Positions 1 to 49,632 of a stretch of 49,632 nt of DNA are shown in pieces. Origin of the DNA: Singulisphaera sp. (GTDB taxonomy: Bacteria; Planctomycetota; Planctomycetia; Isosphaerales; Isosphaeraceae); the NCBI GenBank assembly GCA_027451445.1, contig DAIDJG010000447.1:1-49632 (forward strand), read 5' to 3'. The notes under the pieces are model-generated. The model saw only the letters and a program-made list of their open reading frames with translations. It was not told the origin of the DNA and searched no databases. Made by a program: the position numbers and the translations under genes. Position 1 is the first letter of the stretch. Each line of letters opens with the position of its first letter.

Positions 1-26
1 ACACCGCGGGTCGTGAGGGGCGTTCG

Positions 27-854
27 ATGGCCGGCGAAGGGCAAGCACTGCGTGACTGGCACCGTTTGTTCGGCCTGCTGCTGACCGACCTCTTCAGCGG
101 TTCACCCTTCATTGTCGAAATTGAAGCGGACCTGTCCGTGCAGCAGCAACTGCTCGACGTGGTGATCATACGCCGGGGCCGTGGGCGCTTCTCAGGCCGT
201 TTGCCCGACGGCCTGGAGGGGCTCCTGGCGCACAACCTGATTACGTTCAAGTCGCACCGCGAGGCGCTCGACGCCTGGGCCATGAAGGAGCTGGTCGGCC
301 ATTACGTGGCCTACCGCAAGCTCGTCAGCCGCTCGCCGTCGGATCTGCTGGACGAGGACCAGTTCCGACTTTATGCGGTGACCGCCCGCTATCCGCAGAA
401 CCTGTCGGCGCAGGTGCCCTGGCAGAGGGTCCAGGCGGGTGTTTATGATTGTCAGTGGGGCGCCGATACGATCCGTGTGGTCGTTGCGGGCGAGCTGCCG
501 CGCGAACCGCACAACGCCCCGCTGCACCTGTTCAGTGCCTCGCCGGACCTGGTCGGTTTCGGCGGCCGCGCCTACCAGCGGCACTCGCCGGACACGAGTG
601 GCCTGCTGATGCAACTGTTCAAAGGGCTTCACGCGGAGGGGTTTCCCGTGCCATACACGATGGAGGATTTCCGGCGCCAGTTCGTCAAGGAGCATTTCGC
701 GGAGCTCACGCCGGAGGACCTGGCGGATATCATCAAGTCACTGTCGCCGGAGGCTCGCCTGGCGGGTCTGACCGACGAGCAGATCCGAGAGTACCTGAAC
801 CGCTTGCCCGCGGACCGCCCCGCCGCACAGCGCAAGCCGCGGCGGAAAACGTAA
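27..854 (+). CDS. Conserved hypothetical protein, possible PD-(D/E)XK-like fold
   Basis: A 275-aa soluble protein without signal peptide or membrane segment. The ATG is preceded by a GAGGGG ribosome-binding site. The N-terminal half has the pattern of a widespread bacterial family of unknown function: an acidic beta strand (FIVEIEADLS), an aspartate in a hydrophobic strand (LLDVVII), a strand ending in lysine (LITFKS) and a helix with ELVGHYVAYRK. An aspartate strand followed by a strand ending in K resembles PD-(D/E)XK nucleases of the Rpn/transposase-associated type, but the assignment is tentative. The C-terminal 60 residues are charged helices ending in a basic tail. The next gene begins 470 bp away, so it looks monocistronic. 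No function can be assigned firmly. Confidence 0.75.
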   Translation: MAGEGQALRDWHRLFGLLLTDLFSGSPFIVEIEADLSVQQQLLDVVIIRRGRGRFSGRLPDGLEGLLAHNLITFKSHREALDAWAMKELVGHYVAYRKLVSRSPSDLLDEDQFRLYAVTARYPQNLSAQVPWQRVQAGVYDCQWGADTIRVVVAGELPREPHNAPLHLFSASPDLVGFGGRAYQRHSPDTSGLLMQLFKGLHAEGFPVPYTMEDFRRQFVKEHFAELTPEDLADIIKSLSPEARLAGLTDEQIREYLNRLPADRPAAQRKPRRKT

Positions 855-1325
855 GGGGCGGTCGTTTGCATCGTCGGTCGGTCTGCCCCTAAGCTCATCC
901 CGAGCCGACGTGGAGGCGTGGCGACGGAATCCCCACAACGGCGCCGAGTGTGCAGCCCGTCTCCCAATCTGTCTTCAAGCCAGGGGTCGGCATAACACCA
1001 AAAACCAAGCTTGACCCTCGCTCTCCTTCGACCGACCGCTGGCCACCCCGTTGGGAATGGGCATAGATGGACCGTTGACCATTTGGTATACGTGTGTCAG
1101 TGTCGAATATTCAAAAAAATCCGCGCGCCGCTGGTTTTTCCTGAATCGAGGGTCGAGCGCGGCGAGGAGCCGGGAGAATCCCTGGCAAGCGACGGGCAGC
1201 GGGTGCGAGAATGTCAACGAGGGACGGCTCCGGTCGGAACGTCTGTTCGGCATGGTCACGGCCAACGTTCTGGACGGGCCGGCCTCCGTCAATTCACTGC
1301 AACCTCCCCGCGACAGGATAGGCCC
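855..1325. other. Intergenic region with one dispersed-repeat copy
   Basis: There is no convincing gene here; the open frames are short and have shadow-type composition. The only recognisable structure is a repeat copy at 971-1029 containing CAAGCTTGACCCTCGCTC, which recurs inverted at about 2271-2315 and direct at 2369-2426. An AT-richer patch near 1075-1125 could hold the promoter of the following membrane-protein gene, but no well-spaced -35/-10 pair stands out. Confidence 0.5.
971..1029 (+). repeat. CAAGCTTG-type dispersed repeat, copy 1
   Basis: This copy runs from GTCTTCAAGCC through CAAGCTTGACCCTCG. Copy 3 at 2369-2426 is in the same orientation and matches along its length with scattered substitutions. 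Copy 2 near 2271-2315 is inverted. Copies 1 and 2 bracket the 325-aa membrane-protein gene as an inverted pair. Confidence 0.7.
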
Positions 1326-2303
1326 ATGTCCGCTGTCTCGGATCCACGCAGGATGCACGCCGGGCGGAGCGCGGCAACGCTGTCCGACCTGTTCGTCCTG
1401 GTCCTTGGCGTCGCCCTCGCGCTGTCGTTGCGCTGGGACTCGACCTGGCGCTCTACGCCCCACCCCTCCTTGCCCGGGATGCCCGTCTGGAAGTGGGACG
1501 GGGAGTTCGTCGAGGAGGCGATCGAGAAGACGTGCCTGGCGCTGATCCCGCTGATGCTCTGGCGACGTGTCCGGCTCGGGGGGGTCTGCCGGCCTGCGGA
1601 GCTGCTCCTCGTCGCCTGCGGAACCTACCCGTTGGTCGACGACATCAATTGGGCCCTCTGGCATTCTGATCCGTCGCGGCTCGGGGTCGACTTTAGCGGG
1701 GACCTCGGGGCCCTCTTCTGGTGGTGCCACACCGCCGCCTGGATCATCTGCCTTGCCGCGACGTCGGCGCTGATCCTCCGGCGCCGGAGTCTGGGAGATC
1801 GGACCTGCTCCGTCTTGCTGACCCTCATCGTGGCGACGTCGTTCGCGTGGCTCCTGGCGCCGTTGGAGAACCTGGACACCTATCTGGCCGCGCATTATAC
1901 GCTCGGGCCAGCGGGCGAGACCGCGCTGGGCGTGGCGACCCGCACGGCCGCGTTCCTGATTCCGGGCGTCCTCGGTGCCGCCGCCGTCCGTGATACCTTC
2001 CGCCGTCCACAGTCCATGACGGTATTGGGATGGGCCGGCCTGTTGCTTGCCGCGTGCGACCTGATCGTTGCCCTGCCGGTCAACCTCTGGGGACGCTACA
2101 TGCCGGCGATCCCACCCCTTCACGACGTCCAGCTCCACGCCATGTACTTCGGCGGCCCGCTGGTCGCGGGCATCCACGGCGGGCTACTCGCTCCATGGAT
2201 CGGGGCACGTTGGGATCGCTGGTTCAGCCCGGCTGGCCCTGAGCCCGGCCCCAGTGGCACATCAGATGCTAGGGAGGGAGCGGGGGTCAAGCTTTGTTCT
2301 TAG
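1326..2303 (+). CDS. Polytopic membrane protein of unknown function
   Basis: A 325-aa integral membrane protein. The frame is open further upstream, but hydrophobic, protein-like sequence begins at this ATG (MSAVSDPRR), with a weak AGGATA upstream. About six to seven hydrophobic segments can be seen, at roughly residues 18-35, 58-80, 125-150, 158-178, 205-225, 235-255 and 275-300. Tryptophans and acidic residues lie in the loops. No catalytic signature was recognised. The last codons (GVKLCS) and the stop are made of an inverted copy of the CAAGCTTG repeat, so the native C-terminus may have been replaced. No partner gene is adjacent. Confidence 0.7.
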   Translation: MSAVSDPRRMHAGRSAATLSDLFVLVLGVALALSLRWDSTWRSTPHPSLPGMPVWKWDGEFVEEAIEKTCLALIPLMLWRRVRLGGVCRPAELLLVACGTYPLVDDINWALWHSDPSRLGVDFSGDLGALFWWCHTAAWIICLAATSALILRRRSLGDRTCSVLLTLIVATSFAWLLAPLENLDTYLAAHYTLGPAGETALGVATRTAAFLIPGVLGAAAVRDTFRRPQSMTVLGWAGLLLAACDLIVALPVNLWGRYMPAIPPLHDVQLHAMYFGGPLVAGIHGGLLAPWIGARWDRWFSPAGPEPGPSGTSDAREGAGVKLCS

Positions 2304-2315
2304 TTTTTGTGTCGC
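2271..2315 (-). repeat. CAAGCTTG-type dispersed repeat, copy 2 (inverted)
   Basis: Reverse-complement partial copy of the repeats at 971-1029 and 2369-2426, with core GGGGGTCAAGCTT. It overlaps the 3' end of the membrane-protein gene and supplies its stop codon (TAG at 2301-2303). Confidence 0.55.
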
Positions 2316-2368
2316 GTTGGAAGACCACCGATTCGCCAGCCATCGTTCATGAAAGCCCGAAACTGAGA

Positions 2369-2426
2369 TGTCTTCAAGCCGAGGGTTGGCAAAAAACCAA
2401 AAAACAAGCTTGATCTCCGTTCCTGA
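2369..2426 (+). repeat. CAAGCTTG-type dispersed repeat, copy 3
   Basis: Same orientation and order as copy 1: TCTTCAAGCC, then a GGGTTGGC segment, an A-rich AAAAAACC block and CAAGCTTGATCTCC. It lies between two convergent genes, about 60 bp beyond copy 2, so copies 2 and 3 together can form a large hairpin. Confidence 0.65.
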
Positions 2427-2434
2427 CGGGCGAT

Positions 2435-2480
2435 GTGGGTCTCGCACCGCTGCGCGGCGTTCCAACCCACCCGGCGATCC
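2435..2480. repeat. Short palindromic GTGGGT...ACCCAC repeat
   Basis: GTGGGTCTCGCACCGC is followed by GCGGCGTTCCAACCCAC, giving an imperfect hairpin. A longer relative is at 37486-37584. It sits beside the 3' end of the minus-strand surface-protein gene. Confidence 0.45.
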
Positions 2481-2497
2481 GGACTTGGACCTCGTCC

Positions 2498-3049
2498 TCA
2501 ACCCACGAGTGAGGCCGAGAGTTGGATGGTGAACTTTCCGGGGAGTCCCGCCTTGGGGACCTTGCCCGTCAACTTGATGCCGCTGAAGCTCAACGTCGCC
2601 GTGCCGGTGTAACCGGCGGATGCCGCCGCGGAGTAGGCCCCCGTTGCGCCGGTGACGGTGATGTTGTACGTGGTGCTCACGCCGTTCTGCCGTACGCTGA
2701 GCGCCGGCCCTTGCAACGCGAGGGTCACCGATCCGTGCGCGTTCTTCAGCGTCAGCGTCCCCTGGCTCTCCTGGTTGAACGGCGGGGCCACGGTGCCGTT
2801 CCCACTGAGGGAGCCCGTCGTTTGGAATTTGATGCCGTCGACCGCGCCCGACCCGCTCAGCTTGACCGAATACCCCGAGCCGGGCAGATTCGCAACCGGC
2901 GGGAACGAGTGCGAAGACCCCGAAATGTGACCCGATAACACCGGGGGCAGCGTCAAGGGCGCGAGCGACGCCACCACGCCATGACTCAAGACGACCCGGT
3001 CCTCAAGCGCTCCGTGGAGCAACGGACGAAATTGACGACGCGTACGCAT
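2498..3049 (-). CDS. Surface protein with planctomycete N-terminal LEDR-LS signature
   Basis: A 183-aa protein. The start at 3049 is chosen because it follows a GAGGGG ribosome-binding site and gives the N-terminus MRTRRQFRPLLHGALEDR. An arginine-rich segment, then LEDR and VVLS, is the signature that begins many planctomycete extracellular proteins and is thought to act in export or anchoring. The same signature starts the protein at 37667. The rest is rich in Gly, Ser and Thr with alternating hydrophobic residues and no cysteines, suggesting beta structure. No catalytic motif is visible. It is divergent from the gene at 3338. Confidence 0.7.
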   Translation of the reverse strand: MRTRRQFRPLLHGALEDRVVLSHGVVASLAPLTLPPVLSGHISGSSHSFPPVANLPGSGYSVKLSGSGAVDGIKFQTTGSLSGNGTVAPPFNQESQGTLTLKNAHGSVTLALQGPALSVRQNGVSTTYNITVTGATGAYSAAASAGYTGTATLSFSGIKLTGKVPKAGLPGKFTIQLSASLVG

Positions 3050-3279
3050 GGTTCCCCTCAGCGGCTGGTAGAATGAGTTGCTCGTCCGGCAGCCGGGTTG
3101 ATCCGCTACCATGCAAGCAACACATGACTAGAACTCAAAAATTTAGGTCAACCGAGCGATTTCTCACCAATAAAAGGATTACACAACATTTGCCGGATAG
3201 TCAAGATAGGCGGCATAAGCTGAATTTCGGGAGCACGGTGGGGTCGCCCGGCTCTTACGCTGCCCCAAAGCAATAGCGA

Positions 3280-3307
3280 TTGATGTATATATAAATGAAA
3301 ATATAAA
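3280..3307 (+). promoter_or_regulatory. Candidate promoter in an AT-rich island
   Basis: TTGATG (3280-3285), a 16-bp spacer and TATAAA (3302-3307) lie in an AT-rich stretch of about 70 bp that stands out against the GC-rich surroundings. Transcription would begin near 3314, just ahead of the gene starting at 3338 or 3371. The whole island is A/T rich, so chance -10-like hexamers are expected. Confidence 0.35.
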
Positions 3308-3337
3308 CTAGTAATATTAATAATTAAACATATAACT

Positions 3338-3928
3338 ATGACAATTTTGGAACACAACAAAGGCAGCGAGATGGACGACCTGACCCTGGAACAAACACGG
3401 GACTTTTACCGGGCGGGAGCCGGCTTTTACCGGCAGTCCCCGTGGCGGATCGTGGATGAGAAGGCGACGATCGAGGTGAAGTGTGAGCAACTCGTGGGCG
3501 GTCCGTGGTTTGCCGTCATCCTCGGGAGGAGAGGCAAGGTCACGGGGTTGTTGCTGTTCGACGGCTGGGAGGGCCGGTCGTTGATGGCTCAGGAGGACTA
3601 CGAGACCATCGCCGACCGCCTGGAGATGATTGCCGTTTACTTTGAGAATTGGCGGCAGTTGAACCCGAGCGCTGTGGAGACAGCGAAACAGCACGGGTTC
3701 GAGGTTGCGGGTCCTTATGCTTTCCCGCACCCTTTCCGTATGGAACAGGGCCGTCGCTTCCGCCCTCTCGTGGCCTGGGAGCTGGAGCTGCTGGAAGCCT
3801 GTCTGTGCGTGATCCCTGACTTCCTGAAACGGGCCGGGAACCGATCGCAGGAAGTTTTCGAGTATGCGTTTGATGGGACGGTCGGCAAGATGACGTTGGA
3901 CCTGTCGTGGGCCTCAGGGAAGCGCTAG
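3338..3928 (+). CDS. Conserved hypothetical protein (DUF6930/DUF7309-like?)
   Basis: A 196-aa cytoplasmic-type protein. Two starts are possible: ATG at 3338 and ATG at 3371 (MDDLTLEQ). The second has a purine-rich GGCAGCGAG before it and may be the true one. Around residues 35-75 it has the pattern SPWRIVDEKATIEV, then an aromatic strand ending in VILGRRG and a strand with LLLFDGWEG. This resembles the DUF6930/DUF7309 class of small bacterial proteins of unknown role, recognised by eye only. The second half has helices and an aromatic-rich segment. It appears to be a single gene with its own AT-rich promoter region. Function unknown. Confidence 0.65.
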   Translation: MTILEHNKGSEMDDLTLEQTRDFYRAGAGFYRQSPWRIVDEKATIEVKCEQLVGGPWFAVILGRRGKVTGLLLFDGWEGRSLMAQEDYETIADRLEMIAVYFENWRQLNPSAVETAKQHGFEVAGPYAFPHPFRMEQGRRFRPLVAWELELLEACLCVIPDFLKRAGNRSQEVFEYAFDGTVGKMTLDLSWASGKR

Positions 3929-4056
3929 CCGGTTTGCACGTATGACCGCAAGGAACCTTGGCCATGGAAACTGGCTCCCTCGAAAACGAATGAACGTCTG
4001 GCCCTGGCATACCGCGATCCCGTGTTCCTTGCAAAGGCGTGTCTCAGGAGGTTGCG

Positions 4057-4371
4057 ATGAGCCCCGATGGCGCTTGGTGTTTCTCCGATCCCGCGGACAC
4101 CGAAGTCATCACGCTCGCTCGGATCCTCGAAGGCAGCGCTCCGCTCTTGCTCGTCACGCACGACGAGGACGACGGCGGCTGGCAGTTCCTGGACGGCGAG
4201 CACGTTTTCGAGGACGACGCGGTTGTCGCGTGCCTCGGTGAGATGGTGCAATTCGACCCCAGCCTCCTCGAGCTCGCGGACCTCCCCGTCGGCTGGTATG
4301 CCTGGCGGACGCGACCCGATCAGCCCTGGACCTGGGCCGCCGGCGAGCCGCCGTCCGTCCTGCCGGGGTGA
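4057..4371 (+). CDS. Small acidic conserved hypothetical protein
   Basis: A 104-aa acidic protein. The start at 4057 is favoured over an in-frame ATG at 4039 because a near-perfect AGGAGG (4046-4051) sits five bases upstream. The sequence follows a recurrent bacterial pattern: a strand with FSDPADTEVI, a strand with LLLVTHDEDDGGWQFL, an aspartate-rich loop, then FDPSLLELADLPVGWYAW. Such proteins are common small cytoplasmic unknowns, sometimes compared with immunity-type domains. No toxin gene is visible beside it. It is convergent with the gene ending at 4450. Confidence 0.7.
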   Translation: MSPDGAWCFSDPADTEVITLARILEGSAPLLLVTHDEDDGGWQFLDGEHVFEDDAVVACLGEMVQFDPSLLELADLPVGWYAWRTRPDQPWTWAAGEPPSVLPG

Positions 4372-4449
4372 GGGACGGTTCCATGCTGTACTTTTCGTCA
4401 CCCGAAGTCCATGAGACGGGGAAACGGGATAAATGGCTCCGTGCCATTT

Positions 4450-5091
4450 TCATTGGTCCGGGCGGGTGTGGCGGGCGAGGAACTCCTTGCCCAGCAGCAG
4501 ATCGAGCACCCAGCAGCCGCGCCAGTGTTCGTCCTCGTACCGGCAGTGGTCGACGAGATCTTCCTGGTGGCAGCCAGCCTGCTCGAGGGCGTCGGCGAGC
4601 TCCGGCATGCGTTCAAACGCCCGCTCATCGTAGATCTGTCGGGCGAGCTCCAGCACTTCGGGCTGCCGCCAGGCGGGTTCGATCTCGACCGTGCGGAAGG
4701 GAAGAGGCCCGAGGATGTCGCATACCACCGCGCGCCGCTTTCGGTCCTCAGCAAGGTTGACCGGACGGCCGATCACACACGGCCGCTCCACGGCCCGGTG
4801 CGCTTTTCCGGCGGCCCGAATGACTTCGAGCGGTTCCTTGCCCTGGAGCGCGATCGCCGCGAACTGAGCAGCCTCGTGGGCGGCGTTCAATTCCTCGCGG
4901 CTGGCCTGTCCGTCCTCGAACCGTTCCGCGGTCTCGACTGCAGTGCGGCTGCGTTCATCCTTGAGCAAACTCCAGTCGATGCGACAAAATCCGCACAGGA
5001 TAAGATTCCACTTGCGCGTAGTGCGCCCGTTGCTCGTCTCCTGGAGCATCGTCATCGAATCGTTGCAGCGCAGCCATTCGGCTTCGGTCAT
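4450..5091 (-). CDS. Planctomycete 'MTEAEWL' paralogue-family protein
   Basis: A 213-aa protein. The start at 5091 gives MTEAEWLRCNDSMTML, the characteristic beginning of a large family in Gemmata-like planctomycetes, and is preceded by GGGAGG. Family features present are a CGFCRIDW segment matching the usual cysteine cluster, DERSRTAVETAERFEDG, a central CDILGPLPFR segment, and the C-terminal pattern ARQIYDERAFERMPELADAL, then CRYEDEHWRGCWVLDLLLGKE. The conserved Cys, His and Trp suggest a structural or metal-binding role, but the function is unknown. Length is typical and the protein looks intact. Confidence 0.75.
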   Translation of the reverse strand: MTEAEWLRCNDSMTMLQETSNGRTTRKWNLILCGFCRIDWSLLKDERSRTAVETAERFEDGQASREELNAAHEAAQFAAIALQGKEPLEVIRAAGKAHRAVERPCVIGRPVNLAEDRKRRAVVCDILGPLPFRTVEIEPAWRQPEVLELARQIYDERAFERMPELADALEQAGCHQEDLVDHCRYEDEHWRGCWVLDLLLGKEFLARHTRPDQ

Positions 5092-5297
5092 GCACACCTC
5101 CCCAAAACGCATTGTCCGAGATGCCCTGGATTCCAGAGCGCCAAACGGTTGGATTGCGCGCGCCGGAAGGCGCCCCCATTTTTGCCCGGGGGCAAACCTA
5201 TTTCCCTGACCCTTGTGAGGATGATTATTTATTGATGTAATTGATGTGTTATTAACGTACGTGCATGGTTCGCTTGTGGGCACTCTGCCATACCGGC

Positions 5298-6059
5298 TCA
5301 GGGTTGGCCCAACACAAAACGCAGCAACCCCTCCAGATTGTTCGAGGTTTTGTCAGCCTCGATCCCCAGTTCTTCGGCGGGCAGGTTGAAGCGATTGACC
5401 CAGTAGGTCGGGTAACCGAAGCGCTTGGCTCCGTAGGCGTCCCATCCGCCGAAGGCGGCGAAGACGATCTCGTCTTTTTTGAGGTTCAGCCGTTTCATCC
5501 CCAGTTCGTACGCACGAGGGTCGGGTTTGTAGGTGCCGTTGGCTTCGGTGCTCAACAGTTCGTCGAAGAGGTCGACGATCCCTGCCCCCTCGGCATTCGA
5601 GCGGAGCATTTTCGGGCTGAAGTTGGCGATTGTGATGATGCGGATGCCCGAGGCCTTCAGCTTGCGCAACGCGTCGACGGCGTCGGGCCACGGTTTCAGA
5701 TGAAGGTAGGCGTTCACAAGCCGGTTTCGGGTTTCGGGCGGCAGGTCCAGCTTCAACGCTTTCGCGGTGTACACCAGGGCGTCCTCGGTGACGCGCAGGA
5801 AATCCTCGTGGCGGTCGGTAATGGTGCGCAGGAAGCCGTATTCGAACTGCTTCGCGCGCCAGGCCTTGGTGAACTCCGCGCCCTTGCCGGGAAAGGCTTT
5901 CTCAACCTCGGGGATCACGGAGTTGGGATCGAAGATCACAAAGTAGTCGAACGCAATGGCCTTGAACCGCGGAGTCGTTTGTTCCTGTGCGACGCTTTGG
6001 CCGTGAAGGATCATTGTGGCAACGGCGAGCGCGAAAATCTTGATTGCGTGGGATCGCAT
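5298..6059 (-). CDS. Exported HAD-superfamily hydrolase (haloacid dehalogenase type II-like)
   Basis: A 253-aa protein. The start at 6059 follows an AGAGGG site and opens an N-terminal signal peptide (MRSHAIKIFALAVATM..., cleavage likely near SVAQ). The mature part is a HAD hydrolase of the L-2-haloacid dehalogenase type: nucleophile strand AIAFDYFVIFD (Asp38), a helical cap, IITIANFSP at motif II, lysine in NGTYKPDPRAYEL at motif III and FAAFGGWDAYGAKRFGYP at motif IV. The segment after the nucleophile is one residue shorter than the usual DAYGTLFD and lacks its threonine, so the substrate may not be a haloacid. It is divergent from the TIM-barrel gene at 6209. Confidence 0.8.
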   Translation of the reverse strand: MRSHAIKIFALAVATMILHGQSVAQEQTTPRFKAIAFDYFVIFDPNSVIPEVEKAFPGKGAEFTKAWRAKQFEYGFLRTITDRHEDFLRVTEDALVYTAKALKLDLPPETRNRLVNAYLHLKPWPDAVDALRKLKASGIRIITIANFSPKMLRSNAEGAGIVDLFDELLSTEANGTYKPDPRAYELGMKRLNLKKDEIVFAAFGGWDAYGAKRFGYPTYWVNRFNLPAEELGIEADKTSNNLEGLLRFVLGQP

Positions 6060-6208
6060 CGTATGATCGCCCTCTGGGAGTCGTCGTCGAGGCATAGAAA
6101 CCCTAATGATCGACGTGGGGTCGAATCAGGCCGGACCAGCCGGCTCACTTTGCCAGCGTCGTCGTGGCTCTGTCAACGTCAGACGACGTTACGGCCGGGA
6201 GTCGCACG

Positions 6209-7171
6209 ATGAAACGGTCGATGAATCGCCGGGAGTTCTGCAACCACGCGTGGCTTGCGCCCGTCATTGGGGCCGCGGGCTGCACCCTGATCGGCAGCCA
6301 CCGCGCCGCGTTGGCGCGGCCCATTGTGCGCACGGGCACGCCGAAGCTCAAGACAAGCTTGAATGCTTACTCCTTCAATCATGCGCTCAACGACCAACTC
6401 AAGGGACGAGCCAAGGGCGTCTCGCTCTTCGACCTGCTGGAATTCTGCGCCGACGCGAATATCGACGCCTTCGATCCCACTGGCTACTTCTTCCCGGGGT
6501 ATCCCAATGTACCGTCAGAGAAATATCTGAATGATTTCAAGCGGAGGGCGTTTCAGCTTGGGGTCGAGATCAGCGGGACGGGCGTGCACAACGATTTTGC
6601 GACGCCTGACCGGATGTTGCGAGCCGCGGACGTTCACCATGTGAAGGAATGGATCGAGTGTGCGGCACGGATGGGTGCGCCGGTGTTGCGGGTGTTCGCG
6701 GGGACGATGCCGGAGGGGTACGCGTGGGAGAAGGTTGCCTCGTGGATGGTGGACGAGTTGAAGAAGTGCGTCGCGCACGCCGCGAAGTTTGGCGTCGTGA
6801 TCGGCATTCAAAACCGCGGCGACATGCTCAAGAGCGCCGAGGATGTGATCAAGATCGTGCAGATGGTCGATTCCGACTGGTTCGGGGTGGTCGTCGACAC
6901 CGGCGCCTTCCAGACGCCCGACCCGTATCAGGATATTGCGCGCGTGTTGCCGTACGCGGTCAACTGGCGGCTCAAGGAGAAGCTCGACGGCCCCGAGGGT
7001 TCAATCAAGATCGACATGAAGCGGTTGGTGAAGATCATCGAGGATGCCGGCTACCGCGGCTACATTCCGATCGAGACGCTTGCCGCGAAGGATGAGACGA
7101 ACTACGATCCGCGCAGCCGCGTTTTAGGGTTGCTCGCTGCGCTGCGCGAGGCCATGAATCACGGAAGTTGA
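6209..7171 (+). CDS. Exported sugar phosphate isomerase/epimerase-like TIM-barrel protein
   Basis: A 320-aa protein. The start at 6209 gives MKRSMNRREF, a twin-arginine-like export signal, followed by a hydrophobic stretch with a possible lipobox (AAGC). The mature part matches the xylose isomerase-like TIM barrel (AP endonuclease 2 superfamily): SLNAYSFNHAL at strand 1, VLRVFAG, GVVIGIQNRGD, WFGVVVDTGAF, AVNWRLKEK and YIPIETL. The position usually holding the first metal-binding Glu reads Gln (IGIQNRGD), as I recall for planctomycete members. The substrate is unknown. The family is commonly exported in planctomycetes and linked with carbohydrate processing. Confidence 0.8.
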   Translation: MKRSMNRREFCNHAWLAPVIGAAGCTLIGSHRAALARPIVRTGTPKLKTSLNAYSFNHALNDQLKGRAKGVSLFDLLEFCADANIDAFDPTGYFFPGYPNVPSEKYLNDFKRRAFQLGVEISGTGVHNDFATPDRMLRAADVHHVKEWIECAARMGAPVLRVFAGTMPEGYAWEKVASWMVDELKKCVAHAAKFGVVIGIQNRGDMLKSAEDVIKIVQMVDSDWFGVVVDTGAFQTPDPYQDIARVLPYAVNWRLKEKLDGPEGSIKIDMKRLVKIIEDAGYRGYIPIETLAAKDETNYDPRSRVLGLLAALREAMNHGS

Positions 7172-7271
7172 GGGATTCCACTGACGGATGGCGCTCGGGG
7201 GGCAACTTCGTGGCGATGGCAACGCCCGAAGGGTGAATGTGCCCCGTCTTCGTCAAGGAGGTCGACCTTTC

Positions 7272-9929
7272 ATGGGCATGTACCCGGTTTTGTGCGCGGT
7301 GCTGTTGATGTTCCTCGATGAGCCTCGGCCGGCGGCGGAGCTCAAGCCGGTCACCGTGGCGGTCGTCGACCGTGACAGCGGGGCGCCTGTTACTGCGTTC
7401 CGCTATCAGGTCGCGTACGAGGCACCGGACGGCGACAGCCCGCCCATCGGCGATGTGTGGACAGCCGTCGCGTCGCCGGCAGGCACCGTTGAGATCAAGG
7501 CGCCGCGCTCGTGCCGGGTGATCATCAATCTGAGGTCAGCCGACTTCATCGCCGACGAGCCGTATGGGAGCAAGTTCTTGATCAGGTCGAACGATACCGA
7601 GAGACGAATCGTCGTTCGACTGCGGCGGGGGATTACGGTTAGGGGAGTGGTCCGCGAGTCGCGGACCAAGGAGCCGATCGCCGGTGCGTTGGTTGCGCCA
7701 AAGGTCTCGGTTTTGGCGCGGACGAGGCGCGACGAGGTCAGACAGGTCAAGACCGATGCCAACGGACGCTATGAGCTTGGTGGCGTCGACCCGGAGTGCG
7801 GAGTCTCCGCGTCCCATCCCGATTATGGCTACGATGGAGATTTCCCGGCTCCCGAAACAACGGGTCCAATCCGTGACATCTTCCTCCGTCGGTCGGATCT
7901 CAGGGCTATGTTCAGGGTTGTCGATGCTGACGGGAAGGTGCTGGAAGGAGTAACGCTGAGCGACCGGAACGATCGACGTCTCGCGTCGTCCGGCGAGGAC
8001 GGGAAGTTAACGGTGCTGGTCCGTAGCCTTTCGTTTGGCTCGACCTTCCGTAAGACGGGATTCATCACCAGGGAGCTTGAACTCGACGAGCTTCGTCATG
8101 ATGAGCCGAAGCCTGAGGAAATCGTCGTGGTGATGCAACCCTCGATCGTCCTGTCTGGCCGTGTCATTGCGCCCGACGGACAGCCGGTAACGGCGTTCAC
8201 GGTCGCTGCCGGAGCGGGGGAACTTCCCCGGCGCTGGGACACCGCGAGCGTTGCGGTTAAGGACAATGACGGCCGCTTCAAACTCGAACTCTCGCAAGAG
8301 GGCACCACGTGGCTCGGCGTCACCACCGACGGGTTCGCGGGCTGGGAGGGGGCGGTGGATGTGAAACGCGGTGGTGAGCCGGTGGAGGTTCGCCTGGTTC
8401 CGGGTGTCACTGTGTCTGGCCGGGTCGAGGTATCCGAGGTGCTCAGGAGCCACATCAAAGCAAGCCTCGTGCCGCGCCGGGACAAGTCGAACATCGGCGG
8501 TTTGCCCGCCGAGCCGTATGCCGAAGCGTTCCGTACAAAAACGGCGAACCTTAGTCCTGATGGCACGCTCCGCTTCGAGCACGTCCATCCGGACCGGTAT
8601 CGGCTGATCCTCGAAGGCCGAGGCGCTCCCAACACGGCCCAGGCGCTCGACGTGCCGGCCTCCGGGCTCGACATGGGAACCGTCCGACTTGATGCCCCCA
8701 CTGCAACCGGCCGCATCAAGGGGCGGATCTGGCGTCCAAAGGAATGGCGTCCCAAGGATCAAGGAGGGGAACCGTGGGCGTTCGCCAAGGGATACGTCGA
8801 CCCCTTCGGGGTCCAACGCCTCAGCGACGAAAGACGTAGCATTGAATTTCGGGCCGACGAGGATGGTCACTTCGAGGTCGACCACGTGCCGGTGGGTATG
8901 GCGACCGTGAGATTCCGCTATCACGTTTTTGATGTGATTGAATCTGTTACGTTTTCTGCGATTGTTGTTGAAGGGCAAACCACGCAGGTTGGTGTGCTCG
9001 ACCCCAAGCCGCGCGGGAAGTTCACGTTGCGGTTCGCAATTGGAGACGGATCGGAAGCACAGTATAAGTCGGGCACCGGCCTGGGCGCAGCGCGGAAGGT
9101 GGACAATGTTACCATCGCGTCGCACCTCTTTGCCCACGTGGACAAATCACGTGAGGCATCGTTCGCTCCGAGATTCTGGTTCGAGTTGCGGCCTCTCTCA
9201 AAGGGTTCACTCGCGTTCCCCCAACCCGACTGGATCGATCTGGATGGAGAGCGAAAGATCGTTCTCGCCGACGTTGGCCCCGGCAAGTACCGGCTCCGTG
9301 TCTTCGACTGGCTCGGCGAGGGTAGGCTCTATGGCGGTCCCCTCTTCGACCAGGAGGTGGATGTCCCGCCGGGTGATCGCGGTGAGGTGCGCGTTCCGCT
9401 CGGCGGCGGCTGTATCACGGGAAAGATCCCCAAGCCGAAGAAGAACTATGAACGCCCCGTAGAGGTCTCCGCGCTCGCGAACGGACGCCACACGTCACCC
9501 ACCCGAGTCCGTTGCGACGACGACGGCAACTTCTGTGTCCGCTACCTGTGGCCCGGGACTTACTCGCTCTTCGTTCACGACCCGAATTCGGGCTTCTGCC
9601 GCGTGGAGAACGTGGAGGTGCCCGCCGGCGTGGTCGACGTGGGCGAGCGAGTACTCTCCGAGGGTGCCACCGTCCGCGGTACGATTCGGTTTGTGAAACC
9701 GACGCGTGTTCCCGATTCGATCGTGGCGGTCGATGCCTCGGGCGTCTCGGTGCGCCGCGCGTTCGAGGTCTACTCGAGTTTCGACCAGTTTGCGTTCACC
9801 AATCTCTGGCCGGGTCACTGGACGATTCAGGCCCGGGGTGGCGAGGAGGTTCTCGCGAAGAGCGAGTTGGAGATCGAGGGGTCCGGCACGTTCGAGGTAA
9901 CCCTGACGGCGGGCGGCATGCAGCCGTGA
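7272..9929 (+). CDS. Large secreted protein with carboxypeptidase-regulatory-like repeats
   Basis: An 885-aa protein. The start at 7272 is set by AAGGAGG at 7255-7261 and gives a signal peptide (MGMYPVLCAVLLMFL). The body consists of repeated beta-sandwich units of the carboxypeptidase-regulatory-like/CarboxypepD_reg type: GVVRESRTKEPIAGALV...DANGRYELGGV (about residues 120-180), LSGRVIAPDGQPVTAF...DNDGRFKLELS (about 295-345), VSGRVEV (about 380) and a late DDDGNFCVRYLWPGTYSLFV (about 755). These are non-catalytic extracellular domains often found in adhesins and envelope proteins. No anchor or enzyme domain was recognised. It is separated by 100 bp from the upstream TIM-barrel gene and may be co-transcribed with it. 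Confidence 0.8.
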   Translation: MGMYPVLCAVLLMFLDEPRPAAELKPVTVAVVDRDSGAPVTAFRYQVAYEAPDGDSPPIGDVWTAVASPAGTVEIKAPRSCRVIINLRSADFIADEPYGSKFLIRSNDTERRIVVRLRRGITVRGVVRESRTKEPIAGALVAPKVSVLARTRRDEVRQVKTDANGRYELGGVDPECGVSASHPDYGYDGDFPAPETTGPIRDIFLRRSDLRAMFRVVDADGKVLEGVTLSDRNDRRLASSGEDGKLTVLVRSLSFGSTFRKTGFITRELELDELRHDEPKPEEIVVVMQPSIVLSGRVIAPDGQPVTAFTVAAGAGELPRRWDTASVAVKDNDGRFKLELSQEGTTWLGVTTDGFAGWEGAVDVKRGGEPVEVRLVPGVTVSGRVEVSEVLRSHIKASLVPRRDKSNIGGLPAEPYAEAFRTKTANLSPDGTLRFEHVHPDRYRLILEGRGAPNTAQALDVPASGLDMGTVRLDAPTATGRIKGRIWRPKEWRPKDQGGEPWAFAKGYVDPFGVQRLSDERRSIEFRADEDGHFEVDHVPVGMATVRFRYHVFDVIESVTFSAIVVEGQTTQVGVLDPKPRGKFTLRFAIGDGSEAQYKSGTGLGAARKVDNVTIASHLFAHVDKSREASFAPRFWFELRPLSKGSLAFPQPDWIDLDGERKIVLADVGPGKYRLRVFDWLGEGRLYGGPLFDQEVDVPPGDRGEVRVPLGGGCITGKIPKPKKNYERPVEVSALANGRHTSPTRVRCDDDGNFCVRYLWPGTYSLFVHDPNSGFCRVENVEVPAGVVDVGERVLSEGATVRGTIRFVKPTRVPDSIVAVDASGVSVRRAFEVYSSFDQFAFTNLWPGHWTIQARGGEEVLAKSELEIEGSGTFEVTLTAGGMQP

Positions 9930-10358
9930 GGTTGTGAGCTTGAGGGAGACACGCTTGTGCTCCGGGCGATCTGCTGCTCACGAATTGAAATGCCACACGA
10001 AGAATCACTTTAGCAAGGATGCCGGGGTTGTTCCTCCTGGGTATCGGCTGGTAGCGGGAGGCCGCAGGCTTTGGAGTGCGGGGGCTTGCTCCCGCTTTCA
10101 CGCTGGAAATGCGGCGGGAAAGCGGAGGTCCGGGAACGCCGTTCGAAAGCGACAGGGTCCCTGTCGGAGCGCGCAAACGGTTCGAAAGCGGGAGCAAGCC
10201 CCCGCACTCCAAAGCCTGCGGACTGCTTGGGACGAACGGCTTCGGCTACGACAAGGAAACGGCCCGGGCTCGTCCGAGGCTGCAGAAAACGACACCCGGC
10301 ATCCTTGCTACAGTGTCCACGAAGAACTGAATTCCAACCCGTGGGAGTTGGCGAGACC
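9930..10358. other. Intergenic region occupied by a nested palindromic element
   Basis: There is no gene in this 429-bp gap. It is almost filled by the element at 10006-10315 (separate entry). The last 40 bp lead to the ATG of the histidine phosphatase gene, with a weak GGGAG (10343-10347) as ribosome-binding site. Confidence 0.7.
10006..10315. mobile_element. MITE-like element with nested perfect inverted repeats
   Basis: The outer 21-bp ends at 10006-10026 and 10295-10315 are inverted repeats with one mismatch (core TAGCAAGGATGCCGGG). Inside them a perfect 38-bp inverted pair lies at 10062-10099 and 10184-10221, containing GCGGGGGCTTGCTCCCGC. At the centre is a small hairpin, CGACAGGG/CCCTGTCG (10150-10166). 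The 9-bp word CACGAAGAA occurs directly repeated just outside both ends, at 9996-10004 and 10318-10326, as expected of a target-site duplication, though one or two extra bases intervene. No transposase is encoded, so a non-autonomous element is the best guess. Confidence 0.6.
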
Positions 10359-10913
10359 ATGACCGCAACCAAGATCATGATCATCCGACACGCCGAAAAA
10401 CCATCCGATGCGAACTCATCGCAGGGAATCCGCGAAGACGGCCAAAGTGACCCCGAGTCGTTGACGGTCCGTGGTTGGCAACGAGCCGGTGCGCTCGTCG
10501 GTTTGTTTGCGCCGGCTCATGGTCCTCTCCAAAGCGCGTCGCTCGCGACGCCTCAAACGATCTTCGCGTCCGAGAAGGAGTCAGGCGGCGGCAGCCAGCG
10601 CCCGCTTGAGACGATCACCCCACTGGCGCGCAGGCTGAAAATCAACCCCACGACTCTCCATAAGAACAAGCTCGAAAAGCTGGCCAAGGAGGCCATGGCG
10701 TGCACCGGAACGGTGCTCATCGCGTGGCAGCATGAAGACATACCGCCGATCGCAGGTTTTCTGCCCTGCGATCAGACCGCGATTCCGCAGAAATGGCCCG
10801 GTCACCGGTTCGATGTCGTCTGGGTGTTCGACCTCGATTCGCATTCGACGTCGTATACCTTTTCGCAGGTGCCGCAGGAGCTGCTGGATGGAGATTCGCC
10901 CGACGTGATCTGA
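10359..10913 (+). CDS. Histidine phosphatase family protein
   Basis: A 184-aa cytoplasmic protein starting at ATG 10359; the frame is open upstream only through the palindromic element. MIIRHAEKP at residues 7-15 is the RH(G/A)E phosphohistidine motif of the phosphoglycerate mutase/histidine phosphatase superfamily. The second catalytic His is probably in TVLIAWQHEDIPPI (about residue 125), where family members have a hydrophobic strand ending in H. LTVRGWQRAGALV after the first motif is the usual helix. The substrate cannot be read from the sequence. It is convergent with the metallophosphoesterase gene. Confidence 0.8.
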   Translation: MTATKIMIIRHAEKPSDANSSQGIREDGQSDPESLTVRGWQRAGALVGLFAPAHGPLQSASLATPQTIFASEKESGGGSQRPLETITPLARRLKINPTTLHKNKLEKLAKEAMACTGTVLIAWQHEDIPPIAGFLPCDQTAIPQKWPGHRFDVVWVFDLDSHSTSYTFSQVPQELLDGDSPDVI

Positions 10914-11060
10914 GCAGGTCGTTCGCGGATCGAGGCCGAGCGTCCATCAATCGTCCCAGGAACATAGCCCTGCCCGTTCGTGCGGTCCCCCGGCGCTGCG
11001 GATTCCGGAGTCATCGGCTTCGCCGGGGACGACCGCCCTCGTCTTTCACGGAGTACCAAC

Positions 11061-11924
11061 TTATCGATGGCGCCAGTTGTGCCGCGTGAAACGGCGCAAC
11101 CAGGACGCGTCAAGGTACTCGAAGGTTCGGGCATCGTCTCCCCACGAGAGCAGGCCGACGCTCCCGGCCTCGGCGCAACTGCCGTCTCTCCGCATCTCGA
11201 AGCCGGCCAGCTCGTAGACCTGGGTCGCACCGGGAACGTGATGGATTTGTCCGAAGCGGCTACCGTAATGCCCGAAGAAGGCGAAGGCCGGCCCGGCGAG
11301 GACGAGGAGATCGCTGATGCCTTCGCTTCCGCTGCCCGAGAGGACGGCGTCCCTCGGACTGTCGTGCGAGAGCAGCGCATCAAACGCCCTGCACGCGAGC
11401 GCCGACACGCTCGGCTCCTTGATCCGGCCACGGTCGGGCGTTTTGCGACGAGCGTTCGGCGCCTGATCATCGATGCCCCACAAAGCACCGACGCGCAGTC
11501 CACCGGGCAGCGTTTCGACCTGTCCGTCACGAACACAGCGGACGCGGTCGTAAGCGTCAACGGCGAAGCTCGCATTGCGCCGGCTTCCGCCGCGTTCCAA
11601 CTCGCCCAGGATCGTGAAGTCTTCGTGGTTACCCGCGGTGAACCAGAGCGTCGGTGCCGACCCGTCCTCGGCGCGCAAGATCTGGTCAGCCTCCCGGTTT
11701 GGCCGCGCGATGAGCGTGGCGCCCAGCTCCAAGGGATCGGCGGCGGCATGTCGCGCCGTGGCCTTGTCGAGACGGGTGGGGTCGGGGAAGTAGCCGAGGT
11801 CGCCGACCTGGAGCAGCCCGTCGAGCGCAACACCAAACTCCCGCTCCCAGAGCGCCGCGAGTTTGAAGGCGGGGAGGATGCGGCCGTGGAGATCGCCAAA
11901 GATCAGGTAGTGGGCAGCGCTCAT
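11061..11924 (-). CDS. Calcineurin-like metallophosphoesterase
   Basis: A 287-aa cytoplasmic protein with start at 11924 (MSAAHYLIFGDLHGR) and GGAG upstream. The metal-binding blocks of the family are in order: GDLHGR (D-x-H, residues 10-15), LQVGDLGYF (GD), GNHED (the GNH(E/D) signature), LLSHDSP (second His) and FGHYGS at the place of the terminal GHxH. A two-metal phosphoesterase acting on a phosphomonoester or diester is likely, with substrate unknown. The methyltransferase upstream is on the same strand 150 bp away, so the two may share a transcript. Confidence 0.8.
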   Translation of the reverse strand: MSAAHYLIFGDLHGRILPAFKLAALWEREFGVALDGLLQVGDLGYFPDPTRLDKATARHAAADPLELGATLIARPNREADQILRAEDGSAPTLWFTAGNHEDFTILGELERGGSRRNASFAVDAYDRVRCVRDGQVETLPGGLRVGALWGIDDQAPNARRKTPDRGRIKEPSVSALACRAFDALLSHDSPRDAVLSGSGSEGISDLLVLAGPAFAFFGHYGSRFGQIHHVPGATQVYELAGFEMRRDGSCAEAGSVGLLSWGDDARTFEYLDASWLRRFTRHNWRHR

Positions 11925-12074
11925 GGGTCTCACTCCGTCGATTCCCGGCCGATGCGTTCGGCGCGAGCGATCCCGGAGTTGCCTCGACACAACAAGGCCG
12001 TGTCAGGTTCGGGGTGCGAGCGAAATTCCACTCCTTGCGTGGAGAGGTCGAAAACTCCGTGCCCGGAGACATCC

Positions 12075-12836
12075 TCAAATTGCCCGTCGGTGAACCTTGA
12101 GAAAGTCTTGATCACATGTGAGCCGATAGCGCCCGTCGGCTTGCCGGAAACGCGCGTCGACGTACTGCTCCAGCTCTTCCCAGGTCGGCGGCGAGGGCAT
12201 GGAAAGGACGTTGAGCACGAACTCGGCGATCGTGCAAGCGATTTCGCGGTTGGGTGTTCGGATCGTGGCGGGGACGGTCTCGACGCGCGCCTCGAACTCA
12301 CCTCCTTCGCCGTTCACCAGCGGGCAGAGCGTGCTGAGGTCAAACCGGCCGCCGATGAAGTGGTCGACCATGCGCATGCAGTCGGTGCCGGGGTTTTGCA
12401 GTGCGATCGCCAGGAAGCCCCCAGGAGCCAGCCAGCTCATCAAGCGTCTGAGGGTGGGCTCCCATTCCGCTTGGGGTATGTAGTAGAACACGTGCGAGCA
12501 AAGCACGAAGTTTCCGAGGACCTGCGGTGTGGCCGCCGTGATCGTGTCGGCGATGACAACCGCGGTGGGACACGCCGCCCTGAGCGCGGATTCGAGCGAC
12601 GGGTTCGGTTCGATCGCGACCACCGTTTGGAAGAGAGGCGTGAACCACGCCGTCAGCGTCCCGCTCCCCGCGCCCGCGTCGATCATGACGGACCGATTTG
12701 CGAGTGCATCGACTTCTCGCCGGAGCCAACTCAGAGCGTTCTGTTTCTGGTCCGTGTGGTCCAGAAAGGCCTGGAACGCGCGGTGATAGTCCGGGCTATT
12801 CGACACGAACGACTGGACTTTTCTGGGCTCGGCCAT
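12075..12836 (-). CDS. Class I SAM-dependent methyltransferase
   Basis: A 253-aa cytoplasmic protein starting MAEPRKVQSFV. It shows the Rossmann methyltransferase motifs: VMIDAGAGSGTLT (motif I, about residues 50-62), VVAIEPNPSLESAL with the acidic residue that binds the ribose, VLCSHVFYYIP (motif IV), and LAPGGFLAIALQNPG as the following strand. Residues 1-45 match the N-terminal 'Y..AF..FL..T..K' pattern of small-molecule N-methyltransferases, so a small-molecule substrate is more likely than nucleic acid. It lies on the same strand as the metallophosphoesterase. Confidence 0.8.
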   Translation of the reverse strand: MAEPRKVQSFVSNSPDYHRAFQAFLDHTDQKQNALSWLRREVDALANRSVMIDAGAGSGTLTAWFTPLFQTVVAIEPNPSLESALRAACPTAVVIADTITAATPQVLGNFVLCSHVFYYIPQAEWEPTLRRLMSWLAPGGFLAIALQNPGTDCMRMVDHFIGGRFDLSTLCPLVNGEGGEFEARVETVPATIRTPNREIACTIAEFVLNVLSMPSPPTWEELEQYVDARFRQADGRYRLTCDQDFLKVHRRAI

Positions 12837-13216
12837 CGTCGGTCCTCGCGGTGTGATTCACCCGTATTCAAAACTCGGTCATCTTACCCGGAAGTCTCTG
12901 GAACCCGCCACGGCGAGAGGTCCCTGTCAGGCCTCGATTCGGGAGTGCGTGCCTCCCGTAAAATCTGCGCTGAAGGCTTCGGACGGTGTCACGGATGGTG
13001 CGCGGCGATCGACCGGTTTCGGCGCTCGTCCGGGGTCTGTCACAGCGTTGTCCGAATTTCTTGCGAATCGTTTCCCTACGTGGTTAGTATGACCCAAGCT
13101 CGCCTGCCCGAGGGGTGTCCGGCAAGCGGCGCCGGCATTCTGATACGACGTCGCCATCGGGACCGTTGGTTCCCGGGGCGCTCGGGCCGAGAGCGTTACC
13201 TTTGGGAGCGATTTCC
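12837..13216. other. Intergenic region between divergent genes
   Basis: This 380-bp gap lies between the minus-strand methyltransferase and the plus-strand helical-repeat gene. No gene or repeat was recognised. TTGCGA (13061-13066) and TAGTAT (13085-13090) with an 18-bp spacer might be a promoter for the downstream gene, but support is weak. Confidence 0.4.
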
Positions 13217-14014
13217 ATGTCGAACTGGATCACGCGGGTGCGCTGGGTTTCATACGTCCCGCAATCGTTCGTGGTGGTGGCGCTGATGGTCGCCGCGCTG
13301 GTAAGTTCTGCCTCCGTCCGGGCGCAGGAGACGCCCACGAAGACGTTCCTCGAGCGGGCCAAGGAGTTCCGGGACAAGGTCGTCGCGAGCATGGAGTCGT
13401 CGGCCAAGTCGGCCGGTGAGGAATACAGCAAGCTCAGGGCCAATGCGGCCAAGGCGTCGGGCCCCGCGCGCGAGAAGATGCACGCCGAGATGGAAGCGCT
13501 CAGCAAGAAATGGGCGGCCTCCCGCGAGAAACTGAGCGCAAGTCTGGATACCCACCTGCACTCGATCAACGAGGAGATGAAAGCCCTCGAAGCCAAGGCC
13601 GCCAAGGCATCCGGCTCGGCCCGCGAACAGGCGGGCGTGGAGATGGAAAAACTCCGCGCGGAATGGCACACCACGCGCGAGAAAATGAGCGCATCGCTCT
13701 CGGCCAATATGAAGGCCGCGGGCGAGGAGTTCGCGCACCTCAAAGAGCAGTCGGCAACCGCGACCGCCGACGCAAAAACCAAACTCGGCCCCAAGATGGA
13801 GCAGCTCAAGGCGGAGTGGAGCAAGAATCGCGAGAAACTTGCGGCACACCTTGATGCCGACATGAAGGCCGCCAAGGAAGAGATGGACAAACTCAGCGAG
13901 AAGACCTCGAGCGCCGCCAAGGCAACGAAAGAGAAGCTCCTCCAGAAATACAACGAGCTCCGCGCGAAGAGTGACGACCTCGCCAAGGAGAAGTCGATCG
14001 ACGACGCGAAGTAG
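13217..14014 (+). CDS. Exported helical protein with four 51-residue repeats
   Basis: A 265-aa protein; ATG 13217 follows GGGAGC. Residues 12-36 are a signal peptide or membrane anchor (cleavage likely at SVRA-QE). The rest is a continuous Ala/Lys/Glu-rich helix. It is built from four units of the same 51-residue length: tryptophans fall at residues 99, 150 and 201, each followed by the pattern (R)EK(L/M)(S/A)A and, 17-20 residues later, EE(M/F). A first unit begins near residue 49. Such spacing suggests a hendecad-type coiled coil or an apolipoprotein-like amphipathic helix. There are no cysteines and no known domain. The function may be structural or membrane-associated; this is inference. 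Confidence 0.8.
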   Translation: MSNWITRVRWVSYVPQSFVVVALMVAALVSSASVRAQETPTKTFLERAKEFRDKVVASMESSAKSAGEEYSKLRANAAKASGPAREKMHAEMEALSKKWAASREKLSASLDTHLHSINEEMKALEAKAAKASGSAREQAGVEMEKLRAEWHTTREKMSASLSANMKAAGEEFAHLKEQSATATADAKTKLGPKMEQLKAEWSKNREKLAAHLDADMKAAKEEMDKLSEKTSSAAKATKEKLLQKYNELRAKSDDLAKEKSIDDAK

Positions 14015-14081
14015 GACGGCGAACGGCTGGATCGCACACGGCATCGCTGTCCGCGCCGTCCTTCGGAATGCGGGGGAACCT

Positions 14082-14117
14082 CATAACTCCCCCCCTTCCC
14101 AAGGGGGGGAGTAATAT
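14082..14117. repeat. C7/G7 palindromic repeat, copy 1
   Basis: Seven C, TTCCCAA, seven G (14089-14109), flanked symmetrically by ATAACT and AGTAATAT. Unlike the other copies it lacks the second G tract, so it is a pure hairpin. It lies between the helical-repeat gene and the DUF1501 gene that opens cassette A. Confidence 0.7.
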
Positions 14118-14309
14118 GTTTCCCCGTTGCGAACGGGGGATTGGCCGTTCGATGTGTGGAACCCCAGCGTACACCACCCGAGGCGCCGATCTCCCCTTGA
14201 CCAGACTGGCCGAGGTTGGTCAAATTTATGTTTAACGGTGATACCGAAGGCGACCCAGCAGGTTGGGGTCGCCCGTCTCCGAGTAGACCTTGGCTTGGGA
14301 ATTCCCGCC

Positions 14310-15731
14310 ATGCACAGGCCGGCTCCGCAGCAGTCCGCGCCCGACCGTCGAGGTTGTGCCGGTTTTCGGGCGCTTTTGTCTCGACGTCAGGCGATTCAGG
14401 CGGGTGTGTTCGGAGCGCTCGGGCTGTCGCTCGGCGACTTGCTGCGGCTGGAAGCGCGCGCTGCGGATGTGGCGAATCAGGCGTTTTCCGCGGCCAAGGG
14501 GAACGCGGCCCAGTCGAAGGCGAAGGCTCTGAGTGTGATTCAGCTTCACCTGGGCGGCGGGATGCCGCAGCAGGAGTCGTTCGATCCCAAGCCGGAAGCG
14601 CCGGTCGAGTACCGGGGGTCGTTTGGGGTTACGAAGACGAAACATGGGGATGTTTTCAGTGAGAACTTTCCCAAGACGGCGGCGATCGCCGACAAGGTCA
14701 CGGTGATCCGAAGCGTCGTCGGGCGGATTCCAGATCACGGGCAGGCGACGTATCAGTTGTTTACGGGGTATACGCCCACTGCGGTCATCGACTACCCGCA
14801 GATGGGGGCCGTGGTCTCGCACGAGCTGGGCGTGCGCGGGGAACTGCCGCCGTACATCGCGATCCCGAACAACAACAGCTATGCGGGCAGCACCGGGTTC
14901 CTCAGCAGCACCTATGGCGCCTTCGAGCTGGGCGCCGATCCGGGCGAGCCCAACTTCAAGGTGCGCGACTTTTCGATCCCGGAAAACGTATCGTCGAGCC
15001 GCTTCGACCGCCGCCGTGCGGCGCGGCAGATCATCGAGAAGCAGATCCGCAGGCTGGAGGCCGACCCATCCACGCTCGACACGATGGACGACTTCTACAA
15101 GCGGGCCTACACCCTGTTGACCTCCCGCAAGGCCCAGGACGCGTTCACCTTGAACGGCGAGACCGAAGAGACGATGCAGCTCTACGGCCGCGACGTGGTC
15201 GGCCTGCGAGGCCCCGATAACAAGTTCCACCCCAAGGGACTGGCGGAACGGCTGATCCTGGCGCGACGGCTCGTCGAGGCCGGCACGCGGTTCGTCACGG
15301 TGTCGTACGGTGCGTGGGATTCGCACGTCGACGTGCGCAAGGACTGCCTCGACCAGATGCCCGCACTCGACCACGCGATCGCCGGCCTGGTGACCGACCT
15401 CGACCGCCGGGGGATGCTCGACACCACCTTATTCTGGGTCACCACCGAGTTCGGGCGCACCCCCAAGGTCAACGCGACGAGCGGCCGGGATCACTGGGCC
15501 CGCTGCTATTCGATGCTGCTGGCCGGCGGCGGGTTTGCCCGCGGCCTCATCCACGGCGCCAGCGACGCGACCGCCGCCGAGCCCGCCCGCGATTCCGTTC
15601 CTCTCGAACACCTGCTATTCACCATCTATCACCAGCTCGGCATCGACGCCGACAAGGAACTGGTCGCGTTCGGCACCCGGCCGATCGAGATCATCAAGGA
15701 CGGCAAGCTGGTGAAAGGGTTGCTGGGTTGA
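14310..15731 (+). CDS. DUF1501 family protein (first gene of cassette A)
   Basis: A 473-aa protein; ATG 14310 is chosen because family-like sequence begins there. A twin-arginine-type signal ([11 protein letters not shown], then a hydrophobic stretch ending ARA) predicts export. DUF1501 belongs to the alkaline phosphatase/sulfatase-like superfamily. Signature blocks are [20 protein letters not shown] near the N-terminus, [32 protein letters not shown] and [18 protein letters not shown]. The histidines and aspartates are where the superfamily binds metal, but DUF1501 activity has not, to my knowledge, been shown. The stop is two bases before the next ATG, indicating co-translation with the PPC protein. 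Confidence 0.9.
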
Positions 15732-15733
15732 TC

Positions 15734-18202
15734 ATGCCACGCTCTTTGAAACGCTTGCCCGCCGCGATCGTTCTCCTTGCCTTCTCCACGACTGCCAACG
15801 CCGCGATGCTGACGCACATCGAGGCCGTCTCGCCCCGGGTCGGCCAGCGGGGGACGTCGGTGGAGGTCACGGTCCAGGGAAGCTGCCTGAAGAACCCGCG
15901 CGAGGTGATTTTCTACCGGCCGGGCATCAAGGCAGTGAAGATCGAGACGCTGCCGAACCTGCCGCACACGATCAACGTCGCGCACGGCGGCCGGATCGAG
16001 GAGCAGGTGCGCTGCACGTTCGAGATCGCTCCCAACTGTCCCCCCGGCGAATATCCGTTTCGCCTTCGCACCGCGACCGAGATCACCTCGCTCGGCACGT
16101 TCCACGTGTCGCCGTTTCGCGTGATCGACGAGGACGAGAAGGGGTACAACACCAACGACACGCTGCAAACGGCCCTGCCCGTCACTCCAAATGTCACGGT
16201 CCGGGGCAAGATGGGTCCGAGCGCCAAAGGTGACGTCGATCTCTACCGCGTGCCCGCCGTCGCAGGCCAGCGACTGGCGGTTGAGGTTGACTCGGTGAGC
16301 ATCGCCGACATCCATTATGGCGGCTCGGAGTATGACCTCGCCGTGCGGATCCTTGATGAAAACGGCCGGGAGCTGGCGGCGAACGACGACAATCCGCTCC
16401 ACCTGCAAGACCCGGTCGTGGCCGCGAAGCTGCCGCGCGACGGTGTGGCCTTCGTCGAGGTGCGCCGATCGGTGTTTGTGCCCGACAACCGCGATTACTG
16501 CGTCCATATCGGTACGAACCGGCGGCCGCTCGCCGCGTTTCCACCCGGTGGACAGGCCGGGAGCGCCCAGTCCGTCAAGCTGATCGGCGACCCGCTGGGT
16601 ACGTTCGAAGAGACGATCGAGATCCCGAGCGCCGAGGGCTCGTTCGAATACTTCGGCGACGCACCGTCGCCGCTTCTGTTGCGGTCCAGTCCCTATCCCA
16701 ACGTGATGGAAGACACGGAGGCGCCCGCGACGCGTGTGGCCTTCAGTCCCGCGGCGTTGAACGGCATCATCGACAAACGCGATGATGTCGACGCGTACCG
16801 GATTGCGGTGACGAAGGGCGACCGGCTCCGAGTCCGCGTGTTCGCCGCGGCGCTCGGCTCGCCGATTGATCCCAAGCTGCGGATTCGCCCGCTCGACAAG
16901 TCCGAAGTCCCCGGTCCCGTCGAGCTGGAGCAAGATGACTCCCCCCTGCCCGACCGCGACATCTTCGGCACCTCGTTCCGCAGTCAAGGGGGTCTGAAGG
17001 ACATCCTCGACCCGTCCGTGATCTGGGAGCCGAAAACGTCGGGCGACTATCTGATCGAGCTCGAGGACACCAGCGGCTCCGGCGGGGCGACCGCGGTCTA
17101 TCGGATCGAGGTCGAGCCCGCCAGCGACGCTGTGTACACGCTGCTGGGGAGCACGGCGTTCGACTGGATGGAATGCATCCGGACGAGCGGCCTGGCCGTC
17201 CCGCAAGGGAACCGCTGGACCGTGAATGTGAGCCTGCCGCAAGGTCAGGGGAGCGCATTTCGAGGGATGCTCGACCTCCAGGCGCAGGGGTTGCCGGCCG
17301 GTGTTCAGCTTGTCACGCCTCGGATTCCGGCCGGGCAGAAGATGTGGCCCGTGCAATTCGTCGCGGATGCGTCGACGAAGCCCAACACGGCTCTCATCAC
17401 GCTGGAAGCGCGGCCGGTTGAATCCTCGGGGCGCACGCTGAAGAGCCGCTCGCAGCAGAATATCCCGTTCCTTAACCACTCGGGGGGTGACGCCTGGCGG
17501 ACGGTGAAGCTCGATCGTTTTGTGCTCGCGGTCACCGACGCTGCGCCGTTTTCCGTGACGATTAAGCCGCCCACCGTGGCCCTTGTGCGAGGCGGCGAGC
17601 TGGCGATTCCCGTCACGATCCAGCGCCGGGAAGGCTTCAACGAGCTGGTCGAGTTCCAGTGCGACTGGGTCCCGCAGGGCGTCGCCGTGCAGCCCACGGC
17701 GATTATTCCCGCGGGCGAGAGTGAGGCCGTGATGCGGATCACCGGCGACGCCAATGCGCCACTCGGGTCTTGCCCGTTGGTGGTCACCGCCAGCACGACG
17801 CGCGAAGACCTTGACGGCTACCTCGGCACCGGTCGCGTTCGCGTGTCGTCCGAGATCGTGAGCCTCACGATCGCCGAGCCCTTTGTTGAGCTGTCGAGCC
17901 AGCCCGCCAGCGTCCGCAGAGGCGAGCGCGTCAAGTACGTCTGGTCGGTCCGGCACAAGAGCCCGTTTGCGGGACAGGCCACCGTCAAGCTCCTCGGCCT
18001 GCCCAAAGGCGTGAGCGCGGTTGAGCCGTTGCCGGTGCTCACGAAAGAGTCGAAGGAACTGACGTTCCAGATCGAAGCGACCGACGAAGCCCTGCTCGGT
18101 AGTGTCCGCGGGGTGACGTGCGAGGTTGCGGTGCAGGCGGGCGGTCAGGAGATCCGCCAGCGCACAGGGAATGGCACGTTGCGGATTGATCCCAAGTTGT
18201 AA
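15734..18202 (+). CDS. Exported PPC-domain protein, cassette A
   Basis: An 822-aa protein with a clear signal peptide (RLPAAIVLLAFSTTANA). Residues 25-115 form an IPT/TIG-like beta domain (SPRVGQRGTSVEVTVQGSCL). Next comes a bacterial pre-peptidase C-terminal (PPC) domain around residues 145-250 (GDVDLYRVPAVAGQRLAVEV, then YDLAVRILDENGRELAANDD), and a second PPC-like unit around 345-465 (DDVDAYRIAVTKGDRLRVRV). The C-terminal 350 residues are further beta-sandwich repeats. No catalytic domain was recognised. A relative in cassette B (32094-34529) lies beside the same partner families, which suggests a functional link with DUF1501 and DUF1549/1553 proteins, perhaps as binding or scaffold component. 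Confidence 0.85.
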   Translation: MPRSLKRLPAAIVLLAFSTTANAAMLTHIEAVSPRVGQRGTSVEVTVQGSCLKNPREVIFYRPGIKAVKIETLPNLPHTINVAHGGRIEEQVRCTFEIAPNCPPGEYPFRLRTATEITSLGTFHVSPFRVIDEDEKGYNTNDTLQTALPVTPNVTVRGKMGPSAKGDVDLYRVPAVAGQRLAVEVDSVSIADIHYGGSEYDLAVRILDENGRELAANDDNPLHLQDPVVAAKLPRDGVAFVEVRRSVFVPDNRDYCVHIGTNRRPLAAFPPGGQAGSAQSVKLIGDPLGTFEETIEIPSAEGSFEYFGDAPSPLLLRSSPYPNVMEDTEAPATRVAFSPAALNGIIDKRDDVDAYRIAVTKGDRLRVRVFAAALGSPIDPKLRIRPLDKSEVPGPVELEQDDSPLPDRDIFGTSFRSQGGLKDILDPSVIWEPKTSGDYLIELEDTSGSGGATAVYRIEVEPASDAVYTLLGSTAFDWMECIRTSGLAVPQGNRWTVNVSLPQGQGSAFRGMLDLQAQGLPAGVQLVTPRIPAGQKMWPVQFVADASTKPNTALITLEARPVESSGRTLKSRSQQNIPFLNHSGGDAWRTVKLDRFVLAVTDAAPFSVTIKPPTVALVRGGELAIPVTIQRREGFNELVEFQCDWVPQGVAVQPTAIIPAGESEAVMRITGDANAPLGSCPLVVTASTTREDLDGYLGTGRVRVSSEIVSLTIAEPFVELSSQPASVRRGERVKYVWSVRHKSPFAGQATVKLLGLPKGVSAVEPLPVLTKESKELTFQIEATDEALLGSVRGVTCEVAVQAGGQEIRQRTGNGTLRIDPKL

Positions 18203-18227
18203 GTGACCCCACCGGAGTGAATCCCGA

Positions 18228-20450
18228 ATGCTCACCCGAATGACACGAGCTCTCGTGCTCGTCTCCCTCTGCTCCGGTGGATTCGTGCACGGCGCCACTC
18301 CGGAGTCCCCTGCCCCGAGCTTCCGGCGCGATGTGATGCCCGTCTTCTTCCGTGCGGGCTGCAACTCGGGCACGTGTCATGGCTCGGCGCGCGGGAAGGA
18401 CGGGTTCATGCTTTCGCTGTTCGGGTACGACCCGAAGGGTGACTACGAGCGCATCGTCACCGAGATGGTCGGCCGTCGCGTGAACACGGCGGTGCCCGAG
18501 CAAAGCCTGTTGTTGCTTAAGGCCACCGGCAAGGTCGCACACACGGGCGGCAAGCTCTTCACGCGAGAGAGTGAGTACTATCAGTCGCTGCTCCACTGGA
18601 TCGAAGCCGGAGCCCCCGACGATTCGGGCGCCGTCGCGACGACGGCCGGGGTCGTACTGTCGCAAGACCGCCTGCTGTTTGAGAAAGGTGGCGAAGGCGC
18701 CACTCTCAAGGTCACGGCGCAGGCCAGCGACGGCACCACGCGCGACGTGACCAAGCTCGCCCGCTACTTCTCGAACAATGAGAGCGTCGCCAAGATCGAC
18801 ACCGACGGCCACGTCACGGCGACCGGACCAGGCGATACACACGTGTTTGCCCGGTTCAGCCGTTTCACGGTCGGAGCCGAAGTGATCGTGCTGCCGGCGG
18901 CGGCGGGTTTCGTGTGGCCGAATCCGCCGACGGTCAATTTCATCGATGAACTTGTGTTCGACCGGCTCCAGAAGCTGCGAATCGCGCCGTCAGAGCTCGC
19001 GGACGATGCAACGTTCCTGCGACGCGTCACGCTGGACCTGGCGGGCCGTCCGCCGACGGTCGCCGAATACCACGCGTTCATGAGCGACAGCCGGTCCGAC
19101 AAGCGGGCGCGCAAGATCGACGAACTGCTGGCCGATGACGCGTTTGCCGACGTCTGGACCGCGCTCTGGGCCGAGCAACTGCGGATCATCGGCGGTAACT
19201 ACGCGCCGGTGGCGACGTACGTGAAGGCGGCCGATGCCTTCTATCAGTGGATCCGCAAGCAGATGCGCTCGGGCCGGCCGCTCAATGAGTTCGTGGCCGA
19301 GATGGTCGACGCCTCGGGCAGCAACCTGACGAACGGGCCGGCGAACCTCTACACGATGCTCGTGCACAAGCCCCAGTTCGACCCCAGCGCCTTCGCGGCC
19401 GACTTCTCGCAGGTCTTCCTCGGCGTGCAGATCCAGTGTGCCCAGTGTCACAACCATCCGTTCGACCGCTGGACGCAGGACGATTATTACGGCTTCGTCA
19501 GCTTCTTCACCGGGATGAAACGCAAGCCAGGCGTTGAGCCCCGCGAGCGACGGATTTACTGGGACACGTCGGTCCCGCCCGCGAAGCACCTGGTCGACGG
19601 CCGCCCGATGCCCGCCAAGGTCCTGGGGAGTATCGACCCGGTCCCGTCCGGCGGCGACCCCCGCACGGCACTAGCGCAGTGGCTCACGGCGCCCGATAAC
19701 GCCATGTTCAGCCGCAACCTCGCAAACCGGATCTGGGCCCAGCTCATGGGCCGGGGCGTGATCGAGCCGGTCGACGATGTGCGCGCAACCAACCCGCCGG
19801 TGAATGGTCCTTTGCTCGACGCCCTGTCGAAGCGGCTCGTGGATTCGAAGTTCGACCTGCGGAGCCTGGTGCGCGATATCTGCAACTCGCGCGTCTATCA
19901 ACTGAGCGCCCAGCCCAACGCTTCGAACGTGCGCGACACGCGCCAGTTTTCCCACGCTCACCTCCGACGGCTTCGGGCGGATGTGCTCCTCGACTCGGTG
20001 GTCACCGCAACGGGCGTCCCTCGCCGCTTCAACGGCTTTCCTGAAGGGACCAAGGCCGTCGAATACTATCCGCGCGAGTCGGGCAGTACGGAAGGGCCGC
20101 ACTTCGGCGAGCCGTTCTTCGCGACCTTCGGGCGATCGAGCCGAAGCACGATCTGCGCTTGTGAGACCAAGCGCGAGCCGACGCTTTCCCAGACCCTCCA
20201 CATGGCCGTGGGCGACACCGTCCGCGACCGTCTCGCGGCCGCCGGCGCGTTGAAGAAGCTGCTCGACGCCAAGGCCACGCCCGACCAGGTGATCGACGAG
20301 CTTTTCATCCGCGCGCTCAGCCGACGGCCGACGCCCGAGGAAATGTCGGACCTGAAAGCCCTCGTCGGCGACGCCGGTAAAGACCCGGCTGTTTACGAGG
20401 ACATCTTCTGGAGCCTCCTCAACTCGACCGAGTTTGCGTTCAATCATTGA
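18228..20450 (+). CDS. DUF1549/DUF1553 protein with heme motifs and BIG2-like domain, cassette A
   Basis: A 740-aa protein with signal peptide ([19 protein letters not shown]). Residues 34-130 form a cytochrome-like region in which the heme motif is CNSGTCH (Cys45, Cys50, His51): CX4CH rather than CXXCH. Residues about 140-225 are a bacterial Ig-like (BIG2) domain ([19 protein letters not shown]). DUF1549 follows ([29 protein letters not shown]) with a second, standard motif CAQCH at residue 404, then DUF1553 to the end ([32 protein letters not shown]). Export and heme motifs suggest an extracytoplasmic redox or binding role, but the family has no proven activity. It is 25 bp from the upstream gene and 10 bp from the next. 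Confidence 0.9.
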
Positions 20451-20460
20451 GGTCCGCCCG

Positions 20461-21891
20461 ATGAGGAAAGCTTCGGAAGTTTTCGTGTGTGGATTCGTCG
20501 GTTGCTTCGGTGCGACCCTGTTCTGCATTTCCGCGCACGCCGCTGACGCCGCGAAGCCGATCACCTACGATGACCAGGTGGCCCCGATCTTCAAGCGGCA
20601 CTGCTTCCAGTGCCACGGTGAAACGAAGCAGAAGGCCGGTCTCGACCTGTCGAGCTACGCGAACGTGGTGAAAGGAAGCACCGGCGGTGCCGTGGTTGTC
20701 GCGGGGCGGTCGAGTGCCAGCCGCCTGATCGAGATGATCACGGCCGACGATCCCACGGAGCGGATGCCGCCCGAGAACGACCCGCTGCCCAAGGAGCAGG
20801 TCGCCACGATCAAAGCATGGATCGACTCCGGTCTGCGCCAGAACGCCGGCAGCGCTGCGGAGTCGACACACGGCCTGGGATTCGTCCCCGCCGCGACGGC
20901 CAGGTTCGACGGCCCGCCGCCCATGCCGGCTGGGCTGCCGACGGTCGAGCACGCCAAAACGATCCGGCCGTTCCCTGTGCTCGCGCTGGCGTCCAGCCCT
21001 CGGGCACCGTTGCTGGCGGTGGGTTCGTACGAGTGCATCGACTTCGTCGACCCTGCCACGCGCGACGTCATCGGTTCGTTGCCGTTCCCCCAGGGAGAGC
21101 CGCAGGTGCTCCGGTTCAGCCGCTCGGGCGCGATCCTGTTGGCGGCGGGGGGCCGGCCGGTGCAGAACGGGTCGGCGGTGCTGTTCGACGTGAAGAGCGG
21201 CAAACGGCTCGCCGAGCTTGGCGACGAGACCGACGCCGTCATCGCGGCCGACCTCTCGAGCGACGAAAGGCGCGTGGCGATCGGGGGCTCGGGTCGAGTC
21301 GTGAAGGTCTTCTCCACCGAGAAGGGTACGCTACTGCACACACTGGTCAAGCACACCGACTGGATCACGTCTGTGGCGTTCAGCCCCGACGGCAAGCTGC
21401 TCGCCACGGGCGACCGGATCGGCAATATCCACCTATGGGATGCTGTCGGCGGTGGTGTCGTGTTGCCCCTCTCCGAACACAAAGGGGCCGTGCGTGCGCT
21501 CGCCTGGCGCTCGGACAGCCAGGTGCTCGCCTCTTGTGGTGAAGACGGCTTGATCGTCTGGTGGGACGTCGCCAAGGGGTGGCCCGCGACGACCAAGGCC
21601 GACGCCCATCCTCCCAAACGCCCGCCGGGCTACTACGGCAAGATCCCCAACGGCGTGCTCGACGCCGCCTTCGGCTCCAAGGGCGAGCTCCTCACCTGCG
21701 GCCGCGACCGCACCGTGTGTCTCTGGGACGTCGACGGCCGTGAGCTGAAGCGCTTCGCGCTCAACGGCGAACCGCCGCCCGGCATTCGCCTCTTACCTAC
21801 CCACGCCGCGATCACGTTTGATGGCGCCCTGGCCGTCTGCGGCGACTCGGCGGGGAAGGTTCAGAGCTGGCGGATTGGAAGTCCGAAGTGA
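20461..21891 (+). CDS. c-type cytochrome domain fused to WD40 repeats
   Basis: A 476-aa protein; ATG 20461 lies 10 bp after the previous stop, with GAGG upstream. A signal peptide ([19 protein letters not shown]) precedes a planctomycete cytochrome C domain (PSCyt1): HCFQCHG (Cys48, Cys51, His52) with the distal [15 protein letters not shown] segment. From about residue 150 to the end are WD40 repeats, clearest in [40 protein letters not shown] and [14 protein letters not shown], giving probably six to seven blades. The propeller would sit outside the cytoplasm as a protein- or ligand-binding platform beside a monoheme cytochrome. It probably works with the preceding DUF1549/1553 protein. Confidence 0.88.
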
Positions 21892-21956
21892 GAGTCGATT
21901 CTCGCTTGCGCGCGAGGTTGTGCATCACCAGTACGCGTCGCTCGGGTTGACTGAAA

Positions 21957-22028
21957 ATAACACTAACCCGAAGCGCGAGCGAGGGAGAATCATATAATGT
22001 CCTCGCTTGCGCTTCGGGTTAGTGTTAT
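21957..22028. repeat. CTAACCCGAAGCG hairpin repeat, copy 1
   Basis: 28-bp arms (21957-21984 and 22001-22028) with a single mismatch enclose a 16-nt AT-rich loop. The arm core is CACTAACCCGAAGCGC. Further copies are at 44035-44106 and 49163-49224. It could act as a bidirectional transcription attenuator; no poly-T tail is present. Confidence 0.8.
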
Positions 22029-22242
22029 GTGATTCAAACTTACGCAGTACGCGATTCCTCGTCCGACGCTTGACGGAGCCCTCGCAGGTTCCCAGCACCG
22101 ACCACGCATGGGACCTGCCCAGGTGTCGACGAAGCGTTGATCCCGGTGTAGATTAGCTAGATCGGACGCTCGGTTTTTCGGGTCGCGGCACAGCCGCTTT
22201 CTCCTCCGCTGGCGCGCATAAATTAAAGCATACATCGCACTT

Positions 22243-22248
22243 GAGGAG
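22243..22248 (+). promoter_or_regulatory. Ribosome-binding site deciding a GTG start
   Basis: GAGGAG lies eight bases before GTG at 22257. An earlier in-frame GTG (22248) would overlap this site, so 22257 is the likely start of the PSCyt1-DUF1549-DUF1553 protein. Confidence 0.6.
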
Positions 22249-22256
22249 TGCTCGCT

Positions 22257-25200
22257 GTGGGATCGACCTCCGCGATTTTCGTATGCTCGATGATCAGCGC
22301 AATCGCTGGCGAGTCGCCCGCGCCCGACTACGTCAAAGACGTGCGGCCGATCCTGGTACGCAGTTGTCTGGGATGCCATGGGCCGGAGAAGGCCAAGAGC
22401 GGCTATCGGCTCGATATACGTGACAGGGCTCTTCGAGGTGGCAACAGCGGTGAGCCCGCGATCGTGCCGCACGACGCGCAGCAAAGTCCGCTCATCCGCT
22501 ACGTGAGCGGCGAAGACGCGGACATGCAGATGCCGCCGAAGTCGAGCAGCAAGCCCCAGCTCACGGTGGCCGAGGTGGACACGCTACGGCGCTGGATCAA
22601 CACCGGCCCGGTGTGGCCGGACGCGTACGCCGGTGCGACCGGCGCGGGGGACAGTCTCTGGTCGCTCAAGCCACTGGAGAAGCCGCCCACGCCGGCCGGA
22701 CCGGCCAATCCGATCGATGCCTTTATTCGGGTGAAGCTGGCTCAAAATGGGCTCACATCCTCGCCCGAGGCAGACCGGCGCACGCTCATTCGGCGGTTGA
22801 GCTACGACCTCACGGGCTTACCGCCGACTCCCGACGAGGTGGACGCCTTCGTCGCCGACGAGTCGCCGACGGCTTACGACGCTTTGGTCGCACGGCTGCT
22901 CGCGTCGCCGCGTTACGGTGAGCACTGGGCTCGCCACTGGCTCGACGTGGCGCACTATGCCGACACGCATGGCAACGATCACGACTACGCGCGGACCAAC
23001 GCGTGGCCGTACCGCGACTACGTGATCCGTGCGTTCAACGAAGATAAGCCGTATGCCCGGTTCGTGCAGGAACAGGTGGCCGGCGACGCACTCTTCCCCA
23101 CGGATCCGCAAGCCACGGTGGCGCTCGGCTTTCTCGCCGCGGGCCCCTGGGACGAGACCCTGATGGTGGGCGTGTTCGAAAACACCGTCGACCACCGGTT
23201 CTCTCAGGTGCTCGACCGCGACGACATGGTCACCACGGTGATGAGCACCTTCCAGGGGCTGACTGTTCACTGTGCCCGCTGCCACAACCACAAGTTCGAC
23301 CCGATTGCTCAGAAGGAATACTACGCCCTTCAGGCCGTGTTTGCGGGGGTTGATCGTGCGGATCGTCCCTACGACCAGGATGCCGAGACGTATGCCAGGA
23401 GGCGCGAACTGCTTGCAAGGAGCGCGGCCATCGCGCGTCGAGACGCCGCCGCGTTGGCGCTGGTCGAAACTCCTGAAACGCAACGCAAGGTTGAGAGACT
23501 CACTTCCACCGTCGCCAAGCGCAACACGCTGTGGCAACCGCTTGATGTCATCAGCGTCTCGAACGCGAGCGGTGTTGCGACGCGCTTCGCCCGGCAGGCC
23601 GACGGATCGTGGTTCGTGAGCGGCGACCGACCCGACAAGGATACGTTCATCGTCACGGCGCAGGTCAAAACGAAAGATCTCCGCGCCCTCCGGCTCGAGG
23701 CGCTCCCGGACGATCGCCTCCCCGGCAAAGGGCCAGGCCGCTATGACCCCGCGGGGAATTTTCACCTGAGCGAGTTCCGCGTCTTCGCCCAGCCGTCGAG
23801 CGGCGAGACGAAAGGTGCCGATCCGGTTGAAATCGGCCTCGCGACCGCGGACCATAGCGATCGCGGCGACGTGATCGCCAACGCCATCGACGGAAAATCG
23901 ACCACTCACTGGAGTATTCATCCCCTCTATGGGCAGCCGCACGAAGCCGTCTTCGAGCTGAAACAGCCGCTGGGCTACGACACCGGCACCACCTTGATCA
24001 TCCGCCTGGAGCACAACGGGACCGCTTCGCACCAGTTGGGCCGGTTCCGTCTGAGCTATTGCACCGGCGACCTCCCTGCCGATCAGCGTGCCGCCGTCCC
24101 TGCGACCCTGGCCGAATTGTTACGCAAGCCGGCCGCCGAGCGCACCCCGGCCGAACGCCAGGACCTGGGCCTGCGCGTACTCGCGAGAGAAGTCGAGCAC
24201 GACCTCGCCGTCCTGCCGGCCCCGAGGATGGTCTACGCAGTGACACGCGAATTCGCACCCAACGGCAGCTTCAAGCCCGCCGCGTCGCCGCGGCCGATCC
24301 AGGTGCTCCAGCGCGGTGATATCAACAAGCCCGGTGAGACCGTGGGGCCCGGCGCTCTGTCGTGCGTGCCGGCTCTCGACGCCACGTTCAATATCAGCGA
24401 CCCGAACGATGAGTCCGCGCGACGTGCTGCGCTCGCTCGCTGGCTCACCGACAACCGCAACGTCTTGACCTGGCGTTGTGTCGTGAACCGGGTCTGGCAG
24501 TATCACTTCGGCCGTGGGCTGTGCCCGACGCCCAATGACTTCGGCAAGATGGGGGGCACGCCGTCGCATCCGGAGCTGCTCGACTGGCTCGCCGTATGGT
24601 TCCGCGACGAGGCCAAGGGTTCACTCAAGGCCTTGCATCGCCTGATCGTCACCAGCGAGACCTACCGCCAAGCCGCCGCTCACCGCGCCGACGCCGCGGC
24701 ACGCGACACCGACAACCGTCTCCTTTGGCGCATGCCGCGCACTCGCCTCACCGCCGAACAAATCCGCGACAGCCTGCTCCAGATCAGCGGCCGCCTCGAT
24801 CTCACGATGGGCGGCCCTTCCGTCGTGCAGTTCGTCCACCGCGACAAGGCCACGTTTATGCCCAACGGCGGTGCCCCCCCCTTCCTCGACTACGGCGGCT
24901 TTGCCCCCGACGCTCCCGAAAACCGCCGCCGCGCCATCTACCGGTTCCTCTTCCGCACGGTCCCCGACCCGTTCATGGACGCCCTCGACGCTCCCGATGG
25001 TGGTGCCCTCACGCCGGTCCGCTCGCAGTCCACGACCGTCTTCCAGGCGTTCGCCCTCCTGAACAACGCCTTCGTCATTCGCCAGTGTGAGGAGATCGCC
25101 GCAAGGGTCGCGAAGGAGTCGAAGGACGGTGCCGTTGTCGAGGGTGCTTTCCGCCTGCTGCTCCAGCGCGCTCCTCACGGCAACGAGCTCGAACGGTTTA

Positions 25201-25280
25201 CCGCTTACGTGCAACGGCATGGTCTGGCCAACGCTTGCCAGATCATCGTGAACAGCAACGAGTTCATTTATTTAGACTAA
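22257..25280 (+). CDS. PSCyt1-DUF1549-DUF1553 protein, cassette A
   Basis: A 1007-aa protein starting with GTG. The signal peptide is short (STSAIFVCSMISAIAGES). Order of domains: PSCyt1 with SCLGCHG (Cys37, Cys40, His41) and DMQMPPKSSSKPQ; DUF1549 (PSCyt2) from about residue 155 (IDAFIRVKLAQNGL, LIRRLSYDLTGLPPTPDEV) including CARCHNHKFDPI at residue 339; a central variable region of about 350 residues with a beta-rich stretch; and DUF1553 (PSD1) from about 700 (LARWLTDNRNVLTWRCVVNRVWQYHFGRG, TAEQIRDSLLQISGRLD). This is the canonical planctomycete PSCyt1-PSD1 architecture, unlike the CX4CH proteins at 18228 and 29664. It is followed after 5 bp by a DUF1501 gene, a pairing typical of the phylum. 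Confidence 0.92.
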   Translation: MGSTSAIFVCSMISAIAGESPAPDYVKDVRPILVRSCLGCHGPEKAKSGYRLDIRDRALRGGNSGEPAIVPHDAQQSPLIRYVSGEDADMQMPPKSSSKPQLTVAEVDTLRRWINTGPVWPDAYAGATGAGDSLWSLKPLEKPPTPAGPANPIDAFIRVKLAQNGLTSSPEADRRTLIRRLSYDLTGLPPTPDEVDAFVADESPTAYDALVARLLASPRYGEHWARHWLDVAHYADTHGNDHDYARTNAWPYRDYVIRAFNEDKPYARFVQEQVAGDALFPTDPQATVALGFLAAGPWDETLMVGVFENTVDHRFSQVLDRDDMVTTVMSTFQGLTVHCARCHNHKFDPIAQKEYYALQAVFAGVDRADRPYDQDAETYARRRELLARSAAIARRDAAALALVETPETQRKVERLTSTVAKRNTLWQPLDVISVSNASGVATRFARQADGSWFVSGDRPDKDTFIVTAQVKTKDLRALRLEALPDDRLPGKGPGRYDPAGNFHLSEFRVFAQPSSGETKGADPVEIGLATADHSDRGDVIANAIDGKSTTHWSIHPLYGQPHEAVFELKQPLGYDTGTTLIIRLEHNGTASHQLGRFRLSYCTGDLPADQRAAVPATLAELLRKPAAERTPAERQDLGLRVLAREVEHDLAVLPAPRMVYAVTREFAPNGSFKPAASPRPIQVLQRGDINKPGETVGPGALSCVPALDATFNISDPNDESARRAALARWLTDNRNVLTWRCVVNRVWQYHFGRGLCPTPNDFGKMGGTPSHPELLDWLAVWFRDEAKGSLKALHRLIVTSETYRQAAAHRADAAARDTDNRLLWRMPRTRLTAEQIRDSLLQISGRLDLTMGGPSVVQFVHRDKATFMPNGGAPPFLDYGGFAPDAPENRRRAIYRFLFRTVPDPFMDALDAPDGGALTPVRSQSTTVFQAFALLNNAFVIRQCEEIAARVAKESKDGAVVEGAFRLLLQRAPHGNELERFTAYVQRHGLANACQIIVNSNEFIYLD

Positions 25281-25285
25281 ACGCC

Positions 25286-26689
25286 ATGGATGCTCCATTC
25301 ACGCGTCGCGGTTTTCTTGGCACGCTCGGTACCGGGCTCAGCGGTATCGCGTTGGCGGCGCTGTTGGAGCGCGACGCTCTCAGTGCCCGGGCGCTCGATC
25401 ATCGGCCGAAGGCGAAGCGGGTCATTCAGCTTTTCATGAACGGCGGCGCCAGTCAGTGCGACCTCTTCGACTACAAGCCTCGGCTGATCGAGCTGCACGG
25501 CAAGCCGTTCGACCCCGGTGCGGGCGAGCGCGTGGAGGCGAGCATCAGCACGCCTGGGGCGTTGATGAAGAGCCCGTTCACGTGGGCGCAGTATGGGGAG
25601 TGTGGTCGCTGGGTCAGCAGCGCTCTGCCGCACCTGGCGCGGCATGTGGACGACATGGCGTTCTTGATGGCGATGCAGGCGAAGTCGAACGTGCACGGCC
25701 CTGCGTCGTATTTGCAGACGTCGGGGTTCGTGCTACCCGGATTCCCGTGCGCGGGGGCGTGGATCTCGTATGCCCTGGGGAGTCTCGCGGAGAATGTGCC
25801 GGCGTTCGTCGTGCTGCCCGATGCGCGCGGGCTGCCGTACAACGGGCGGAGTGCGTTCACCTCGGGGTTCCTGCCCGCGAATCATCAGGGCACAGTGATC
25901 AACGCGAGCGCGCCACAGCCGATCACTCATTTGAGTCCCCCCTCAACGGCCAGGCACATCACGTCCGAGAGCCGGGCCGAGGGCCTGGCGCTGCTCCGCG
26001 CAATGAACACCGCGCACGCGGAAGAGCGCCCCGGCGATTCGCGTCTCACGGCGCGCATCGAGAGCTACGAGTTGGCTGCGCGCTTGCAGCTCGCTGCGCC
26101 CGAGTTACTCGACCTCTCGGGTGAGAGCCAGGCCACGAAGACGCTCTACGGGCTCGACCAGCCGGAGACCGCCGACTTCGGCACGCGCTGCCTGTTCGCA
26201 CGTCGGATGATCGAACGCGGGGTGCGGTTCGTGCAGGTGTGGAGCGGCCATGGAGGCGGGTCGGCCAACTGGGACAACCACACCGACATCCCCAAGGAGC
26301 TGAGCTTCGCCGCCAAGGGCATGGACCTGCCCGCCGCCGGACTGCTCGTCGACCTGAAAGCGCGCGGCCTGCTCGACGACACGCTGCTCGTCTGGACCAC
26401 CGAGTTCGGCCGCATGCCCTTCAGCCAGGGGAGCGTCGGCCGAGACCATAACGGCGGCACCTTCGCGTCCTGGTTCGCCGGCGCGGGCGTGAAGCGCGGA
26501 GTCGCGTATGGGAAGAGCGACGAGTGGTCGTGGAAGGCCGTCGAAGGCGTGACCACGACGTATGACTTCCATGCGACGATCCTCCATCTCCTCGGCATCG
26601 ACCACGAGAAGCTCACCTTCCGCCATAGCGGCATTGATCGCCGTTTGACGGATGTGCATGGAAAGGTGGTGAAGGAGATTCTGGCGTAA
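25286..26689 (+). CDS. DUF1501 family protein, partner of the PSCyt1-PSD1 protein
   Basis: A 467-aa protein with ATG 25286, 5 bp after the upstream stop. The N-terminus MDAPFTRRGFLGTLGTGLSG is a textbook twin-arginine signal. DUF1501 blocks: LFMNGGASQCDLFDYKPRL, VHGPASYLQTSGFVLPG, SGHGGGSANWDNHTDI, TEFGRMPFSQGSVGRDH and a C-terminal DFHATILHLLGIDHEKL. It differs at many motif positions from the DUF1501 proteins at 14310 and 28169 (GASQCDLFD against GMPQQESFD and GMSQQDTYD), so it belongs to another subfamily. Export through Tat implies folding in the cytoplasm, perhaps around a cofactor. Confidence 0.92.
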   Translation: MDAPFTRRGFLGTLGTGLSGIALAALLERDALSARALDHRPKAKRVIQLFMNGGASQCDLFDYKPRLIELHGKPFDPGAGERVEASISTPGALMKSPFTWAQYGECGRWVSSALPHLARHVDDMAFLMAMQAKSNVHGPASYLQTSGFVLPGFPCAGAWISYALGSLAENVPAFVVLPDARGLPYNGRSAFTSGFLPANHQGTVINASAPQPITHLSPPSTARHITSESRAEGLALLRAMNTAHAEERPGDSRLTARIESYELAARLQLAAPELLDLSGESQATKTLYGLDQPETADFGTRCLFARRMIERGVRFVQVWSGHGGGSANWDNHTDIPKELSFAAKGMDLPAAGLLVDLKARGLLDDTLLVWTTEFGRMPFSQGSVGRDHNGGTFASWFAGAGVKRGVAYGKSDEWSWKAVEGVTTTYDFHATILHLLGIDHEKLTFRHSGIDRRLTDVHGKVVKEILA

Positions 26690-26770
26690 GCTGCCGGGCG
26701 ATTCGTGCGGTTTAGGTTTGGCGTGCACGCCGAACCGCATCACGCCACGTTTATGACAAGCGGAGGGAAC

Positions 26771-26813
26771 ATATAACTCCCCCCCTTGGGAAGGGGGGGT
26801 TGGGGGGGTGGGC
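26771..26813 (+). repeat. C7/G7 palindromic repeat with quadruplex-type G tracts, copy 2
   Basis: ATATAACT, seven C, TTGGGAA, seven G, TT, seven G, T, GGG. The four G tracts within 25 bp (26788-26812) match the pattern for a G-quadruplex on the plus strand. It lies upstream of the DUF559 gene. Confidence 0.75.
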
Positions 26814-26984
26814 CTAACGCTTCGCCGTCGCTTTCCGCCCCGACATATTGCGTGATAGCCTTTGCAGTGCGTCGATCGCCTCACATCAACGAACGAAAAT
26901 GCCGACCGATCCTGCGCCGCACGCCTCACACAACCGTTTATCAGCCGGCCAATGCCGCGGAACCCGTCCTGCGAGGCCTCTATC

Positions 26985-27350
26985 ATGAACGAGACCTTCA
27001 ACCTCCCCAACGGCAAAGACGAGCGGCGTCGCCTCCGCAGAGAAATGCCGAATGCGGAGGCACTGCTCTGGTCACGACTGCGCGGTCGACAATTGCTCGG
27101 CATGAAGTTCCGCCGCCAGCACGGCATCGGTCCCTACAACGTGGACTTTTACTGCCCCGAGGTCCGGCTCGCGATTGAGCTTGACGGCGACAGCCACTTT
27201 ACCCCAAAAGGTCGACAGCACGACACGGAGCGAACCCGATTTATTGAGTCGTTTGATATTCGCGTGCGCCGGTTCACGAACGATGAGGTTTATGACAACC
27301 TCGATGGTGTTCTTGAGGCGATCGCGGCGGCGATACGAGCTTACGGGTGA
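26985..27350 (+). CDS. DUF559 family endonuclease-like protein (Vsr-like fold)
   Basis: A 121-aa protein beginning MNETFNLPNGKDERRRLRRE. DUF559 members share the PD-(D/E)XK fold of the very-short-patch repair endonuclease. Core residues are in place: EALLWSRLRGRQLLGMKFRRQ, then YNVDFYCPEVRLAIELDGDSH (Asp54, Glu65, Asp67), then the conserved DIRVRRFTNDEV strand-helix. Length is normal and the protein looks intact. The gene stands alone among G/C-run palindromic repeats on both sides, with no methyltransferase or recombinase next to it. Biological role unknown; involvement in the repeats is only a hypothesis. Confidence 0.85.
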   Translation: MNETFNLPNGKDERRRLRREMPNAEALLWSRLRGRQLLGMKFRRQHGIGPYNVDFYCPEVRLAIELDGDSHFTPKGRQHDTERTRFIESFDIRVRRFTNDEVYDNLDGVLEAIAAAIRAYG

Positions 27351-27365
27351 TGGCGGAGGCTTAGG

Positions 27366-27401
27366 CCCACCCCCCCTACCCCCTTACGCGTTAACTTAAC
27401 G
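27366..27401. repeat. C-run plus TTAACTTAACG repeat, left arm
   Basis: CCCACCCCCCC, TACCCCCTTACGCG, then TTAACTTAACG. The inverted partner is at 27886-27923, about 485 bp away, so the two can pair as a long-range inverted repeat. Confidence 0.65.
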
Positions 27402-27428
27402 CTACGGCTAATCTCTTCCAAGACGCGA

Positions 27429-27480
27429 ACATATTAACTCCCCCCCTTGGGAAGGGGGGGCTAGGGGGGGTGGGCAGTGG
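27429..27480 (+). repeat. C7/G7 palindromic repeat with quadruplex-type G tracts, copy 3
   Basis: Same plan as copy 2, with CTA rather than TT between the two long G tracts, followed by TGGGCAGTGGCCGTCCGAT. The following 40 bp (ATTCCGCCGCG) recur after the copy at 49001, so the repeat unit extends beyond the G tracts. Confidence 0.75.
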
Positions 27481-27810
27481 CCGTCCGATCGGCGCAATTC
27501 CGCCGCGATCCGCGCGCAGTTAGCGCCTACGGACGGGCGGAGTTGACCTCCGCGACCGGCGCCTCGTTTCGCAAAGCGAGTGGCCAACGATCGTAGACCT
27601 TGCGCTCCGCGTCAGGGGCTTCCGCACGCGGAGCGTGAGGCTTTTCGCAACAGGCAAAGATGAAGCCGCGCGCGATGGCGATGCGTCGCGGAAGACAGCG
27701 ATCATGACGAAAACCTTAGTCATCCTCGATTCGAGCGTACGCGTAGGGCCATGTCATTTCTGTACAACGGACGCGCTTGCGATGACGAAGCGAAGAACCG
27801 AGAGCGGAGG

Positions 27811-27857
27811 CCACTGCCCCCCCCTACCCCCCCTTCCCAAGGGGCGGGAGTTATATG
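27811..27857 (-). repeat. C7/G7 palindromic repeat, copy 4 (inverted)
   Basis: Inverse orientation to copies 2 and 3: CCACTGCCCC, C tracts, TTCCCAA, GGGGCGGGAGTTATATG. It has only three long C tracts plus a broken fourth. Confidence 0.7.
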
Positions 27858-27885
27858 ATTCGTCGTTGCGGTGGGGTGCGCATGC

Positions 27886-27923
27886 CGTTAAGTTAACGCG
27901 TAAGGGGGGGTAGGGGGGGTGGG
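27886..27923. repeat. TTAAGTTAACGCG plus G-run repeat, right arm
   Basis: CGTTAAGTTAACGCGTAAG leads into two seven-G tracts and TGGG. It is the reverse complement of 27366-27401 apart from tract lengths. Confidence 0.65.
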
Positions 27924-28012
27924 GAGTCGGCGCCCGCAATCGGCTGTTCCCGTTGCACCCCAACCGTTGAGCGAAGACGGGCGGTTCGCGGCTGAATTGG
28001 ACTCATCGGACG

Positions 28013-28064
28013 GCCCATGCCCACCCCCCCAACCCCCCCTTCCCAAGGGGGAGTTAATAGGTTC
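28013..28064 (-). repeat. C7/G7 palindromic repeat with quadruplex-type tracts, copy 5 (inverted)
   Basis: CCC, A, seven C, AA, seven C, TTCCC then AAGGGGGAGTTAATAGG: four C tracts, so the quadruplex would form on the minus strand. Confidence 0.75.
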
Positions 28065-28168
28065 CTCCCTCGCAAAATGGGAGGGAACGCGCGTTACGTT
28101 AACGCGTACGCCACTAATCCTCCGTCCCAATAGGGAATATCAATATCACACAATTATAAAAGGTGAGA

Positions 28169-29488
28169 TCAAAACAGCTCGTGGATCGGCTTCCCGGCGC
28201 CGACGATGCTCACCGGCCGTCCCGAAGCATCGCGAAGATGAAGATCGAGCGGGATATCAAGCACCCGGTAGATGGTGGCGAGGACATCCTGCGGGGTGAC
28301 CGGCCGGTCCTGTACGTCGCCTCCGCGAGGCTCGCTCGCGCCGACGATCTGGCCTCCTTTCAGGCCGCCGCCTCCCAGTAAGACGGAGAAGCAATTGGAC
28401 CAGTGATCGCGGCCCGCGTGACCGTTGATGAGCGGGGTTCGGCCGAACTCACCCGCGCAGTAGATCAAAACATCATTGAGCATCCCGCGCAGGTCGAGAT
28501 CCTCGACGAGTGCGCCAATCGCTGTGTCGAGCGGCGGCAGTTGCTGTTCCAGGCCTTTCTCGATGTTGTCGTGGTGATCCCAGTAGCCGGTGTTGATCGT
28601 GACACACGTGCTGCCCGCCTCGATCAACCGGCGTGCGAGCAGGGCGGCCTGGCCGTAGAGGTGCCGGCCATAACGGTCGCGCAGACGGGGGTCTTCCTGG
28701 TTGATGTCGAACGCCTCGCGCACGCGCTCACCCGTCACCATCTCCAGCGCCTGGGCCTTGAACGTGTCGAGGCCTTCGAGCACGCCGCTCGTGTCGATAT
28801 CGCGACGGAGTGTGTCGAACTGCTTGAGCATGGCCGAGCGCGTGCGCACCGCCTCGATGCTCAAACCTCGAGGTAGCGTCAGGTTCGACACCCGGAAATC
28901 CGTCGCGTTGGGATCGGCCCCCACCTCGAAGGGTTGGTAGGCCGCGCCGAGGTAAACGGCGCCTTGATAACCGAACGCTTCGGACTTCGGCATCGTCACA
29001 TATGCCGGCATGTCCGCCACGCGGGCGCCGGCGGCCCGGGCGATCACGGAGCCGAACGACGGTTTCTGAGGCGCATTCCGGGCAAGCGTCGGTCCGAAGT
29101 AGCCAGTCTGCATCCAGTGGGCGGACGGAGCGTGGATCGCGTTGCCATGATGGACCGAGCGGACGATCGACAGCCGGTCCATCACGCGCGCCTGGCGAGG
29201 GAATCGCTCCGTGATCGTGATCCCCGACGCGGTCGTCGCGATCGGGCGATACATCCCGCGAAACTGCGGAGGGGCGTCCGGCTTGAGGTCGTATGTGTCT
29301 TGCTGGCTCATCCCGCCGTGCGTCCAGAAGACGATCAATCCGCGCCGGCGGGACGTCGACGCGGCCGACGCCCGAGCCCGCAAGACGTCGACGAGTCCCA
29401 GCCCGAGAAACGGCACGCCGAGCTGTAGAAGCTGGCGCCGGGTGATCGTGCCTCCGGGCAACTGAGTCGAGTGGCGTTCGGCAGGCAT
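28169..29488 (-). CDS. DUF1501 family protein, cassette B
   Basis: A 439-aa protein. ATG 29488 is preferred over an upstream TTG because GAGG lies nine bases before it. The N-terminus has a twin-arginine-like signal (GGTITRRQLLQLGVPFLGLG). Family blocks: FWTHGGMSQQDTYDLKPDAP, HGNAIHAPSAHWMQTGYFGP, NTGYWDHHDNI, GEFGRTPLINGHAGRDHW and LLGGGGLKGGQIVGAS. It is closer to the DUF1501 protein at 14310 (GRDHW, GGGG, a named RP(V/I) C-terminal block) than to that at 25286, matching the parallel order of the PPC and DUF1549 genes in both cassettes. It is 175 bp downstream of the DUF1549/1553 gene, with a hairpin between. Confidence 0.92.
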   Translation of the reverse strand: MPAERHSTQLPGGTITRRQLLQLGVPFLGLGLVDVLRARASAASTSRRRGLIVFWTHGGMSQQDTYDLKPDAPPQFRGMYRPIATTASGITITERFPRQARVMDRLSIVRSVHHGNAIHAPSAHWMQTGYFGPTLARNAPQKPSFGSVIARAAGARVADMPAYVTMPKSEAFGYQGAVYLGAAYQPFEVGADPNATDFRVSNLTLPRGLSIEAVRTRSAMLKQFDTLRRDIDTSGVLEGLDTFKAQALEMVTGERVREAFDINQEDPRLRDRYGRHLYGQAALLARRLIEAGSTCVTINTGYWDHHDNIEKGLEQQLPPLDTAIGALVEDLDLRGMLNDVLIYCAGEFGRTPLINGHAGRDHWSNCFSVLLGGGGLKGGQIVGASEPRGGDVQDRPVTPQDVLATIYRVLDIPLDLHLRDASGRPVSIVGAGKPIHELF

Positions 29489-29538
29489 GAGAGCCGTCCT
29501 CAATGAATGAAAAGAAACGCTCTGTCGCAGTTATCTAG

Positions 29539-29590
29539 AGTCGACTTTCGCTCCGCGAAAGACAATTCTTTCGCGGAGCGAAAGTCGACT
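29539..29590. repeat. Perfect 24-bp-stem hairpin
   Basis: Arms 29539-29562 and 29567-29590 are perfect reverse complements (core GTCGACTTTCGCTCCGCG) with a CAAT loop. It lies between two minus-strand genes of cassette B. It has no T-tract, so it may be a dispersed repeat acting as RNA stabiliser or attenuator rather than a classical terminator. Confidence 0.8.
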
Positions 29591-29663
29591 ATCGAGGCCA
29601 TGTCGCGTGCTTGGTGCAGTACGACGCGAAATCGGTGGGCAGTGCCCACCCGACAAATCGTCC

Positions 29664-32048
29664 TCAATGGTTGAACAGAAACTCCGCAGACACCATCAAC
29701 GACCAGAGCAGTGATTGATACGACGCGCGACGGTCCGGCGCCGACTCAATAAACTTGCGGGCCTTCGCGACTTCGTCGCTTCGCGGAGGCCGCGCCAGAA
29801 CGCGCACGAACAACTCGTCGATGAGCTCGGTGACCGGCCGCGCATCGGCCGAAAGCCGCGCGACGTAGCCGTCCGCGGCGTTCAGCTTTTGCTCCAGCAG
29901 GGGTGAGCCGATGAGCGCCAGGGCCTGACCCAGCGACGACTCGCTGACTCGTTCGCACTCGCACGACGACGACCGTGCAGGACGGCCGAACACGTCGAGG
30001 AACGTGTTGGGAACCGCTTCGTCGGGCAGGTCGATCGCGCGGGTCCCCCGGGGGAACTTGCCCGGTCCGCCGGAGAAGTCGGTCGGCGCGTCGAGGACCT
30101 GGCTGAACGCGTCGAGCAACACCTCGGCAGACAGCCGCTTCGGGTAGTAACGCGCGAAGCTTTGATGGTCCTCGCGATTCGACTCATTGGGCACTGCGCT
30201 GAGGGCGTACGCGTCGGAGTTGCAGCACACGCGAATCAGGTGCTTGACGTCGTAGCCGCTCGCGGCAAAGTCGCGGGCGAGGGCGTCGAGCAGCTCGGGA
30301 TGCGTGGGCGGGTTGGTCGAGCGCGCGTCGTCGATCGGGTGGATCAGTCCCCGGCCGAAAAAGTGGCCCCAGATGCGGTTGGCCATCGTGCGGGCGAAGA
30401 AGGGGTTGGATGGATCGGTCATCCAATGCGCCAGGCTCTGCCGAGGGTCGTCGTAACGGCTCAATGCGAACGGTGCACCCCCCAAAGGCTGCGGTCGCAT
30501 CACCCGTTTCGTGCGGGGATGTTCGACTCGCCCTTCATCGGCCAGGAAGATGGTCTGGCTCGTCGGCACCTCGGCGTCGGCAAAGCCCCCCTTGCGGCCG
30601 ACGCGCGCGAAGACCGCGGCCAGGCCGAAGTAATCGTCCTGGCTCCAGCGCTCGGCCGGGTGGTGGTGGCACTGGGCACACTGGACGCGCACGCCCAGGA
30701 ACGTTTGCGAGATCGATTCGACATAGTCCTGCGACGTCCGCACCGCGCGGTACCAGACCGTCGGCGGGTTCGACTCCTGGGTGCCGACGGCCGTGAGGAT
30801 TTCGGTGGCGAACTGGTCGTAAGGCATGTTCGCATCGATTGCGTCGCGGATCCAGGCCGCGAACAGGCTCGTGCCCGCCCGCTGCTGGCTCGTGGAGTAA
30901 CCTGCGCCTCGGTTCCGGAGGATGTCGGCCCACTTCAGGGCAAAGTAGCTGGCGTATTCGGGACGCTCCAGCAACCGGTCGATGAGCCTCGCGCGCTTGT
31001 CGGGCCGGCGGTCGGACAGGTAGGCGCGAACCTCATCGCTCGTAGGTAGCGTGCCGCAGATGTCCAGGCTGGCCCGTCGCAGGAACGTCGCGTCGTCCGC
31101 GGGCGGCGAGGGTTCGATCCCCAGCCGCTGCCACTGGGGCCGCAGCATTCCGTCGACCCAGGTGCGAGGAGGCTGTGTCGCGACAGCGCTACGCTCCGCG
31201 TGGAACGGCACTGTGCCATGGACCACGGCGAACTGGTCGCCGTAACGCACCATGACCGCGAAGAGACCGCCGCGGGCCTGCGTCTCGATCACGCCCGTTG
31301 CACTGACTTCGGCCACGCTCGGCTCGTTCGATTCGTAGAGTGCCAGCCGGGTCACGTCACGCTGGGATCCGTCGGAAAGAAATGCGGACACGCGCAGCGG
31401 TTGGTGCGTCTTCGGCGACAGCAGCGCGTTGCCGGGTTCGACAGCGATCCGCTGCACGACAGGGTCGCTGGCTCGGGGAGGCGGAGCACCCTGAGCGATC
31501 CAGCGACGAAGGACCTGATAATCGTCCGAGTCGCCGGCGAGGATGCGGCCTCCACCGTGAGGGAGCGTACCCGTGGCCTTCAACAGCAAAAGGCTACGCT
31601 CCGGCACCGCAAGGAAGAGCCGGCGTCCTCGGGCTTCGCGGACGATCGCCTCGTAATCGTCCTCGGGCTCATAGCCGAGCAAGGAGAGGTGAAACCCGTT
31701 CTGCCCCCCGGCTTTCCCATGACAGCCGCCGCTGTTGCAGCCCAGCTTCGTCAGCAAGGGGCGAACGTCCGTGCCGAAGGCGACGGGAGGAGCCGAGGCG
31801 GCAGGCACAAGACGACACCCGATGATTAACGATACGACGCCAGTCAGCACGAGAAGGCGGATTGTCGCTACGACGACTGTGGGAGGGCGAGGCTCCGTCC
31901 GAGCCAGCCTTGTTCCGATGACGAGTCTTCGAGTCATTGGAACATCGCGAGTGATGGGGGTCGCGCCGGCGCGCGGTGATCCCGCGGCTCGAAGATTCGC
32001 CGCAGGATCAAAGCTGGCTCGGACGGAGCCTCGCCCTCCCAAATCCAT
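29664..32048 (-). CDS. DUF1549/DUF1553 protein with heme motifs, cassette B; N-terminus disturbed by a repeat
   Basis: A 794-aa protein from ATG 32048, chosen for GAGGA seven bases upstream; ATGs at 32066 and 31937 are alternatives. Residues 4-56 are encoded by a palindromic repeat (GGRGSVRAS ... LARTEPRPP). A lipoprotein-type signal (VVVATIRLLVLTGVVSLIIGC) only begins after it. Then: cytochrome-like region with CNSGGCH (Cys104, Cys109, His110; CX4CH), a BIG2-like domain (LRVSAFLSDGSQRDVTRLA), DUF1549 (TFLRRASLDICGTLPTSDEV) with CAQCH at residue 457, and DUF1553 to the C-terminus (FFARTMANRIWGHFFGRGLI). It matches the protein at 18228 domain for domain. Confidence 0.85.
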   Translation of the reverse strand: MDLGGRGSVRASFDPAANLRAAGSPRAGATPITRDVPMTRRLVIGTRLARTEPRPPTVVVATIRLLVLTGVVSLIIGCRLVPAASAPPVAFGTDVRPLLTKLGCNSGGCHGKAGGQNGFHLSLLGYEPEDDYEAIVREARGRRLFLAVPERSLLLLKATGTLPHGGGRILAGDSDDYQVLRRWIAQGAPPPRASDPVVQRIAVEPGNALLSPKTHQPLRVSAFLSDGSQRDVTRLALYESNEPSVAEVSATGVIETQARGGLFAVMVRYGDQFAVVHGTVPFHAERSAVATQPPRTWVDGMLRPQWQRLGIEPSPPADDATFLRRASLDICGTLPTSDEVRAYLSDRRPDKRARLIDRLLERPEYASYFALKWADILRNRGAGYSTSQQRAGTSLFAAWIRDAIDANMPYDQFATEILTAVGTQESNPPTVWYRAVRTSQDYVESISQTFLGVRVQCAQCHHHPAERWSQDDYFGLAAVFARVGRKGGFADAEVPTSQTIFLADEGRVEHPRTKRVMRPQPLGGAPFALSRYDDPRQSLAHWMTDPSNPFFARTMANRIWGHFFGRGLIHPIDDARSTNPPTHPELLDALARDFAASGYDVKHLIRVCCNSDAYALSAVPNESNREDHQSFARYYPKRLSAEVLLDAFSQVLDAPTDFSGGPGKFPRGTRAIDLPDEAVPNTFLDVFGRPARSSSCECERVSESSLGQALALIGSPLLEQKLNAADGYVARLSADARPVTELIDELFVRVLARPPRSDEVAKARKFIESAPDRRASYQSLLWSLMVSAEFLFNH
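31881..32040. repeat. 160-bp palindromic element inside the start of a coding sequence
   Basis: Perfect 28-bp arms (31881-31908 and 32013-32040; core GAGGCTCCGTCCGAGCCAGC) with further partly complementary sequence inside (TCTTCGAGTC against GGCTCGAAGA). It is translated as the N-terminal part of the DUF1549/1553 protein. Confidence 0.75.
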
Positions 32049-32055
32049 GACCGAG

Positions 32056-32060
32056 TCCTC
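32056..32060 (-). promoter_or_regulatory. Ribosome-binding site for ATG 32048
   Basis: GAGGA on the minus strand, seven bases before ATG 32048. It lies outside the palindromic element and so may be the original translation signal of the gene. Confidence 0.45.
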
Positions 32061-32093
32061 GTTCATTTGTAGCGTTTAATCCTGTAGAAACCC

Positions 32094-34529
32094 TTAATCG
32101 GTGATCTCCAACTCGAGAAAACGACCGATACGATGAATCGGCTCATCCTCAACGGTGCCGACGGCCTCCAGCCTCAGGAACGGCTGCCGGCCGAGAGGTG
32201 CATCGTCCGAGGCAATAACCTGGATCGACCCCGCATCGGTCTGACCGACGAACGTGACGCCACGGCCGCGCAACCCGAGCACCTCCTCAGGAGCGTGCAG
32301 CTCAGTGTGGATCTTGCCAATGAATCCATTGCGCCGGAGGGCTCGGTAGTGGATCTGCGCGACCTGTCCGCGCTTGATCTTCTTCGGATTCTTGGGGTCG
32401 AGCCATAAATGAAACGCGCCGGGGCTAACCTCGATCGTGATCGGATTCGAACAGGTGCTCACGAGCAGATCCTTTGGCTTCGCGCTCGGCGACGCTCCTG
32501 GGATACTCAACACGGTGTCCGCCTGGATAGTGAAGGTGTAGGGGCCGGGGAGCAGGTCATCGGGCACTTGAACGCTGAACCAGCCGTTAGGCTGCGAAGC
32601 GGGAACCGTCTCGACCTGGTCGCTCCGGTCGGCGGGCATGCCGAGCGCGCTGAGCGTCACGGGGTTCGTCCGAGAGCCGCGCGGCATCTCGAACGTCAAC
32701 GCAACGTCGATCACCGACCCCTGGGAGACGATCGTCCGGCTCGGCGTCGCGGTGACGGTCCAGGGAGATTCAGGGCCGGTCGCCAGGGGAACCTCCTGGG
32801 TCAAGCGCGCGGACGGAATCGGCGGCGCGCTGGAAATGACCGTTGCCCCCTGGACCTTGCGAACGAGCTCCAATCCGCCCACGTCCGCGCGGGCCATAAG
32901 GTTCAGCGCACCCGCGAAGGCGCCGGCGTCGCGGTTCGCAGAGACGACCAGAGGCACCCGGTCGACGCCTGGGCCGAACCAGACATCCGGGCATTCGACA
33001 CCAGCCGGCAGGTCCGTTGCCGAGACGCGGATCGGCTGCGACATCCCTCGGCGCCTGAGTGCAACCAGTTCCAGCAGCGCCCGCCCTCCCCGAGGGACGT
33101 TGAAACCTGACGGGTCTTTCCCACGGGCCGGCACGGCGAGCACCTGAAAATCGGCCTCTTCGCGACGCACGCTCAGGCGGTAGACCCGACGAGGGTCGCG
33201 CCCAAGCCCCCCAATGACGTTGCGCACCAGGATCAGGTAATCGCCATCCGCCGGCGCGACCCAGCGGCCAGCGGGGTCGGAGTGTGTCGTCGTGATGTTC
33301 CCGACCCCGCGTTCGTCCCAACAATCGGTCAGGTGCAGGAGCTCGCGTTCCCCTTGGCCGTCGAACACCGAGAGGGCCAGGTCGACCGGCGCTCCGATCC
33401 GTTCGCCGAACAGTTCGAGCCAGATCACGTCACCTCGATGGGCACGAATCGAGAACCAATCCCTCTCGCTCCCCTCGGCAAGCTGGCCGCTCACTTCGCA
33501 GGGCCAGGGAATCGACTGGGCCGCCTTGGGCTGGTGATTTTGCCCTTCATCACAGACGACGGGCACGTCCGTTAGCCCCACAAGTACGGGGCCAATAGCA
33601 CCGGGATAGTCAACCGGAAACGCCTCCGCGCCGACCCGGGCCGGCCGCAGAAACGTACGCAAAGCACCGGAGTCGTCCTGGTCCGGCGCACGGAGATCCC
33701 ACTCCACGCGATCGAGCGCGTTCGAAGCCGACGCGCTCGCGTCGACCAGGTTGCGGCCGAAGAGGGTCACCCGCATCGTCTCGCCTCGCTTGACCACAGT
33801 CGGCAAAGCGAACTCGATGCGAGGCCCTGTATCGAGATCAATCCGGTAGACGTGCTCGGGGCCGCCTGAATAGGTCAGGTCAAACACCCGGAGGACCAAG
33901 TCCCCATCGGCAGCGACTCGGTAGTCGATCAACGGGTCGACCCCCGAGTAACCTCGGTTCGTCGCCACGCGACGTCCATGATCGTCCAGAAGCTCGAGGA
34001 CCGGATGAAGCCTCGAGTCGAGACGCTCAGCCCACGTTTCAATCACGACGCGCTGACCACTCGACGCGTGGAACTGGTACGTATCCACAACTCCCGGCGC
34101 TTCGATGATCCCACAGACCGTCGTGTCGAGCCGTGCCGGATGTGCCTTCTCCGGCAGCCCCTTCGTTTCGGGTTCCACAATCGTCTCCCGAGGGCTCACG
34201 AAGAAGCTCCTCGGCGAGCTGATCCCGTTCATCCCGATTGCGCTGAGGTCATACAGGCCTGGCGGAACGTCCTTGGGGATTCGGATCGTGAACCGCTGAT
34301 TCCCCGTCGAGACGGCCGTGATTCGCGGATCGGCAAAGCGCAGCGACGACAGACCTTCGAGACCCGACCCCACAACCCGAATCTCCGCCTCAGTGCCCGC
34401 CTGCCCCCCCGGCGGAAAGACCAGGGTGAGCCGCGGACTGGGTAGATCCGCCCTCGACGCCTGGCACAGGGCCATGAGCCCGCAGGCAAAGGCGAGCAAA
34501 GGCATTCGTTTTCGGCCTCGATGCGACAT
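32094..34529 (-). CDS. Exported PPC-domain protein, cassette B
   Basis: An 811-aa protein, first gene of cassette B. ATG 34529 is chosen; a GTG five codons earlier and an ATG eight codons later are alternatives. The signal peptide is MPLLAFACGLMALCQASRA. Next come an IPT/TIG-like domain (FPPGGQAGTEAEIRVVGSGL), a PPC domain around residues 125-220 (VVDTYQFHASSGQRVVIETW, ELLDDHGRRVATNRGY) and a second near 350-460 (ERDWFSIRAHRGDVIWLELF), followed by beta-rich C-terminal domains. The architecture parallels the protein at 15734. Its stop is 45 bp from the next start, so the two are probably co-transcribed. It diverges from the PQQ-dehydrogenase gene at 34673. Confidence 0.85.
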   Translation of the reverse strand: MSHRGRKRMPLLAFACGLMALCQASRADLPSPRLTLVFPPGGQAGTEAEIRVVGSGLEGLSSLRFADPRITAVSTGNQRFTIRIPKDVPPGLYDLSAIGMNGISSPRSFFVSPRETIVEPETKGLPEKAHPARLDTTVCGIIEAPGVVDTYQFHASSGQRVVIETWAERLDSRLHPVLELLDDHGRRVATNRGYSGVDPLIDYRVAADGDLVLRVFDLTYSGGPEHVYRIDLDTGPRIEFALPTVVKRGETMRVTLFGRNLVDASASASNALDRVEWDLRAPDQDDSGALRTFLRPARVGAEAFPVDYPGAIGPVLVGLTDVPVVCDEGQNHQPKAAQSIPWPCEVSGQLAEGSERDWFSIRAHRGDVIWLELFGERIGAPVDLALSVFDGQGERELLHLTDCWDERGVGNITTTHSDPAGRWVAPADGDYLILVRNVIGGLGRDPRRVYRLSVRREEADFQVLAVPARGKDPSGFNVPRGGRALLELVALRRRGMSQPIRVSATDLPAGVECPDVWFGPGVDRVPLVVSANRDAGAFAGALNLMARADVGGLELVRKVQGATVISSAPPIPSARLTQEVPLATGPESPWTVTATPSRTIVSQGSVIDVALTFEMPRGSRTNPVTLSALGMPADRSDQVETVPASQPNGWFSVQVPDDLLPGPYTFTIQADTVLSIPGASPSAKPKDLLVSTCSNPITIEVSPGAFHLWLDPKNPKKIKRGQVAQIHYRALRRNGFIGKIHTELHAPEEVLGLRGRGVTFVGQTDAGSIQVIASDDAPLGRQPFLRLEAVGTVEDEPIHRIGRFLELEITD

Positions 34530-34586
34530 AGCGCGTCGTCCCACCCCAAAGACCAGCCGCGACCCGCCACCATCTTAATCAAACTA

Positions 34587-34615
34587 TTGTTGAATACCCA
34601 GCCCGATCGTACAAT
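34587..34615 (+). promoter_or_regulatory. Candidate sigma-70-type promoter
   Basis: TTGTTG (34587-34592), a 17-bp spacer and TACAAT (34610-34615), with expected start of transcription near 34622 and the ATG at 34673. It is one of the better matches in this GC-rich window and lies in the 143-bp gap between divergent genes. Not experimentally supported. Confidence 0.45.
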
Positions 34616-34672
34616 ACCCCAACTTGGACCACCTCGCTGCGCACGCATGTCACCCGAAGAGAAGGCACTCGC

Positions 34673-37321
34673 ATGTCATTCACGCAGAGCTCTCTCGTTG
34701 CGCAATCTGCCTTGGGCGTGGCGTTTCTGCTGAGCAGCCTTCCCGCCGCCGCGGACGAAGCGCCTTTCGGTCTCGAGAAGCGGATTCCCTGGGACCCAAC
34801 GCATCTCGCCGGCTCGCCGGAGCCGCCGTTGCCGTACACGGTGGAGAAGACGTTCACGAAGCTGACGTGGAAGCTGCCGATCTACGTGGCCGACGAGCCG
34901 GGAACGGACAACCTCTGGGTTGTGGAGACCGAGAATCAGACCGGCAACGGCTCGCGGATCGTCCGCATCAAGGACGACCCGACCGCGTCGGAGTCTGAAG
35001 TCCTGCTCGATGCTCCCAATCGATTGATCTACTCGGTCTGCTTTCACCCCGACTACGCGGCCAACGGGGTCGTCTTCGTCTTCAGCAACATTCCCAAGAA
35101 CAAGCCTGACCGCAAGGATCGGATTTCGCGTTACACCGTGGGACGGGAGGCGCCTCGCCGGCTTGATCCGGACGCTGAAGAGGTCGTCCTCGAGTGGAAA
35201 TCGGCGGGCCACGATGGCGGTGATATGACATTCGGGCGCGACGGCATGTTCTACCTGACCACGGGCGACGGCACGAGCGACTCCGATGGCTGGGACTCGG
35301 GACAGTCGCTCGACGACCTGCTCGGCAGCGTCCTGCGGATCGACGTCAACCATCGCGACGGCAGAAAGCTCTACAGCGTGCCCCCCGATAATCCGTTCGT
35401 CAACACGCCCGGCGCCTGCCCCGAAATCTGGGCCTACGGCCTCCGCAACCCCTGGCGCATGTGCTCGGATCCCCAAACCGGCAACATCTGGGTGGGCAAC
35501 AATGGCCAGGACCTCTGGGAAACCGCCCACCTCGTCCATCGCGGCGAGAACTACGGCTGGAGCGTCTTCGAAGGCAATCATCCCTTCTACCTCGAACGGA
35601 AACGCGGTCCCACACCGCACGTTCCCCCCACGATCGAGCACTCGCACGCCGAATTTCGCTCGCTGACCGGCGGCGTCGTCTACCACGGCAACGTCTTCCC
35701 TGAGCTCGAAGGTCTCTACATCTACGGCGACTACTCCAGCGGCCGCATCTGGGGCATGAAGCATGATGGCAAGCAAGTCCTCTGGCATCGCGAGCTCGCC
35801 GACACAGCGCTCCAGATCACCGCGTTTCGCGTTGACCAGCGCGGTGAATTGCTGATCGTCGACGGCGGCAGCGGCCTCTACCGTCTCGTCCGCACGCCCG
35901 AAGGACCGCCGACACCCCCGTTCCCCACGCTCCTGAGCCAAACCGGTCTGTTCGCCTCGACGAAGGAACACCAGGTCGATCCCGCGCTCATTCCCTACTC
36001 CCCGATCGCCGAAGGTTGGGCCGACGGAGCACATACGAAGCGCTTCATGGCGGTTCCCGGCGACGCGAAGGTCGTCTTCGAATCCGGCAAGAGCTTCGGG
36101 TTCCCTGACAACTCTGCACTCATGCAGACGCTCTCGCTGGACACGAACCGCATCGAAACTCGCGTGCTGCTGCGGCACCAGGGAGAATGGGCCGGTTACT
36201 CCTATCGCTGGAACGCGGACCAGTCCGACGCGGTCCTCGTGGGGAAAGACGGCGCGGACGCTTCGGCACCGCAAAAGTGGCGGTTTCCGAGCCGCGCGGA
36301 GTGCATGGCCTGTCACAGCCGGGCGGCCAACTTTGTGCTCGGCGTGACAGGGGCTCAGTTGAATCGGGACCACGACTACGGCCTCGTACGCGACAATCAG
36401 CTCCGTACGCTCGAGCACATCGGGCTCTTCGCAAAGCCTCTGCCCAAGTCGCCGATCAACCTCGATCGGCTCACCAACCCTGCGGACACGACAAAAGATC
36501 TTGAAGTGCGGGCTCGAACTTACCTCCAGGTCAACTGCTCGGTGTGCCACGTGGAAGCCGGCGGGGGTAACGCCCAGATGCTTTTGGCGCTGACCACACC
36601 GCGCGACAAGATGAACCTCCTCAGTGCACGACCGCAACACGACACGTTCGGCATCAATAACGCCATGCTCGTGGCTCCGGGCGATCCCGACCGGTCGGTC
36701 CTGCTCTATCGGGTCTCGCGGCGCGGCCGGGGCCAGATGCCCCCGCTGGTGTCGAACCGGGTGGACGAGGGCGCGGTGAGCCTGATTCGCGAGTGGATCG
36801 CACAGCTCAAGCCGGATCAGACCTTCGTCAAGGCGTGGCAGATGGACGACCTGCTGCCGGAGCTCGACGGCCTCAAAACCGGTCGCTCGCTCGAATCGGG
36901 CCGCAAGGCGTTTCGCGACACGGGCTGCGTCCAGTGCCACCGCTTCGAGGGTGCAGGGGGCAGCGTAGGCCCCGACCTCTCGGGCGTCACGCGCCGCCTC
37001 AAGCCGCACGAGATCGTGGAATCGGTCCTGCTGCCGTCGAAGGTCATTGCCGAGCCGTACGTCACCGTTCAGATCGAAACCCATGACGGGCGGCTCGTCG
37101 CGGGCCGGGTCGAGCGCGAGGACGACCGAGTCGTGGTGTTGAGGCCCGCGTCGTCAGGCGAGGTGATCGCCGTCTCGAAAGCCGACATCGCCGAACGCCG
37201 GCGCTCCGGAGAATCGAACATGCCGGTCGGGATCGTCAACGTGCTCCGCAAAGAGCAGGTGCTCGACCTGCTCGCCTACCTCCTCAGCGACCCCGAGCCG
37301 AAAAAGCCGGGCGAGCGTTGA
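34673..37321 (+). CDS. PQQ-dependent sugar dehydrogenase-like protein with three heme c sites
   Basis: An 882-aa exported protein with AGAAGG before ATG 34673 and signal peptide SALGVAFLLSSLPAAADE. Residues about 45-410 match the soluble glucose/sorbosone dehydrogenase beta-propeller family: LIYSVCFHPDYAANGVVFVF, GHDGGDMTFGRDGMFYLTTGD, EIWAYGLRNPWRMCSDPQTG, HRGENYGWSVFEG and GLYIYGDYSSGRIWG. A middle region (about 415-700) carries CMACH (residue 544) and CSVCH (622). A C-terminal cytochrome domain has CVQCHRFEGAGGSVGPDLSG (CXXCH at 752) and a LLPSKVIAEPY segment. Oxidation of a sugar or alcohol with electrons passed to three hemes within one chain is the likely role. It is divergent from cassette B. 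Confidence 0.9.
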   Translation: MSFTQSSLVAQSALGVAFLLSSLPAAADEAPFGLEKRIPWDPTHLAGSPEPPLPYTVEKTFTKLTWKLPIYVADEPGTDNLWVVETENQTGNGSRIVRIKDDPTASESEVLLDAPNRLIYSVCFHPDYAANGVVFVFSNIPKNKPDRKDRISRYTVGREAPRRLDPDAEEVVLEWKSAGHDGGDMTFGRDGMFYLTTGDGTSDSDGWDSGQSLDDLLGSVLRIDVNHRDGRKLYSVPPDNPFVNTPGACPEIWAYGLRNPWRMCSDPQTGNIWVGNNGQDLWETAHLVHRGENYGWSVFEGNHPFYLERKRGPTPHVPPTIEHSHAEFRSLTGGVVYHGNVFPELEGLYIYGDYSSGRIWGMKHDGKQVLWHRELADTALQITAFRVDQRGELLIVDGGSGLYRLVRTPEGPPTPPFPTLLSQTGLFASTKEHQVDPALIPYSPIAEGWADGAHTKRFMAVPGDAKVVFESGKSFGFPDNSALMQTLSLDTNRIETRVLLRHQGEWAGYSYRWNADQSDAVLVGKDGADASAPQKWRFPSRAECMACHSRAANFVLGVTGAQLNRDHDYGLVRDNQLRTLEHIGLFAKPLPKSPINLDRLTNPADTTKDLEVRARTYLQVNCSVCHVEAGGGNAQMLLALTTPRDKMNLLSARPQHDTFGINNAMLVAPGDPDRSVLLYRVSRRGRGQMPPLVSNRVDEGAVSLIREWIAQLKPDQTFVKAWQMDDLLPELDGLKTGRSLESGRKAFRDTGCVQCHRFEGAGGSVGPDLSGVTRRLKPHEIVESVLLPSKVIAEPYVTVQIETHDGRLVAGRVEREDDRVVVLRPASSGEVIAVSKADIAERRRSGESNMPVGIVNVLRKEQVLDLLAYLLSDPEPKKPGER

Positions 37322-37666
37322 GCGCCGGCGATCTGCACGCAATCTCACATCAACTGTGCATAATAGCACGGCTACGAATACCGATATTTTGGCCCACGAC
37401 TTGCGATCTAGTCATTCCGGCCGGGTGCTTCGGAACGCGAGCCGGCATGCCATGAGCGGTTCAGCCGGCAAATCGGTTTCCCGGTAGTGTGGGTCGGCGC
37501 CGCCTGTTCGGGCGGCGAGGCCTACCGGTTCCACTCGTGGCTGGGGGGCCTCGCGCCGCTTCGCGGCGTTCCGACCCACCCTACAGAAACGTGGCGCATG
37601 AGCCACCAACTTTGTGCCGTCGCGGGGGAGCCGCGCCGGCATGCGGACAGCGTACGGAGGCAAGAC
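37322..37666. other. Intergenic region with a palindromic repeat
   Basis: A 345-bp gap. Between 37486 and 37584 is an imperfect inverted repeat beginning TAGTGTGGGTCGGCGCCGC and ending GCGGCGTTCCGACCCACCC, related to the shorter one at 2435. The rest shows no gene. ACGGAGG at 37654-37660 is the ribosome-binding site of the next gene. Confidence 0.6.
37486..37584. repeat. GTGGGTCGG...CCGACCCAC palindromic repeat
   Basis: Ends pair as GTGGGTCGG-(2)-CGCCGC with GCGGCG-(2)-CCGACCCAC. The middle carries GGCCTCGCGCCGCTTCGCGG. Same family as 2435-2480. Confidence 0.55.
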
Positions 37667-39076
37667 ATGAAACGCACCAAACGATCCCAGCCAATCCTCG
37701 AGCGGTTGGAGGATATGACCTTGCTCTCGACGGTCGCACCACTCGTTTCTCCGGGAGGTGCGGTGGTGACGAGCGAGTCGTTTCACAGGCGCGGAGCGAG
37801 CACGCACCTGAGCCAGACCGTGGAGGCCGGGTCGATCGTGGACAGCGAGCGCTTTACGATGAACATCGTTCGGGGGGGCGGCCGGCTGGCCCCGAAAGTG
37901 CCCGGATACAATGGCGTCGACGCCGAGAACCAGTTCATCCGCGCGCTCGACAGCGCTTTGGGCGCAACGCCCCCCGCCGGTGTGCTGGGGACACCCAATG
38001 CGACGGTTCTCCACCAGACGATGACGCCCACGGCGAACGGCATGGTTTTCAGCATGGAGCTCGACTCCGGGACGCATCTCTACTTCGAGTCGTACCGGCT
38101 CTCCAGCCAGTCGTCGGGAAACACTTCGGGAGCCACGCCCGCCGTGGCGTTTTCGCAGCCGGACGCAGTCGACGACTTCGTTTCCGAACTCATCGCCCAG
38201 CGCGATCGGCCTCTCGCCCAGCGCGCCGTCGCACACGCCGTCACGCCACACCGCACGGGGGCGAATTCGTCGAGAATTGGCGCCGCGTTCCGCCACGCCA
38301 TCAGGCATGCCCGCACGACGACTGCCAGAACTGTGATCGGCGCGACGCCCAAGATCGGCGTCAACCATCCGATGATAAAAACAAAAGCGATCGCCCGCAC
38401 CTCGATCCGCAATTCGGCACTGAGCACATTCCCGTTGACCGGCACGGCGACGGGCCTGGGTATGGGGGGCGCCGTTGCCAACGGGAACGGGGCGTCTGCG
38501 GCAAATGGCGCGACGGGGACCTTCAGCACATCGACAACCGGCAACACCGCAGGAAGGCTCAACGGAACCGTGTTGGGTGGTGCGTCGATGCCGAATAGCA
38601 GCGGCAGCACGGTGCTAGGCGTGGTCGGCTCCGGCACGACCACCGGAATGGGAACTTATGTGGGTAGCATCCCCAACGGCACAACGGGCGGTATCGGCAG
38701 CCTGCCGGCCTCGGGTATCGCCACGGGAACGAATCTGGGCATCATTCCCAACGGCACGACCGGCGGGATCGGTAGCATTCCAGCCTCGAACGCGAACAAC
38801 AACTTCGCGATCAACGAACCCGGTTCCCTGGTACAGAACGGGTCGTCGATCCTGACTACCAACACCAACGGAGACCTCGGCGGAAACGTACTGGGCAGTG
38901 ACTCGACGCTGAACACGACCGGTGGCACGGCGACAGGTGCACTCAGTGATGGAACGCCGACCAATGGGACAGGAACCTATTTTGGTAGCGTCCTCAACGG
39001 GACGACCGGCGGTATCGGAAGCCTGCCGGCCTCGAGCACGAACAACAATGTGGCGATCAACGAGCCAGGCACCTAG
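37667..39076 (+). CDS. Low-complexity surface protein with LEDM-LLS signature and C-terminal repeats
   Basis: A 469-aa protein; ATG 37667 is set by a good ribosome-binding site (ACGGAGG) and opens with MKRTKRSQPILERLEDMTLL, the planctomycete surface-protein signature also seen at 3049. Residues 20-260 are a mixed region without known domain. From about residue 255 the sequence becomes Gly/Thr/Asn/Ser rich with recurring NGTTGGIG(S)(L/I)PAS units at about residues 335, 363 and 443, two of them followed by NN(F/V)AINEPG. Such repeats are typical of extracellular stalk or adhesin regions and may expand or contract by recombination. No enzyme motif is visible. Confidence 0.75.
   Translation: MKRTKRSQPILERLEDMTLLSTVAPLVSPGGAVVTSESFHRRGASTHLSQTVEAGSIVDSERFTMNIVRGGGRLAPKVPGYNGVDAENQFIRALDSALGATPPAGVLGTPNATVLHQTMTPTANGMVFSMELDSGTHLYFESYRLSSQSSGNTSGATPAVAFSQPDAVDDFVSELIAQRDRPLAQRAVAHAVTPHRTGANSSRIGAAFRHAIRHARTTTARTVIGATPKIGVNHPMIKTKAIARTSIRNSALSTFPLTGTATGLGMGGAVANGNGASAANGATGTFSTSTTGNTAGRLNGTVLGGASMPNSSGSTVLGVVGSGTTTGMGTYVGSIPNGTTGGIGSLPASGIATGTNLGIIPNGTTGGIGSIPASNANNNFAINEPGSLVQNGSSILTTNTNGDLGGNVLGSDSTLNTTGGTATGALSDGTPTNGTGTYFGSVLNGTTGGIGSLPASSTNNNVAINEPGT
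38650..39076 (+). repeat. Coding minisatellite-like repeats
   Basis: Three near-identical copies of a segment encoding NGTTGGIGSLPAS lie at about 38671-38712, 38752-38796 and 38995-39039. The nucleotide sequences differ mostly at third positions, so the repeat is kept by selection on protein or is old. Confidence 0.6.
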
Positions 39077-39215
39077 GCGAGGCCCGTCCGATCCAGCGCT
39101 GATCCGTCGGCGCGACTTCGAGCCGTCAGATCAGCGCCCCATTCTGGCGAGAACCATGTGCGCAGCGGGTCGGCAAAAGGCCCGCGCGTCAGGTGGTCTG
39201 TAACAACGTATTGAG

Positions 39216-40085
39216 TTATGTGTTCAAATCGTCGACTTTAATACGCATTCGCTCATCGATTTCGAACGGGAAACCAAACGCCGTGAATTCCTTTCCCCCT
39301 CCTTTGAGATGGCCGTCCTTCGCAAGCCTGAACAGGCGATAGTGCGTTGCGGCCTTCCAGAGCATCGCCTGTAACTCTCGATCGTCGACGAGACCGATCT
39401 TCGCCGCGATCAACTTGTCGGATTCATCCCCAACCTTGGCGATTTCCTCGAGAAGCTGTTTGTCGATCGCATCGGGGACCCAGTCGCCGAGCAGGGCCGG
39501 CACCGTGGCGAAAAAACCTCCGACGGGACGGTAACGCGCATCGTCGGGCGCTTTGTGACGCGCGTTGAGCAGCTCATAGAGTTTCTGACTGACGCCTCGG
39601 AGCTGCGTGAAGGGACCGTAAAACTCGTCGAGCTTGGCGCGGATTGACTCGCGCTGCTCTTCGCGCGATTTCTCGCGGAGTGTTCGTTCGTTGTACCTGT
39701 TCGTCATCTCCAAAGTGCGCGCGTTCTGGCGCGCGTTCAGGATCAGTGCCGCAATCGACCCACACAGGCCGATCACCGAGACGACGATCGGTACGTCCTC
39801 CTCGAACCAGCTTTTCGGCTTGGGGCTATCTAACTTGCGCTGGATTTCCTGAATCGCAACAGTCAGATTGTCGAGCTTCACCTGCGTCACCGGGTCCAGC
39901 CCGGCGAGGGCGACCGACGAACCGACGACCTGGGAACCCGTGCCCGCATGCGCATCGCCCGCACGTTCGCCCTGCGTTTGAGTCTTTACCTCGGGCTCGG
40001 ATGCCAGGGCAGCACCGAGCGCGTCCGTTGGATGTCCGACCCGCATGAGGGCACACAAAAGCAAGGCTTTACGACTATTGCTCAT
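39216..40085 (-). CDS. Membrane-anchored conserved hypothetical protein
   Basis: A 289-aa protein starting at ATG 40085. Residues 1-28 may be a weak signal sequence. One clear transmembrane segment lies at about residues 97-118 (VPIVVSVIGLCGSIAALIL). A charged coiled-coil helix follows (RYNERTLREKSREEQRESIR), then a helical cytoplasmic domain beginning LDEFYGPFTQLRGVSQKLYE. A short helix after an acidic membrane segment and the 'LDEFYGP' block recur in small bacterial membrane proteins of unknown role. No enzymatic motif. It is convergent with the surface-protein gene and has no operon partner. Confidence 0.7.
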   Translation of the reverse strand: MSNSRKALLLCALMRVGHPTDALGAALASEPEVKTQTQGERAGDAHAGTGSQVVGSSVALAGLDPVTQVKLDNLTVAIQEIQRKLDSPKPKSWFEEDVPIVVSVIGLCGSIAALILNARQNARTLEMTNRYNERTLREKSREEQRESIRAKLDEFYGPFTQLRGVSQKLYELLNARHKAPDDARYRPVGGFFATVPALLGDWVPDAIDKQLLEEIAKVGDESDKLIAAKIGLVDDRELQAMLWKAATHYRLFRLAKDGHLKGGGKEFTAFGFPFEIDERMRIKVDDLNT

Positions 40086-40372
40086 ATCGGCACTCGTTAC
40101 TCAGTGAATCGTGGCCAACCGGCCCGACGGCCCACATCGTACGAAGGCCGTCGGGGAGTCGCGAGCGAGCGTACACGGAGACGGTCTTGCCTTCTAGCTC
40201 CTCATCGGCCACCACGTGTCAGAGGAGATACCGAACCGGGCTGTCGCAGATCTCGCGTCGAGCCGTAACCAACGCGGAACCCATGCGGATTGGGACAAAA
40301 CAACAAGTCGGTCGACCTGAAGGTGGGGGAGAACACCGTTGATGTCACGATCCCGTGACCGGGTGCGGACCG

Positions 40373-41266
40373 TCACGCCGGGTCCTCGTCCGCATCTCGT
40401 CTCACGACATCGACCGACACCGTCACCGTGTGCTGGCCCCCGCCCAGGATCACCCCTTTGATCGGGCTAACGTCGTTGTAGTCGCGGCCCCAGGCGAGGG
40501 TGATGTGCTTGTCGGACGGGATCTGGTTGTTCGTGGGGTCGAAGTCGATCCAGCCGGCATCGGGCCCAAACACTGAAAGCCAGGCGTGCGAGGCATCCGC
40601 GCCGACAAGTCGGGGCTGGCCCGGAGGCGGGGCGGTCAGGAGATAACCGCTCACGTAACGAGCCGCCAGTCCTACCGAACGCAGGCAGCCGATCTGAAGG
40701 TGGGCGAAGTCCTGGCAGACCCCCCGGCGCAGTTCGAGAACGTCGCGCAGCGGTGTGGCCGTGGTCGTGGCGTTCGTGTCGTAACGAAAGTCGGCATGAA
40801 TGCGATGGGTCAGGTCGAGTACCGCCTCCAGCCAGGGCCGGCCGGGTGGAAACGACGGGTAGGCGTAAGCGAACAAGGCAGAGTCACACTTCACATACGG
40901 GGAATCGAACACGAACTGATACGCGTCGAGCGTTCGAGGTTCCCGGTTCGCCCGCAGCAAGGCACGCACCTCGTCCCAGGGCATGGTCGAAGCCGGGTCG
41001 GGGCGCGGCACGGGGTGGACCTTGACCACGTTGGTCGCGCGCACGGTTAACTTTTTGTGCGGCTCCTGGACCGTGAAGTAGTGGACCGGGTTCCCAAAGT
41101 AGTCGACCTGAACTGCCGAGACCGCGGGCGATACGCTGACAAACAGGTCGTGATCGTGATTCGTTTGCCACGGACAATCGCGCGCCGACAGATGAACCAG
41201 GTTGTGGCTCATCGAGACGACATCGTAATATTCGTATAAGGTTACATGACTTACGTGATAGAGCAT
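40373..41266 (-). CDS. Transglutaminase-like protein (TG1) of the amidoligase module
   Basis: A 297-aa protein. ATG 41266 is chosen because the family begins here (MLYHVSHVTLYEYYDVV); a TTG at 41326 overlapping the previous stop is an alternative. An N-terminal beta domain (bacterial transglutaminase-like N-terminal region) runs to about residue 90. The transglutaminase-like fold follows with the full triad: Cys184 in RRGVCQDFAHL, His227 in ASHAWLSVF and Asp243 in WIDFDPTNN. Cytoplasmic, with no signal. The family is usually encoded beside circularly permuted ATP-grasp and alpha-E proteins, as here, and is predicted to be a peptidase or amide-transfer enzyme acting on the ligase product. Confidence 0.9.
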   Translation of the reverse strand: MLYHVSHVTLYEYYDVVSMSHNLVHLSARDCPWQTNHDHDLFVSVSPAVSAVQVDYFGNPVHYFTVQEPHKKLTVRATNVVKVHPVPRPDPASTMPWDEVRALLRANREPRTLDAYQFVFDSPYVKCDSALFAYAYPSFPPGRPWLEAVLDLTHRIHADFRYDTNATTTATPLRDVLELRRGVCQDFAHLQIGCLRSVGLAARYVSGYLLTAPPPGQPRLVGADASHAWLSVFGPDAGWIDFDPTNNQIPSDKHITLAWGRDYNDVSPIKGVILGGGQHTVTVSVDVVRRDADEDPA

Positions 41267-41322
41267 CGAATCACCGGAAATCGTTTGGGGTCCGAAAGCC
41301 TCGAGCACACATCGAAGAGCGC

Positions 41323-43935
41323 TCAAGGACCCGATTGCGACGCGAATTGCCGGGACACCCGCAGGTGAGCCAGGTACGTGCGTGTCAACGATTCGGAGAT
41401 CAGCGGCAGGTTCGTTTCGAGTTCATCGAGTAGCTTTTCCAGCTCGACTCGCTGACCGTTCGCGTTCGCTCGCGCGAGCTGGTCGACGTCGGCAACGCGC
41501 AGCCGGGTCAGCGTTGTAAGCATCAAGCGCTGTTCCGAGCTGCGCGCCGGGGCACCGTCGCTGCGAGGAAGCTGGTCGAGGTTCTCCGAGAGCGTCGCCA
41601 ACTGGTATGCGAGCGACCGGGGGTTCGCTTCGTCGGCCAGGAGCAGGTCGAGGACGGGGGCGGTTTGCAAAGTGCTCAAATAGCGCCGGCGGTAGGTCAT
41701 CGCGCTGTCGGCGATTTCCAGCAACGCTTCCAACAACGGGCCTTCCGCGCCACCGGTTTTCACCAACGTCACGCGCAACAAGCCGGTCAGATGCAGGGCG
41801 CGGTCAATGCGTTTGCCCATGTCGAGGAACCGCCACCCCTGGCCGCGCGTCATGCTGTCGGTGACCAGGCCGCCGAACGCGGCCAACGAGATCACCTTGC
41901 GGTCGAGCAGGTCGAGGATCTCGCTCAAGGCCCGGCGCGTGTCGGGGTCGTTGTGCAATGCGCCGTTTTGAGGGCGGTCCAGGAGGTGTCGAGGCGCGCC
42001 GGCCTGGAGGTCGAGACTGCTGAGGATGCGCCACATGTCGGTCGAGATGCGGTCGCGGACCTTGCCGGCGACCCGGTGAAGGGCGTTGATCGTCATCGCC
42101 AGGCTCCCCTTGCGCTGGGGGTCGAAGAGGAGCGCGAAGAGTTCCTCGTCCGGGGCCGCAATCCGCGCCTCGGCCCCTTCGCCAAGGAAGCCGGGGTAGG
42201 CGCGCGTGACGTACGTCGACGCGCGAAGCAACGCGGGCAACTCGGGGACATCCACCAGACCCGACTTCTCGGTCAAGCGCACGAGGATTCCGCGCAGCAG
42301 GCGGACCACCCCCTCGGTGCGTTCGACGTAGCGGCCGAGCCAGTAGAGGTCGTCAGCCGCCCGGCTCGGGAGATCGCCGCCGCCTCGGCTCAGCTCGACC
42401 GGCTTGACGACCGTGGGCAAGAGCGAGAAGTCGACCACGGGTTCCGACGAGAGGACCCAGGTGTCCTTGCTGCCGCCCCCTTTCTGCATCGAAACGTCGA
42501 GCATCTCAGCCGAGGCGGCCACGCGCGTCAGGCCTCCCGGCATCATCGAGTAGCCAGACTCGGTGGCCGTCAAAAAACTGCGAATGACGAGGTGTCGCGG
42601 TTCAAGGCGATTGCCGATCAAAACGGGGGCCGTGGAAAGCCGGAGCTGCTCCTGTCCCACGTAGTCGTTGGGTCGCTCCCGGATCGTCGCGGCCAGCTCG
42701 CGCCGCTGGTCGGCGGTCAAGGACTCGCCGAAGACCGGGTGGAACCGTGCCGGGGGATACGTCGGCTTGATCACCATCCGTTCGAGGTTCGCGAGCACGT
42801 GCTCGCGTGCCTCGGACTCACCGCACCACCAGGTGGGAACCGACGGAATCTTCAGCTCCTCGCCCAGCAGGTGACGGCAGAGTGCGGGGAGGTAGCCCAG
42901 GAACGCCGGCGTTTCGATCAGGCCGCTACCCAGCGTGTTGGCGATCGCGACGTTGCCCGCCCGGGCGGCCTGAACGATGCCGGGCACCCCCAGGAACGAA
43001 TCCCCGCGGAGCTCCAGCGGGTCGCAATAATCGCCGTCCAACCGCCGCAAGATGACGTCGACCGGCTGCAAACCTCCCAGCAGCTTGAGGTAGACCCGGC
43101 TGTCGCGCACGGTCAGGTCGCCCCCTTCGACGAGCGTGTAGCCGAGGTAGCGGGCGAGGAAAGCATGCTCGAAGTAGGTCTCGTTGTAGGGCCCAGGGGT
43201 AAGCAAAACGACGCGCGGGTTCTCGCGATTCCTCGGCGCGATCGACCGCAGGGTTTCGCGCACGGTGCGGAAGTAGAGAGCCAGCCGCTGAACGCGGCAG
43301 TCGCGGAACGACTCCGGGAGCGTGCGCGCGAGGACGATCCGGTTCTCGAGCGCATAGCCCGCACCTGACGGAGCCTGGGTCCGGTCGCCCAGCACATGGA
43401 ACCGTCCGTCCGCCGCGCGGCCGAGGTCGACGCCGTAAAGATGCAGGTAGCGATCGCCCGGGACAGGCCACCCATGGCAAGGGCGCAGGAAACCCGGGTG
43501 CCCAAAGACCAGCTCCGGGGGCAGGACACCGCTCGTGAGCACCGTCTGCTTGCCGTACAGATCGGCCAGCACTCGGTCGAGCAGCCGGGCACGCTGAATC
43601 AGCCCCACCTCGATCGCGGCCGCCTCCTCGGGCGCCAGCAGGAACGGGACGGGGTCGAGCTCCCAGGGGCGGTCCATCCCGCGGGGGTCGCCGTAGACGT
43701 TGTAGGTGACCCCGTTCTCGCGGATCAAACGTCGCGCTTCATCCCAGCGCCGGTGGAGCTCGGACAGGCCGATGGAGTCCATCTGCGCAAAGAACGATTG
43801 CCAGTGCGGGCGCAGGCTCTTGGCGTCAAAGAGCGTTTCGTCAAAGGCGCCGTCGATCCCCGCGTAGTCGAGGGCCGAGGGGCCCTGGACTCCGGTTTGT
43901 GCATCGTTCGGAGAAACCTTGGAACTGCCAATCAT
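41323..43935 (-). CDS. Circularly permuted ATP-grasp type 2 / alpha-E fusion protein
   Basis: An 870-aa cytoplasmic protein. Residues about 30-500 match the circularly permuted ATP-grasp family (COG2308): RRLIRENGVTYNVYGDP, RPWELDPVPFLL, VLTPGPYNETYFEHAFLARYLGY, VDVILRRLDGDYCDPLELRGDS and IANTLGSGLIETPAFLGYLP. From about 518 begins the alpha-E domain (COG2307) with its typical opening LPSRAADDLYWLGRYVERTE and helical pattern to the end. In many bacteria these are separate genes; here they are one polypeptide. The ATP-grasp half is predicted to form amide bonds between amino acids or peptides. It lies between two transglutaminase genes. Confidence 0.92.
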   Translation of the reverse strand: MIGSSKVSPNDAQTGVQGPSALDYAGIDGAFDETLFDAKSLRPHWQSFFAQMDSIGLSELHRRWDEARRLIRENGVTYNVYGDPRGMDRPWELDPVPFLLAPEEAAAIEVGLIQRARLLDRVLADLYGKQTVLTSGVLPPELVFGHPGFLRPCHGWPVPGDRYLHLYGVDLGRAADGRFHVLGDRTQAPSGAGYALENRIVLARTLPESFRDCRVQRLALYFRTVRETLRSIAPRNRENPRVVLLTPGPYNETYFEHAFLARYLGYTLVEGGDLTVRDSRVYLKLLGGLQPVDVILRRLDGDYCDPLELRGDSFLGVPGIVQAARAGNVAIANTLGSGLIETPAFLGYLPALCRHLLGEELKIPSVPTWWCGESEAREHVLANLERMVIKPTYPPARFHPVFGESLTADQRRELAATIRERPNDYVGQEQLRLSTAPVLIGNRLEPRHLVIRSFLTATESGYSMMPGGLTRVAASAEMLDVSMQKGGGSKDTWVLSSEPVVDFSLLPTVVKPVELSRGGGDLPSRAADDLYWLGRYVERTEGVVRLLRGILVRLTEKSGLVDVPELPALLRASTYVTRAYPGFLGEGAEARIAAPDEELFALLFDPQRKGSLAMTINALHRVAGKVRDRISTDMWRILSSLDLQAGAPRHLLDRPQNGALHNDPDTRRALSEILDLLDRKVISLAAFGGLVTDSMTRGQGWRFLDMGKRIDRALHLTGLLRVTLVKTGGAEGPLLEALLEIADSAMTYRRRYLSTLQTAPVLDLLLADEANPRSLAYQLATLSENLDQLPRSDGAPARSSEQRLMLTTLTRLRVADVDQLARANANGQRVELEKLLDELETNLPLISESLTRTYLAHLRVSRQFASQSGP

Positions 43936-44034
43936 ATCCCGCCACGCCGCCCGGCCACGTTGTTCGCCCCTGAGAAACTAGACACCCACCATCTTAGCGG
44001 ATTCACCCCGTTCAAGCTCGGGCTATGTAAGGTC

Positions 44035-44106
44035 CACACTAACCCGAAGCGCAAGCGAGGACATAATACTATTATTATATCCTCGCTTGCGCTTCGGGTT
44101 AGTGTG
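44035..44106. repeat. CTAACCCGAAGCG hairpin repeat, copy 2
   Basis: Perfect 27-bp arms (44035-44061 and 44080-44106) around an 18-nt A/T loop. The right arm overlaps the end of the DUF2126 gene and provides its last codons and TAA stop (44099-44101). Confidence 0.85.
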
Positions 44107-47100
44107 ATAATTGTCGTAACGGTCGGCGCAGGTCCAGCGTCAGCGGTGCTTCGGGATTGCGTTCTTCGTCGGGCACGACCAAACGCCCAGGCGTGTGACC
44201 GAACGGCACGAACCGGGACGTGCGGCGGCTCTCGGCCTCGTAGGCGTTCACGGGGAAGATGTCGTACGAGCGGCCCCCGGGGTGCGAGACGTGGTAGGTA
44301 AAACCACCGAGCGAGCGTTTGTTCCACGTATCGACGAGGTCGAACACCAGGGGCGCGTGCACGCCGATCGTCGGGTGCAAACAGGTCGGGGGCTGCCAGG
44401 CCCGATAACGCACGCCGGCGACGAACTCGCCGTTGGTACCGGTCGGGTGTAACGGCACGCGCCGGCCGTTGCACGTGACGACGTGGCGGGTGTCGGTCAT
44501 CCCCTGCACTTTCAGCTCGACGCGTTCGACGGAGGAATCGACATAGCGCACCGTGGCGGCCCCGGTGGGCTCTTCACCGAGGACGTGCCAGGGCTCGATC
44601 GCCTGGCGCAGTTCCATGTTCACCCCTCGCTGGGTGATCTGACCGTAGCGCGGGAACCGGAACTCCAGATGGGGCGAGAACCACGCTTCCTCGATCGGCA
44701 TGCCCGCGCCCTGAAGTTCGTGAACCACGTCCTGCAGGTCCTGCTCGACGAAGTGCGAGAGCAGGAAGCGGTCGTGGAGCTCGGTCCCCCAGCGGGCAAG
44801 CTTTTCCTCATAAGGCTGCTCCCAGAACCGCGCGATCAACGCGCGGATGAGGAGCTGCTGCACCAGGCTCATCCGCGCGTGCGGCGGCATCTCGAACGAG
44901 CGCATCTCGACGAGCCCCCGGCGCCCGCTGCTGGTATCGGGCGAATAGAGCTTGTCGATGCAAAACTCGGCGCGGTGGGTGTTGCCCGAGACGTCGACGA
45001 GCAGGTTGCGGAACACCCGGTCGACGAGCCAAGGGGGACAGCCACCGCGCTCGGGGATCTGACGGAAGGCGATCTCCATCTCGTACAGGCTGTCGTTGCG
45101 CGCTTCGTCGATGCGTGGGGCCTGGCTCGTCGGGCCCATGAACATGCCCGAGAACAGGTACGAAAGCGACGGGTGGTTGTGCCAGAAGCCCACCAGGCTG
45201 CGCAGCAGGTCGGGCCGCCGCAGCACGGGGCTATCCGCCGCCGAAGGGCCGCCGAGCACGAAGTGGTTGCCTCCGCCCGTACCGACGTGCCGGCCGTCGA
45301 GCATGAACTTCTCCGTGCTCAGACGGGTCAGTCGGGCCTCATCGTAGAGCGTGGTCGTCAGGTTGACGAGCTCGTCCCAGTTGTGCGCAGGGTGGAGGTT
45401 CACCTCGATGACGCCCGGGTCAGGCGTGACGCCCAGATGATTCAGTCGGTCGTCGTGGGGCGGCTGATACCCCTCGAGCACGACGGGCAGGCCGAGCGTG
45501 CCGGCCGTAGCCTCGATGTGCGAAACCAGCTCCAGGTAATCCTCCAGCATCGGCAGCGGTGGCATGAAGATGTGCAAGCGCCCATCCCGAGGCTCGACAC
45601 AGAGGACCGTCCGCACGACACCCGCGGCCGACTGCCCCATCGGGAACTTGGCATTGGGCTCGGGTGACAGGTTGCCGACCCACTCCGGCGAGAAGCGAAA
45701 CGCGTACTGCCGGCTGAGCTCCTCGCGGCTGGGGAGCGGTGGCCGAGGCGCGAAGGGGTCGCGCTCGTGTTCCGTGATGAGGTCCGCGGGCGCCGTCCAC
45801 GGGAACGATTCAAGCGGCAAGCGGAAACCCATCGGCGAGTCGCCCGGGTGGAGGAACAGGTGCTCGCGGCGGAGTGACCAGAGGCCGCTCACCCACCCAT
45901 GGAACGCGTCATGTTCCTTGCGCAAGGGGAACGCGTAACCCACCACATGTCCCAGCCCCTGCTCGAAGACCCGAGCGAGCCGCTTCCGCTCTTCGGGATC
46001 TTTGAGATCGCTGCGCAAAGGGTCGACATTCGAGGGGAGACACCGCTCCTTCCAGAGGTAGTACCAGATATCCTCGTAGCCGGGGACGCAGAAGGCGGGA
46101 TCGAGTCCCAGCCGGGCCGCGAGCGTGCGCCCGAACTGCTCGGCCTGGGCCTGGCCGTGCCCAAAGTCGCGCTCTTCGGCGGCGACGAGCCGAGGATCTT
46201 CCCAGATCGGGACGCCGTCGCGCCGCCAGTAGCACGAGAACGCCCAGCGCGGCAAAGACTCGCCCGGGTACCACTTCCCCTGTCCGAAATGGAGCAAGGC
46301 GCCAGGGGCGAAACGATCGCGGAGACGCGTGAGCAGGTTACTGGCCAGTCCGCGCTTGGTGGGACCGAGCGCGGAGAAGTTCCACTCCAGCCCGTCCCGA
46401 TCGTCGATCGAGACAAACGTCGGCTCGCCGCCCATCGTGAGCCGCACATCACCACGCGCGAGCCGCTCGTCGATCTTGTGGCCGAGTGCCTCGATCGCGG
46501 CCCACTGCTCGTCGGTGTAGGGTTTCGTGACACGCGCGTCTTCATGAATGCGCGTCACCGACATGGCGAACTTGAACTCGGGCGTGCACGTATCGTCCTC
46601 GCCTCGGCCCGGTTCCTTGGTCCACGAGAACGAACCCGTGATCGGCGCCGCACTGAGCGGATCGGCCGCGCAGGCCAGCGGAATATGGCCCTCGCCGGCG
46701 AGCAGCCCCGAGGTCGGGTCGAGACCGATCCAACCCGCACCCGGCACATAGACCTCGGCCCAGGCGTGCAGGTCCGTGAAGTCGACCGCCGTGCCCGACG
46801 GTCCATCCAGCGCCGGCATGTCGGCCTTGAGCTGAATCAGGTAGCCCGAGACAAACCGCGCCGCCAACCCCAGCCGCCTGAGCACTTGAACCAGGACCCA
46901 CGCGGTGTCGCGGCATGAGCCGCTCTTGAGCGTGAGCGTTTCCTCACACGACTGAATGCCCGGCTCCATCCGGATCACGTAGCGAATGTCCTGATGCAGC
47001 CGCCGGTTGATCTCGACCAGGAAGTCCTCGATCCGGATCTTGCTCCGCCGTACGTCCGCGGCCAGCTCGCGCAGTTTCGGCCCGTGGGGCTCAACTTCGA

Positions 47101-47452
47101 GGTAAGGGATCAACTCACGCGCAATGATGGGGTCGTACGCAAACGGATAGGTCTCGGCGCTCTCTTCGACGAAGAAGTCGAACGGGTTGATGACCGTCAT
47201 GTCGGCCACCAGGTCGACCTCGACGGTGAACTCCCTGGTCGGCTTGGGAAACACGAGGCGCGCAAGGTAGTTGCTATAGGGGTCTTGCTGCCAGTTGAGG
47301 AAATTCTCCTTCGGTGTCACCCGCAACGAATAGCCCAAAATCGGCGTGCGGCAGTGGGGCGTCGGCCGCAGCCGGACGACCTGCGGCGCGAGGCTGACCA
47401 GCCGGTCGTAGTGGTATTCGGTCTTGTGATTCAAGGCGACGCGGATGGCCAT
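44099..47452 (-). CDS. Transglutaminase-DUF2126 protein (TG2) of the amidoligase module
   Basis: An 1117-aa cytoplasmic protein; ATG 47452 fits the usual N-terminus (MAIRVALNHKTEYHYDRLV). Residues 1-300 are a transglutaminase domain with Cys180 (LKSGSCRDTAWV), His229 (DLHAWAEVY) and Asp245 (WIGLDPTSG). The remaining 800 residues are DUF2126: DVRLTMGGEPTFVSIDDRDG, LLHFGQGKWYPGESLPRWAF, VEVNLHPAHNW-like IEVNLHPAHNWDELVNLTT, GTGGGNHFVLGG, LRSLVGFWHNHPSLSYLFSG and LVDVSGNTHRAEFCIDKLYSP. DUF2126 has been related to glutamine-synthetase-like amidoligases. Length is usual for the family. The last residues QLSH and stop come partly from the hairpin repeat. It starts 53 bp after the end of gltD. Confidence 0.92.
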   Translation of the reverse strand: MAIRVALNHKTEYHYDRLVSLAPQVVRLRPTPHCRTPILGYSLRVTPKENFLNWQQDPYSNYLARLVFPKPTREFTVEVDLVADMTVINPFDFFVEESAETYPFAYDPIIARELIPYLEVEPHGPKLRELAADVRRSKIRIEDFLVEINRRLHQDIRYVIRMEPGIQSCEETLTLKSGSCRDTAWVLVQVLRRLGLAARFVSGYLIQLKADMPALDGPSGTAVDFTDLHAWAEVYVPGAGWIGLDPTSGLLAGEGHIPLACAADPLSAAPITGSFSWTKEPGRGEDDTCTPEFKFAMSVTRIHEDARVTKPYTDEQWAAIEALGHKIDERLARGDVRLTMGGEPTFVSIDDRDGLEWNFSALGPTKRGLASNLLTRLRDRFAPGALLHFGQGKWYPGESLPRWAFSCYWRRDGVPIWEDPRLVAAEERDFGHGQAQAEQFGRTLAARLGLDPAFCVPGYEDIWYYLWKERCLPSNVDPLRSDLKDPEERKRLARVFEQGLGHVVGYAFPLRKEHDAFHGWVSGLWSLRREHLFLHPGDSPMGFRLPLESFPWTAPADLITEHERDPFAPRPPLPSREELSRQYAFRFSPEWVGNLSPEPNAKFPMGQSAAGVVRTVLCVEPRDGRLHIFMPPLPMLEDYLELVSHIEATAGTLGLPVVLEGYQPPHDDRLNHLGVTPDPGVIEVNLHPAHNWDELVNLTTTLYDEARLTRLSTEKFMLDGRHVGTGGGNHFVLGGPSAADSPVLRRPDLLRSLVGFWHNHPSLSYLFSGMFMGPTSQAPRIDEARNDSLYEMEIAFRQIPERGGCPPWLVDRVFRNLLVDVSGNTHRAEFCIDKLYSPDTSSGRRGLVEMRSFEMPPHARMSLVQQLLIRALIARFWEQPYEEKLARWGTELHDRFLLSHFVEQDLQDVVHELQGAGMPIEEAWFSPHLEFRFPRYGQITQRGVNMELRQAIEPWHVLGEEPTGAATVRYVDSSVERVELKVQGMTDTRHVVTCNGRRVPLHPTGTNGEFVAGVRYRAWQPPTCLHPTIGVHAPLVFDLVDTWNKRSLGGFTYHVSHPGGRSYDIFPVNAYEAESRRTSRFVPFGHTPGRLVVPDEERNPEAPLTLDLRRPLRQLSH

Positions 47453-47505
47453 GGCGGCGGTCACTCTCTTCCTGATGGGGACGGCCCGGGTGGATTGAGG
47501 TCACC

Positions 47506-48978
47506 CTACTTGGCGTTCACGGATACGCGCTGCCGATCACGTGCCTTGAGCATGCTCGGGCGGCTCATGAGGTACTGGTCGATATGCCGCGCCGATTCGC
47601 GGCCCTCGGCAATCGCCCAGACGACGATCGACTGACCCCGCCGGCAATCGCCGGCCGCGAACAGTCCAGGCGAGGAGGTCATGTACTGGCTGTCGCACGC
47701 GATGGCGCCGTTTTCGTTGAGCACCAGGCCGAAGCGGGACGGCAATTCCGGCTCGGGTCCCGAGAAGCCGATGGCGATCAAGACGAGCTCGCAAGGGAAA
47801 ACAATGTCCGACCCATGCATCTCCTCAAACTGGCGCTCGCCGGCCTCGTCGAAGTACTGCTGGACGCGGACGGCGACCAGTTGGCGGACCTGGCCGTGCT
47901 CGTCGCCGACGAACTGCTTCGTCTTGATCTGCCAGTCGCGACGGCCCCCTTCCTCGTGCGCGGGGGAAATCCGCAGAATCTTGGGCCAGAGGGGCCAGGG
48001 GGTCTCGGGGTTATCGATCTCAGGGGGACGCGGGTTGTAATCGAGCTGAAGCACCGAGCGCGCCTGGTGTCGGTGGCACGTCCCGAGGCAGTCGGCCGCG
48101 GTGTCGCCGCCGCCAATGATGATGACGTTCTTGCCCGCGGCGCTGATCGAGTGGCCGTTCACGAAGTCGCCAAAGCCCCGCCGATTCTGCTCGGTCAGGA
48201 ACTTCATCGCCCGCTCGACCCCCTTGAGGTGCCGGCCGGGGATGTCCAGATCCCGAGGACGGGAAGCGCCCACGGTAAGCAGCAGCGCATCGTGCTTCGC
48301 CCGCAGTTCGTCGGGATCAACGTTGCGGCCGACGTCGGCGTTGGTGATGAAGTGGACCCCCTCGACTTCCATCTGGTCGAGCCGGCGCTGGACGTAATGC
48401 TTGGCCATCTTGAAGTCGGGAATCCCGTACGTGAGCAGCCCTCCGAGCCGGTCGTCCCGTTCGTACACGGTGACGGAGTGCCCTGCACGGCGCAGTTGCT
48501 GGGCCGCGGCGAGACCGGCGGGTCCGCTGCCGACGATCCCGACGGACCGGCCGGTTTCGTGCTCGGGAGAGTGCGGCTGAATCCACCCCTCTTCCCATCC
48601 CTTATCCACAATTGCGAGCTCGATACTCCTGATGGTCACAGCAGACCCATTGATTGCGAGAACGCAAGACGATTCGCACGGGGCGGGGCAAGTCTTACCT
48701 GTGAACTCGGGAAAGTTGTTGGTGCTGTGCAAGGCCCGGAGCGCTTCCTGCCAACGGTTGCGGTGGAGCAGGTCGTTCCAGTCCGGGACCTGGTTCCCGA
48801 GCGGACAGCCCGAGGTGCAAAACGGCACGCCGCAGTCCATGCAGCGCGTGGCTTGCGAGCGCACGCTTTCGGCCGGCATCGCCTGGTAGACTTCCTTGTA
48901 ATCCTTGATCCGCTGATGGACCGGGCGCGGGGTCGGGTTCTGGCGCTCGATGTTCAGGAAACCGCGAGGGTCGGTCAT
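47506..48978 (-). CDS. gltD: Glutamate synthase small subunit
   Basis: A 490-aa protein starting MTDPRGFLNIERQ. It passes electrons from NADPH via FAD and iron-sulphur clusters to the large subunit, which makes glutamate from glutamine and 2-oxoglutarate. The N-terminal cysteine clusters are complete: CMDCGVPFCTSGCPLGNQVP (Cys46, 49, 54, 58) and CPAPCESSC. FAD-binding GIVGSGPAGLAAAQ is at about residue 145, the NADPH-binding IIIGGGDTAADCLGTCHRH near 290, and the terminal FAD block SSPGLFAAGDCRRGQSIVVWAI near 440. It is downstream of gltB on the same strand. The frame is open to 49107, but that part runs through a G/C repeat and is unlikely to be translated. Confidence 0.95.
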   Translation of the reverse strand: MTDPRGFLNIERQNPTPRPVHQRIKDYKEVYQAMPAESVRSQATRCMDCGVPFCTSGCPLGNQVPDWNDLLHRNRWQEALRALHSTNNFPEFTGKTCPAPCESSCVLAINGSAVTIRSIELAIVDKGWEEGWIQPHSPEHETGRSVGIVGSGPAGLAAAQQLRRAGHSVTVYERDDRLGGLLTYGIPDFKMAKHYVQRRLDQMEVEGVHFITNADVGRNVDPDELRAKHDALLLTVGASRPRDLDIPGRHLKGVERAMKFLTEQNRRGFGDFVNGHSISAAGKNVIIIGGGDTAADCLGTCHRHQARSVLQLDYNPRPPEIDNPETPWPLWPKILRISPAHEEGGRRDWQIKTKQFVGDEHGQVRQLVAVRVQQYFDEAGERQFEEMHGSDIVFPCELVLIAIGFSGPEPELPSRFGLVLNENGAIACDSQYMTSSPGLFAAGDCRRGQSIVVWAIAEGRESARHIDQYLMSRPSMLKARDRQRVSVNAK

Positions 48979-49000
48979 AGCGCGTCTCTCAGGGCGAAAA

Positions 49001-49050
49001 TAGAACTCCCCCCTTGGGAAGGGGGGGTTGGGGGGGTGGGCAATGGCCGT
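49001..49050 (+). repeat. C/G-run palindromic repeat with quadruplex-type tracts, copy 6
   Basis: GAACT, C tract, TTGGGAA, seven G, TT, seven G, T, GGG (quadruplex pattern at 49016-49040), then CAATGGCCGTTCG and a tail with ATTCCGCCGCGAACCGC shared with copy 3. It is just upstream of gltD. Confidence 0.75.
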
Positions 49051-49162
49051 TCGGTGTCGGCCATTCCGCCGCGAACCGCTCTGCTGCGTTCGATGGTTCG
49101 GCGACAACGGGATTAGAGCGGTTTACGACCCCGTTGCGCACATCCTGGCGACGAATCCCAAT

Positions 49163-49224
49163 ACTAACCCGAAGCGCGAGCGAGGGCATTATATAATTAT
49201 CCCTCGCTCGCGCTTCGGGTTAGT
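49163..49224. repeat. CTAACCCGAAGCG hairpin repeat, copy 3
   Basis: Perfect 24-bp arms (49163-49186 and 49201-49224) around a 14-nt all-A/T-rich loop (CATTATATAATTAT). Confidence 0.85.
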
Positions 49225-49359
49225 GTAGGAGCTAAGGTAGATGCCGGGGCCAAGCCCACGCGAGCCTGTGGCACGACCGCCCCACCGTCGCGCTCCTGAT
49301 CGGTCGCTGCTGTGCGCAATACGGCCGTAAACCGCACTAGGCGAGAACGGGCGCTGACT

Positions 49360-49405
49360 GCCCACCCCCCCTTACCCCCTTCCCAAGGGGGGGAGTTATA
49401 TGTTC
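49360..49405 (-). repeat. C/G-run palindromic repeat with quadruplex-type tracts, copy 7 (inverted)
   Basis: CCC, A, seven C, TTA, five C, TTCCC, AAGGGGGGG, AGTTATATG; the G-rich strand is the minus strand. It lies about 60 bp beyond the 3' end of gltB. Confidence 0.75.
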
Positions 49406-49461
49406 CCACACGGCGAAGCGGGATCGCCCGTCCGATCTGCGCAACCCGACTGTGAGACGGC

Positions 49462-49632
49462 CTAGCCATTGATGAGCTCCCACTGCCGCTGCACCACCTT
49501 GCTCTGTTCGAGAACGCGCCGGTAATCGCGCGGGAACACCTTGATAAAGCGAGGCAGCGACGACGAGAAATCGTTGACAATCTCCTCGCCGAGGGCCGAT
49601 CCTGTATACAGGACGTGGCGGTTGATCAGGTT
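49462..49632 (-). CDS. gltB: Glutamate synthase large subunit, C-terminal end (partial)
   Basis: The frame enters from the right edge of the window and ends at TAG 49464-49462. It encodes 56 residues beginning NLINRHVLYTGSALGEEIV and ending VVQRQWELING. LI-x-x-H-x-x-YTGS, followed by the FIKVFPRDYRRVLEQ segment, is the typical C-terminus of the GltB large chain (ferredoxin/NADPH glutamate synthase alpha subunit). The start and catalytic domains lie outside the window. Its position upstream of gltD on the same strand supports the assignment. Confidence 0.85.
   Translation of the reverse strand, partial: NLINRHVLYTGSALGEEIVNDFSSSLPRFIKVFPRDYRRVLEQSKVVQRQWELING

Follow-up and report, generated by a model that had tools for sequence, protein, structure and literature searches.

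Palindromic repeats that are read in frame within protein genes have been described, in the parts of the published accounts cited here, from Rickettsia, Neisseria, enterobacteria, Coxiella, and a few others. The RPEs of Rickettsia are palindromic and similar in size to the element described below; nearly half of them are reported to lie in ORFs, each encoding a conserved peptide (Ogata et al. 2000, via PMC2229807, PMC10969869). The excerpted accounts also record in-frame fusions of MITEs and RPEs, some with predicted signal peptides (PMC10969869, PMC2229807), and a QMITE2 copy that extends the C-terminus of enhC (PMC5896051). The termini of GTAG REPs are described, in the part of the source consulted, as often supplying the TAG stop of flanking ORFs (PMC3733652). 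No description of the planctomycete repeat analysed here was found in the titles and abstract openings of the papers that the literature searches listed.

In the window, the whole 49,632-nucleotide stretch analysed (G000:C447, from a Singulisphaera draft genome of 10.9 Mb and 622 contigs), a copy of this repeat lies at the junction of two genes:

31880..32041, no strand assigned: palindromic core of the repeat, 162 bp, placed by the arm match and covariance model R1
31880-31911/32010-32041: outer stem of the core, with hairpin 1 at 31912-31943
31944-31951/31970-31977: central stem of the core, with hairpin 2 at 31978-32009
32042..32096, minus strand: right flank of family A type, with both upstream ATGs inside it and its outer end at the partner stop codon
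31860..31879, minus strand: probable left-flank remnant, its boundary approximate, with no element similarity found beyond it
32094..34544, minus strand: upstream operon partner, its native C-terminus (..LEITD*) lying exactly where the element begins
29664..32066, minus strand: downstream gene, an 800-codon ORF with DUF1549 (PSCyt2) and DUF1553 (PSD1), its predicted N-terminus element-encoded
31815..31877, minus strand: hydrophobic segment (residues 64-78) followed by SLIIGC (79-84), located where orthologues have the signal segment

The first-pass annotation had reported a 160-bp palindrome with perfect 28-bp arms. The palindrome is real and measures 162 bp (31880-32041), its end arms (31880-31908 and 32013-32041) matching perfectly over 29 bp and its 70-nt arms being 81% complementary. 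Covariance model R1, whose training set includes the window copy, gives this core 176 bits. Folded as RNA, both strands of the core lie about 12 s.d. below dinucleotide shuffles (z of -11.8 and -12.3), with energies of -120 to -127 kcal/mol; a comparison of the window with Rfam 15 gave 0 matches above the gathering score. The palindrome is not a product of chance, because a DNA search of its own genome with the window palindrome returned 158 candidates of which the best 40 all match (E <= 0.001), and because the arm pattern (<=2 mismatches) has 209 matches in that genome as against 0 for the reversed control. From the latter counts, the repeat has about 100 copies in this planctomycete genome. 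The ORF 29664-32066(-) runs across the palindrome stop-free, which upholds the earlier description of a repeated element read in frame at the N-terminus; the residues assigned to it, 4-56, become 3-57 when counted from a start at 32048.

The covariance-model search placed the repeat in at least 71 places in its own genome, all scored ones matching (the window copy not among them). Seventy-nine fetched stretches together with the window yielded 84 copies or pieces that do not overlap one another, and 73 of these are near full length. Many copies extend past the core into conserved flanks, giving an element of ~270 bp, and the flanks divide the copies into two main groups, A and B, with a few copies fitting neither, such that one core is common to two groups with different ends. 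The consensus ends are TTAGGGC..CGGGCA / TGCCC.AGCCCTAA for family A and AGCGGTTT.. / ..AAACCGCT for family B. Terminal inverted repeats are present in both families, a script having recognised both ends in 7 of 24 A copies and 29 of 49 B copies; TA stands at the family B termini in 19 of 29 (left) and 15 of 29 (right) cases, and at the family A termini in 2 of 7 at each end. The 10-column means of column agreement in family A are 0.78-1.00 across the core but fall to 0.37-0.75 in the flanks, whereas the family B core stands less markedly above its flanks, the left of which keeps 0.64-0.89.

A search of the same genome with the joined flank consensus led to 26 fetched loci, 24 of which hold the core or its pieces; the exceptions, L084 and L094, have lost most of the core. 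The latter (G000:C534:17821-17927) is a family B copy that keeps both flanks while nearly the whole core is deleted, and it was rejected as a clean empty site since core ends remain, as expected of an internal deletion. No clean empty site was seen in the genome, and no autonomous partner with matching ends was found among the 26 loci. The window itself carries a second, decayed partial core copy at 39070-39195 (20.7 bits; 63 bp at 81%); it lies past the 3' end of ORF 39216-40085(-) and immediately beyond the end of ORF 37487-39076(+).

The full core was not found in 39 relatives among the matches listed by the DNA search and the covariance model, which scored up to 21 and up to 71 candidates per genome, respectively. 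Among those listed, the DNA search gave short matches only, in 8 of the 39 genomes, and the covariance model gave matches of 53-97 nt in five genomes. The palindromic family has so far been found whole only in this genome, as judged from these sequence searches. The outer arms occur as simple hairpins (GGGAGGGCGAGGCTCC...) in relatives G001, G005, G007, G017, and G024; nine of ten inspected relative loci have the arm motif in a simple-hairpin fold, some with a small extra loop stem, and in one contig (G005:C257) the arm hairpins form a tandem array with a 36-bp step. These 53-97-nt hairpins have the same outer arms as the window element but a simple fold, with at most a small loop stem, unlike the four-helix core, which may have grown from such an arm hairpin.

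The fold of the core was examined in an alignment of 73 copies. A branched structure (outer stem, hairpin, central stem, hairpin), written down after the alignment had been viewed, pairs 93.7% of cells and shows 106 double-sided changes as compared with 45.4 ± 5.9 in shuffles (0 of 500 as high), while slid versions of it show 14-33. Much of the core covariation separates the two groups, and several pairs show three to six pair types. A single long hairpin was rejected as the conserved fold, having 17 double changes against 25.9 in shuffles. The minimum-energy RNA fold is a single long stem for the plus strand and branched for the minus strand, and the loops of the two side hairpins are mutually complementary and nearly invariant. 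On balance, the alignment points to a branched fold of four helices that the core has retained, with compensatory changes, over the 73 copies. Selection for readable core frames was also considered and set aside as too weak an effect (2.81 open frames of 6 versus 2.53 ± 0.12 in shuffles).

With genes called by our own codon-usage gene caller, 76 of the 84 copies or pieces fall between genes and the remaining 8 overlap an ORF, namely the window copy, the decayed window piece, L049, L061, L065, and pieces in L122, L123, and L135. Other copies in coding frames are rare, near-full overlaps being confined to L049, L061, and L065, the last of which shares 2 bp with a called ORF. L049 and L061 were rejected as N-terminal fusions, each having an ATG with GGAGG or GGAG 3' of the element and Pfam domains that start well past it. 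The 72-bp half copy in L135 was likewise rejected, as a CheW domain with its own ATG comes after it, and in L122 and the decayed window piece the match falls on the edge of the ORF or outside it. The window copy is thus left as the one clear coding case among 73 near-full copies. A 70-bp half copy (L123:294-363, G000:C177) is in frame as residues 98-121 of a polyketide-synthase-like ORF with ketoreductase and dehydrogenase domains that is open at the contig end; it is a possible second gene fusion or a truncated gene. Four family A copies (L048, L054, L046, and L060) have the stops of convergent genes near both element ends, so that the element fills the gap, a layout that might reflect either insertion where stops overlapped or a role as a terminator.

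The right flank of the window copy scores 42.7 against family A, compared with -14.8 ± 6.4 for random window segments and a mean of 0.4 for shuffles (0 of 1000 as high). Among gene 3' ends that face the right side of family A elements, 6 of 19 (the window partner included) have their stop exactly 52 nt from the core, which places the right end of the element there; the partner stop in the window is the TAA at 32094-32096. Because the right flank belongs to family A, ATG 32066, ATG 32048, and the GAGG at 32057-32060 are element sequence, and the earlier idea that excising the element would return a native ribosome-binding site and ATG 32048 to the gene is not supported. Nor is a start signal a fixed property of family A, as an ATG occurs at the homologous place in 7 of 21 copies and an ATG with a ribosome-binding motif in 3 (window included). 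On the other side, similarity to family A left flanks is confined to the 20 nt next to the core, where 1 of 200 controls reached the same score; over the distal 40 nt (31826-31865), 40% of controls scored at least as well. The left end of the window copy therefore appears truncated near 31860, with the outer left flank missing.

The downstream ORF matches PSCyt2 (DUF1549) with 177.7 bits (cut-off 29.8) and PSD1 (DUF1553) with 167.9 bits (cut-off 28.5). It contains no stop or frameshift in 800 codons and is 74-77% identical to its nearest orthologue, and orthologue and partner gene are neighbours in 31 of 39 loci tested. Alignment with orthologues bears out a short native N-terminus: the four closest (74, 60, 56, and 57% identity) lack the repeat and reach the conserved motif after 37-66 residues, and three of them start at an ATGA overlapping the partner stop and one 4 nt after it. 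Since that position is now the edge of the element, the native start is gone. A wider scan of named genomes, in which a single-protein query found no relative and an alignment query did, gave 80 named loci; the script recognised the partner by its C-terminus in 16 of them, many loci being left unparsed. Eight of the 16 overlap the partner stop (five as ATGA, 4 nt; three as TGATG/TAATG, 1 nt), in another three the start follows at 4, 12, or 23 nt, and one is without an ATG. Against a start so close to the partner stop, the first ATG lies 76-185 nt past it in four, and in L171 the overlapping ATG would give 137 residues before the GGCH motif, although later ATGs exist. L170, which is among the 16, shares its N-terminus with L146 of the closest four, and the two probably derive from the same organism.

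The first-pass annotation had placed a hydrophobic segment and lipobox just after the palindrome. The segment is present there at the orthologous position, whereas the SLIIGC cysteine is absent as a shared residue in the four closest orthologues, so that a lipoprotein is not established. Its hydrophobic 15-mer ends 19 residues before the motif phenylalanine, compared with 6-23 in ten orthologues, which have 32-69 residues up to that phenylalanine. The first codons of the segment overlap the left-flank remnant. The DNA of the segment does not align with the N-terminus of the nearest orthologue (z of -0.1, with 12 for the next 93 nt), and post-core codon use, at -0.17 per codon, is lower than in each of the 35 signal-like N-termini called in the same loci; given this odd codon use and the lack of alignment, it is by position that the segment is probably native. 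That it is instead a decayed left end of the element was hinted at by one score (reached by 3% of random segments and by 8% of shuffles) and by a second test (mean z 1.6 against 0.3 ± 0.4, the highest of 40 controls being 1.4). This reading was set aside after the flank was split, the distal 40 nt being no better than controls, though the odd codon use leaves it some probability.

Three in-frame ATGs could serve as the start of the downstream gene:

32046..32048, minus strand: most likely start ATG, with GAGG at 32057-32060, 8 nt upstream, both inside the element
32064..32066, minus strand: alternative, the first ATG of the ORF, with a weak ribosome-binding site, inside the element
31935..31937, minus strand: internal ATG named by the first-pass annotation, inside hairpin 1, with no ribosome-binding motif

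The full set of in-frame starts up to the motif comprises ATG 32066, ATG 32048, TTG 32042, ATG 31937, GTG 31850, and GTG 31808. Past the core only the two GTGs occur, both without a ribosome-binding motif, and there is no in-frame ATG between 31937 and the conserved motif. ATG 32048 has the best ribosome-binding site of the candidates; for comparison, such a motif precedes 31 of 62 called ATG genes (starts taken as the longest ORF) and is present in 9.6% of random 11-mers. Every candidate start is partly hidden by pairing in the predicted mRNA, with mean unpaired probabilities of 0.20-0.51.

The reading that we consider reasonably probable from these sequence comparisons is that the element was inserted at the operon stop/start junction and that the gene now begins inside it, likely at ATG 32048. 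Against it stand the surroundings of 32048, with a mean unpaired probability of 0.24 versus 0.51 around ATG 31937, and a predicted fold of -120 kcal/mol 3' of that start. The same observations favour an unlikely but still weighty alternative, in which the insertion silenced the gene: the native start was lost, folding of the mRNA prevents initiation, and the 800-codon frame survives as a relic that has not yet decayed. The RNA folds of the core, the partial burial of the candidate starts, and the odd codon use past the core are all consistent with such a loss; the 800 codons without a stop or frameshift and the preservation of the frame through the element into the hydrophobic segment argue against it. 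The genome holds at least 28 matches to the downstream protein (from the best 25 of 482 candidates scored), relatives that could cover a loss of the gene but are not evidence of one.

Translation from ATG 31937, the rescue start put forward by the first-pass annotation, would give a short arginine-rich n-region before the hydrophobic segment. The codon (M44) is in frame, is followed by MTRRLVIGTRLARTEPRPPTVVVATIRLL, and has the surroundings with the highest mean unpaired probability of the candidates, so that initiation there is conceivable, yet its upstream sequence lacks GGAG, GAGG, or AGGA and the codon itself is paired in hairpin 1 (unpaired probability 0.01-0.06), and we regard its use as quite doubtful. 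A start after the element, at GTG 31850 (or 31808), with the element as a 5' leader only, appears very improbable. Both codons are in frame, but neither has a ribosome-binding motif, GTG 31850 would leave no charged n-region, GTG 31808 would remove the hydrophobic segment, and the ten orthologues retain their 32-69 residues up to the motif phenylalanine. Finally, a draft genome of 622 contigs, several of which end near repeat copies, might contain an assembly chimera at a ~100-copy repeat; this is scarcely credible here, as 31 of 39 orthologous loci have this pair of flanking genes side by side, which is not expected from a chimeric join.

For the favoured reading, a start inside the inserted element, the simplest history is an insertion and a deletion giving an in-frame fusion. 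A ~270-bp non-coding, mobile-looking family A repeat would have entered the stop/start junction of the two-gene operon, leaving the partner unharmed because the right end of the element falls at the partner stop codon. The DUF1549/DUF1553 gene would have had its native start and initial codons displaced or lost, and the element would have lost the outer portion of its left end; what remained of the element would have been fused in frame to the old hydrophobic segment. Translation of the gene would then rely on a start within the element, ATG 32048 being the likeliest, and some 56-63 residues, those before the hydrophobic segment and at its very beginning, would be encoded by the element. The open core frame that such a fusion requires may be a matter of luck, since this frame is open in 5 of 24 family A cores, window included. 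We infer the order of insertion and deletion, the native origin of the hydrophobic segment, the start used, and that the protein is made and exported.

A broader proposal, which we offer as speculation and think unlikely to hold, is that the repeat represents a novel type of structured mobile DNA, that its branched four-helix fold with complementary loops is recognised by its replication machinery, and that the window copy has been co-opted as a portable translation start. If so, fold recognition would keep the core uniform while the flanks drift, and the window copy would supply a ribosome-binding site, an ATG, and a charged n-region to an exported protein.

Set beside known systems, for which the sources cited were available in part, the element resembles REPs and REPINs in being a palindrome beside gene 3' ends (PMC3733652, PMC3116915). 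It is unlike these 20-40-bp repeats in having 160 bp, four helices, and no linked RAYT shown, and it is not a short GTAG- or CGTC-headed palindrome accompanied by a RAYT. The genome contains nine Y1 transposase genes, one of them near a core copy: a RAYT-like gene (L073/L231, G000:C486:563-1554) lies ~290 bp from the copy and is bracketed by its own inverted palindromes, CCTGGGG..CCCCAGG. With different palindromes of its own, this sole nearby RAYT was rejected as the mover of the repeat, and the other eight Y1 loci have no core match over 14 nt.

With RPEs, compared here by description only, the element shares the character of a palindromic repeat of similar size lying in frame in a protein gene. 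It differs in that the family is mostly intergenic and has one clear coding near-full copy, which is N-terminal, at a place that has lost its native start; the frequent in-frame ORF insertion of RPEs contrasts with one clear case in 73 near-full copies, plus the half copy in L123. With the MITEs as portrayed in the cited excerpts (ERIC/RU-1, Correia/NEMIS, RUP, YPAL/RU-2, QMITE; PMC2229807, PMC10969869, PMC5896051) it shares high copy number and a mostly intergenic location, a length of ~270 bp, and terminal inverted repeats; TA at many family B termini may be a further likeness. The family is thus non-coding, high-copy, and short in the manner of MITEs (~100 copies, ~270 bp, 76/84 intergenic), with terminal inverted repeats in the family consensus, the window copy being without its left end. 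It is unlike the MITEs of those accounts in having one core with two end types and, in family A, a core far more conserved than its flanks.

Palindromes in frame are thus known from Rickettsia RPEs and bacterial MITEs, and novelty relative to the accounts consulted lies in the family itself, in the fold of its core, and in the disappearance of a native start. The ~100 copies with compensatory changes offer a data set on the fold that a small mobile repeat requires. The window case represents a less usual outcome of a known type of event: because the repeat landed exactly at a stop/start boundary, the second gene appears to start inside it, and an insertion at so tightly coupled a junction would be neutral for one gene while rewriting the beginning of the next.
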